Shown here: positions 1 to 42,101 of the stretch, piece after piece
Numbering within the stretch: the stretch's first letter is position 1
How the letters are laid out: each line of letters opens with the position of its first letter
Assembly (NCBI RefSeq): GCF_001879695.1
Contig: NZ_MNBL01000072.1
Coordinates: forward strand, 1 to 42,101
Origin: Nioella sediminis
GTDB lineage: Bacteria; Pseudomonadota; Alphaproteobacteria; Rhodobacterales; Rhodobacteraceae
Direction of reading: 5' to 3'
DNA: 42,101 bases
Program-made: the position numbers and the translations under genes
The notes under the pieces: model-generated
Seen by the model: the letters and a program-made list of their open reading frames with translations, nothing else
Database searches by the model: none
What the model was told of the DNA's origin: nothing

Positions 1-67
1 GCGGGTGAAGAGCGCGCCCGCGCCGCGACGATGCCAATCGGCGCAAGACCTGCCAGAAAACTCTTGC

Positions 68-82
68 GAACGGACCGTGAAC
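68..82 (+). promoter_or_regulatory. LexA (SOS) box upstream of uvrD/pcrA
   Basis: The sequence reads GAAC (68-71), seven bases, GAAC (79-82). GAAC-N7-GAAC is the complement of GTTC-N7-GTTC, the direct-repeat LexA site known from Rhodobacter and rhizobial alphaproteobacteria. It lies 41 bp before the chosen helicase start, where a promoter would be expected. The motif is seen directly; LexA control is inferred. Confidence 0.65.
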
Positions 83-123
83 AATACTTTAACTCGTCCA
101 AGGCTTGGTCTAGGCTTTCGCGC

Positions 124-2535
124 ATGGATATTTTCGACGATGAAGAGGCCTTCGCGGCCGCCTCCCTTTCGCAACGCGCCATGGCGGCGCGGCCTCAGCC
201 TTATCTCGACGGGCTCAACCCGCCGCAGCGCGAGGCGGTGGAAACGCTCGACGGTCCGGTCCTGATGCTGGCGGGGGCCGGGACGGGCAAGACCCGCGCG
301 CTCACGGCCCGCATCGCGCATCTTCTGTCGACCGGCAAGGCGCGCCCGAACGAGATCCTTGCCGTCACCTTCACCAACAAGGCTGCGCGGGAAATGAAGA
401 CCCGCGTGGGCAACCTGCTTGGCCAGCCCGCCGAGGGGATGCCCTGGCTTGGCACGTTCCACGCGATCTGCGTCAAGCTTCTGCGCCGCCACGCGGAACT
501 GGTGGGGCTGAAGTCGAATTTCACGATTCTCGACACGGACGATCAGGTCCGGCTGATGAAGCAGCTGATCATCGCCGAGAATATCGACGAGAAACGCTGG
601 CCCGCCCGCGCGCTGGCCGCGGTCATCGACAAGTGGAAGAACCGCGCCTGGACGCCCGAAAAGGTGCCAGCAGGTGAGGCGGCGGCCTTCAACAACCGGG
701 GCGTGGAGCTTTACGCCGCCTACCAGCAACGCCTGAAATCCCTCAACGCCTGCGATTTTGGCGACCTGCTTCTGCACATGGTCACGATATTCCAGACCCA
801 TGACGATATCCTCCAGCAATACCAACGCTGGTTCCGCTACATCCTTGTGGACGAATACCAGGACACCAACGTCGCCCAGTATCTGTGGCTGCGGCTTCTG
901 GCGCAGGCGCACAAGAATATCTGCTGCGTGGGCGATGACGACCAGTCGATCTATGGCTGGCGCGGGGCAGAAGTGGGGAACATCCTGAAATTCGACAAGG
1001 ATTTCCCCGGTGCCAAGGTGATCCGGCTGGAGCAGAATTACCGGTCGACGCCGCATATCCTCGCCGCCGCCTCTGGCGTGATTGCGGGCAACAAGGGGCG
1101 GCTTGGCAAGGAGCTCTGGACCGAGGCGGAGGAGGGCGAGAAGGTCCGCCTGATCGGCCATTGGGACGGCGACGAGGAGGCAAGGTGGGTCGGCGAGGAA
1201 ATCGAGGCGATGCAAAGGGGCACCCGCGGCATGGCCCCGATAAGTGCCAACAACATGGCAATCCTCGTGCGTGCCTCGCACCAGATGCGCGCCTTCGAGG
1301 ACCGCTTCCTGACCATCGGCCTGCCCTACCGCGTCATCGGCGGCCCCCGCTTCTACGAGCGGATGGAGATCCGCGATGCCATGGCCTATTTCCGGCTGGT
1401 GGTGAGCCCCGAGGACGATCTGGCCTTTGAACGGGTCGTCAACACCCCCAAGCGCGGCCTTGGCGACAAGGCGCAGCAGAAAATCCAGATGGCGGCGCGC
1501 TCGAACGGCGTCTCGCTGTTGGAGGGGGCCAGGATTTTGCTGGCTGCGAAGGGGCTGACCGGCAAAGGCGCCAAGGAATTGCAGCGATTTGTCGAGGGGA
1601 TCGAGCGCTGGCGCGGGCTGATGATGGGGCCGATGCGGGCTGTGGGTCCTGTGGACGATCTTATAGAAGATGATGTCCCGCAAGGCACCCTGAACCATGT
1701 CGAACTGGCCGAGATGATCCTGGAGGAGTCCGGCTACACCGAGATGTGGCAGAACGACAAGACACCCGAGGCACCCGGACGGCTGGAAAACCTCAAGGAA
1801 CTGGTCAAGGCGCTTGAAGGGTTCGAGAACCTGCAAGGCTTCCTTGAACATGTCAGCCTCATCATGGACAACGAAAGCGACGAGACCGAGGAAAAGGTCA
1901 CTCTGATGACGCTTCACGCCGCGAAGGGGCTGGAATTTCCCGCCGTCTTCCTGCCAGGGTGGGAGGATGGGCTGTTTCCGTCTCAGCGCGCAATGGATGA
2001 GGAGGGGTTGAAGGGCCTCGAAGAGGAACGGCGGCTGGCCTATGTGGGGATCACGCGGGCCGAGGAGATTTGCACCATTTCCTTCGCGGGCAACCGGCGC
2101 GTTTATGGGCAATGGCAAAGCCAACTGCCCTCCCGTTTCATCGACGAATTGCCGGAAGAACATGTGGAGGTGCTGACCCCGCCGGGGCTTTACGGCCATC
2201 AGGGCAGCGGATCGCAGGATTATGGCCGCTCGGGGCTGGAGGAACGCGCCGTGCGGGCCGATGTCTACAACTCCCCCGGCTGGAAGCGGCTCCATGCCAA
2301 TACCGGCGCGCGCGGCACCAGCCAGCCCCGCGAATCGCGCAACTTCACCATTGACGCGTCGGCAGACTCCGCCTTCACCATCGGCGAGCGGGTCTTTCAC
2401 CAGAAATTCGGCTATGGCCGGGTCGAGGGCGTGGAAGGCGACAAGCTGGAAATCGCCTTCGACAAGGCCGGGATCAAACGGGTGGTAGGCCGGTTTCTGG
2501 TGGCCGCCGATCAGGCGGATGACGTGCCGTTCTGA
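124..2535 (+). CDS. uvrD: UvrD/PcrA-type ATP-dependent DNA helicase
   Basis: Superfamily 1A 3'-5' DNA helicase acting in nucleotide excision repair, mismatch repair and removal of RecA filaments. The 803-residue protein has the Walker A motif GAGTGKT near residue 50, VDEYQDTN (motif II) near 241, GDDDQSIYGWRGAE (motif III) near 270 and TLMTLHAAKGLEF (motif V) near 590. The C-terminal tail, from about 740, holds the short FxHxKFGYGRV-like segment typical of PcrA/UvrD tails. An upstream in-frame ATG exists at 31, but the start at 124 (MDIFDDEEAF) matches the family and keeps the LexA-type box at 68-82 outside the gene. Length is a little above the usual 720-780. Induction by DNA damage is inferred from the box. 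Confidence 0.95.
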   Translation: MDIFDDEEAFAAASLSQRAMAARPQPYLDGLNPPQREAVETLDGPVLMLAGAGTGKTRALTARIAHLLSTGKARPNEILAVTFTNKAAREMKTRVGNLLGQPAEGMPWLGTFHAICVKLLRRHAELVGLKSNFTILDTDDQVRLMKQLIIAENIDEKRWPARALAAVIDKWKNRAWTPEKVPAGEAAAFNNRGVELYAAYQQRLKSLNACDFGDLLLHMVTIFQTHDDILQQYQRWFRYILVDEYQDTNVAQYLWLRLLAQAHKNICCVGDDDQSIYGWRGAEVGNILKFDKDFPGAKVIRLEQNYRSTPHILAAASGVIAGNKGRLGKELWTEAEEGEKVRLIGHWDGDEEARWVGEEIEAMQRGTRGMAPISANNMAILVRASHQMRAFEDRFLTIGLPYRVIGGPRFYERMEIRDAMAYFRLVVSPEDDLAFERVVNTPKRGLGDKAQQKIQMAARSNGVSLLEGARILLAAKGLTGKGAKELQRFVEGIERWRGLMMGPMRAVGPVDDLIEDDVPQGTLNHVELAEMILEESGYTEMWQNDKTPEAPGRLENLKELVKALEGFENLQGFLEHVSLIMDNESDETEEKVTLMTLHAAKGLEFPAVFLPGWEDGLFPSQRAMDEEGLKGLEEERRLAYVGITRAEEICTISFAGNRRVYGQWQSQLPSRFIDELPEEHVEVLTPPGLYGHQGSGSQDYGRSGLEERAVRADVYNSPGWKRLHANTGARGTSQPRESRNFTIDASADSAFTIGERVFHQKFGYGRVEGVEGDKLEIAFDKAGIKRVVGRFLVAADQADDVPF

Positions 2536-2584
2536 GCGTTAGGCCCACAGTATCATAACCATCAGGGAATTGCGGCACAGGCTT

Positions 2585-2842
2585 CTAGCCGATCTTGAGA
2601 TTTCGTGCCCGCCCAATCAAGTCCGGTTTTACAGTGAATGACTGTCTGGCTTGGCTGTAGTCCGGCGAAAAGGTCACGGATTTTCCCTGTAGCAACTCAG
2701 GAGATGTACGGAGAAAGATCATATCGGCCTCGGAAAACCAGTAGGTTTGGCCATCCGAACCATCGATATATCCCTTGCCCGTATCTACCTTGTAGGCGTA
2801 TCCCATCCTATCGCAGATGCTGCGTGATACCGTCCCTTTCAA
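2585..2842 (-). CDS. Small protein, possibly cold-shock-domain-like (TTG start)
   Basis: An 85-residue protein that I cannot assign firmly. It starts at TTG, and a strong Shine-Dalgarno GGAGGG lies about 5 bases upstream, which argues that it is real. The pattern (KGYIDGSDGQTYWFSEADM, then LLQGKSVTFSP) resembles the beta-strands of a cold-shock/OB fold, in which a GxGFI segment is followed by VxF; the aromatic RNA-binding positions are only partly kept. Base composition is visibly less GC-rich than the neighbours. It is convergent with the helicase and lies about 70 bp beyond the end of the LysE-type gene, on the same strand. Function unknown; the cold-shock reading is an inference from pattern only. 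Confidence 0.55.
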   Translation of the reverse strand: MKGTVSRSICDRMGYAYKVDTGKGYIDGSDGQTYWFSEADMIFLRTSPELLQGKSVTFSPDYSQARQSFTVKPDLIGRARNLKIG

Positions 2843-2910
2843 GTTACCCTCCGGTTCATGACACTCTGGCTACTGTTCGGGCCTGCATGGTCGATGTCAA
2901 GCGGAGCCGG

Positions 2911-3507
2911 TCAGCCGATCAAGATCGGCACCAGCGACGCCACCAGCAGCAGCGCCATCACGATATTGAACGCGCGCAGCCGCGCACCGGTGCCGAGGAA
3001 GCGTTTCACCTGCACCCCCATCCAGGCCCAGATCCCGACCGAGGGCAGGTTGATGCAGGCGAAGATTGCCGCCACCATCAGCGCACCTGTCCAGCCCACA
3101 CCTTCGGGCGCGTAATTCGTCTGTGCGGTGATCGACATGAAGATCGCCTTCGGGTTCACCCATTGAAACGCGGCGGCCTGAAGGAAGGTCAGGGGCGTAC
3201 CGACCTCTCCTCCCTCTTTCGGGGGCGCGGCATTGGCGATCTTCCACGCCAGCCACAGCAGATAGGCTGAGCACAGCACCATCAGCACGATCCGCACCGT
3301 GGGGAAGCTCTCGAACACCTGAACCAACCCCAGGCCCAGGATGAAGGTCATGAACCCGTGGCCCAGGCTGACACCCGCCATATGGGGCAGGGTGCGGCGC
3401 AGGCCGAAATTCGCGCCCGAGGCCATCAGCATCAGGTTATTCGGCCCCGGGGTGATCGAGGTCGCAAGCGCATAGCCCATGAGGGCGAGGATCAGGTCTT
3501 GTGTCAT
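2911..3507 (-). CDS. LysE/RhtB family amino-acid exporter
   Basis: Inner-membrane efflux protein of the LysE superfamily, which exports amino acids or related small metabolites. The 198-residue length is typical. The first membrane segment ends in the family hallmark SITPGPNN (near residue 20), and further hydrophobic segments follow near residues 40-65, 70-88, 115-135, 145-165 and 178-198. It is divergent from an Lrp/AsnC regulator that starts 73 bp away, the usual arrangement in which the regulator senses the substrate and switches on the exporter. The actual substrate cannot be read from the sequence. Confidence 0.92.
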   Translation of the reverse strand: MTQDLILALMGYALATSITPGPNNLMLMASGANFGLRRTLPHMAGVSLGHGFMTFILGLGLVQVFESFPTVRIVLMVLCSAYLLWLAWKIANAAPPKEGGEVGTPLTFLQAAAFQWVNPKAIFMSITAQTNYAPEGVGWTGALMVAAIFACINLPSVGIWAWMGVQVKRFLGTGARLRAFNIVMALLLVASLVPILIG

Positions 3508-3580
3508 GGCGCTGACGTTAGGCGGTCCCGCGCGAAATGTAATTGCAAAGTGACGCCTTCAGACGCAAGATGCGCAAGGA

Positions 3581-4033
3581 ATGACGAAGATAGATGCCAA
3601 AGACCGCCAGATATTGCAGGAACTGTCCCGCGACGGGCGGATCAGCAATCTGGAACTGGCCGCCCGCGTGGCCCTGTCGCCCTCGGCCTGCCTGCGGCGG
3701 GTGCAGGCTTTGGAAGCAGCGGGCATCATAACCGGCTATCGCGCGGTGCTCGATCCGGTGAAGATGGGCGTGGGCTTCACCGCCTATCTGACCGTTGGAT
3801 TGGGCGAGCATTCCAAGCGCGCGCAGGAGGCATTCGAACGCGCCATTTCCCGAAGCCCGGAAGTGCGCGAGTGCCACAACATCACCGGCAACGTGGAATA
3901 CCTGCTGCGCGTCGAGGCGGCGGACCTTGTGGCCTACAAGCGCTTTCACACCGATGTTCTGGGTGACATCCCGCAGGTGGCGACGATCACGACCCATGTG
4001 GTCATGGCCTCGCCCAAGGACGACCGCGCCTGA
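3581..4033 (+). CDS. Lrp/AsnC family transcriptional regulator
   Basis: A 150-residue feast/famine regulator. Residues 1-60 form the winged helix-turn-helix (MTKIDAKDRQILQELSRDG, then LELAARVALSPSACLRRVQ). Residues 65-145 form the RAM/ACT-like ligand-binding and oligomerisation domain, with the typical VRECHNITGNVEYLLRVEA stretch. It is divergent from the LysE-type exporter, so it probably controls that gene in response to an amino acid. The start is preceded by an AAGGA Shine-Dalgarno only a few bases upstream. The gene ends 16 bp before the terminator of the convergent small-RNA array. Confidence 0.93.
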   Translation: MTKIDAKDRQILQELSRDGRISNLELAARVALSPSACLRRVQALEAAGIITGYRAVLDPVKMGVGFTAYLTVGLGEHSKRAQEAFERAISRSPEVRECHNITGNVEYLLRVEAADLVAYKRFHTDVLGDIPQVATITTHVVMASPKDDRA

Positions 4034-4048
4034 CCATCCGACAGCACT

Positions 4049-4097
4049 AAAAAGAAAAAGGCGGTGACACCCAGGGAGGAGGAGGGGTGTCACCGCC
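4049..4097 (-). terminator. Rho-independent terminator of the DUF1127/cuckoo transcript
   Basis: On the minus strand a perfect 13-bp GC-rich stem with a 12-base loop is followed directly by a run of ten T broken by one C. The opposite side has no T-run, so it serves the minus strand only. It is unusual that the terminator loop itself carries the anti-SD motif. Confidence 0.9.
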
Positions 4098-4136
4098 AGA
4101 TCTCAGCGTCCTTAAAGGGAGGAGGAGGAACGCCGA
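4060..4136 (-). ncRNA. Cuckoo RNA unit 6 (last, ends at the terminator)
   Basis: The first hairpin is weak (4103-4111 with 4127-4136, one bulge, one G-U). The second is a perfect 13-bp stem (4060-4072 with 4085-4097) whose 12-base loop carries the CTCCTCCTCCC motif. That last hairpin doubles as the terminator stem. Confidence 0.72.
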
Positions 4137-4142
4137 ATTGTG

Positions 4143-4177
4143 GGGCCGATTGGTAAGGGAGGAGATCCGCCCGGCCC
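4143..4177 (-). ncRNA. Cuckoo-type single hairpin (degenerate unit 5)
   Basis: A 6-bp stem (4143-4148 with 4172-4177) closes a larger loop of 23 bases that still holds CTCCTCCC on the minus strand. It lacks a partner hairpin of its own, so it may be a decaying or partly deleted unit. Confidence 0.55.
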
Positions 4178-4189
4178 GTATTTTGTGAG

Positions 4190-4261
4190 GCGGCGGCGCC
4201 AGGGAGGAGGAGAGGCGCCGCCGCGTCATACCGGGCCCTGGGGGAGGAGTCGGACCCGTAT
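4190..4261 (-). ncRNA. Cuckoo RNA unit 4
   Basis: Hairpin 4228-4238 with 4252-4261 (one bulge and one G-U on the minus strand) carries CTCCTCCCC. Hairpin 4190-4200 with 4214-4224 is a perfect 11-bp GC-only stem of the same sequence as the second hairpin of unit 1, with an identical 13-base loop. The reuse of a whole hairpin argues for duplication. Confidence 0.73.
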
Positions 4262-4289
4262 GCGTTGCCCCGTCGGGGGCGGAATATCG

Positions 4290-4360
4290 GGCGGCGACAC
4301 CGGGGAGGATGAGAGGTGCCGCCGCCAATCTACGGACCTAAGGGAGGAGGACGGTCCGTA
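4290..4360 (-). ncRNA. Cuckoo RNA unit 3 (one loop altered)
   Basis: Hairpin 4331-4338 with 4353-4360 is a perfect 8 bp. Hairpin 4290-4301 with 4315-4326 is 12 bp with one G-U on the minus strand. The loop of the second reads GGGGAGGATGAG on the plus strand, so its motif is CTCATCCTCCCC: the anti-SD motif is interrupted by one base while the stem is kept. Confidence 0.72.
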
Positions 4361-4388
4361 ACTGGTGCCCGCGAGGGGCGGTATTTCG

Positions 4389-4462
4389 GGCGATGACACC
4401 AAGGGAGGAGGAGGTGCCACCGCCAGTCTACGAACCCTCAAGGGAGGAGGAGAGGTTCCGTA
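4389..4462 (-). ncRNA. Cuckoo RNA unit 2
   Basis: Hairpin 4429-4436 with 4454-4462 (8 bp, one bulge), then hairpin 4389-4400 with 4413-4424 (12 bp, two A-C oppositions on the plus strand that are G-U in the minus RNA). Both loops keep CTCCTCC. A short GC-rich spacer with its own GCCC/GGGC complementarity separates it from unit 1. Confidence 0.75.
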
Positions 4463-4494
4463 TCCTGTCTGCCCGCGAAGGGCCTTGTCTTTCG

Positions 4495-4564
4495 GCGGCG
4501 GCGCCAGGGAGGAGGAGAGGCGCCGCCGCAGGGCTGCCGGTTAAAGGGAGGAGGAAACCGGCAG
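4495..4564 (-). ncRNA. Cuckoo RNA unit 1 (first after the DUF1127 gene)
   Basis: Two hairpins. The first has a perfect 9-bp stem (4556-4564 with 4534-4542) and a 13-base loop. The second has a perfect 11-bp GC-only stem (4519-4529 with 4495-4505) and a 13-base loop. Both loops read CTCCTCCC-like on the minus strand. This resembles one R. sphaeroides CcsR RNA. Confidence 0.75.
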
Positions 4565-4582
4565 TGTTCAATGTCGTGTCGG

Positions 4583-4804
4583 TCAGTCGATCTGACCGTA
4601 GGCCGCCTCATGCGCGATGGCGCGGATGGAGGCTCGGGAAATACCCAGGTCGTTCAGGTCGCGGTCGCTCAGCTCGCGCAGTTCGGTCAGCGTGTTGCGA
4701 TAGATGCGCCATGCGGCGTATGCTTCTGCGGCTTGCTCGCGGATTTCTGCGAAACGGTCCAGCAGCGAGAGCGAGCCGGTATGGGTTTGGGTTGCGTAGG
4801 CCAT
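4583..4804 (-). CDS. DUF1127 protein, CcaF1-like RNA-binding protein
   Basis: A 73-residue protein with the DUF1127 signature in its C-terminal half: TLTELRELSDRDLNDLGISR near residues 38-57, then ASIRAIAHEAAYG. DUF1127 proteins are small, arginine-rich and helical. The R. sphaeroides member CcaF1 is an RNA-binding protein that is co-transcribed with the CcsR small RNAs and affects their processing. The stop codon lies 19 bases before the first hairpin of the same kind of array, so the assignment to this system rests on both sequence and context. An AAGGA-type ribosome site precedes the ATG. Stress induction, as in Rhodobacter, is inferred. Confidence 0.9.
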   Translation of the reverse strand: MAYATQTHTGSLSLLDRFAEIREQAAEAYAAWRIYRNTLTELRELSDRDLNDLGISRASIRAIAHEAAYGQID

Positions 4805-4896
4805 ATGCCTTGATCCTTCGGTCGGTTGGTCCGGCGGTCAGCGTCGCTTCGTTCTGGCGGCGATCCGTGTCGGCCCGTGTTTGTTTCGATGATCAA

Positions 4897-4924
4897 AAAA
4901 TATCGCAATGCTGCGTCTGCACAA
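4897..4924 (-). promoter_or_regulatory. Candidate promoter of the DUF1127/cuckoo operon
   Basis: On the minus strand TTGTGC (4919-4924) and TATTTT (4897-4902) stand 16 bases apart, about 90 bp before the DUF1127 start. In R. sphaeroides the equivalent operon uses heat-shock-type sigma factors (RpoHI/RpoHII); whether these boxes fit those factors cannot be decided by eye. Confidence 0.3.
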
Positions 4925-4971
4925 TCCCCGAGTTCATCAATGCTGCCATGCAGAAAGTGCATAACGTGGAC

Positions 4972-4997
4972 GTAAGCTGCTCAAATTGCAGGCTTAC
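4972..4997. repeat. Inverted repeat in the DUF1127/mrp divergent region
   Basis: GTAAGCTGC (4972-4980) faces GCAGGCTTAC (4988-4997), with one extra G, around a 7-base centre. It overlaps the start of the candidate mrp promoter and could be an operator. Nothing else recognisable was seen in the stretch between 4805 and 5115 apart from the two candidate promoters. Confidence 0.4.
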
Positions 4998-4998
4998 C

Positions 4999-5026
4999 TT
5001 GGGTCAACCCTGCCTAAAACTATATG
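4999..5026 (+). promoter_or_regulatory. Candidate promoter of the mrp gene
   Basis: TTGGGT (4999-5004), 16 bases, TATATG (5021-5026), about 90 bp before the chosen mrp start. A sigma-70-like reading by eye only. Confidence 0.35.
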
Positions 5027-5115
5027 CTGACTGAATCTTTTAGGGGGGGTGCATGGATCGGCAAAGCGTCCTATCTGTTCGACAAGACACGCGCAGCAAC
5101 AGGAAAGGGCCAGAT

Positions 5116-6201
5116 ATGAGCCAGACTCGCGAAACGATCCTCGCCGCACTGGACAAGCTGTCGTTGCCCGATGGTGGTACGCTCGTCAGCCGCGATATGG
5201 TCCGGGCGTTGCAGATCACCGGCGGCAAGGTCGCTTTCGTAATCGAGGCTCCGTCGCCGGAAGACGCGCGCCGTCTGTCTCCGGTGCGCGATGCGGCAGA
5301 GGCCCTGGTCAAGGGCCTGCCGGGGGTGGAGAGCGCGACAGTCGCCCTGACCGCACATGGCCCGTCCGACAAGCCCGCGCCGGGGCAGGGGGAGCCGCCG
5401 AGCCTGAAGATCGGCGGCCATCCCAAGCCGCAGCAGGGGTCCATGAAACCCGCCACGGTGAAAAGCATCATCGCCGTGGGCTCGGGCAAGGGCGGTGTGG
5501 GAAAGTCCACCGTGTCCTCCAACCTCGCCGTTGCGCTGGCGCGTCAGGGGCGCAAGGTGGGGCTGCTCGACGCCGATATCTACGGCCCCTCGCAGCCGCG
5601 CATGATGGGGGTCAACAAACGCCCCGCCTCGCCCGATGGAAAGACCATCCTGCCGCTGCACAATCACGGCGTCACGCTCATGTCGCTCGGTTTCATGCTG
5701 CCAGAGGATCAGGCGGTTGTCTGGCGCGGGCCGATGCTGATGGGGGCGTTGCAGCAGATGCTAACCCAGGTGGAATGGGGCGATCTGGACGTTCTGATTG
5801 TCGATCTGCCGCCCGGCACCGGCGACGTGGCCATGACCCTGTGCCAGAAATCCGAGGTGACGGGCGCGATTGTCGTCTCGACCCCGCAGGATGTGGCGCT
5901 GCTGGATGCCAAGAAGGCGATCAACATGTTCCAGACGCTCAAAACCCCGATTCTGGGGCTGATCGAGAACATGTCGGTGTTCCATTGCCCCAATTGCGGG
6001 CACGAGGAACATATCTTTGGCCATGGCGGCGTGCGGTCCGAGGCGGATCGGATGGGCGTACCCTTCCTTGGGGAGCTGCCGATATCGCTGGAAACCCGGC
6101 TGGCGGGCGATGGCGGCACCCCGATTGCGGCGGGTGAGGGGCCGATGGCGGAGGCCTATGCCAGCCTTGCCACCCGACTCGTCGAGGGCGGGCTGGCCTG
6201 A
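5116..6201 (+). CDS. apbC: Mrp/ApbC-type iron-sulfur cluster carrier ATPase
   Basis: Mrp/NBP35 family P-loop ATPase that carries and transfers Fe-S clusters in the cytosol. The 361-residue protein has an N-terminal MIP18/DUF59-like domain (residues 1-85), a linker, then the deviant Walker [12 protein letters not shown] near residue 124. The cluster-binding CxxC appears as [11 protein letters not shown] near residue 295. The start at 5116 ([12 protein letters not shown]) is chosen because AGGAAAGGG lies just upstream and the family starts there; an in-frame ATG at 5053 would add 21 poorly conserved residues. An intrinsic terminator follows at 6260. Confidence 0.93.
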
Positions 6202-6259
6202 CGGGGCCGGTTCGGGCGCGGAATGAGCCGCTACCGAAGCTGGAAAATCATGGGAATTG

Positions 6260-6290
6260 CCCCCGGATCGCCCCGCGACCGGGGGTTTTT
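6260..6290 (+). terminator. Rho-independent terminator after mrp
   Basis: CCCCCGG (6260-6266) pairs with CCGGGGG (6279-6285), followed by five T (6286-6290). It lies 58 bp after the mrp stop and separates it from the dcw leader. Confidence 0.85.
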
Positions 6291-6331
6291 CGTGGAAAAC
6301 TGGAAAAAAATCCCATGCCGTGTGGCGCAAG

Positions 6332-6443
6332 AAACACAGCCATATCTTGTGGTTTGCCCTTCCGGCCCCACTCCATCTGCGCAAATCACGGTGATTTCAC
6401 CCCCAAGATGCTGTGTTTTGGGATGGCTCTCGGCAAGATATGG
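6332..6443. repeat. Overlapping inverted repeats upstream of mraZ (two alternative pairings)
   Basis: The segment 6332-6349 can pair in two ways. AAACACAGC plus ATCTTG pairs with CAAGATGCTGTGTTT (6404-6418; 15 bp with a 3-base bulge). CCATATCTTG (6340-6349) pairs perfectly with CAAGATATGG (6434-6443). The two pairings share bases and exclude each other. A smaller palindrome, GGTGATTTCACC, sits at 6390-6401. If the region is transcribed this could switch; if not, the repeats may be protein sites. Confidence 0.5.
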
Positions 6444-6485
6444 GGAATTTTCCCACAAAAAGGGATTGATTGGGAAAACGTTCCA
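6441..6485. promoter_or_regulatory. MraZ-type operator: 10-bp-phased TGGGN boxes
   Basis: Five-base boxes start exactly every 10 bp: TGGGG (6441), TCCCA (6451, inverted), AGGGA (6461), TGGGA (6471), TTCCA (6481, inverted TGGAA). MraZ of E. coli binds TGGGN direct repeats separated by 5 bases in the dcw promoter, so this is the expected operator for autoregulation. A weak promoter reading overlaps it (TTGATT at 6466, 17 bases, GACAAC at 6489). Confidence 0.6.
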
Positions 6486-6489
6486 TGAG

Positions 6490-6720
6490 ACAACAATCAC
6501 ACAGCAAACGAGATCACCGGGACCAAGGCGCAAGACCAAGGACCGGAAAACAAAAAACGGCAGTTTCATACAGGCAATCTCATTCGCTGACATAGAGAGA
6601 TCCGGCGCGCGGGCAGAGCAGACATCCCCCCCCAGGTAATGCGCGCGTAGTCGGACACCCCAGAAATGGGACGAGGGCGGCGGATTGAGCAGTGGCAGCT
6701 TGCTCGATCCGCCGTTGTCC
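6490..6720 (+). ncRNA. Extended mraZ 5' leader, candidate UpsM small RNA
   Basis: About 230-270 bp between the MraZ-type boxes and mraZ have no convincing gene. In Rhodobacter sphaeroides the dcw cluster is preceded by an unusually long leader that yields the abundant small RNA UpsM of about 200 nt, conserved in the family. Here the position, length and a strong 3' hairpin (6679-6713) fit. The 5' end is a guess from the operator position. No sequence comparison with UpsM could be made. Confidence 0.5.
6679..6713 (+). terminator. Strong leader hairpin before mraZ (partial terminator or processing site)
   Basis: A 13-bp stem pairs 6679-6691 with 6701-6713 around a 9-base loop. The only non-Watson-Crick pair is T-G, a G-U in plus-strand RNA, so selection acted on a plus-strand transcript. 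A weak pyrimidine run (GTTGTCCTTT) follows, so it may terminate part of transcription and set the 3' end of an UpsM-like RNA. Confidence 0.6.
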
Positions 6721-6760
6721 TTTCGGGGACATGAACGAGGGACAGGTAAGGACGGGGACA

Positions 6761-7273
6761 GTGGAGCGCAGGTTTCAGGGCGAAAGCCTGAACAAGGTAG
6801 ACGGAAAGGGCCGGGTGTCGATCCCGGTCAAGTTCCGTCGCGTGCTTCAGAATTCCGACAGCGAATACACCCCCGGCGGCGCCCCGCGCCTCTACATCGC
6901 CTATGGCGACCCCAAGAAGAATTACCTCGAATGCCTCTCCGGCGACGCGTTTGACGAGATCGACGCGATGATCAAATCCGTGCAGCGCGGCACGCCGCTG
7001 CGCGCGGTGCTGGAGCATTTCTACTACGCCAAATGCGAGGCGACGACGGTGGATGACACCGGCCGCCTCGTCCTGCCGCCCGCCGCGCGTGACAAGATCG
7101 ACCTTGGGGCCGAAGCCTTGTTCCAGGGCAAGGGCGACCAGTTCCACATTCTCAACCCCGAGGCCGGCAAGGACGCCGAGGACAATATCGAGGCCCTTCT
7201 GGCCTCGCTCGGACAGGGCGATTTCTTCGATCCGCTCAGCCTTGTGGGCCAGTCCGCGGGTGATCCGGAATGA
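6761..7273 (+). CDS. mraZ: Transcriptional regulator MraZ
   Basis: First gene of the dcw cluster; MraZ is an AbrB-like DNA-binding protein that represses its own cluster. The 170-residue protein carries two MraZ/SpoVT-AbrB repeats: [20 protein letters not shown] near the N-terminus and [19 protein letters not shown] near residue 98. The GTG at 6761 is chosen because AAGGA lies 8-9 bases upstream and the family begins right before the FxG motif; the in-frame ATG at 6731 would add ten residues and has only a cramped GGGG. It overlaps rsmH by 4 bases. TGGGN boxes at 6441-6485 are its likely operator. Confidence 0.92.
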
Positions 7274-8283
7274 CCGGCGGCGCGGCATCCGACTCACCGG
7301 CAGCCGAGCCCCATATCCCCGTGCTTCTCGATGCGATCCTGAATGCGGTCGCGCCCGTCACTGGCGTCTGGCTTGATGGCACTTTCGGCGCGGGCGGGTA
7401 TTCCCGTGGGCTGCTGGCGGCGGGGGCCGACCGGGTGATCGGCGTGGACCGCGATCCGCTGGCCTTCCAGATGGCGGCCCCTTGGGCGGCAGAGTATGGC
7501 GACCGGCTGATTCTTGTGGAAGGCACGTTTTCCGAGCTGGATGCCCATGCGGCCAAGGCCGGGTTTCCGCAGCTTGATGGCGTGGTGCTCGATCTGGGCG
7601 TCTCCTCGATGCAGCTCGACCTCGCGGAGCGCGGCTTTTCCTTCATGCGCGACGGGCCTTTGGACATGCGCATGGGGCAGGCGGGGCCGTCGGCGGAAGA
7701 CCTCGTGAACGACGCTCCGGAAGCGGCCCTGGCCGATATCCTCTACCACTACGGCGAGGAACGCGCCGCGCGCCGGATCGCCAAGGCGATTGTCAAGGCG
7801 CGGGTGGAGAGCCGTATCAACTCCACCCTGCAACTGGCTGGCATAGTTGAAAAATGCCTGCCGCGTGCCAAGCCGGGGCAAAGCCACCCGGCAACCCGCA
7901 GCTTTCAGGCGATCCGCATCGCGGTGAATGATGAATTCGGACAGCTGGCCGATGGTCTGATGGCCGCCGAACGCGCCCTTGCGCCGGGTGGGCAACTGGC
8001 TGTCGTGACCTTCCACTCGCTGGAAGACCGCATCGCCAAGCGCTTCCTTCAGGACCGCGCCAGCTTCGGCGGCGGCGGCTCGCGTTACGCGCCAGAGGCG
8101 GCCGCCCGAGACCCCGGCTTCACCCTGACCCCGCGCCGGGCGATCGCGCCCGATGCTGCGGAAATTGCCCGCAATCCCCGCGCCCGATCCGCCAAGCTGC
8201 GGGTTGCGCGACGCACATCTGCCCCCGCAGCCGCCCCTGATGGTGACATCATGGGCCTGCCCCGTCTGTCGGAGATCCTCTAG
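7270..8283 (+). CDS. rsmH: 16S rRNA (cytosine(1402)-N4)-methyltransferase RsmH
   Basis: SAM-dependent methyltransferase (formerly MraW) that methylates N4 of C1402 in the decoding site of 16S rRNA. The 337-residue protein shows the start [10 protein letters not shown], the SAM-binding loop [15 protein letters not shown] near residue 35, and conserved segments [30 protein letters not shown] and [14 protein letters not shown]. Its ATG overlaps the mraZ stop in ATGA, so the two are translationally coupled. Length is somewhat above the usual 310, as is common in alphaproteobacteria. Confidence 0.97.
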
Positions 8284-8286
8284 GTC

Positions 8287-8646
8287 ATGCGTGGTTTCCT
8301 CACCTTCCTTGCCGCTGTCGCCGTGGTCGCGCTCGGATACTGGGCCTATCACCAGAATATCCAGACGCAGCAGGCCCTGCGCGAGGTGGAGCGTCTGCAA
8401 CGGGCCATCGTCGTGGAACGCGAACGGCTTGGCGTTCTGCGCGCCGAATGGGCCTATCTGAACCGCCCCGACCGGCTGCGAGAGCTGGTGGACCTGAATT
8501 TCGAACGGCTGAACCTTCTGCCCATGACCCCTGACCAGTTCGCGGTGATGGATGAGGTGATCTGGCGGCCAGAGACACCCGAACCGCTGGAGGCGGAGGT
8601 CGAAGACATCCTCTTCAGCGCCTCGGAAGGGGAGGATACGCCATGA
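8287..8646 (+). CDS. ftsL: Cell division protein FtsL
   Basis: A 119-residue bitopic membrane protein. One hydrophobic segment (residues 4-20) is followed by a coiled coil (HQNIQTQQALREVERLQRAI and beyond) and a DLNFERLNLLPMTPDQF segment typical of alphaproteobacterial FtsL. It acts at the septum with FtsB/FtsQ to activate FtsW-FtsI. Sequence similarity in this family is low, so the call leans on topology and on position between rsmH and ftsI. It starts 3 bp after rsmH and overlaps ftsI by 4 bases. Confidence 0.9.
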   Translation: MRGFLTFLAAVAVVALGYWAYHQNIQTQQALREVERLQRAIVVERERLGVLRAEWAYLNRPDRLRELVDLNFERLNLLPMTPDQFAVMDEVIWRPETPEPLEAEVEDILFSASEGEDTP

Positions 8647-10442
8647 CCGACCCCCGCCGCATTGCCCTGCGCCCTCTGGCCCGCATTCTGGAGGCCCGCC
8701 AGAAAGGCGAGAACCCCGACGCCATCGAGCGTGAAAACCTGCGCCTGAGGCACGAGCAGCAGCGCGACCGCCTGCGCCAGCGCGCCGAAAGCCGCCTTCT
8801 GGTGCTGGCAATCTGCTTCTTCGCGGCCTTCACCGCCGTGGGGGTGAAGATGACGGCGCTGGCCTCGTCCGAACCGGCAGAGCCACGCAGCGCCACCTCG
8901 GGCAGTTCGATCATCTCGACCCGTGCCGATATCGTCGACCGTCAGGGGCGGGTGCTGGCCACCAACCTCGTGACCAACGCGCTCTACGTGCATCCACACG
9001 AGCTGATCGATCCGGAGGCCGCCGCCGCCGGGCTCGCCGCGATCTTTGACGATCTGGACGAGGAGACGCTCTTGCGCCGCTTTTCCTCCGGGTCGCGCTT
9101 CATGTGGATCAGGGGCTCGATCTCGCCGGAACAACAACAGCTTGTTCATGATCTGGGCGAACCCGGTCTGCTGTTCGGCCCGCGCGAGATGCGGCTATAT
9201 CCCAACGGGGCCGTGGCGTCCCATGTGCTTGGCGGGGCGCGGTTCGGCGAACAGGCCGTCAATGCCGCCGAGATCATCGGCGTGGCCGGTGTCGAAGCGC
9301 ATTTCGACGAAGAATTGCGCGATCCGGCCCGTAACGGGGAGGCGCTGGAACTGTCGCTGGACCTGACTATTCAGGCGGCGGTCGAGGAGGTTCTGGCCGG
9401 CGGCATGACGATCATGAACGCGCAAGGCGCGTCTGCCGTTCTTATGGATGCCCATACCGGTGAAGTGATTTCACTGGCGAGCCTGCCCGATTTCGACCCG
9501 AATGCCCGGCCAAGGCCCCTGCTGGAAGGGGACCCGTCGCAAAGCCCGCTCTATAACCGGGCTGTGCAGGGCGTGTACGAACTGGGGTCCACCTACAAGC
9601 TTTTTACCGTCGCGCAAGCGTTGGAGGAAGAGCTGGTCACCCCGCAGACCATGATCGACACGCAAGGCCCGCTGCGGATGGCGGGCTTTTCGATCAACGA
9701 CTTCCATGACTATGGCCCGCGCATGTCGGTGCGCGATGTTCTGGTGCAATCCTCCAATATCGGCACCGCGCGGCTGGCGCAGATGATCGGGGCAGAGCGA
9801 CAGCAGCAGTTTCTCGGGCGGCTTGGCCTTCTGGAAGCGCTCGACTTCGAGATGATCGAGTCGCGGCAGGGACGCCCCCTTTACCCGTCGAACTGGGGGC
9901 AGCTCTCGACGATGACGATCTCCTACGGCCACGGCATTTCCGCGACGCAGCTGCATCTTGCGGCGGCCTATGCCACGATGGTCAATGGCGGCACCCTGGT
10001 GCGCCCGACCTTGCAACGGCAGGCGGAACCGCAACTGGGTGAAAGGGTGATTTCCGAGGAAACCTCGATGGCGTTGCGCGAAATGCTGCGCGCCGTGGTG
10101 GCGGAGGAAGAGGGCACCGCCAACCTTGCCGAAATCGCGGGCTACGAGGTCGGCGGCAAGACCGGATCGGCGGACAAGCCCAACCCCAATGGCGGCTATT
10201 ACGAAGACCGGGTGATTGCCACCTTTGCCTCGGTCTTCCCGTCGAACGATCCGCAATATGTTCTGGTGGTCACGCTGGATGAACCCTCCATCTCGGTTCT
10301 GGGCGAAACCCGCCGCACCGCTGGATGGACGGCCGTGCCCGTCGCAGCAGAGGTCATCCGCAGGGTTGCGCCGCTTTTGGGCCTGCGTCCGCAGACCGTT
10401 GATCCCGAGCTTGCCTATAGTCTATCCAGCGCATCACAATAA
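8643..10442 (+). CDS. ftsI: Septal peptidoglycan transpeptidase FtsI (PBP3)
   Basis: Class B penicillin-binding protein that cross-links septal peptidoglycan together with FtsW. The 599-residue protein has a basic, charged cytoplasmic tail of about 55 residues, a membrane segment (SRLLVLAICFFAAFTAVGV), a pedestal domain, and the transpeptidase domain with STYK (active Ser near 316), SSN (near 369) and KTGS (near 504) in the expected order. KTGS in place of KTGT is a common variant. The ATGA junction couples it to ftsL. Confidence 0.96.
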   Translation: MTDPRRIALRPLARILEARQKGENPDAIERENLRLRHEQQRDRLRQRAESRLLVLAICFFAAFTAVGVKMTALASSEPAEPRSATSGSSIISTRADIVDRQGRVLATNLVTNALYVHPHELIDPEAAAAGLAAIFDDLDEETLLRRFSSGSRFMWIRGSISPEQQQLVHDLGEPGLLFGPREMRLYPNGAVASHVLGGARFGEQAVNAAEIIGVAGVEAHFDEELRDPARNGEALELSLDLTIQAAVEEVLAGGMTIMNAQGASAVLMDAHTGEVISLASLPDFDPNARPRPLLEGDPSQSPLYNRAVQGVYELGSTYKLFTVAQALEEELVTPQTMIDTQGPLRMAGFSINDFHDYGPRMSVRDVLVQSSNIGTARLAQMIGAERQQQFLGRLGLLEALDFEMIESRQGRPLYPSNWGQLSTMTISYGHGISATQLHLAAAYATMVNGGTLVRPTLQRQAEPQLGERVISEETSMALREMLRAVVAEEEGTANLAEIAGYEVGGKTGSADKPNPNGGYYEDRVIATFASVFPSNDPQYVLVVTLDEPSISVLGETRRTAGWTAVPVAAEVIRRVAPLLGLRPQTVDPELAYSLSSASQ

Positions 10443-10485
10443 CATGTGACTCGCGGGCGTGGACCCCGCAGATATTGGGGGGCAG

Positions 10486-11970
10486 ATGGCGTCCGACACG
10501 AAACCGCTTTCGGCGCTAGGGCTGACCGCGACGCGCGGCGGAGACGCCCATGTGACCGGTGTGTCGCTGGATAGCCGCGATGTGAAACCCGGCCATTTGT
10601 TCGCAGCCTTGCCCGGCACTCGGGTTCATGGCGGAGAGTTCATTCAGTATGCCCTGCGTCAGCGGGCCGGGGCGATCCTGACCGACCGGGCGGGGGCCGA
10701 GATCGCAGCGGCGGAACTTGCAGGTTCAACAGCGGCCCTGGTCGTGGTCGAAGACCCCAAGGCCGCTTTCGCCAATGCCTGTGCGCTCTGGTTCGGGGCG
10801 CAGCCCGAGACCATGGTTGCGGTGACCGGCACCAACGGCAAGACAAGCGTGGCGAGCTTCACCCGGCAGATCTGGGCCGCGCTTGGCCATGACGCCGCCA
10901 ATATCGGCACCACCGGCGTCGAGGGCGCGTTTTCCGCCCCCGGCATCCACACCACCCCCGACCCGCTGACCCTGCACCGGCTGCTTGCAGATATGGCGGC
11001 AGCGGGGATTTCGCATTGCTCGATGGAGGCCTCGTCCCACGGGCTCGACCAGCGGCGGATGGAGGCGGTGCATCTTGCCGCCGCGGCATTCACCAACTTC
11101 ACCCAGGATCACCTGGATTATCACGGCACGATGGAGGCCTATTTCGACGCCAAGGCGCGGCTCTTCACGGAACTTCTGCCCGAGGAATCCACCGCCGTCA
11201 TCAATCTCGACGACTCCAAGGGCGCGCTTCTGGCCGATATCTGCGAGAGGCGCGAGATCGAGGTGATCACCGTCGGGCAATATGCAGAGGACGCGCGGCT
11301 GAAGATCACCGGGCGGCGCATGGATGAGACCGGGCAGGATGTGCTCTTCCGCTGGCAGGGCAGCAGCTATCAGGTGCGGCTCGACCTCATCGGCGCGTTT
11401 CAGGCAATGAATGTGCTGACGGCGGCGGGGCTGGTCATCGGCGCGGGCGAGGAACCGGCAGAGGTCTTTGCCGCGCTTCAGCAGGTGCAGGGGGTCCGGG
11501 GCCGGATGCAACTGGCCGCGACCCGCGAAAACGGCGCGCCGGTCTATGTGGATTATTCCCACACCCCCGACAGTATCGAGACCGCTTTGAAGGCGCTGCG
11601 CCCGCATGTGATGGGGCGGCTGGTGATCGTATTTGGCGCGGGCGGCGACCGCGACCGGGGGAAACGGCCCCTGATGGGCAAGGCGGCGGCGGAACATGCC
11701 GATGTGCTGATCGTGACCGACGACAACCCCCGCAGCGAAGACCCCGCCGCGATCCGGGCCGAGGTGATGGCGGGCTGTCCCGAGGCCACCAATGTGGGCG
11801 ACCGGGCCGAGGCGATCCTGCGTGCCGTGGATGCGCTCGGGCCCGGTGATGCGCTGCTCATTGCGGGCAAGGGGCACGAGACCGGACAGCAGGTGGGCGA
11901 CGTGGTCTATCCCTTTGACGACGTTGAACAAGCCTCCGTTGCCGTGGCCGCGCTGGAGGGCCGGATATGA
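10486..11970 (+). CDS. murE: UDP-MurNAc-L-Ala-D-Glu:meso-diaminopimelate ligase MurE
   Basis: Cytosolic Mur ligase adding the third peptide residue. The 494-residue protein has the ATP loop TGTNGKTS near 113 and the motif DNPRSED near 412; DNPR is the signature for meso-diaminopimelate rather than lysine, as expected in a Gram-negative. The start at 10486 (MASDTKPLSALGL) is preceded by a GGGGGGC run; an in-frame GTG at 10459 would add nine residues. It overlaps murF by 4 bases. Confidence 0.96.
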   Translation: MASDTKPLSALGLTATRGGDAHVTGVSLDSRDVKPGHLFAALPGTRVHGGEFIQYALRQRAGAILTDRAGAEIAAAELAGSTAALVVVEDPKAAFANACALWFGAQPETMVAVTGTNGKTSVASFTRQIWAALGHDAANIGTTGVEGAFSAPGIHTTPDPLTLHRLLADMAAAGISHCSMEASSHGLDQRRMEAVHLAAAAFTNFTQDHLDYHGTMEAYFDAKARLFTELLPEESTAVINLDDSKGALLADICERREIEVITVGQYAEDARLKITGRRMDETGQDVLFRWQGSSYQVRLDLIGAFQAMNVLTAAGLVIGAGEEPAEVFAALQQVQGVRGRMQLAATRENGAPVYVDYSHTPDSIETALKALRPHVMGRLVIVFGAGGDRDRGKRPLMGKAAAEHADVLIVTDDNPRSEDPAAIRAEVMAGCPEATNVGDRAEAILRAVDALGPGDALLIAGKGHETGQQVGDVVYPFDDVEQASVAVAALEGRI

Positions 11971-13388
11971 CCGCGCTCTGGACTGCTGCTGACGCAGCTG
12001 CCGCGACGGGGGGCAAGGCGCGCGGGAACTGGTCCGTCACCGGCGTTTCCATCGACACGCGCACGATCCAGCCCGGCGATTTGTTCGTCGCGCTGAAGGC
12101 CGCCCGCGATGGCCATGACTTCGTGGCGCAGGCGTTGGAGAAGGGGGCAGGCGCGGCGCTGGTCAGCCACGTGCCGGAAGGTGTGCCCGATAATGCGCCG
12201 CTTCTGATCGTGCCGGATGTTCTGGCGGCGCTGGAGGCGCTCGGCACCGCCGCCCGTGCCCGAACCGATGCCAAGGTCGTCGCCGTGACCGGATCGGTCG
12301 GCAAGACCACCACGAAGGAAATGCTGCGCACAGGCCTGTCGGCGCTCGGCAAGACCCACGCCGCCGAGGCCAGCTACAATAACCATTGGGGCGTGCCCCT
12401 GACGCTGGCGCGCATGCCCGCTGATACCGAGTTCGCCGTGATCGAGATCGGCATGAACCACCCCGGAGAAATCGCGCCGCTCTCGCGCATGGCGCGGCCG
12501 CATGTGGGGGTGATCACAACGGTGGCCGCCGTCCATCTGGAAGCCTTCGAGTCCGTCGAGGGGATCGCCCATGAAAAGGCCGCGATCTTCGAGGGGCTGG
12601 AGCCGGGCGGCATCGCCGTGATCAACGCCGATCTCGACACCACGCCCATCCTGCACGCGAAGGCGGACGACATGGGCGCGCGGGTCATCGCCGTGGGCGA
12701 AACCGGTGACGCAAGGCTGGTTGAGGTCACCCTGACCGATAGCGCGACCGTGGTGAAAGCCGACCTGCACGGCACCGACCTGCTCTTCAAGCTTGACGCG
12801 CCGGGGCGGCATCTGGCGCAGAACGCGCTGATGGTGCTCGCTGTGGTCGATGCGCTGGATCGCGACGTGACGCGGGCCATGCTGGCGCTCGGGTCCTGGC
12901 AGCCGGTAGATGGGCGCGGGCGGCGCGAACGGATCGTGATCAATGACACCGACGAACAGGCGGTGGAGCTGATTGACGACGCCTTCAACGCCTCGCCCAC
13001 GTCCATGGCCGCAAGCCTTGAGGTCCTTGCCGCAGCCACACCGCAGGGCAGGGGACGGCGCATCGCGGTCCTTGGCGACATGCTGGAACTGGGGCCGACC
13101 GGCCCTGACCTGCATGCCGGTCTGGCTAAGCTGACTGCGCTGGACAATATCGACCTTGTCTGCACCTCCGGCCCACTGATGGCCCATCTCGACGCGGCCC
13201 TGCCGGCCGCGAAACGCGGACCCCATACGGAAACCGCCGAGGAGATGGCCCGGCTTCTGCCCGGTCTGCTCTGGCCCGGCGATATCGTGCTGATCAAGAG
13301 CTCCAAGGGCTCGAAACTCTCGCTGGCGGTTGACGGCTTGCGAAAATTGGGCCAAGCGGCCCGTCAAAGCAAAGAGGACCCCCGCTAG
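11967..13388 (+). CDS. murF: UDP-MurNAc-tripeptide:D-Ala-D-Ala ligase MurF
   Basis: Adds the D-Ala-D-Ala dipeptide to complete the cytosolic pentapeptide precursor. The 473-residue protein has the ATP loop TGSVGKTTTKEML near 107, the family segment SYNNHWGVPLTLARMP, and NASPTSMAASLEVL in the C-terminal domain. It begins in an ATGA overlap with murE and stops directly against the mraY ATG (no intervening base). Confidence 0.96.
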   Translation: MTALWTAADAAAATGGKARGNWSVTGVSIDTRTIQPGDLFVALKAARDGHDFVAQALEKGAGAALVSHVPEGVPDNAPLLIVPDVLAALEALGTAARARTDAKVVAVTGSVGKTTTKEMLRTGLSALGKTHAAEASYNNHWGVPLTLARMPADTEFAVIEIGMNHPGEIAPLSRMARPHVGVITTVAAVHLEAFESVEGIAHEKAAIFEGLEPGGIAVINADLDTTPILHAKADDMGARVIAVGETGDARLVEVTLTDSATVVKADLHGTDLLFKLDAPGRHLAQNALMVLAVVDALDRDVTRAMLALGSWQPVDGRGRRERIVINDTDEQAVELIDDAFNASPTSMAASLEVLAAATPQGRGRRIAVLGDMLELGPTGPDLHAGLAKLTALDNIDLVCTSGPLMAHLDAALPAAKRGPHTETAEEMARLLPGLLWPGDIVLIKSSKGSKLSLAVDGLRKLGQAARQSKEDPR

Positions 13389-14474
13389 ATGCTGTATTGG
13401 CTGAACGAGCTGTCGGATGGCGGCGACTTTTTTAACCTGTTTCGGTATATCACTTTCCGGGCAGGCGGGGCCTTCTTTACGGCACTGGTCTTCGGCTTCG
13501 TCTTTGGGCGGCCGCTGATCAACCTCCTGCGCAAGAAATACCAGAACGGCCAGCCGATCCGAGAGGACGGGCCCGAAAGCCATTTGGAAACCAAGGCGGG
13601 CACGCCGACCATGGGGGGCTTGCTGATCCTGGCCGCGCTGACCCTGTCAACGCTGCTATGGGCGCGGCTCGATAACCCCTATGTCTGGCTGGTGCTGTTG
13701 GTGACGGTCGCCTTCGGGGCCATCGGGTTCGTTGACGACTACGCCAAGGTCAGCCGCAATTCGACGGCTGGCGTGTCGGGCAAGATGCGCTTCGGTCTGG
13801 GTCTGGTGATTGCCGCGATTGCGGGCGGGGTGGCGATGTATGTGCACCCGGCGGAGCTGTCGGGACAACTGGCCTTCCCGGTCTTCAAGGAACTGCTGCT
13901 GAACATGGGATATGTCTTCATCCCCTTCAGCATGATCGTGATCGTGGGCTCCGCCAATGCGGTGAACCTGACCGATGGTCTGGACGGACTGGCCATCATG
14001 CCGGTGATGATCGCGGCAGCCACTTTGGGTGTCATCGCCTATGCCGTGGGGCGGGTCGACTTCACCGAATACCTCGATGTCCACTACGTACCGGGCACTG
14101 GCGAGCTGCTGATTTTCACCGCCGGCCTCATCGGTGGCGGGCTTGGCTTCCTGTGGTACAACGCGCCGCCCGCCGCCGTCTTCATGGGCGATACCGGGTC
14201 TTTGGCGCTTGGCGGCGCGCTTGGCGCGATTGCGGTCTGCACAAAGCACGAGATCGTGCTGGCCATCGTTGGCGGGCTGTTCGTGGCCGAGGCTTTGTCG
14301 GTCATCATCCAGGTGCTCTACTTCAAGCGCACCGGCAAGCGGGTGTTCCTGATGGCACCCATTCACCACCATTTCGAAAAGCGCGGATGGGCCGAGCCGC
14401 AGATCGTAATTCGCTTCTGGATCATCTCGCTGATCCTGGCGCTGATTGGCCTTGCAACGCTGAAACTGCGCTGA
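13389..14474 (+). CDS. mraY: Phospho-MurNAc-pentapeptide transferase MraY
   Basis: Polytopic membrane enzyme that transfers phospho-MurNAc-pentapeptide to undecaprenyl phosphate to make lipid I. The 361-residue, ten-helix protein shows the hallmark stretches [37 protein letters not shown] and [12 protein letters not shown]. The stop overlaps the next gene by one base (TGATG), so the ACT-domain gene that follows is very likely translated by coupling. Confidence 0.97.
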
Positions 14475-14881
14475 TGGACCCGGTTCGGGACAAGGGCGCA
14501 ATGATCCGGGGCATGGCGCCGGTGCTCGATCCGTCCTCCTGGCATTTCTGTCTCGTTGCTGATCCTGAAATTGCTGCGCGGGCCTCGCCTCTGGCCATGT
14601 TTCAAGAAGATGAGGGACTGTCGCTGATCCTGTCGGAAGAGGACGCGGAAGCATTCGGGCTTTCCGGTGACCTGCCCATGGCGCGCATCACCCTGACCGT
14701 TCATTCCGCATTGGATGGCGTGGGGCTGACTGCCGCCGTGGCGACGGCGCTTGCCGATGCGGGCATCGCCTGCAACATGGTCGCGGCCTTCCATCATGAC
14801 CACGCTTTCGTGCCGCTTGCAGACGCCCCCCGCGCGCTGGCAATACTGAAGGCACTGGCGGATGCGGAGGGTGCGGAATGA
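14474..14881 (+). CDS. ACT-domain protein of unknown role between mraY and murD
   Basis: A 135-residue soluble protein. The second half ([20 protein letters not shown], then [20 protein letters not shown] and [16 protein letters not shown]) is a clear ACT-type fold of the CASTOR/ACT_7 kind, related to proteins that sense amino acids; the first half ([20 protein letters not shown]) looks like a preceding ACT-like unit. The gene overlaps mraY by 1 base and murD by 4, so it is built into the operon. I know no assigned function; a regulatory role that senses an amino acid in wall-precursor synthesis is only a guess. Confidence 0.85.
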
Positions 14882-16278
14882 TCCCGGTTCTGGGTGTCGA
14901 GGGACAGAAGATCGCGGTTCTGGGGCTGGGGCGATCCGGCCTGTCCGCCGCGCGGGCCTTGCGCGCGGGTGGGGCCGAGGTGCTGGCCTGGGATGATGGC
15001 GCGAAGGGGCGCGAGGCGGCCGAGGCCGAGGGCTTCGCGGTTGCCGACCTGACCCGCCCCGGCGCGCTGGAGGGCTGCGCCATGCTGGTCACCAGCCCGG
15101 GTATCCCGCATCTCTACCCCGCACCCCATAAGGTGATTGCGGCGGCTTACGAGGCCGGGATTCCCGTCGATAACGATATCGGGCTCTTCTTCCGGTCGCT
15201 CGCCGCATCGGGATGGGAGGAGATGGACACGCCGCCCCGCGTCATCGCGGTGACGGGGTCGAACGGGAAATCGACGACGTCGGCGCTCATTGCCCATATC
15301 CTTGAGGAAAACGGCACGCCGGTGCAGCTTGCGGGCAATATCGGGCGCGGGGTTCTGGACATTGATCCGCCGGTGGATGGCGAGGTGATCGTGCTGGAGC
15401 TGTCGAGCTACCAGACCGAGCTGGCCCGCGCTTTGACGCCGGATGTGGCTGTTTTCACGAACCTTTCCCCCGATCACCTGGATCGGCATGGCGGCATGGG
15501 TGGCTATTTCGCCGCCAAGCGGCGGCTCTTTGCGGAGGGCGGGCCGGATCGTGCGGTGATTGGCGTCGATGAGCCAGAGGGCGCGTTTCTGGCGGGGCAG
15601 ATGAGCGAGGGCAATGGCGACGGGCGGCTCATTCGGGTGTCTGCGTCGCGCAAGCTGAGCGGGCCGGGCTGGAATGTCTTTGCCCGCAAGGGCTTCCTGG
15701 CCGAATGGCGCAAGGGGCGGCAGGTGGGGTCGATTGATTTGCGGCAGGTTTCTGGGCTGCCGGGGGCGCATAATCATCAGAATGCCTGCTGCGCCTATGC
15801 GGCGGTTCGGGCGCTTGGGGTGGCGCCCCGGATCGTCGAGAAATCCTTTCACAGTTTCAAGGGCTTGCCGCATCGGTCGCAACTGATTGCGGAGCGGAAC
15901 GGGGTGAAATTCGTCAATGATTCCAAGGCCACGAATGTGGATGCCGCGGCCAAGGCGCTGGCGGCGTTCCCGCGCATCCGCTGGATCTGCGGCGGGTTGG
16001 AGAAGGACGGCGGGCTGGAGGCGTTGAGACCGGCTTTGGGATCGGTGGTGAAAGCCTATGTGATCGGCCGGGAAGCGGAGAAATTCGCCCTGCAACTGAC
16101 TGATACGGAAGCGGAAACCTGCACCACCATGGAATTGGCCGTGGCCCGCGCGGCGGTCGAGGCGGAGCCGGGCGAGGTGGTGTTGCTGGCCCCGGCAGCG
16201 GCCAGTTTCGACCAGTATGACAATTTCGAACAGCGCGGCGAGGACTTCGCCCGGCAGGTGGCGAAGCTGGCGGGCTGA
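14878..16278 (+). CDS. murD: UDP-MurNAc-L-alanine:D-glutamate ligase MurD
   Basis: Cytosolic Mur ligase adding D-glutamate. The 466-residue protein starts with a Rossmann-like domain ([18 protein letters not shown]) that binds the UDP-sugar, followed by the ATP loop [14 protein letters not shown] near 124 and the C-terminal segments FVNDSKATN and [12 protein letters not shown]. It shares an ATGA overlap with the ACT-domain gene. After it, transcription passes into a 390-bp repeat-containing gap. Confidence 0.96.
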
Positions 16279-16290
16279 GGCCCGAATAAT

Positions 16291-16344
16291 GGGGGGGTGC
16301 CCCCCGTACACCCCCTGTACACCCCCCGTACACCGCCCGTGCAG
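16291..16344. repeat. GC hairpin plus 11-bp tandem repeat after murD
   Basis: Six G (16291-16296) face six C (16300-16305). Then GTACACCCCCT-like units start at 16306, 16317, 16328 and 16339 (the last shortened and changed to GTGCA), exactly 11 bp apart. This is a small tandem repeat with no coding sense. Confidence 0.7.
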
Positions 16345-16353
16345 ACAAAAGGG

Positions 16354-16445
16354 CGGTTTCGCCGCCTGCCGGCGTCGACCGGGGAGCGGCCCTTCTCAAC
16401 CCCCCGCTTGCGCGGGAGGCCTCGGCGGTCCGCGTTGCCACGGAG
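16354..16445. repeat. Dispersed intergenic repeat, copy A
   Basis: About 90 bp resembling 32635-32722 along its whole length: CGGTTTCGCC at the left, GTCGACC and GAGCG in the middle, TCAACCCCC then a GCxxxCGCGGG hairpin, and CCGCGTTxCCACGG at the right. Both copies sit just downstream of a gene on the plus strand (murD, recN). The core hairpin has no T-run. Confidence 0.7.
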
Positions 16446-16503
16446 CTGTGGCGACGGAGGCGCATAGGGTCTGGCGGCGGGTCTGGTTGCGAGGGAGGGA
16501 TGC

Positions 16504-16537
16504 CTCCGGCGGAGGTATTTGGGGCCAAGATGAAAGA
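16504..16537 (+). repeat. Hairpin plus GGTATTT..CCAAGATGAAAGA element, copy 1
   Basis: CCTCCGGCGGAGG forms a short hairpin followed by TATTT and then GGCCAAGATGAAAGA. Nearly the same 25-base tail recurs in reverse at 38179-38203, also downstream of a gene in its own orientation (cobT). It looks like a shared 3'-end or terminator-like element. The remaining bases of the gap 16279-16668 show nothing I recognise. Confidence 0.6.
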
Positions 16538-16668
16538 GGCCGGGCAAGGGGGGGGAGAGAGGCGCGTGCCCGGTTGTAACGGGTGGGGCCGGGAAATCCC
16601 CGATCCGTCCCATTTTCGTCAAACTGTCAGAGCAGCCTGAGCGCGTCACAAGTGCCGGGAGAAGCCAG

Positions 16669-17394
16669 ATGAGTCGCGTGTCCGTTTTCGTCGATGGAGA
16701 GAATATCTCGGCCAATTTCGCGCTGAGGATCTTTCATGGGGCGCAGGAGTTGGGTGAAGTCGATTTCTTTCGCGTCTATGGCGATGCGGGGCTGCTAAAG
16801 GGGTGGGATGACACGCCGGGTTTCCGGCTGGTCCATTCGGGTATCGGCAAGAATGCGGCCGACCTGTTGTTGACGGTCGATGCCATGGAACGGGCGTTGA
16901 GCGGGGCCTGTGACGCGGTGGTCATCGCAAGCTCTGACGGGGATTTCCGGCATCTGGCCGAGCGGCTGCGCGAACGCGGGATGACGGTGATGGGCATCGG
17001 GCAGGAACGGGCCGGGCTGCGCTTCAAGGCCAGTTGCAGCCGGTTTGTGTCGCTCAGCCAGAAGAGCGCTGCGCGCAGGGATGAGGACGCACCCTCTGCT
17101 GGCCTACCTGCCGAACCCGATCCGGCACACACGGACGCGCCGCTTGCGGTCAGGAAATGGCCTGCCGCCATCACGCAGCTGATCCTTGAATTCGGTCAGT
17201 CCGGCGGGCTGACAACCAGCGAGATTGGCATGCTGATGGGCGCCCGCCACCGCGTTCACATCCGTGAGCATCCGGACAGGACGTGGAAGGAATATCTGGA
17301 GAAGCGTCACGGTCTTTTTGAGCTGGCGCAGGGCGCGCGGGGGCTGACTGTTTCGGTACGAACCGATCAAGCGGCCAAAATCGCGGCGGAGTAG
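16669..17394 (+). CDS. NYN-domain (PIN-like RNase) protein with C-terminal OST-HTH/LOTUS domain
   Basis: A 241-residue soluble protein. Residues 1-130 form a NYN/LabA-type nuclease-like domain with its acidic residues in the usual places: VFVDGEN near 6-12, KNAADLLLTVDAM near 62, and VIASSDGDFRHLA near 84. Residues 165-235 (ITQLILEFGQSGGLTTSEIG, then HPDRTWKEYLEKRHGLFEL) resemble the OST-HTH/LOTUS winged helix that binds RNA. NYN proteins are metal-dependent RNases where studied. A GGGAGAAG ribosome site precedes the ATG. The gene is flanked by gaps of 390 and 193 bp, so it may be an insertion into the dcw cluster with its own promoter. Role unknown. Confidence 0.88.
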   Translation: MSRVSVFVDGENISANFALRIFHGAQELGEVDFFRVYGDAGLLKGWDDTPGFRLVHSGIGKNAADLLLTVDAMERALSGACDAVVIASSDGDFRHLAERLRERGMTVMGIGQERAGLRFKASCSRFVSLSQKSAARRDEDAPSAGLPAEPDPAHTDAPLAVRKWPAAITQLILEFGQSGGLTTSEIGMLMGARHRVHIREHPDRTWKEYLEKRHGLFELAQGARGLTVSVRTDQAAKIAAE

Positions 17395-17587
17395 CCGCGC
17401 GCGGGGGCTGTCTGTTATCCCGTGGTGGCCTGTCGGGTCAGAGGATGCGCGGTCGGCCGTAAGCGCGGGTCTTTGCGCTGAACCGCGTGGTCATCGCCAT
17501 TTCCCTAGCCGCACAGGGATTTTCGCGCTAGACTGCCGATCAGACCCGGAAAACCGGGCATTCAGAGGCAGTATCGGGCGGTACTCA

Positions 17588-18754
17588 ATGACGGAAATGG
17601 CGCATGGCACGGTGCTCGTGCAATCTGGCGAAGCGATTCTGCCGCGGTGGTGGCGGACCGTGGATCGGGTTACGCTGGCCTGTATTCTGACCCTGTTCCT
17701 GATCGGGTTGCTTCTGGGATTTGCCGCCTCGCCGCCGCTGGCCGAGCGCAACGGGCATGAGCCTTTCTATTACGTCTACAAACAGGCGTTTTTCGGCGGC
17801 ATGGCCTTCGTCGCGATGATCCTGACCTCGATGATGTCTCCCATCATGGTGCGCCGGCTTGGGGTCATGGGGTTTTTCGCGGCCTTCGCGGCGCTGGCGC
17901 TGCTGCCGGTGTTCGGCACCGATTTCGGGCAAGGCGCGACACGGTGGTATTCGCTCGGCTTTGCCAGCTTGCAGCCCTCGGAATTTCTCAAGCCCGTCTT
18001 CGTGATCTTCACCGCCTGGATGATCGCCGCCAGCCAGCAGATCGCGGGGCCGCCGGGCAAGACGCTGTCGCTTTTTGTGATGCTGATCATCGTGGGGTTC
18101 CTGGTGATGCAGCCCGATTACGGGCAGGGGGCGCTGATCCTCTTTGCCTGGGCGGTGATCTATTTCGTGGCCGGTGCGCCGATATGGGTGCTTGGGCTGG
18201 TGGCGATACTTGTCTGCGCGGGCGGGGTCTTTGCCTATTCCGCGTCCCAGCATGTGGCGCGGCGGATCGATGGGTTCCTGTCGCCCGAGGTCGACCCCAA
18301 CACGCAGCTGGCCTATGCAGCCAATGCCATCCGCGAGGGGGGCATCTTCGGCACGGGTTTGGGCGAGGGATCGGTCAAGTGGACGCTGCCTGACGCCCAT
18401 ACGGATTTCATCATCGCGGTGGCGGCAGAGGAATACGGGCTGGTCCTGGTCCTGTTGATCATCGCGCTTTTTGCCACCGTGGCGATGCGGGCGTTTTTCC
18501 GGTTGATGAAGGAGCGCGACCCGTTTACCCGGCTGGCCGGTGCGGGGATTGCGTCGCTCTTTGCGCTGCAGTCGATCATCAATATGGGGGTGGCGGTTCG
18601 GCTGCTGCCTGCCAAGGGGATGACGCTGCCTTTCGTGTCCTATGGCGGCTCGTCGCTGATTGCGACGGGGATCGCCGTGGGGATGCTTCTGTCTTTCACC
18701 CGGTCGCGTCCACAGGGCGAGATCGGCGATATCCTTCTGAACCGGCACAGGTGA
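17588..18754 (+). CDS. ftsW: Septal peptidoglycan glycosyltransferase FtsW
   Basis: SEDS-family polytopic membrane enzyme that polymerises lipid II at the septum with FtsI. The 388-residue protein has about ten membrane segments and the SEDS motifs [20 protein letters not shown] and [12 protein letters not shown], with [10 protein letters not shown] near the C-terminus. It begins after a 193-bp gap, so a promoter may lie in 17395-17587, though none was convincing by eye. murG follows after 4 bp. Confidence 0.96.
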
Positions 18755-18758
18755 GTTC

Positions 18759-19874
18759 ATGTCAAACGGCCCCCTCTTGATCATCGCGGCAGGCGGAACG
18801 GGCGGGCATATGTTCCCCGCGCAGGCGCTGGCCGAGGTGATGATCCGCAAGGGCTGGCGGGTGCGGCTGTCGACGGATGCGCGCGGGGCGCGTTATGCGG
18901 GTGGCTTTCCTCATATGGTCGAGGTGCGGCAGGTGGCGTCGGCCACCTTCGCGCGCGGGGGCGTGCTGGCCAAGCTGGTGGTGCCGTTCCGCATTCTGGG
19001 CGGGATCGTGTCGGCCACGCTTGGCATGATGCGTGACAAGCCCGCCGTGGTGGTGGGCTTTGGCGGCTATCCGACCATCCCGGCGCTGGCGGCGGCCTGG
19101 ATCACGCGCAGGCCCCGGATGATTCATGAACAGAACGGGGTTCTGGGGCGGGTCAACAAGCTCTTTGCCAAGCGCGTCGATGCGGTGGCTTGCGGGACGT
19201 GGCCGACGGCTTTGCCTGCGGGTATCGAGGGCATCCATACCGGCAACCCGGTGCGCGGGGCGGTGCTGGAGCGGGCGGGCGCGGCCTATATCACGCCGGG
19301 GGACTATCCGATGAGCCTGCTGGTCATCGGTGGCAGCCAGGGCGCGCGCATTCTGTCCGATGTTGTTCCCGCCGCCGTGGCGCTGCTGCCCGAGGAGATC
19401 CGCCAATATGTGCGCGTTGCCCAACAGGCGCGCCCCGAGGATCAGGACCGGGTCATCGCCGCTTATTACGAGACCGGCGTGGGCTGCGAGGTCGAACCCT
19501 TCTTCCGGGATATCCCCCGCCGCTTGTCCGAGGCGCAGTTGGTGATCAGCCGGTCGGGCGCGTCTTCGGTCGCCGATATCTCGGTCATCGGACGGCCTTC
19601 GATCCTTGTGCCTTACGCCGCCGCCACCGCCGACCACCAGACCGCCAATGCGCAAGGGTTGGTCGATGCAGGCGCCGCGATCCGCATCCCTGAAAGCAAA
19701 TTCACCCCCGAGGCGCTGGCCGAGGCCATCGCAACCGTGCTCAGCCAACCCGATGCCGCGCTGATGATGTCTCAGGCCGCGCTGTCGGTCGGGATGCCCA
19801 ATGCCACCGAACTGCTGGTCGGGCTTGTCGAGGAACTGGCCGGGGAAGACGCCACCGAAAAGGACACTGCATGA
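18759..19874 (+). CDS. murG: UDP-GlcNAc:lipid I N-acetylglucosaminyltransferase MurG
   Basis: Peripheral membrane GT-B glycosyltransferase that converts lipid I to lipid II on the cytosolic face. The 371-residue protein shows the N-terminal glycine loop [33 protein letters not shown] and [13 protein letters not shown], then [12 protein letters not shown] and [11 protein letters not shown] for UDP-GlcNAc binding. It overlaps murC by 4 bases. Confidence 0.96.
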
Positions 19875-21271
19875 ACGCCGCCGCCACCAAACTGCCCACC
19901 CAACTGGGCGCGATCCATTTCGTCGGCATTGGCGGCATCGGCATGTCGGGGATTGCCGAGGTGCTGCTGAACCATGGCTATGCGGTGCAGGGATCGGACC
20001 TGAAGCCCTCCAAGATCACCGAGCGGCTGGAATCCTTGGGCGCGCGCATCTTCATCGGCCAGAAGGCCGAGAATCTGGACAATGCCGAGGTGGTGGTGAT
20101 CTCGTCGGCCATCAAACCCGGCAACCCGGAGCTTGATGCCGCGCGTTTACAGGGCCTGCCGGTTGTCCGCCGGGCCGAGATGCTGGCGGAGCTGATGCGC
20201 CTGCGCTCGAACATCGCCGTGGCGGGGACGCACGGGAAAACCACCACCACGACCATGGTGGCGACGCTGCTGGATGCAGGCGGCGTCGATCCCACGGTGA
20301 TCAATGGCGGCATCATCCACGCCTATGGCTCGAACGCGCGGGTGGGGCAGGGCGACTGGATGGTTGTGGAGGCCGACGAGTCAGATGGCAGCTTTAACCG
20401 TCTGCCCGCGACCATCGCCATCATCACCAATATCGACCCCGAGCATATGGAACACTGGGGCGATTTCGACCGGCTGCGGCAGGGCTTCCTCGATTTCGCG
20501 TCGAACATTCCCTTCTATGGGCTGGTTGTCTGCTGCACCGATCACCCCGAGGTGCAAAGCCTCGTGGGCAAGATCACCGACCGGCGTGTGGTCACCTATG
20601 GCTTCAACGCGCAGGCCGATGTGCGGGCGGTGAACCTGACCTACAAGGCGGGCGTTGCGCATTTCGACATTCGGCTCGGCAATGAGGAGCAGGTGATCGA
20701 GGGCTGCACCCTGCCGATGCCCGGCGATCACAATGTCTCCAACGCGCTGGCCGCCGTGGCCGTGGCCCGCCATCTGGGTATGAAATCCGCTGAAATCCGC
20801 GCCGCACTGGCCAATTTCAAGGGCGTCAACCGCCGCTTTACCAAGGTGGGCGAGGTGAATGGGATCACCATCATCGACGATTACGGCCACCATCCGGTGG
20901 AAATCGCCGCCGTGCTGAAAGCCGCCCGTCAGGCCACCGAGGGCCGGGTCATCGCAGTCCATCAGCCGCACCGCTACAGCCGCTTGCATTCGCTGTTCGA
21001 GGACTTTTGCACCTGCTTCAACGAGGCCGACGTGGTCGCCATCGCCGAGGTCTACGCGGCGGGCGAGGACCCCATTGAAGGCGCGACGCGAGATGGCCTG
21101 GTCGCGGGCCTCGTCGCCCACGGCCACCGCCACGCCCGCGCCATATTGAACGAGGATGATCTGGAACGGCTGGTCCGGGAACAGGCCCGTCCGGGGGATA
21201 TGGTCGTGTGCCTTGGGGCCGGGACGATCAGCGCTTGGGCCCACGGGCTGCCCGCGCGGTTGAAGGGTTAG
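19871..21271 (+). CDS. murC: UDP-MurNAc:L-alanine ligase MurC
   Basis: First Mur ligase, adding L-alanine to UDP-MurNAc. The 466-residue protein starts with the Rossmann-like segment [18 protein letters not shown], has the ATP loop [14 protein letters not shown] near 117, [11 protein letters not shown] near 165 and [10 protein letters not shown] near 330. An ATGA overlap couples it to murG. It is followed by five small membrane-protein genes before murB. Confidence 0.97.
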
Positions 21272-21313
21272 TCGTCCCGGTCGGTTCGGCTGGCAAGAAG
21301 AGGAGGGACTGAC

Positions 21314-21568
21314 ATGACGATCTCGCTCACGCTGGCCTGTGTCTGGGTCGTGGCGGCGGCCATTGTCGCGTTTTTGCCGATGCGGATGCAGTATGTGCCG
21401 GGCCTGACGCTGCTGGTTCTCGCGGTCCCTCTGCTCGTCTTTATCGGCATTCAGCATTCGTTTTGGGTGGTACTTCTGGCGCTGGCGGGGCTGGTGTCGA
21501 TGTTTCGCCGTCCGCTGTGGTTCTTGGGACGACATTTGTGGGGACGTCTGAGAGAAGGAGGCACGTGA
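21314..21568 (+). CDS. DUF2484 small membrane protein, copy 1
   Basis: An 84-residue hydrophobic protein with two to three membrane segments (residues 3-20, 28-46, 50-65) and a basic C-terminal tail (FRRPLWFLGRHLWGRL). It matches the pattern of DUF2484, a family I know from dcw clusters of Rhodobacterales between murC and murB. An AGGAGGGACTGAC ribosome site precedes the ATG. The stop overlaps copy 2 by one base. Function unknown. Confidence 0.82.
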   Translation: MTISLTLACVWVVAAAIVAFLPMRMQYVPGLTLLVLAVPLLVFIGIQHSFWVVLLALAGLVSMFRRPLWFLGRHLWGRLREGGT

Positions 21569-21831
21569 TGCCGTTTTCCCTGACTTTGGCGAGCCTTTGG
21601 GGGCTTACGGCCTGCCTGTTGGGCCTGACCCCGAGCCGCTTTCACTGGCCCGCGGCCATCGTTCTGATCGCCACGGGCATTCCCTTGCTGGGATATGCGA
21701 CCATGCAGATGGGGCCTTGGTGGGGCTTGGCCCTGCTGGCCGCTGGCGTGTCGGTCCTGCGCTGGCCGGTGTTCTACGCGGGGCGCTGGCTGCGCCGCCG
21801 CCTGTTGCAGCGGAGTGCGCATGAATCCTGA
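21568..21831 (+). CDS. DUF2484-like small membrane protein, copy 2
   Basis: An 87-residue protein, clearly a tandem relative of the preceding gene: both begin (S)LTLAxxW, continue with a second segment ending PLL, and close with a GL-S-R-P-GR-L pattern. GAGAAGGAGG lies upstream inside copy 1, and TGATG joins the two. Its end overlaps the next gene by 11 bases. No function is known to me; a membrane role linked to wall synthesis is inferred from position only. Confidence 0.78.
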   Translation: MPFSLTLASLWGLTACLLGLTPSRFHWPAAIVLIATGIPLLGYATMQMGPWWGLALLAAGVSVLRWPVFYAGRWLRRRLLQRSAHES

Positions 21832-22132
21832 GGCGCTGATCGCCATCGGTACGGGGCTGGTTGTGGGCTCTGGCATCGGGTTTGTCCTTGGGCGCTATGC
21901 GGGCGGGGGCTGGCTGTTCAGCTTTTGCCTGCTTTTGGGCCTGCCCGCGCTAGGCCTGCTGAGCAGCGACGTGCTGGAGGCCATCGGCATTCCGCGCGAG
22001 GGGTTCAACCACCTGGGCTATTTCGCCTTCAGCATGTTTGTTCTGATGCCGGGCATGGCGGGGGCAATCGTTTTTGGCGGGATCGGCCTGTGGCGTGCGT
22101 CGCGGGTGCGCCGGGATGAGGATACGAAGTGA
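21821..22132 (+). CDS. Small membrane protein A (GFNHLGY type)
   Basis: A 103-residue protein with three membrane segments (about 6-24, 32-48, 68-90) and a basic tail (WRASRVRRDEDTK). Its third segment (GFNHLGYFAF, then MPGMAGAIVFGGIG) resembles the same part of the two following proteins, so the three form a local family. The ATG lies within copy 2 of DUF2484 (11-base overlap), and its stop overlaps the next ATG by one base. I do not recognise the family. Confidence 0.72.
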   Translation: MNPEALIAIGTGLVVGSGIGFVLGRYAGGGWLFSFCLLLGLPALGLLSSDVLEAIGIPREGFNHLGYFAFSMFVLMPGMAGAIVFGGIGLWRASRVRRDEDTK

Positions 22133-22440
22133 TGTGGCCGCTGATCGGAATGGTGGCGGTCTGTCTCGTGCTCGGCTTCGCGCTGTCCTGGGTCATCGGA
22201 CGTTACCTCAGCCGGGCGCTGTTGCGCGGGGTCTGGCTGGCTTTGGTGCTGATCTTTGCGATGCTGATGTGGCCCGTAGTGCAGATCTGGGCGGGCTGGC
22301 GCGAAGGCACCGGGTTTGACGGTGTGGCGGAGTTCTATCTTGCCGTGGCCTTCGTATTGCCGACGCTGGTGGCGGCGATTGTCGGGGGCAAGATGGGGGC
22401 CGCTGCGAGGGGGCGCCGGTCCGGGCTGGATCGGGGCTAA
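22132..22440 (+). CDS. Small membrane protein B (TGFDG type)
   Basis: A 102-residue protein with three membrane segments (3-22, 33-53, 66-88) and a basic tail (AARGRRSGLDRG). It shares GFxLxxxxGRY with protein A and GTGFDGVAEFYLAVAF-PT-AAIVGGKMG with proteins A and C. The ATG is chosen at the TGATG junction with protein A; a GTG three bases upstream is also possible. Function unknown. Confidence 0.7.
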   Translation: MWPLIGMVAVCLVLGFALSWVIGRYLSRALLRGVWLALVLIFAMLMWPVVQIWAGWREGTGFDGVAEFYLAVAFVLPTLVAAIVGGKMGAAARGRRSGLDRG

Positions 22441-22478
22441 AGGCTGGACAGCTTGCCGCGACCGGGGCAGGGTGGGGC

Positions 22479-22751
22479 ATGGTCTATGTCGTCCCGATTG
22501 TTTGTTTCGTGATCCCCCTGATCATCGGCACCGCCGCGATGCGGCACCGCAAGGGCTGGCTAGTGCCGGTTCTGGCGCTGCTCGGGGTGGCGATCATGGC
22601 CTGGGCGATCATCCAGGGCCGTCAGAGCACGGGGTTCGACGGGATGGGCTATGCGATTGTCGCGATCCTGATGGCGGCGCCTGCCATTCTGGGCGTGCTG
22701 ATCGGCGGGGCGATCGGCTGGTTTCGCCGCCGTGGCGAAGCGAAGGGATGA
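22479..22751 (+). CDS. Small membrane protein C (TGFDG type)
   Basis: A 90-residue protein with three membrane segments (3-20, 27-45, 58-80) and a basic end (WFRRRGEAKG). STGFDGMGYAIVAILMAAP followed by LIGGAIG aligns with proteins A and B. It starts 38 bp after protein B, with a G-rich ribosome site (GGGTGGGGC). It is the last of five tiny membrane proteins before murB. Function unknown. Confidence 0.72.
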   Translation: MVYVVPIVCFVIPLIIGTAAMRHRKGWLVPVLALLGVAIMAWAIIQGRQSTGFDGMGYAIVAILMAAPAILGVLIGGAIGWFRRRGEAKG

Positions 22752-22796
22752 CGCCGGGGCTTGCGCCTGTGCCAAGGCGGCAGTAGCCAAGCGAAC

Positions 22797-23735
22797 ATGA
22801 CACAGATGCCGACGCCCCGGGGCCGCCTGACGCCCGACCGCCCGCTTTCCGATCTGACCTGGCTGCGCGTCGGCGGGCCTGCGGACTGGCTGTTCCAGCC
22901 TGCGGATATCGACGACTTGAGCGATTTCCTCGCCGCACTGGACCCGGCGGTTCCGGTCTTTCCCATGGGGGTGGGCTCGAACCTGATCGTGCGGGACGGG
23001 GGCTTGCGGGCGGTGGTGATCCGGTTGGGGCGTGGCTTCAACGGGATAGAGACGGGGCAGGGCACGGTGACGGCAGGCGCGGCGGCACTTGACGCGCATG
23101 TGGCGCGCAAGGCGGCGGCGGCGGGGATGGACCTGACCTTCCTGCGGACCATTCCGGGCAGCATCGGCGGCGCGCTGCGGATGAATGCGGGCTGCTATGG
23201 CAGCTATGTGGCCGATCATTTCCTGTCAGCCGAGGCGGTCTTGCGCGATGGCAGTCGCGTGACGCTGACCCGCGACGACATTCATTTCCAGTACCGCCAG
23301 ACCGATCTGCCCGAGGGCGCGGTCATCACTTCGGTCACCTTCCGCGCGGATCCCGGCGATCCCGAGGCGTTGGAGGCCCGTATGGCCGACCAACTGGCCA
23401 AACGCGACGCGACGCAGCCCACGAAAGAGCGCAGCGCCGGCAGCACCTTTCGCAACCCGGCGGGGTTTTCCAGCACGGGTCGCGCCGATGACGTCCATGA
23501 CCTGAAGGCCTGGAAGGTGATCGACGATGCCGGCATGCGCGGGGCCCGGCGGGGAGGCGCGCAGATGTCGGAAAAACACAGCAACTTTCTGCTCAATACC
23601 GGGGGCGCGACGGCGGATGACCTCGAGTCCCTTGGCGAGGAGGTTCGAAAAAGGGTTTTCCAAAACAGCGGAATAGAGCTAGTATGGGAAATCATGCGCG
23701 TCGGCGAACCGGCGTGCGGTGACAAGCCGGAGTAA
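22797..23735 (+). CDS. murB: UDP-N-acetylenolpyruvoylglucosamine reductase MurB
   Basis: FAD enzyme that reduces the enolpyruvyl group to make UDP-MurNAc. The 312-residue protein shows [14 protein letters not shown] and [13 protein letters not shown] (FAD binding), [20 protein letters not shown], and [12 protein letters not shown] with the catalytic serine, then the C-terminal [14 protein letters not shown]. The ATG at 22797 is chosen; a second ATG lies at 22806, and the ribosome site is weak in both cases. Confidence 0.95.
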
Positions 23736-23777
23736 CCGGCGAAAACGATAAGCCAGACGGGCAGATAAGCCCGCGGC

Positions 23778-24716
23778 ATGAATGAGGCACAGGTGGCGGA
23801 TAGTTCGGGCAGAACACTCCCCACAGTTGCGGTTTTGATGGGCGGACTCTCAGCCGAGCGCGAGGTCAGCCTGTCGTCCGGCAAGGAATGCGTAACCGCG
23901 CTGAGGGATGAAGGATTCACGGTGATCGAGGTCGATGCGGGCCTTGATCTGGCCGAACGGCTTGCCGAGATCAAACCAGATGTCGTGTTCAACGCCCTCC
24001 ATGGCCGGTGGGGTGAAGATGGTTGCGTGCAGGGCATCCTGGAATGGATGCGGCTGCCCTATACCCATTCGGGCGTTCTGGCCTCGGCCCTGGCGATGGA
24101 CAAGCAGCGGTCCAAGGATGTGTTCCGCGCGGCGGGTATTCCGGTGATGGAGAGCATCATCGCCCCGAAATCCGAGATCATGGCCGCCCATCTGATGGAC
24201 CCGCCCTATGTGGTGAAGCCCAATAACGAGGGCTCCTCGGTCGGGGTCTATATCGTGCAGGAGGCGGCAAACGGCCCGCCCGCGCTGTCCGAGGATATGC
24301 CCGAGAGGCTGATGGTCGAAACCTACGCGCCGGGCCGCGAACTGACGGTCACGGTGATGGGTGACCGGGCGCTGACGGTGACCGAGATCTTCACCGATGG
24401 CTGGTATGACTACCACGCCAAGTATTCCGTCGGCGGATCGCGCCACGAGATGCCCGCCGATGTGCCGCAAGAGGTGTTCGAGGCCTGCATGGAACAGGCC
24501 CTGACCGCCCACAACGCGCTTGGCTGCCGGGGCGTGAGCCGCGCCGATTTCCGGTGGGACGACACGCGCGGGCTGGACGGGTTGATCATGCTGGAGGTCA
24601 ACACACAGCCCGGCATGACGCCCACGTCTCTCAGCCCCGAGCAGGGCGAACAATGCGGCATCAGCTTTGGCAAGATGTGCACCTGGATGGTGGAGGATGC
24701 GTCATGCGACAGATAA
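23778..24716 (+). CDS. ddl: D-alanine:D-alanine ligase
   Basis: ATP-grasp enzyme making the D-Ala-D-Ala dipeptide used by MurF. The 312-residue protein has [19 protein letters not shown] at the N-terminus, [18 protein letters not shown] in the ATP-grasp lid, and [18 protein letters not shown] near the C-terminus with the metal-binding Glu and Asn. It overlaps ftsQ by 13 bases. Confidence 0.96.
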
Positions 24717-25597
24717 TCCGCCGCCGGGGGGATGTGCCGCGCGATCCCGCGCCTTCGCGCTGGTCCTACCGAGCGCAGCGGTTGTGGCTGACGCCGCTGT
24801 TCCGGTCGGTGCTGCGGGTCGGTATCCCGTCTTTCCTGATCGCGGGGGCGGTCGGGCTTTATGCCTCTGACCCCGCCAATATTCAGCGGTTGCAGGACAG
24901 TGTCGCGGAGATCCGCCGCTCGGTCGAGGATCGGCCCGAATTTCGCGTCAACCTGATGGCGATCGAAGGCGCGACCCCGGTGCTGGCCGAGGAAATCCGC
25001 GCCACGCTGGCGCTCGACTTCCCCACATCCTCCTTCGATCTGGACCTGCCGCGACTGCGCGACCGGGTCGAGGAGATCCGCGCCGTTGAAACGGCGGAGC
25101 TGCGGGTCCGCTCGGGTGGCGAACTGGCCGTCATCGTGACCGAACGCCGCCCGGCGCTGGTCTGGCAGGCGCGCGAGGGGCTTTGGGTCGTGGATGCGGG
25201 CGGAGAGCGGGTGGCGCCTCTGCTGGCGCGACCGAGGCTGGTGGATCTGCCGGTGATTTCCGGCGATGGCGCGAACGAGGCAGCGGCCGAAGCGATGGCG
25301 CTCTTTGCCGTGGCCCGCCCCCTTGGGGACCGTCTGCGGGGGCTCGTGCGGATGGGTGAACGCCGGTGGGACGTGGTGCTGGAAGACGGGCCGCGCATCC
25401 TGCTGCCCGCCGATCAGCCGGTGCGCGCGCTGGAAGAGGTGCTGGCCCTGCACGATGCGCAGGAGCTTTTGGACAGGGATGTGGCTCGCGTCGACATGCG
25501 CGATGGCACGCGGACGGTGTTGCAACTGACCCCGCAGGCGATGGCGGAACTGCGCCGCATGCGGGCGACGGATATCACGGGAGACCGGAACGGATGA
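24704..25597 (+). CDS. ftsQ: Cell division protein FtsQ
   Basis: Bitopic divisome protein linking early and late division proteins. The 297-residue protein has a basic cytoplasmic tail of about 40 residues, one membrane segment ([19 protein letters not shown]), a POTRA domain starting at [20 protein letters not shown], and the FtsQ/DivIB beta domain ([20 protein letters not shown]). Its ATG lies inside ddl and its stop forms ATGA with ftsA, so ddl, ftsQ and ftsA appear translationally linked. Confidence 0.95.
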
Positions 25598-26928
25598 GTA
25601 TGCTGTATCAGTCACAGCGGGCCATGCGGGCCAAGCGACAGGAAGCCATGCGCCGGGGCGTGATCGCCATTCTGGATATCGGCAGTTACAAGACATCGTG
25701 CCTTGTGCTGCGCTTCGACAGCTCGGACGACCTGCGCCCCTCGGAAGAGGTGGGCGCGATGGCGGGACAGTCGAATTTCCGGGTGATCGGTGCGGCAACG
25801 ACGCGATCCCGCGGGGTGAAATTCGGCGAGATCGACACCGTTCAGGAAACCGAGCGCGCCATTCGCACCGCCGTGCAGGCGGCGCAGAAGATGGCCAATA
25901 TGCGCGTCGATCACGTCATCGTCAGCTTCTCGGGCGCGCGGCCCCGGTCCTATGGGCTGGTGGGCGAAACCAGCTTGCAAACCGGCACCGTGACCGAATG
26001 CGATGTGGCCCGCGCGCTGGCCGCCTGCGACGTGCCCGATATCGGCGAGGGGCGCGAGGTGCTGCATGCGCAGCCGGTGAATTTCGCGCTCGACCACCGG
26101 TCGGGGCTGAAGGATCCGCGCGGCCATGTGGGCAACCGGCTGTCGGCGGATATGCATATGCTGACCATCGAGGCCCATGCGATCGAGACGCTGCTGCATT
26201 GCGTGAAGCGTTGTGACCTTGAGTTGGCGGGGGTGGCCTCGTCGCCTTACGTGGCGGGCGTATCAAGCCTCGTGGAAGATGAGCAGGAGCTCGGCGCGGC
26301 CTGCGTCGATCTGGGGGGCGGCACCACGGGCGTGTCGATCTTCATCAAGAAACACATGATTTACGCCGATACCGTGCGCATGGGCGGCGATCACGTCACC
26401 AGCGATATCAGCCAAGGGTTGCAGATCCCGGCTGCCGACGCGGAACGGATCAAGACCCGCTTTGGCGGGCTGGTCGCGACCGGTATGGATGACCGCGAAC
26501 GGATCGAGCTGGAAAGCGACACCGGCGATTGGGAACATGACCGCCGCTCGATCAGCCGGGCGGAGCTCATCGGCGTGATGCGGCCGAGGGTTGAGGAAAT
26601 CCTGGAAGAGGTGCGCGCCACTCTGGAGGATGCGGGCTTCGACCATCTGCCCTCGCAACGCATCGTCCTGACCGGCGGCGGCAGCCAGATTCCGGGCCTC
26701 GACCAGCTGGCCAGCCGCATTCTGGGCAACCAGGTGCGGCTTGGCCGCCCCTTGCGGGTGCAGGGCCTGCCGCAATCGGCCTGTGGGCCGGCCTTTTCCG
26801 CCTGCGTGGGGCTGGCGCTGTTCGCCGCCTACCCGCAGGATGAATGGTGGGATTTCGAAGTGCCCGCCGACAGATACCCCGCCCGGTCCCTGCGGCGCGC
26901 GGTGAAATGGTTCCGCGACAACTGGTGA
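25594..26928 (+). CDS. ftsA: Cell division protein FtsA
   Basis: Actin-like ATPase that ties FtsZ to the membrane. The 444-residue protein has VIAILDIGSYKTSCLVLRF (phosphate 1), ACVDLGGGTTGVSIF (phosphate 2) and RIVLTGGGSQIPGL (adenosine site). The C-terminal LRRAVKWFRDNW is an amphipathic helix of the membrane-targeting type. It overlaps ftsQ by 4 bases. A 250-bp gap with an inverted repeat and a candidate promoter follows. Confidence 0.96.
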   Translation: MSMLYQSQRAMRAKRQEAMRRGVIAILDIGSYKTSCLVLRFDSSDDLRPSEEVGAMAGQSNFRVIGAATTRSRGVKFGEIDTVQETERAIRTAVQAAQKMANMRVDHVIVSFSGARPRSYGLVGETSLQTGTVTECDVARALAACDVPDIGEGREVLHAQPVNFALDHRSGLKDPRGHVGNRLSADMHMLTIEAHAIETLLHCVKRCDLELAGVASSPYVAGVSSLVEDEQELGAACVDLGGGTTGVSIFIKKHMIYADTVRMGGDHVTSDISQGLQIPAADAERIKTRFGGLVATGMDDRERIELESDTGDWEHDRRSISRAELIGVMRPRVEEILEEVRATLEDAGFDHLPSQRIVLTGGGSQIPGLDQLASRILGNQVRLGRPLRVQGLPQSACGPAFSACVGLALFAAYPQDEWWDFEVPADRYPARSLRRAVKWFRDNW

Positions 26929-26954
26929 TCCGCGGATAAATCAGCCGGACCGGA

Positions 26955-27001
26955 CCCTGCATCTTTGGTGTGGGGCCGGTAATTTGACGCTAGATGCAGG
27001 G
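26955..27001. repeat. Inverted repeat between ftsA and ftsZ
   Basis: CCCTGCATCT (26955-26964) is matched exactly by AGATGCAGGG (26992-27001) across 27 bases, and GG/CC continues the pairing beyond one mismatch. It begins 27 bp after the ftsA stop. It may be an attenuator, an RNA-processing site or an operator for ftsZ control. Confidence 0.55.
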
Positions 27002-27071
27002 GCCACGAGCAAAATCCCGCCGCCATGCCCGGATTCTGCCCCATATTTCGCGTCATTGGGCCAGTTTTTGC

Positions 27072-27100
27072 GTGACGCCCTGCCGCGAACGCGTTAGGAT
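27072..27100 (+). promoter_or_regulatory. Candidate ftsZ promoter
   Basis: GTGACG (27072-27077), 17 bases, TAGGAT (27095-27100), about 80 bp before the ftsZ start. A sigma-70-like pair by eye. A separate ftsZ promoter within the dcw cluster is common in alphaproteobacteria. Confidence 0.45.
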
Positions 27101-27178
27101 TCAATCCAAACAAGGCAGAAATCGGCTATCCGGCACAAGATCGGGGCCATCAAACAAGAACCACAGGCGGACTTTCAA

Positions 27179-28777
27179 ATGACCCTGAATTTGACCATGC
27201 CGGATCAACCGGACCTGAAGCCGCGCATCACCGTGTTTGGCGTTGGCGGGGCAGGCGGCAATGCCGTCAACAACATGATCGACCAAGAGCTTGACGGCTG
27301 CGAATTCGTGGTCGCCAACACCGATGCGCAGGCATTGCAGCATTCCAAATCCTCCTCTCGCATCCAGATGGGCGCGAAAGTGACGGAAGGTCTTGGCGCG
27401 GGTGCGCGCCCTGCCGTGGGCGCCTCTGCCGCCGAGGAAAGCATCGAGACCATCGTGGATCACCTCGTCGGCGCGCATATGTGCTTCATCACCGCCGGGA
27501 TGGGCGGCGGCACCGGCACCGGCGCAGCCCCGATCATCGCACAGGCCGCCCGTGAACTGGGTGTGCTGACCGTCGGCGTCGTGACCAAGCCCTTCCAGTT
27601 CGAAGGCGCCAAGCGCATGCGCCAGGCCGATGAGGGCATCGAGGCGCTGCAAAAGGTCGTTGACACGCTGATCATCATTCCCAACCAGAACCTGTTCCGG
27701 CTGGCCAATGAAAAGACCACCTTCACCGAAGCCTTCGCGCTGGCCGATGACGTGCTCTACCAGGGCGTCAAGGGTGTGACCGACCTGATGGTCCGTCCAG
27801 GCCTGATCAACCTCGATTTCGCCGACGTGCGCGCGGTGATGAACGAGATGGGCAAGGCGATGATGGGCACCGGCGAAAGCGAGGGCGAAGATCGCGCGGT
27901 TCAGGCCGCCGAGCGCGCCATTGCCAACCCGCTGCTCGATGAAATCAGCCTCAAGGGCGCCCGTGGCGTGCTGATCAACATCACCGGCGGCTATGACCTG
28001 ACGCTGTTCGAACTGGATGAAGCCGCCAACCGCATCCGCGAGGAAGTGGACCCGGAGGCCAATATCATCGTTGGCTCCACCCTCGATACCGAGATGGAAG
28101 GCAAGATGCGCGTGTCCGTCGTGGCCACCGGCATCGACGCCGCCGAGATCCATCAGGACATTCCGGCACCGATGCGCCGCCTGCACACGGACTCGGTTGC
28201 CATGTCGGGCCGGGGCAGTGCCGCCGCTGCGGCTGCTCCGATGATGCTGGAAGAAGAGATCGAGGAAGACCAGCCCGCAGCCACGCCGGAACCCAGCCTC
28301 TTTACCCGCTTCGATGCGGAAACCGCCCATGAACAGGCAGAAGACCTGTTCGAAGAGGATGACAGCATTCCGGCCCCGGCCTATACGCCTCAGGTGGCCG
28401 AATCCGCTCCGGCCCCGCGTCCGGAGGCTCGCGTCGCTTCCGAACCGGTTGAGGAAGAGTACGTCGCCCCGCGCGCCAACAAGGGTCATCCGACCCCGGA
28501 AACGCTGGCCCGCCTGCGCGATGCGATTGCAAAGGACCGTGGCAATGCGCCCCGTGCCGCCACCCCGGCCCCCGAGGCGGAGGATCACGGCAGCAGATCG
28601 CGCTTCGGCATCAACTCGCTGCTCAACCGCATGACCGGCCATGGCGAAGAGGCCCCGGTGCCCACACAGCGCCGTCAGCCAAGCATGCAGTCGCGCACCC
28701 ATCACGAGGATGACCAGGTCGATCCCGAGCAAGACCGGATCGAGATCCCGGCCTTCCTGCGCCGTCAGGCGAACTGA
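27179..28777 (+). CDS. ftsZ: Cell division GTPase FtsZ
   Basis: Tubulin-like GTPase forming the Z-ring at midcell. The 532-residue protein has [16 protein letters not shown], the tubulin signature GMGGGTGTG near 107-115, and [11 protein letters not shown] in the synergy region. The core ends near residue 320; a long, acidic, low-complexity linker of about 190 residues follows, and the tail [10 protein letters not shown] is the conserved C-terminal peptide that binds FtsA and other partners. The long linker is usual in alphaproteobacteria. A strong terminator follows. Confidence 0.98.
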
Positions 28778-28801
28778 TCGCGTTACACTTTGTGACCAAG
28801 A

Positions 28802-28828
28802 GGGCCGCCCTTCGGGGTGGTCCTTTTT
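28802..28828 (+). terminator. Rho-independent terminator of the dcw cluster
   Basis: A 9-bp stem (28802-28810 with 28815-28823) includes two G-U pairs, closes a TTCG tetraloop and is followed by five T. It lies 24 bp after the ftsZ stop and separates ftsZ from lpxC. Confidence 0.92.
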
Positions 28829-28853
28829 CGTTTGGGGTCAGGGGGATACGTGG

Positions 28854-28862
28854 TTATCCACA
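28854..28862 (+). promoter_or_regulatory. Perfect DnaA-box sequence between ftsZ and lpxC
   Basis: TTATCCACA is an exact match to the strong DnaA box. It also sits in a small palindrome (GTGG-TTAT-CCAC). One 9-mer can occur by chance, and no second box was seen nearby. Otherwise the 275 bp between ftsZ and lpxC hold only the terminator and no gene I can support. Confidence 0.4.
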
Positions 28863-29052
28863 GGTCGGTGGCGAAAAACTGCCGACATATTTCCGCTTTG
28901 TTGCAGCGAGTCACAATCCTTGAATTGTTAATCATGGAAGAGGCGGTTAAGCCCTTGGTCATGCAAATGGAGGGGGCACTCTGTTTGCCATGGGGATTGC
29001 GTCAGGGCCGTGGGATGTGGCCGCACCGATCCTCGTGATCCTGGGACAGACA

Positions 29053-29988
29053 GTGGAGCGCGCCTTGCAGGCCACCATCAGAACAGCAGTTCAATTCAAG
29101 GGCATCGGGCTTCATTCCGGGCGTCCGGCGCGATTGACGATTCATCCGGCGGCGGCCTCTTTCGGCATCTGGTTTCGGCGCACCGATATCACCGACCGTG
29201 ACAACATGATCCCGGCCCGCTACGACGCGGTGCCGCAAAGCCAGCTGTGCACCATCCTGCGCAACGAGGCCGGTGTCGAGGTCTCGACCGTGGAACATGT
29301 GATGGCCGCGCTCGTGGGCTGCGGCGTGCACAATGCGCTGGTGGAAATTGACGGGCCGGAAGTGCCGATCCTCGACGGGTCTGCCGCGCAATTCGTGCGG
29401 GGCATTCTGGCGCGCGGCGTGCAGGGGCAGGGCAGCGCGATCACCGCGATCGAAATCCTGACCGAGGTCAGCGTCGAACAGGGCGAGGCCCGCGCCACGC
29501 TGCGCCCCTCGGCCAGCATGAAGATGCGCTTCGATATCGAGTTTCCCGATGCCGCCATCGGCCGCCAGACCCGCGAAATGGATCTGTGCAACGGCCATTT
29601 CGTACGTGAACTATGCGATAGCCGCACCTTCTGCCGCCAGGCGGATGTGGAATTCATGCAGGCCAACGGGCTCGCGCTTGGCGGTGTGCCCGGTGAAAAC
29701 GCGGTTGTCGTGGACGGGGATTACGTGACCAGCCCCGGCGGTCTGCGCCATGCGGATGAGCCCGTGCGCCACAAGATGCTGGATGCGCTTGGCGATCTGG
29801 GCCTTGCCGGGGCGCCGGTGCTTGGCGAATACGAAGGCGTGCGCGCCGGTCACATGCTGACCAACCAGCTGTTGCGAAAGCTGTTCGCGACCCCCGGCGC
29901 GTGGCGCATGGTGGAATGCACGCCCGATCAGGCGGCGCAGCTTCCCGGCGTCGATCTGCACCCCGAGGACTTGTCCGCCGTTGCGTGA
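29053..29988 (+). CDS. lpxC: UDP-3-O-acyl-N-acetylglucosamine deacetylase LpxC
   Basis: Zinc enzyme carrying out the first committed step of lipid A synthesis. The 311-residue protein has TAVQFKGIGLHSGRPA at the N-terminus, STVEHVMAALVGCGVHNA with a zinc histidine, ILDGSAAQFV, and VRHKMLDALGDLGLAG with the HxxxD zinc motif. The GTG at 29053 is chosen because GGGAC lies a few bases upstream and the family starts right there; an ATG at 28990 would add 21 unconserved residues and has no ribosome site. Confidence 0.94.
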   Translation: MERALQATIRTAVQFKGIGLHSGRPARLTIHPAAASFGIWFRRTDITDRDNMIPARYDAVPQSQLCTILRNEAGVEVSTVEHVMAALVGCGVHNALVEIDGPEVPILDGSAAQFVRGILARGVQGQGSAITAIEILTEVSVEQGEARATLRPSASMKMRFDIEFPDAAIGRQTREMDLCNGHFVRELCDSRTFCRQADVEFMQANGLALGGVPGENAVVVDGDYVTSPGGLRHADEPVRHKMLDALGDLGLAGAPVLGEYEGVRAGHMLTNQLLRKLFATPGAWRMVECTPDQAAQLPGVDLHPEDLSAVA

Positions 29989-30013
29989 AACGCGCGAGGG
30001 ACGATTCAGGCGT

Positions 30014-30041
30014 TTTGCCCTCAGAATTAATGTGCTAGGAC
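30014..30041 (+). promoter_or_regulatory. Candidate bamD promoter
   Basis: TTTGCC (30014-30019), 16 bases, TAGGAC (30036-30041), followed by a 7-bp palindrome (GGCAAGC-AA-GCTTGCC, 30059-30074) that could fold in the mRNA leader. Confidence 0.35.
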
Positions 30042-30101
30042 CAATGGCAGAGAGGGCAGGCAAGCAAGCTTGCCGCAAGTAGACGCATGAGGTTTCGGGC
30101 A

Positions 30102-30959
30102 ATGGCACGGGGGCGAGGATTGCTGAGAACGGGGTTGAAAGCGAGCGTGGCATTGGCCTTGGTCCTGTCGCTTTCGGCATGTGCCAGCTGGCGCAACCGC
30201 AACAACGACACCCCGATCGAGGAGATGGAGGCGCAGCCGATCTTCCAGCAGGCCGAGGCCGAGATGGAAGCGGGAAATCCCGATGATGCTGCCGCCCTGT
30301 TCCTTGAGGTCGAACGCCTGCACCCCTATTCGGAATGGGCCCGGCGCGCGCTGATCATGGCCACCTATGCCTATCATCAGGACCGCGATTACGAGAACAG
30401 CCGCGCCACCGCGCAGCGCTTCCTCGACTTCTACCCCGCCGATGAAGATGCCGCCTATGCCCAGTATCTGCTGGCGCTGTCCTATTATGACCAGATCGAC
30501 CAGGTGGGCCGCGACCAGGGCCTGACCTATCAGGCCTTGCAGGCCCTGCGGGTGGTGATCGAACGCTATCCCGACAGCGAATATGCGGCCTCCGCGATCC
30601 TGAAATTCGACCTCGCCTTTGACCATCTGGCCAGCAAGGAAATGGAAATCGGGCGCTACTACCTGCGTCGTGAAAACTATACCGCCGCCATCAACCGCTT
30701 CCGCGTGGTGGTGGAGCAATTCCAGACCACCAGCCACACGCCCGAGGCGCTGATGCGTCTGGTCGAGGCCTATCTGGCGCTTGGCCTGCCCAATGAGGCA
30801 CAAACCGCCGGCGCGATCCTGGGTCACAACTTCCAGGCCTCGCCCTTCTATGACGATGCCTTCCGCCTGCTCAACGATCAGGAACTGGCACCGGAGGCTG
30901 CGGGCGAAAGCTGGCTGCGCGAGATCTGGCAGCAGACGGTGCGCGGGGAATGGCTCTGA
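30102..30959 (+). CDS. bamD: Outer membrane assembly lipoprotein BamD
   Basis: Periplasmic lipoprotein of the BAM complex that inserts beta-barrel proteins into the outer membrane. The signal peptide ends in the lipobox LSAC near residue 27, and about five TPR-type repeats follow (IFQQAEAEMEAGNPDDAAAL, LHPYSEWARRALIMATYAYH, RFLDFYPADEDAAYAQYLLA and others). The ATG at 30102 is preferred because GAGG lies 10 bases upstream; an ATG at 30087 is also possible. Length (285) is typical. Confidence 0.94.
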   Translation: MARGRGLLRTGLKASVALALVLSLSACASWRNRNNDTPIEEMEAQPIFQQAEAEMEAGNPDDAAALFLEVERLHPYSEWARRALIMATYAYHQDRDYENSRATAQRFLDFYPADEDAAYAQYLLALSYYDQIDQVGRDQGLTYQALQALRVVIERYPDSEYAASAILKFDLAFDHLASKEMEIGRYYLRRENYTAAINRFRVVVEQFQTTSHTPEALMRLVEAYLALGLPNEAQTAGAILGHNFQASPFYDDAFRLLNDQELAPEAAGESWLREIWQQTVRGEWL

Positions 30960-30983
30960 CGCTCAAGGGCCGTGAGGGCAGAG

Positions 30984-32633
30984 ATGCTGCGCAATCTCGA
31001 CATTCGTGACATGCTGATCATCGACCGGCTGGAGCTGAGCTTCCAGCCGGGTCTGAATGTGCTGACCGGCGAAACCGGGGCGGGCAAATCGATTTTGCTC
31101 GATTCCCTTGGCTTCGTTCTGGGGTGGCGGGGCCGCGCCGATCTGGTGCGCGCAGGGGCAGACCAGGGCGAGGTCGAGGCGGTCTTCGATCTGCCGGATG
31201 GGCACGGCGCGCATGCGGTGCTGGAGGAGGCGGGGCTGCCGGGTGGGGACGAGTTGATTCTGCGCCGGGTGAACACCGCGCAGGGGCGCAAGACGGCCTG
31301 GGTCAATGACCGGCGGGCGTCGGGCGAGGTGCTGCGGACGCTGTCGGACACGCTGGTGGAGCTGCACGGGCAGGGCGATGACCGGGGCCTGCTGGATCCG
31401 CGCGTGCATCGGGACATGCTGGACGATTTCGGCGGGCTTGGGGCGCAGCGGGATGAGGTGGCAGCGCTGTGGCGTGCGGTGAGTGCCGCCGACCGGGCGC
31501 TGGCCGAGGCAGAATCCGAAGCGGCCGAGCTGAAAGCCGAAGAGGATTTCCTGCGCCATGCGGTGGCGGAACTGGACGGGCTCGACCCGCAACCGGGCGA
31601 GGAAGAGGTGCTCGACGCGCGTCGGCGGCTGATGCAGGGAGCCGAGAAGATGCGGTCCGACGTGGCGCGGGCGCTGGAGGCGCTTGGCAGCCAAGGGGGC
31701 GAGGGCGCTCTGTCGGACGCGCTGCGCTGGCTCGATGGGTTGACAGACAAGGCCGAGGGCGGGCTGGACGCGCCGCTTGCCGCACTCGAACGGGCGCTTG
31801 TGGAACTAGGCGAGGCGCAGGCGGGCGTGGAGGCGTTTGCGGAACGGCTGAGCTTCAACCCCGCAGAGCTGGAAGAGACCGAAGAGCGGCTCTTTGCCCT
31901 GCGGGCGCTGGCGCGCAAGCATGGCGTGGTCCCCGATGATCTGGGTGGCTTCGCGGAGGAGCTGCGCGGACGGTTGGAGGCGCTGGACGGGTCGGTCGCG
32001 CATCTGGGGGCGCTGAAAACGGCGCGGGACCGGGCGCGGGCGGCGTTTGATACGGCAGCCGGTGCATTGACCGAAGCGCGCAGGGACGCGGCGGCGCGTC
32101 TTGATGCGCGGATCATGCAGGAGCTTGCACCGCTGAAAATGGAACGCGCGGTCTTCGTGACCGAAATCTCGGCCACTGACCCCGGCCCGACCGGTCAGGA
32201 CGCGGTGGTCTTCGCCGCCCGCACCAACCCCGGCGCGCCGATCGGACCTTTGAACAAGGTGGCCTCGGGCGGGGAGCTGTCGCGGTTTCTGCTGGCCATG
32301 AAGGTCTGCCTGAGCGAGCGGGCCGAGGGGCTGACGATGATCTTCGACGAGATCGACCGGGGCGTTGGCGGGGCCACGGCGGATGCGGTTGGACGGCGGC
32401 TGAAGGCGCTGGCGGAGGGCAGCCAGGTGCTGGTCGTCACGCACTCACCACAGGTGGCGGCGCTTGGGGCGCATCACTGGCGGGTGGAAAAGCGCGTCGA
32501 GGGCGAGGTGACGCTGAGCCGGGTTGTGCCCCTGTCGGATGCGGATCGCGTGGGCGAGGTGGCGCGGATGCTGTCGGGTGACACGGTGACCGATGCCGCG
32601 CATCAGGCGGCGCGGGAATTGCTGAAGCTCTGA
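30984..32633 (+). CDS. recN: DNA repair protein RecN
   Basis: SMC-like ATPase that acts early in double-strand-break repair. The 549-residue protein has the Walker A motif TGETGAGKSILLDSL near residue 30, a long coiled coil in the middle, the signature ASGGELSRFLLAMK near 430 and Walker B LTMIFDEIDRGVGG near 450. The ATG at 30984 is chosen, with GAGGGC just upstream. No LexA-type GAAC/GTTC pair was found before it, although recN is SOS-controlled in many bacteria; here it appears to follow bamD by 24 bp. Confidence 0.95.
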   Translation: MLRNLDIRDMLIIDRLELSFQPGLNVLTGETGAGKSILLDSLGFVLGWRGRADLVRAGADQGEVEAVFDLPDGHGAHAVLEEAGLPGGDELILRRVNTAQGRKTAWVNDRRASGEVLRTLSDTLVELHGQGDDRGLLDPRVHRDMLDDFGGLGAQRDEVAALWRAVSAADRALAEAESEAAELKAEEDFLRHAVAELDGLDPQPGEEEVLDARRRLMQGAEKMRSDVARALEALGSQGGEGALSDALRWLDGLTDKAEGGLDAPLAALERALVELGEAQAGVEAFAERLSFNPAELEETEERLFALRALARKHGVVPDDLGGFAEELRGRLEALDGSVAHLGALKTARDRARAAFDTAAGALTEARRDAAARLDARIMQELAPLKMERAVFVTEISATDPGPTGQDAVVFAARTNPGAPIGPLNKVASGGELSRFLLAMKVCLSERAEGLTMIFDEIDRGVGGATADAVGRRLKALAEGSQVLVVTHSPQVAALGAHHWRVEKRVEGEVTLSRVVPLSDADRVGEVARMLSGDTVTDAAHQAARELLKL

Positions 32634-32634
32634 G

Positions 32635-32722
32635 CGGTTTCGCCAACTGCGTCGTCGACCCGCGAGCGCCCCTCGTCAACCCCCGCTTTCGCGGGGGCCT
32701 CCTCGGGCCGCGTTTCCACGGG
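32635..32722. repeat. Dispersed intergenic repeat, copy B
   Basis: Partner of 16354-16445, starting directly after the recN stop. Its core CCCCCGCTTTCGCGGGGG forms a perfect 7-bp hairpin with a 4-base loop. Confidence 0.7.
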
Positions 32723-32790
32723 ATATCGGATGGATCGCTGAGAAAATGGCCCTTGTTGCGCAGGCTTTTCGGTGCTGGCTGTCTGCTGAG

Positions 32791-32826
32791 AGGCCCTGAA
32801 GCCGGGATCTGCCCGCTTCAGGGCCT
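32791..32826. repeat. Perfect 12-bp inverted repeat after recN
   Basis: AGGCCCTGAAGC (32791-32802) faces GCTTCAGGGCCT (32815-32826) across 12 bases that can partly pair further. Only three T follow, so it is at best a weak terminator for recN. Confidence 0.7.
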
Positions 32827-32839
32827 TTGCAAGGCTTTT

Positions 32840-32915
32840 GCCGTCCCCCGGCCTGTCAAGGCCAAGCCGCCTTGCGGCGGGCGCTGGCGCGCGCCTTGAC
32901 AAGCCGGGGGACGGC
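32840..32915. repeat. 23-bp inverted repeat (REP/MITE-like) before the ClC gene
   Basis: The 23 bases at 32840-32862 are the reverse complement of 32893-32915 with one mismatch, around a 30-base loop that holds a smaller hairpin. The arms contain GTCCCCCGGC and TGTCAAGGC. No open frame, target-site duplication or T-run is obvious. The rest of the gap 32634-33022 shows nothing I recognise. Confidence 0.75.
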
Positions 32916-33022
32916 GTGCGGAGGGACTGACATCGCGATTTTCATTGCTGTGAAAAGCGGTTAGGGATGGGGAAAGCCGGTGCGCAGCGGGCGGGCCGGT
33001 TGATTGCGAGGATGACGGCCCC

Positions 33023-34711
33023 GTGTCAGGCGAGAAACAGCCCTTTTTGCGTGATCAGCTAAGCCAGGCGGTGACGGCTGCTAGAGGCGGGTGGGAGGTT
33101 CTGCGCCACAAGGGGTCAAGCCAGATCCAGTTCTGGTTCATCGCGCTGGCCGTGGGTATTGCCGCAGGCTTCGCGGCGCTCTTCTTTCGGAAAGGCATCG
33201 ACTGGCTGCAAAGCACCATCTACGGCGTTGAAGACCCCCGCATGCTGCATTCTTTTGCCGAAGGTCTGCCGTGGTTCCTGATCCTTGTCGCGCCGATCGT
33301 CGGCGGCTTGATCGTGGGTCTGATCCTGCACTGGTTCACACCGGATGGACGGGTGCGCGCGGTGGCCGATGTGATCGAGGGCGCGGCGCTGGCCGATGGC
33401 CGGGTAGAGCAGAAGGCGGGGATCGCCTCGGCCTTGGCCTCGCTGATCACGCTGTCCTCGGGCGGGTCCACCGGGCGGGAAGGGCCGGTGGTGCATCTGG
33501 CGGGCGTGGTGTCGTCGCGGGTCTCGGACTGGATCAAGGCAGACGGGATCACCGGGCGCGACCTGTTGGGCTGCGCGGTGGCGGCGGCGGTGTCGGCCAG
33601 CTTCAACGCGCCGATTGCCGGGGCGCTCTTTGCTCTGGAAGTTGTGCTGCGCCATTTCGCGGTGCATGCCTTCGCCCCCATCGTCATCGCCTCGGTCGCG
33701 GGTACGGTCATCAACCGGCTGGAATTCGGCGACATGACCGAGTTTCACCTGGGCACGGACAGCGCGCTGGAATTCTACGTGGAGCTGCCGGCTTTCATGC
33801 TGCTTGGCCTGCTGGCGGGGGGCATCGCTGCGGTTTTCATGCGCGGGGTGTTCTGGGCGGAGGACCTTGGCAACGGCATCCAGCGGCGCACCGGGCTGCC
33901 GCGCTGGCTGCGTCCGGCGATTGCGGGGGCGTTTTTGGGGGCGTTGGCCATTGCCTTCCCGCATATCATCGGGGTCGGGTATGAGACGACCTCGGCGGCG
34001 CTGACCGGCGAATTGCTGCTGCATGAGGCCATTGTCTTCGCCATTCTCAAGGTCATTGCCGTTGGCATCACCATCGGGGGCCGTATGGGCGGCGGGGTGT
34101 TCTCGCCCTCGCTGATGATCGGGGCGCTGACCGGGTTGGCCTTCGGCATGATCGCCACGGGCATCTTTCCCGATGTGTCGGGGTCCGAGACGCTTTATGC
34201 GCTGGCCGGAATGGGGGCGGTGGCGGCGGCTGTTCTGGGAGCACCGATTTCCACCACGCTTATCGTTTTCGAACTGACGGGCGACTGGCAAACGGGGCTT
34301 GCTGTGATGGTCTCGGTGTCGCTGTCGACCGCCGTGGCCAGCCGGATGGTGGACCGGTCCTTCTTCCTCACGCAGCTTGAGCGGCGCAATATCCACCTGG
34401 CTGCCGGGCCGCAGGCCTATCTGCTTGGCATGTTCCGGGTGGCCAAGGTGATGCGCCCTCTGGATCACGACCGGACCGGCGAGAGCGAGGCGCTGCTGAC
34501 GCTGGTGGACCAGGGCATCTACCTGGAGATGAACGCGACGCTGGAACGGGCCATGCCGGTCTTTGAACGCACCGGGCTGGACATCATCCCGGTGGTGACG
34601 CTGGCCCCCGGCGACGCCCCCCCGGCGCTGGAAGGCGCGCTCTATCAGGTCGATGCGTTGAAGGCGTATAACCGGGCGCTGGCGGCGACAGCGGCAGAGG
34701 AGCATAGCTGA
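33023..34711 (+). CDS. ClC-family chloride channel/transporter with degenerate CBS tail
   Basis: Polytopic ClC protein of 562 residues moving chloride or similar anions. GSTGREGPVVHLAG (gating Glu near 153) and SASFNAPIAGALFALEVV are clear. At the place of the E. coli internal proton glutamate (E203) the residue is Val (ALEVV), and near 421, where E. coli has Tyr445, the sequence is GDWQ with Trp. The first difference is found in channel-like members, so passive transport is possible. About 110 C-terminal residues look like a shortened CBS pair. The start is GTG at 33023. Confidence 0.92.
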   Translation: MSGEKQPFLRDQLSQAVTAARGGWEVLRHKGSSQIQFWFIALAVGIAAGFAALFFRKGIDWLQSTIYGVEDPRMLHSFAEGLPWFLILVAPIVGGLIVGLILHWFTPDGRVRAVADVIEGAALADGRVEQKAGIASALASLITLSSGGSTGREGPVVHLAGVVSSRVSDWIKADGITGRDLLGCAVAAAVSASFNAPIAGALFALEVVLRHFAVHAFAPIVIASVAGTVINRLEFGDMTEFHLGTDSALEFYVELPAFMLLGLLAGGIAAVFMRGVFWAEDLGNGIQRRTGLPRWLRPAIAGAFLGALAIAFPHIIGVGYETTSAALTGELLLHEAIVFAILKVIAVGITIGGRMGGGVFSPSLMIGALTGLAFGMIATGIFPDVSGSETLYALAGMGAVAAAVLGAPISTTLIVFELTGDWQTGLAVMVSVSLSTAVASRMVDRSFFLTQLERRNIHLAAGPQAYLLGMFRVAKVMRPLDHDRTGESEALLTLVDQGIYLEMNATLERAMPVFERTGLDIIPVVTLAPGDAPPALEGALYQVDALKAYNRALAATAAEEHS

Positions 34712-34774
34712 CGACGGCGGTCATACATGATAGGTTTCGGGGCCTTTCAAGAAGATCATTACCGGAGGCCCGCC

Positions 34775-35839
34775 ATGATCCGTGCCCTTTTCATTGCCTT
34801 CCTCACCATTGCCTGCGTCACAAGCGCCACCGCGCAGGACCGTGCTGCGCCGATCCTTGCGCTTCTGGATCGTCTGCCACTGCCGCCCGGTGACGGGAGT
34901 ATCGAGGTTGACTACGGCAATCCTATCCCCGTTCGCGCCGCTGCGATGATGGCGGCGGCGCTAGGGCAGATGGATGACGACCCGATGCTGGCGCCGATAT
35001 TGCGGGCGGCGCCCGTGTCACTTGCGCAGCGCATTGTGCTGGACAATGACGGCCTCGGGCAGACGCATGGGATCGACCTGTTCCAGGTCGAGCAGTTCGC
35101 GATGATGATGCAAGGGCAGCGCCGCACTGTCCTGCTGGACTTGCCCGAGGGACAGGGGGCCGGCGTGGGCCCGGCGCTCAGCGCCGCGGGTTTCGGCTAT
35201 CAGGAGCAGCCGTTTCAGGGCCAGACCGTGTTCTGGCGTGGCGTGGACATGGAGACAGACCTGAGCCGCCGGGACGATTTCTTCGGCTATGGGTTGGGCT
35301 TGTCGTCAAGGCTGTGGCTCGACGGGGATCGGTTGGTTCAGACCGCGACCTGGCCGACGATGGCGCAGGCCATTGCCACGCCAGAGGGCTCGATCGGGCA
35401 GCACTCTGGCACGCGGGCTGTTGTTTCGGTGCTCGACACCGGACTGGACGTGCCCGGAGAGGTGGTTGCGCTTCGGCTCTATCTCAACCTGGGCTTGTCC
35501 GGCAGGGGCGGTCCCCTCATGGTCGCTGACCTGATCCATGGGGCGCAGGAGGGGGCGGTTTTCGCGTTCGTCACCGACACTCTGGCCGAGGCTGAGCGCT
35601 ATGCCGCGGCTGCGCGGGCAAACTGGGAAACCCTGCCGAGCAGCGTTACGCGCCGCACGATGGCAGAGATGTTCGGCAACGCCATGCAGGCAACTGCATT
35701 AGAGATCGACGGTACGGCAGTTGCCGCGATCTCTGTCCATGGTCCCCGTGACCGCGACAGCCCGTTTTGGAGAAACAGTGCCTTTCACAGATTCAATCAG
35801 GTGCTGATGATGCGCGATCTGGCTTGGCTGACGGACTAG
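34775..35839 (+). CDS. Unrecognised secreted protein
   Basis: A 354-residue protein with a signal peptide (MIRALFIAFLTIACVTSATA, cut before QD). The mature part is acidic, without membrane segments, cysteine pairs or a motif I know. Segments such as VLDTGLDVPGEVVALRLYLN and FVTDTLAEAERYAAAARANW suggest a mixed alpha/beta fold. CGGAGG stands 7 bases before the ATG at 34775, which decides the start. It lies 63 bp after the ClC gene on the same strand and is convergent with the DUF427 gene. A periplasmic location is inferred. Confidence 0.8.
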   Translation: MIRALFIAFLTIACVTSATAQDRAAPILALLDRLPLPPGDGSIEVDYGNPIPVRAAAMMAAALGQMDDDPMLAPILRAAPVSLAQRIVLDNDGLGQTHGIDLFQVEQFAMMMQGQRRTVLLDLPEGQGAGVGPALSAAGFGYQEQPFQGQTVFWRGVDMETDLSRRDDFFGYGLGLSSRLWLDGDRLVQTATWPTMAQAIATPEGSIGQHSGTRAVVSVLDTGLDVPGEVVALRLYLNLGLSGRGGPLMVADLIHGAQEGAVFAFVTDTLAEAERYAAAARANWETLPSSVTRRTMAEMFGNAMQATALEIDGTAVAAISVHGPRDRDSPFWRNSAFHRFNQVLMMRDLAWLTD

Positions 35840-35842
35840 CGC

Positions 35843-36184
35843 TCAGACTTTCTCGATGGCCACGAGGTTCGGGTAGAAGGCCAGGTAGCCCGCGATCTCG
35901 GCGGCCTCTTCGGTGGGGGCCTCGTAGCTCCAGGCCGCGTTCTTGATCACGTTCGACTTGGTCACGATCGAGTAATAGGCTGCATCGCCCTTGAACGGGC
36001 AATGGCTGGTCTGTTCCGAGGCGTCGAGGAATGCCATGCCGATATCTTCGCGGGGGAAGTAGATCACGGGCGGATAGTCGCCCTCGGTCAGTTCCAATGC
36101 GTTCTTGGATTCCCCCAGAACGGCCCCCCCGGCCCGCACAACCCAGGTGCCCGCCGCTTTGCGAATCTTGATATGGCTTGTCAT
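35843..36184 (-). CDS. DUF427 domain protein
   Basis: A 113-residue protein typical of DUF427: [52 protein letters not shown] and [20 protein letters not shown]. The fold is a small beta barrel; no reaction is established that I know of. The ATG at 36184 has AGAGGGA upstream. Its end is 3 bp from the convergent secreted-protein gene. Confidence 0.92.
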
Positions 36185-36257
36185 CTTTGTCCCTCTCCCT
36201 CGTCCGTAAACGCGTTTATCCCGGCATGATCTGCCGCTTGCCTGTAACAGGATGATG

Positions 36258-38075
36258 TCACAGCGGTGCCGTGGCCCGATCCAGCCAGTCTGCCGTATCG
36301 GCTGGCAGGTGCGATCGCAGTTTTTCGGCGGTTCGCGCATGATAGGCGTCAATCCACGCGATTTCGTCCCTGTTCATCGCATCTGCGTCAATCAGACGCC
36401 GGTCAATGGGCGCCCAGGTGATGGTGTCGAATTCCAGCATGTCGCGCGGGTCGCCGCCGGGCAGGGCCGGGGCTTCGCGCACCACGATCAGGTTTTCGAT
36501 GCGAATTCCGAAGGCGCCCTCGCGGTAGTAGCCCGGCTCATTGGACAGGATCATGCCCGGTTGCAGCGGCAGGGTGGAGACGCGGGAAATCCGCTGCGGG
36601 CCTTCATGGACCGACAGATAGACGCCGACGCCATGCCCTGTCCCATGATCGAAATCGCGCCCCGCCTGCCAGAGCGGCATGCGCGCGAGCGAGTCGAGAT
36701 CACGCCCGGCGATCCCCTTGGGAAAGCGTGCGCGGCTGACGGCGATCATCCCGCGCAACACCTGGGTGAAGGCGCTACGCTCCTCCGTGCCTGGCGTGCC
36801 CACGGCGATGGTGCGGGTGATGTCGGTGGTCCCGTCCTCGTACTGCGCGCCGCTGTCGACCAGATAGATCTGCCCCGAGGTGATCGTCGCATTCGACGCT
36901 TCGGACACCCGGTAATGGGGCAGGGCGGCATGGGGACCGGCGGCGGAAATCGTGTCGAAGGAGATGTCCTTCAGCACCCCGGTATCCGCCCGAAATGCCT
37001 CCAGCCTGCGGGCGCAGTCGATCTCGGTCAGCTCCCCCTTCGGGGCCTCCGTGTCGAACCAGTGCAGGAAACGGGCAAAGGCCACCCCGTCGCGGATATG
37101 GGCGGTGGTGGTGGCCTTGATCTCGGCGGCCGTCTTGCGCGCTTTTGGCAGGATGCAGGGGTCTTGTCCGGTGGCGATCTCCACCCCTGCCGCGTCCAGC
37201 ACCATGCGCAGCTTGTGTGGCGCGGTGGCGGGATCGACGCGCACGGGGCCAGAGAGCGTGGCAAGGACCGCCTCGAAATCATCCCAGTGCTTTAGCGTGA
37301 TGTTCGGATCGGGGCCGAGCGCTTCGAACTTGGCCGGGTCGCTGAACAGGGTCACATGACCGCGGCTGTCGATGATGGCGAAGGCTTGGACCACGGGCAG
37401 ATGCGGCAGGTCGCCGCCGCGGATGTTGAGCAGCCAGCAGATGGAATCGGGCAGGGTCAGAACGGCTGCGGCCTGTTCCGCCTTGGCGAGGGCATCCGCG
37501 ATGTCCCCCCGTTTCTCGCCGGATTTTCTCCCGGCAATTTCAACGGGAAACCCGATTGCAGGCGCATTGGGGCGATCCGGCTGGTCGGGCCAGATCGCGT
37601 CAAGCGGGTTGGCCACGGGGCGCAGCGAGATTTGGGCAGGCGTCAGGGCGGCCTCCAGCCGGTCAATCTCCTGGCTGGTGTGCAGCCAGGGATCGAAGCC
37701 CACGGTGCCGCCCTTGGGCAGGTGATCCTTCAGCCAGTCCTCCAGCGCGGTTTCGGGCCAGTTCACCGGGGTGAAATCGGACAGCGCCACCTGCTCCTTC
37801 ACCTGAACCCGGTAGCGGCCATCCACGAAGACGCCCGCCCTGTCAGGCAGCACCGCACAAAACCCCGCCGATCCGGTGAACCCCGTCAGCCAGGCCAGCC
37901 TTTCATCCCGCGCGGCCACATATTCCCCCTGATGCGCATCGGCGCGCGGCACCAGAAAGCCCGACAGGCCCTGCGTCGCCAGTTCGGCGCGCAACATAGC
38001 CAGCCGGGGCGGCCCCTGTTCGGGGCTGGTCGCGGAAGAAAAGCTCTGGAAACGGGTGGGGCTGGTATCGGTCAT
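36258..38075 (-). CDS. Aminopeptidase P family metallopeptidase (M24B)
   Basis: Dinuclear-metal peptidase removing an N-terminal residue before proline. The 605-residue, three-domain form resembles eukaryote-type XPNPEP1: two creatinase-like N-terminal domains (from [20 protein letters not shown]) and a C-terminal pita-bread domain. The metal ligands are present in order: [17 protein letters not shown] (two Asp), [18 protein letters not shown] (His), LSNEPGYY (Glu) and GIRIENL (Glu). Complete length. Confidence 0.95.
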
Positions 38076-38178
38076 GGCGCGGAGCCTGCACCGGGGCGCG
38101 GGATTTGTCCATCGCTGCCGTAGCTCCTCAGGCCCATCACCTCACCAAAGGCATTCCCGTGCAACTTTATTAAAATTG

Positions 38179-38232
38179 TCTTTCATCTTGGCCAAAATAC
38201 CTCGGGGAGCGCGAGGGGCTGGCCCCTCGCTC
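38179..38232 (-). repeat. Hairpin plus GGTATTT..CCAAGATGAAAGA element, copy 2
   Basis: On the minus strand a GC-rich hairpin (GAGCG..CGCTC arms, 38207-38232) is followed by GAGGTATTTTGG and CCAAGATGAAAGA (38179-38203), 40-90 bp after the cobT stop. It matches the element at 16504-16537 in order and orientation relative to the gene. Confidence 0.6.
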
Positions 38233-38271
38233 CTGTCCCGTCCACAGGCGCTGCCGGTCGCATGGGCGTGC

Positions 38272-40146
38272 TCAGCTTACCTTCTTCAAACCAAGGAACC
38301 GCGCCCGCGCGCGCGGGTCGCTGTCGAAGAGCGAGGCCAGCTGTTCCGTCATCGCACCCGCCAGCTGCTCCGCATCGGTGATCGTCACAGCCCGGTCATA
38401 GTACCGGGTCACGTCATGGCCGATGCCGATGGCCAGCAGTTCCACCGCCTTGCGCTTCTCGACCATGGCAATCACGTCGCGCAGGTGTTTTTCCAGGTAG
38501 TTCGACGGGTTCACAGATAGGGTGGAATCATCGACCGGGGCGCCATCCGAGATCACCATCAGGATCTTGCGCTGTTCGCGCCGCGCCAGCATCCGCCGAT
38601 GTGCCCATTCCAGCGCCTCGCCGTCGATGTTTTCCTTCAGCAAGCCCTCTTTCATCATCAGGCCCAGATTGTCCCGCGTCCGGCGCATCGGTGCGTCGGC
38701 CTGTTTATAGATGATGTGGCGCAGGTCATTGAGGCGTCCGGGCTGTTGCTTGCGGCCCTCTGCCAGCCATTCCTCACGCGACCGCCCGCCTTTCCAGGCG
38801 CGGGTGGTGAAGCCGAGGATCTCCACCTTCACCGAGCAGCGTTCCAGCGTGCGGGCCAGAACATCGGCACAGATCGCGGCAATGGAAATCGGCCGCCCGC
38901 GCATGGACCCGGAATTGTCCAGCAGCAGCGTCACCACCGTGTCGCGGAAATCCATGTCCTTTTCGACCTTGAAGGACAGCGGCGTCGTGGGGTTCGCCAC
39001 CACGCGCGCCAGACGGCCTGCGTCCAGCACGCCCTCTTCCTTGTCAAACTCCCATGACCGGTTCTGCTGCGCCTGAAGGCGGCGTTGCAGCTTGTTGGCC
39101 AGGCGGCTGACCGCGCCTTTCAGCGGCTCCAGCTGTTGGTCGAGATAGGCGCGCAGGCGTTCCAGTTCCTGCGGTTCGGCCAGTTCCTCGGCCATGATCT
39201 CTTCGTCATGTTCGGTCGTATAGACCGTGTAATCCGGGTCGGCCTCGGAATGGGGGGCAGGGGGCGGCGGTTCCAGCGGGGCCTCGCCCTCGGGCAGTTC
39301 GGTTTCCTCGGCCTCTTCCATGTCGCCCTGATCGTCCATTTCGACCGAGGCCTGGCTGGCATCCTGCTGTTCTTCCTGGCTTTGTTCGGGCGAGGCATCG
39401 GCCTGTTCGTCCTGATCCTCGTCCGCGTCGCCGGTGGAATCGGGGTTCTCGTCGTCGTCGGCTTCCGCCTCGTCCTCGTTATCCTCGTCCATGTCGTCGG
39501 GGTCTTCGCCCAACTGGTCGCCATAGCCCAGATCTTCGATCAGCTGACGGGAGAGCTTGGCAAAGGCGGTCTGGTCGGACAGCACCTCGTCGAGATTGTC
39601 GAGCGTGTCTGCACAGCGATCCTCGATGAAGCCGCGCCACAGCTCCATGACATTGGCGGCCTCTGGCGGCAGCTCGCGGCCCGTGGCGAGATGGCGGATC
39701 AGGTAACCGGCGGCCACGGCCAGCGGCGCGTCGGCGGCCTCTCGGATTTCGCCATAGCCCTTGCGGCGGGCCTCGTTGCCGATCTTGGCGTCGATATTGC
39801 CTGCGGTGCCGGGCATATGCCGGGCGCCCATGGCCTCGCAGCGGGCGGTTTCCATGGCGTCCATCAGGTCGCGCGCCATCTGGCCTTGCGGGGCATAGCG
39901 GGCGGCGGTGCCGGTGTCATGATACTTGTGCTTCAGCGCGAAGGCGTCCGCCGTGCCACGCGCCAGCAGAACCTCTTCGCGCGTCATGCGGCGGCTGATC
40001 TGCGGCAGGCGCACAGAGTCGCCCGTCTGCCCCGGCGGATCGACGGAATATGTGACCCCAAGCTCGGGGTCGTCGGCCATCACGCGGGTGGTTTCGGCGA
40101 GGGCCTTCTTGAAAGGATCTGCGGGGTTATCCGAGGGCTTTTTCAT
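38272..40146 (-). CDS. cobT: Cobaltochelatase subunit CobT
   Basis: Large subunit of the aerobic CobNST chelatase that inserts cobalt into hydrogenobyrinic acid a,c-diamide for vitamin B12. The 624-residue protein has a helical N-terminal domain, a very acidic, Asp/Glu/Gln-rich middle (about residues 215-310), and a C-terminal von Willebrand A domain with the MIDAS motif [11 protein letters not shown] near 405. The ATG at 40146 ([16 protein letters not shown]) has CGGGGGC upstream; a longer frame to 40248 would run into the neighbouring lipoprotein gene. cobS and cobN are not in the window. Confidence 0.94.
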
Positions 40147-40190
40147 GCCCCCGTTATGCACCCGCACTGCGCCCGCGAAAAGGGGGGATT

Positions 40191-40469
40191 TCAGGGATTC
40201 CGCAGGGTTGGAGAGAGCGCGGTCAAACAGGATGTCGCCCTCGCCCATGCACGGTCGTAGCGGGCGATCAGGTCGGCAGGCAGATTTGCGTGATTCTCCT
40301 GCTCCAACCCGCGGATGTTGAGGATGCGCGGGGCAAGCTCCGCTGCGCAGGTCTCGGTCTCACAGGCGCAGGCGCGCTCAGCGAGCGCTTCCATGTCTGC
40401 GATCCGGGCATCTTCACGGCAGGCCGTCAGCAGGGCGAGGATGAGACTGCCCGCAATGGTCTTCTTCAT
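40191..40469 (-). CDS. Small lipoprotein of unknown function
   Basis: A 92-residue protein with a signal peptide ending in LLTAC, so Cys17 is the likely lipid site. The mature part has three more cysteines ([13 protein letters not shown] and SCL) and is helical. Its ATG overlaps the stop of the upstream secreted-protein gene by 4 bases. Function not recognised. Confidence 0.75.
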
Positions 40470-41116
40470 GGCAGGTTGTCGAAGAACAGATCCTGCACGT
40501 CCCGGCAGGGGTCGGGCAGGGCAGCGAAGGCCCCGTGGTCACTCAGCAGCGGGGCGGGGCTGTCCAGGGTGCCGCTTTGCGCCACCGATTGCTCCTCCTC
40601 GCTCTCCGGATCGACCCAGGTGGCCTCTGCGCTCCATTCACCGCTGTCATAGTCCAGTGAGCAGCTATAGCCGCCGGATGTGAACCGGTCATAGCTGGAA
40701 TAGCCGAAGCCAAGCACGCGAAACGCGTCCTCCTGCCAGCCGATCCGCAGGGTCTGGAACCATGGGTGGCGCCCGATGCCGGATTGCTCGGAACGGAGCA
40801 GAACGGTGCGCCCGTCGCCCTCCTCCAGCGATGGCGACATGCCCCACATGGACCCGTTATACGTGGCATTGCGAAGGACCAGAAGCGGCGCGCTTGGGTC
40901 GTCGGCCAATCTCCGGTCGGACAGGATCACCAGATCGGCGCTGCTCTCATCATCTCTCCTGCTCATCAGGATCACCTGCTCGCAGCCATTGAGCGGATGG
41001 ATGTCGACGCACAGGCTGTCGATGAGACGGGGCAGGGTGTCGGTTTCTGTCAGGCTCAGATCCTGGGCGGATGCGGGCGCGGCCAGACAGGCGGCGATCA
41101 GGGCAAGAATGCGCAT
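40466..41116 (-). CDS. Secreted protein of unknown function
   Basis: A 216-residue protein with a signal peptide (MRILALIAACLAAPASA) and a mature, acidic, beta-rich sequence with four cysteines (SLCVDIHPLNGCEQ, YSCSL, DPCRD) that could form disulfides. The ATG at 41116 is chosen over 41158, which would put 14 residues before the signal peptide; AAGGA stands upstream. Coupled by ATGA to the lipoprotein gene, so the two may act together. Family not recognised. Confidence 0.75.
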   Translation of the reverse strand: MRILALIAACLAAPASAQDLSLTETDTLPRLIDSLCVDIHPLNGCEQVILMSRRDDESSADLVILSDRRLADDPSAPLLVLRNATYNGSMWGMSPSLEEGDGRTVLLRSEQSGIGRHPWFQTLRIGWQEDAFRVLGFGYSSYDRFTSGGYSCSLDYDSGEWSAEATWVDPESEEEQSVAQSGTLDSPAPLLSDHGAFAALPDPCRDVQDLFFDNLP

Positions 41117-41199
41117 GAGGAAATCCTTGAGGAGAGGTGCTGAAAACGAGGGCAGCATAGCGACGCGGCCCCCGGTTTGTCAGCCCGTTCCCGCGTGCC

Positions 41200-41628
41200 T
41201 TAATCCTCGCCGGTCATGACGGCCGTGCAATCCCCATTATCGGCCAGGTAGACCGGATCGTCGGAAAAGGCGTTGCGGCCCGCCTCGGCATTGGCGTCGA
41301 ACCGCTGGCGATAGGCGTCCGAGAGGGCTTCCACCTCGCTGACAACCGCATCGCGGGCGGCGTCGGGCTCCATCCCTTCCTGTTCCATCGCGTCCGCCGC
41401 CGTCATCATCAGCAGCGCAACGATATTGTTGACCTGATCCTGCATGTCCTCGCTGATCTGGTCGCCCAGATAGGCCGCAGACGAGGCATAGAAGGCCGCG
41501 CAACGGGTGCCGATATAGGACATGGGGGCGCCGTCTCCGACCTCCACGCGCAGGGGCTGCATCTCGTCCTGGGCGAGGGCGGGCAGGGGCATCAGCAGGG
41601 CCAGAAGGGTCAGGGCGCGGATGGTCAA
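41200..41628 (-). CDS. Small exported helical protein (TTG start likely)
   Basis: A protein of about 142 residues with a signal peptide (TIRALTLLALLMPLPALA) and a helical mature part containing two cysteines (TRCAAFYASSAAYLG and NGDCTAVM). The TTG at 41628 has GGAG seven bases upstream and gives a normal signal peptide; ATGs at 41652 and 41664 lie in frame but have no ribosome site. Third of three small exported proteins in a row on this strand. Function unknown. Confidence 0.68.
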   Translation of the reverse strand: MTIRALTLLALLMPLPALAQDEMQPLRVEVGDGAPMSYIGTRCAAFYASSAAYLGDQISEDMQDQVNNIVALLMMTAADAMEQEGMEPDAARDAVVSEVEALSDAYRQRFDANAEAGRNAFSDDPVYLADNGDCTAVMTGED

Positions 41629-41743
41629 CGGGCATCTCCGGGGTTTGGACATCTGGGGGATCATGACGGCAAAGCCGGCCCGCCGCCACCCCCAAGCCGC
41701 GATGACGCTTGCCTTCGCGGTGAGAGACCCGCAGAAGGGCGCC

Positions 41744-42101
41744 ATGACCGCGCAGCATGTCACAACCTTGATCCTTGGCGCCGGGGCCGCAGGCCTTATG
41801 TGCGCCGCCCATGCCGGGCCGGATACGCTGGTGGTGGATCATGCCAAGGCTCCCGGCGAAAAAATCCGCATCTCGGGCGGCGGGCGCTGCAATTTTACCA
41901 ATATGTTTGCGGGGGCCGAGAACTTCCTCTCCCAGAACCCCCATTTCGCGAAATCCGCGCTCAGCCGGTATACGCAGTGGGATTTCCTCGATCTGGTGAA
42001 CAAGCACGGGATTGCCTGGCATGAAAAGACGCTCGGGCAGCTGTTTTGCGATGGTTCCGCGAAAGAAATCATCGCCATGCTGCTGGCGGAGATGCAGCCC
42101 G
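41744..42101 (+). CDS. NAD(P)/FAD-dependent oxidoreductase, HI0933/BaiN type (5' part)
   Basis: The frame is open to the window end (119 codons) and is cut by the edge. It begins MTAQHVTTLILGAGAAGLMC, an FAD-binding GxGxxG fold, followed by GEKIRISGGGRCNFTN, the signature of the HI0933/BaiN flavoproteins, and later TLGQLFCDGSAKEI. The full family length is about 390-400. AGAAGGGC lies just before the ATG. It is divergent from the small exported-protein gene, with about 115 bp between the starts. Physiological substrate unknown. Confidence 0.92.
   Translation, partial: MTAQHVTTLILGAGAAGLMCAAHAGPDTLVVDHAKAPGEKIRISGGGRCNFTNMFAGAENFLSQNPHFAKSALSRYTQWDFLDLVNKHGIAWHEKTLGQLFCDGSAKEIIAMLLAEMQP

Follow-up and report, generated by a model that had tools for sequence, protein, structure and literature searches.

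A DUF1127 gene followed by eleven anti-Shine-Dalgarno hairpins in Nioella sediminis, and its candidate LsrB/VtlR-type promoter

We analysed a 42,101-nt stretch (the window) of the 3.96-Mb genome of Nioella sediminis, in which a short DUF1127 gene is followed on the same, minus strand by eleven hairpins with TCCTCCC loops (UCCUCCC in RNA). Judged from sequence comparison, this array is probably the 3´ UTR of a ccaF1-like DUF1127 mRNA and a precursor of anti-Shine-Dalgarno (anti-SD) small RNAs, under control of the LsrB/VtlR type. It belongs to the described cuckoo/CcsR RNAs of the CIN1 locus: at least two hairpins with CCUCCUCCC-type loops are adjacent, the loop is kept while the stems stay paired, and a DUF1127 gene lies beside them. 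The features of the locus, all on the minus strand, are the following.

4938-4962, minus strand: first promoter element ATGCA-N5-TGCATGGCAGCATTG, candidate LsrB/VtlR operator, with TGCA-N6-GCAT at 4948-4961 (from 80 upstream regions)
4908-4924, minus strand: second promoter element TTGTGCAGACGCAGCAT, conserved upstream; its TGCA-N6-GCAT box (4908-4921) overlaps the candidate -35 TTG (4922-4924)
4583-4804, minus strand: DUF1127 gene, 73 aa, CcaF1-like (Pfam PF06568, E 3.6e-12; 37-99% identity to 18 array-adjoining homologues in relatives)
4535-4563, minus strand: hairpin 1 (pair 1), by motif/stem detection and covariance model
4494-4529, minus strand: hairpin 2 (pair 1), 36-nt identity with hairpin 8, by repeat, motif/stem detection and covariance model
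4431-4460, minus strand: hairpin 3 (pair 2), by motif/stem detection and covariance model
4389-4424, minus strand: hairpin 4 (pair 2), by motif/stem detection and covariance model
4331-4360, minus strand: hairpin 5 (pair 3), by motif/stem detection and covariance model
4290-4326, minus strand: hairpin 6 (pair 3), one loop substitution (CAUCCUCCCC) absent from the relatives' orthologous loops, by motif/stem detection and covariance model
4229-4260, minus strand: hairpin 7 (pair 4), by motif/stem detection, missed by covariance model
4189-4224, minus strand: hairpin 8 (pair 4), identical to hairpin 2, by repeat, motif/stem detection and covariance model
4143-4177, minus strand: hairpin 9, single, bulged stem, by motif/stem detection, missed by covariance model
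4104-4135, minus strand: hairpin 10 (pair 5), by motif/stem detection and covariance model
4060-4097, minus strand: hairpin 11 (pair 5), 13-bp stem, by motif/stem detection and covariance model
4049-4059, minus strand: T-run 3´ of hairpin 11, intrinsic terminator of the operon

All eleven loops between 4049 and 4564 are enclosed by stems (an overlapping one-mismatch candidate at 4255-4304 was dropped from the set), and ten of them read CTCCTCCC. This word occurs twelve times on the two strands of the window, ten times inside the array, against a mean of 2.1 and a largest count of 7 in whole-window shuffles. The fold of 4049-4575 has a z-score of -10.3, none of 100 shuffles being equally stable. 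The preliminary description of an eleven-hairpin array behind a DUF1127 gene is thus confirmed, and its five pairs plus one single hairpin fit the layout as well, four pairs being followed by the single hairpin 9 and a last pair. A covariance model trained on 26 hairpins of relatives (close ones included; one hairpin has the same sequence as hairpins 2 and 8) recovers nine of the eleven at E <= 0.01 and finds no further match below E 0.19 in the rest of the window. Rfam at gathering thresholds gave no match anywhere in the window.

Two details of the array had been singled out before. The loop of hairpin 6 (4302-4314), taken to be interrupted, does deviate; the deviation is a single substitution, CTCATCCTCCCC in place of the CTCCTCCTCCCC read by two close relatives. 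The exact reuse of one hairpin is borne out, hairpins 2 and 8 being identical over 36 nt (4189-4224 and 4494-4529). Since their counterparts are also mutually identical in both close relatives, no recent copying took place in the Nioella genome, and the identity reflects an old copy, constraint or conversion rather than a new duplication. The spacers between pairs 1 to 4 (4261-4289, 4361-4388 and 4461-4493) carry short inverted repeats of the GCCC...GGGC type that recur with the units, two of the three forming a direct-repeat family; these repeats are possibly a processing signal.

In Rhodobacter sphaeroides, the CIN1 locus likewise contains a short DUF1127 gene, ccaF1 (RSP_6037), of 71 aa against 73 in the window. 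Anti-SD hairpin RNAs come after it, with a Rho-independent terminator at the 3´ end, and the homology of arrangement that had been proposed is right. There the RNAs are four, CcsR1-4, reportedly with two hairpins each, whereas the window holds five pairs and a single hairpin instead of four units. The Cuckoo RNA family, or alpha-r14 (NfeR1, SmelA075, SmelA099), shares the adjacent hairpins, anti-SD loops and variable stems. Its rhizobial members, as printed, have two, three or four hairpins, while the DUF1127 3´ UTR arrays described here have up to 23; NfeR1 has its own sigma-70 promoter, whereas our array stands in the 3´ UTR behind DUF1127.

Conservation across relatives separates the loop from the stem. 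Of 562 CTCCTCCC sites within arrays, 67% are flanked by an uninterrupted helix of at least 7 bp, a proportion that falls to 13% when 3´ flanks are swapped among sites and to 5% with shuffled flanks. Evidently, the loop stays constant and every stem retains a pairing partner of its own. Outside the arrays of the same loci, only 3 such sites have a helix of this length. Among the 26 hairpins chosen for pairing, nine of nine pairs change on both sides, a figure biased by that choice. Stems kept around a changing loop, named beforehand as the observation that would speak against the array, are the opposite of what these 562 sites display, namely fixed loops with covarying stems.

The association with DUF1127 was followed in two samples. 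In the first (the N. sediminis genome and 40 relatives), clustered matches to TCCTCCC-N28-58-TCCTCCC formed 18 stretches in 17 genomes, each with a DUF1127 gene just 5´ of the array and with 4 to 15 hairpins, isolated hits outside the array being left out. Seven of the 25 family genomes (G006, G009, G013, G019, G020, G022 and G024) gave only 0-2 matches to this two-loop pattern. A 1.4-Mb genome of another family (G029) has twelve loose two-loop matches, 2 forward and 10 reverse, and none to the stricter pattern. The second sample comprised the best 80 of 276 loci encoding a DUF1127 relative, at least six of which repeat genomes of the first. An array starts within 250 nt of the DUF1127 gene in 78 of these 80, which is not a rate for all DUF1127 genes, the loci having been picked by similarity to the protein of the window. 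Its closest relatives among them come from Nioella sp. MMSF_3534 (99% identical) and N. ostreopsis (90%). Two loci, L115 and L121, have no array beside DUF1127; L115 (377-586) nevertheless retains both conserved promoter elements and is a natural array-less case. One locus (L016) alternates four DUF1127-like ORFs with groups of hairpins, and another genome carries two separate DUF1127-plus-array loci with 6 and 7 hairpins (L021 and L022). Among 240 genomes drawn evenly across the class, 12 have two linked CCTCCTCCC, including 3/3 of the same family and 9/237 others; eight of these nine have a single match and one has four, on four contigs.

Hairpin numbers were obtained for 76 of the 80 loci, four that end less than 300 nt after the last hairpin being left out. 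The detector accepted exact TCCTCCC loops, together with one-mismatch loops holding CCTCC in stems of at least 8 bp; in L118 and L129 its counts may be one or two too high where stems overlap. Two loci have no hairpin; 2, 3 and 4 hairpins are found in one locus each, 5 in three, 6 in 17, 7 in 18, 8 in 13, 9 in three, 10 in six, 11 in five, 12 in three, and 13, 15 and 23 in one each. Arrays therefore span 2 to 23 hairpins, and the median over the 76 loci is 7. The preliminary description had presented the array as expanded; with at least eleven hairpins in 11/76 loci and more than eleven in 6/76, it lies in the upper part of the normal range, high but not exceptional. A recount by covariance model in 26 chosen loci gave 145 hairpins, every one of them 3´ of DUF1127 on the strand of the array; the two array-less loci gave none. 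Built from 13-nt loops, the model undercounts L120, where it sees just 6 of 23 hairpins, and for this reason copy numbers were taken from the motif-and-stem detector.

How such arrays grow is visible in three relatives. A four-hairpin unit of 174 nt occurs in 3.7 copies in Loktanella atrilutea (L120, 23 hairpins), a two-hairpin unit of 99 nt in 3.6 copies in Stagnihabitans tardus (L118), and a unit of 104 nt in 4.6 copies in Roseicyclus sp. Amp-Y-6 (L062), each at 94%. The array of the window bears just an older-looking trace of a 99-nt repeat (2.5 copies, 77%). Growth by unit duplication, as suggested earlier, is thus a mode of the family, and the window itself shows no clear recent instance of it.

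The first hairpin begins about 20 nt behind the DUF1127 gene. In 50 of 74 loci the last hairpin has a T-run close by, as against only 13 of 511 inner hairpins. This terminator at the end, together with the conserved promoter upstream of DUF1127, argues for one precursor transcript. The Mrp gene of the window has a homologue in 73/80 locus fragments. GGAGG was found at none of the 80 DUF1127 starts; as a sign that DUF1127 avoids a strong SD of its own this is uninformative, GGAGG being equally missing from all 77 starts of neighbouring genes. Elsewhere in the window, 6202-6691 is an intergenic stretch upstream of a gene read as mraZ; the mraZ leader of R. sphaeroides gives rise to the sRNA UpsM (PMC5089854).

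The promoter region is strongly conserved. The word pairs ATGC-GCAT, ATGC-CATT and ATGC-ATTG recur at fixed spacing in 54-57 of 80 upstream regions, compared with at most 4 after shuffling. They belong to the first element, in full ATGCA-N5-TGCAT-n-GC-n-GCATTG, whose best match reaches 14-20 of 20 positions in the 80 loci (shuffles at most 14). By this full 25-nt element, the DUF1127-array operon is the sole strong site in the genome: the perfect match is unique, and one other site lies within 3 mismatches. That site (G000:C124:170-194) is at a contig edge, near ORFs that we read as CitE/malyl-CoA-lyase-like and carboxyltransferase-like. The second element, ATTGTGCA-N2-CGCAGCATT, begins 37 or 38 nt past the start of the first in 76/80 loci, and TTGTGCA stands at this same distance of 37-38 nt in 76/80. 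The box TGCA-N6-GCAT occurs in 72/80 upstream regions and in 1/148 other stretches, 20 dinucleotide shuffles giving at most 5/80; two strict boxes 39-40 nt apart are present in 29/80 loci. This short box is less specific than the full element, a third copy lying at 28172-28185 of the window. In the two-hairpin loci of the outgroup genomes G033 and G167 the box match is weak (2 mismatches).

The sequence of these boxes resembles that of the LsrB/VtlR regulon, as does, on an assumed start site, the position of the first. The VtlR motif of Brucella is CAATGCAGCCATGCA (PMC12595884), and its reverse complement, TGCATGGCTGCATTG, is one base off the TGCATGGCAGCATTG of the window. With up to 2 mismatches it is found in 59/80 upstream regions against 0/148 other stretches, shuffles giving at most 1. 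The strict consensus GCAT-N3-TG-N3-T, described for the abcR1 promoter, where the LsrB box spans -61 to -49 and most sequences carry T-N11-A motifs in tandem (PMC8844928), and also given in PMC7486931, is not enriched in the same regions (10/80, shuffles up to 8), the window having AG for TG. The LsrB box of NfeR1 is TGCA-N6-GCAT within -72 to -60 (PMC10746234). Taking the TTG of the second element as -36 to -34, where RpoH promoters need it (PMC3441632), puts the first box at roughly -72 to -59, the position of the NfeR1 box; on this assumed start site, its distance to the core promoter matches that in the LsrB/VtlR regulon. A TA-containing -10 region follows the TTG at about RpoH spacing. 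The TTG fits both an RpoH promoter and one controlled by a LysR-type regulator (LTTR).

A regulator of the corresponding type is present in the genome. The neighbourhood of its own trxB contains no LTTR, and the gene was therefore sought by sequence, using the trxB-adjoining LTTR of one outgroup genome (L148) as query in seven genomes, with a reverse search in 35. The query has one clear match in N. sediminis, 47% identical (E 1e-80, next 2e-38), a 300-aa protein whose best PDB match is 9HH1, the LsrB of A. tumefaciens (E 4e-72, next 3e-29). The Nioella protein and the trxB-linked LTTR of L148 (genome G028) are reciprocal best matches. Over the DNA-binding domain (first 62 residues) they agree at 48/62 positions, while L161, the second match of the N. 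sediminis genome, agrees at only 19/57. Orthologues at least 57% identical to the Nioella LTTR occur in all 25 family genomes; outgroup G033 has no close one (33-34%). In five of five further outgroup loci, as in L148, which was chosen for it, trxB adjoins the orthologue; in the 25 Rhodobacteraceae loci no trxB was seen within about 1.5 kb on each side, and in this the Nioella LTTR differs from LsrB. It differs from redox-sensing LsrB also in lacking cysteine, and with it the cysteine pairs of the effector domain (the other 24 family orthologues have 0-2 cysteines), so the thiol switch of LsrB cannot work in it. The LTTR is present as well in the seven family genomes in which the pattern showed no array, hence it either serves other functions or coexists there with arrays that the pattern overlooked. 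Print disagrees on the spread of LsrB beyond Rhizobiales, PMC11975290 calling it unique to that order.

Control of the promoter by this LsrB/VtlR-orthologous LTTR, acting at the two TGCA-N6-GCAT boxes, appears to us the most likely reading. The conserved element might instead be the operator of another regulator, such as PhaR, or part of an extended RpoH promoter, which we consider rather unlikely. The operator of PhaR is CTGC-N3/4-GCAG. This pattern does sit inside the element in 49/80 loci; conservation nevertheless reaches beyond it, each column of the upstream ATGC and the downstream CATTG being kept in 68-80 of 80 loci, against just 52/80 for the A of GCAG. As to RpoH, whose promoters require TTG at -35, the accessible text of the R. 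sphaeroides papers assigns a RpoHI/RpoHII promoter to ccaF1-CcsR, names no LTTR and describes no LsrB/VtlR-type element of the kind found in the window. An RpoH promoter, however, leaves unexplained an element starting 37-38 nt upstream of the TTG. In the text available to a limited search, which lacked key cuckoo/CcaF1 papers, LsrB/VtlR was nowhere connected with CcaF1/CcsR as its regulator; PMC12501420 contains both names, LsrB in its reference list alone.

What the loops pair with has to be weighed in the same way. Their sequence we take to be that of the 16S anti-SD, although a search with one exact 16-mer did not find the 3´ end of the organism's own 16S. Having the anti-SD sequence themselves, the loops can pair with SD sequences, not with 16S, and would compete with 16S for mRNA; of the earlier proposal that they titrate or mimic the 16S 3´ end, mimicry stands and titration falls. 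It is improbable that the array consists of RNA-stability or protein-binding elements whose CUCCUCCC loops bind the DUF1127 protein or Hfq, SD pairing being incidental. CcaF1 does bind RNA and participate in CcsR maturation, CcsR is said to interact with Hfq, and the loop motif is kept beside a DUF1127 gene in 78/80 loci; yet silencing of ntrB in S. meliloti is lost when the three identical NfeR1 loops are mutated, and NfeR1 is reported to be Hfq-independent. Little more can be said for array length as a selected dose dial set by the number of target mRNAs, which we hold to be equally doubtful. Over 18 genomes, themselves related, hairpin number does correlate with the number of GGGAGGAG-N3-11-ATG sites (rho 0.61), but a control SD, AAGGAGGA, correlates as well (rho 0.56), and so does genome size (0.61); no correlation is seen with the ratio of one SD count to the other (rho 0.29, p 0.25). 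The idea that copy number tunes dose thus receives no specific support. N. sediminis itself has 29 GGGAGGAG-N3-11-ATG sites, against 6 for the reversed pattern; one is antisense to the array, and of the remaining 28, 21 start an ORF of at least 100 aa (L052 being cut by a contig end). Among 19 of these 21 ORFs that were scanned (L031 and L050 left out), four pass the family cut-off for PaaG, PaaE, BenC or NqrE, one has a subfamily-level match (FAD-dependent oxidoreductase) and one a domain-level match (hotdog thioesterase). This list of predicted targets is not evidence, since one of this kind would arise with any strong SD.

On the preferred reading, an anti-SD precursor under LsrB/VtlR-type control, we infer the following course of events. 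A signal of stress or nutrient status, together with the LTTR and perhaps RpoH, would trigger transcription, the LTTR occupying both boxes, the second of which overlaps the TTG of the -35. One transcript would start at this promoter, with its -35 some 120 nt 5´ of the DUF1127 gene, span the gene and the eleven hairpins, and end at the terminator of hairpin 11. By analogy with R. sphaeroides, where RNase E releases CcsR1-4 from the ccaF1 3´ UTR with participation of CcaF1 (PMC10253847, PMC8625941), RNase E would cut the precursor to shorter, two-hairpin RNAs, the DUF1127 protein participating. The CUCCUCCC loops would then pair with ribosome binding sites rich in purines and prevent translation of the target mRNAs, much as the loops of NfeR1 silence ntrB at its translation start.

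The regulon of LsrB/VtlR in Rhizobiales (AbcR, NfeR1, short DUF1127 genes) has the same outputs, anti-SD RNAs and DUF1127 proteins. We infer that these outputs, separate targets in rhizobia and their relatives, form one operon here under the same regulator. We lean slightly towards a wider view, in which Rhodobacteraceae have fused both outputs in one operon under an LsrB/VtlR orthologue, cysteine-free in Nioella, and the array acts as an evolving amplifier for an old alphaproteobacterial switch, gaining and losing two- or four-hairpin units through tandem duplication.

The array extends a known family, whose range of copy numbers is now quantified; the promoter result matters more than the array itself. 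If true, it would join two literatures, that of CcaF1/CcsR and RpoH in R. sphaeroides and that of AbcR, NfeR1, DUF1127 and LsrB/VtlR in rhizobia and Brucella, and would name both a candidate regulator and a reason why DUF1127 genes and anti-SD RNAs travel together. The putative switch of the array resembles the one that governs RNAs of a related kind in distantly related nitrogen fixers and pathogens.
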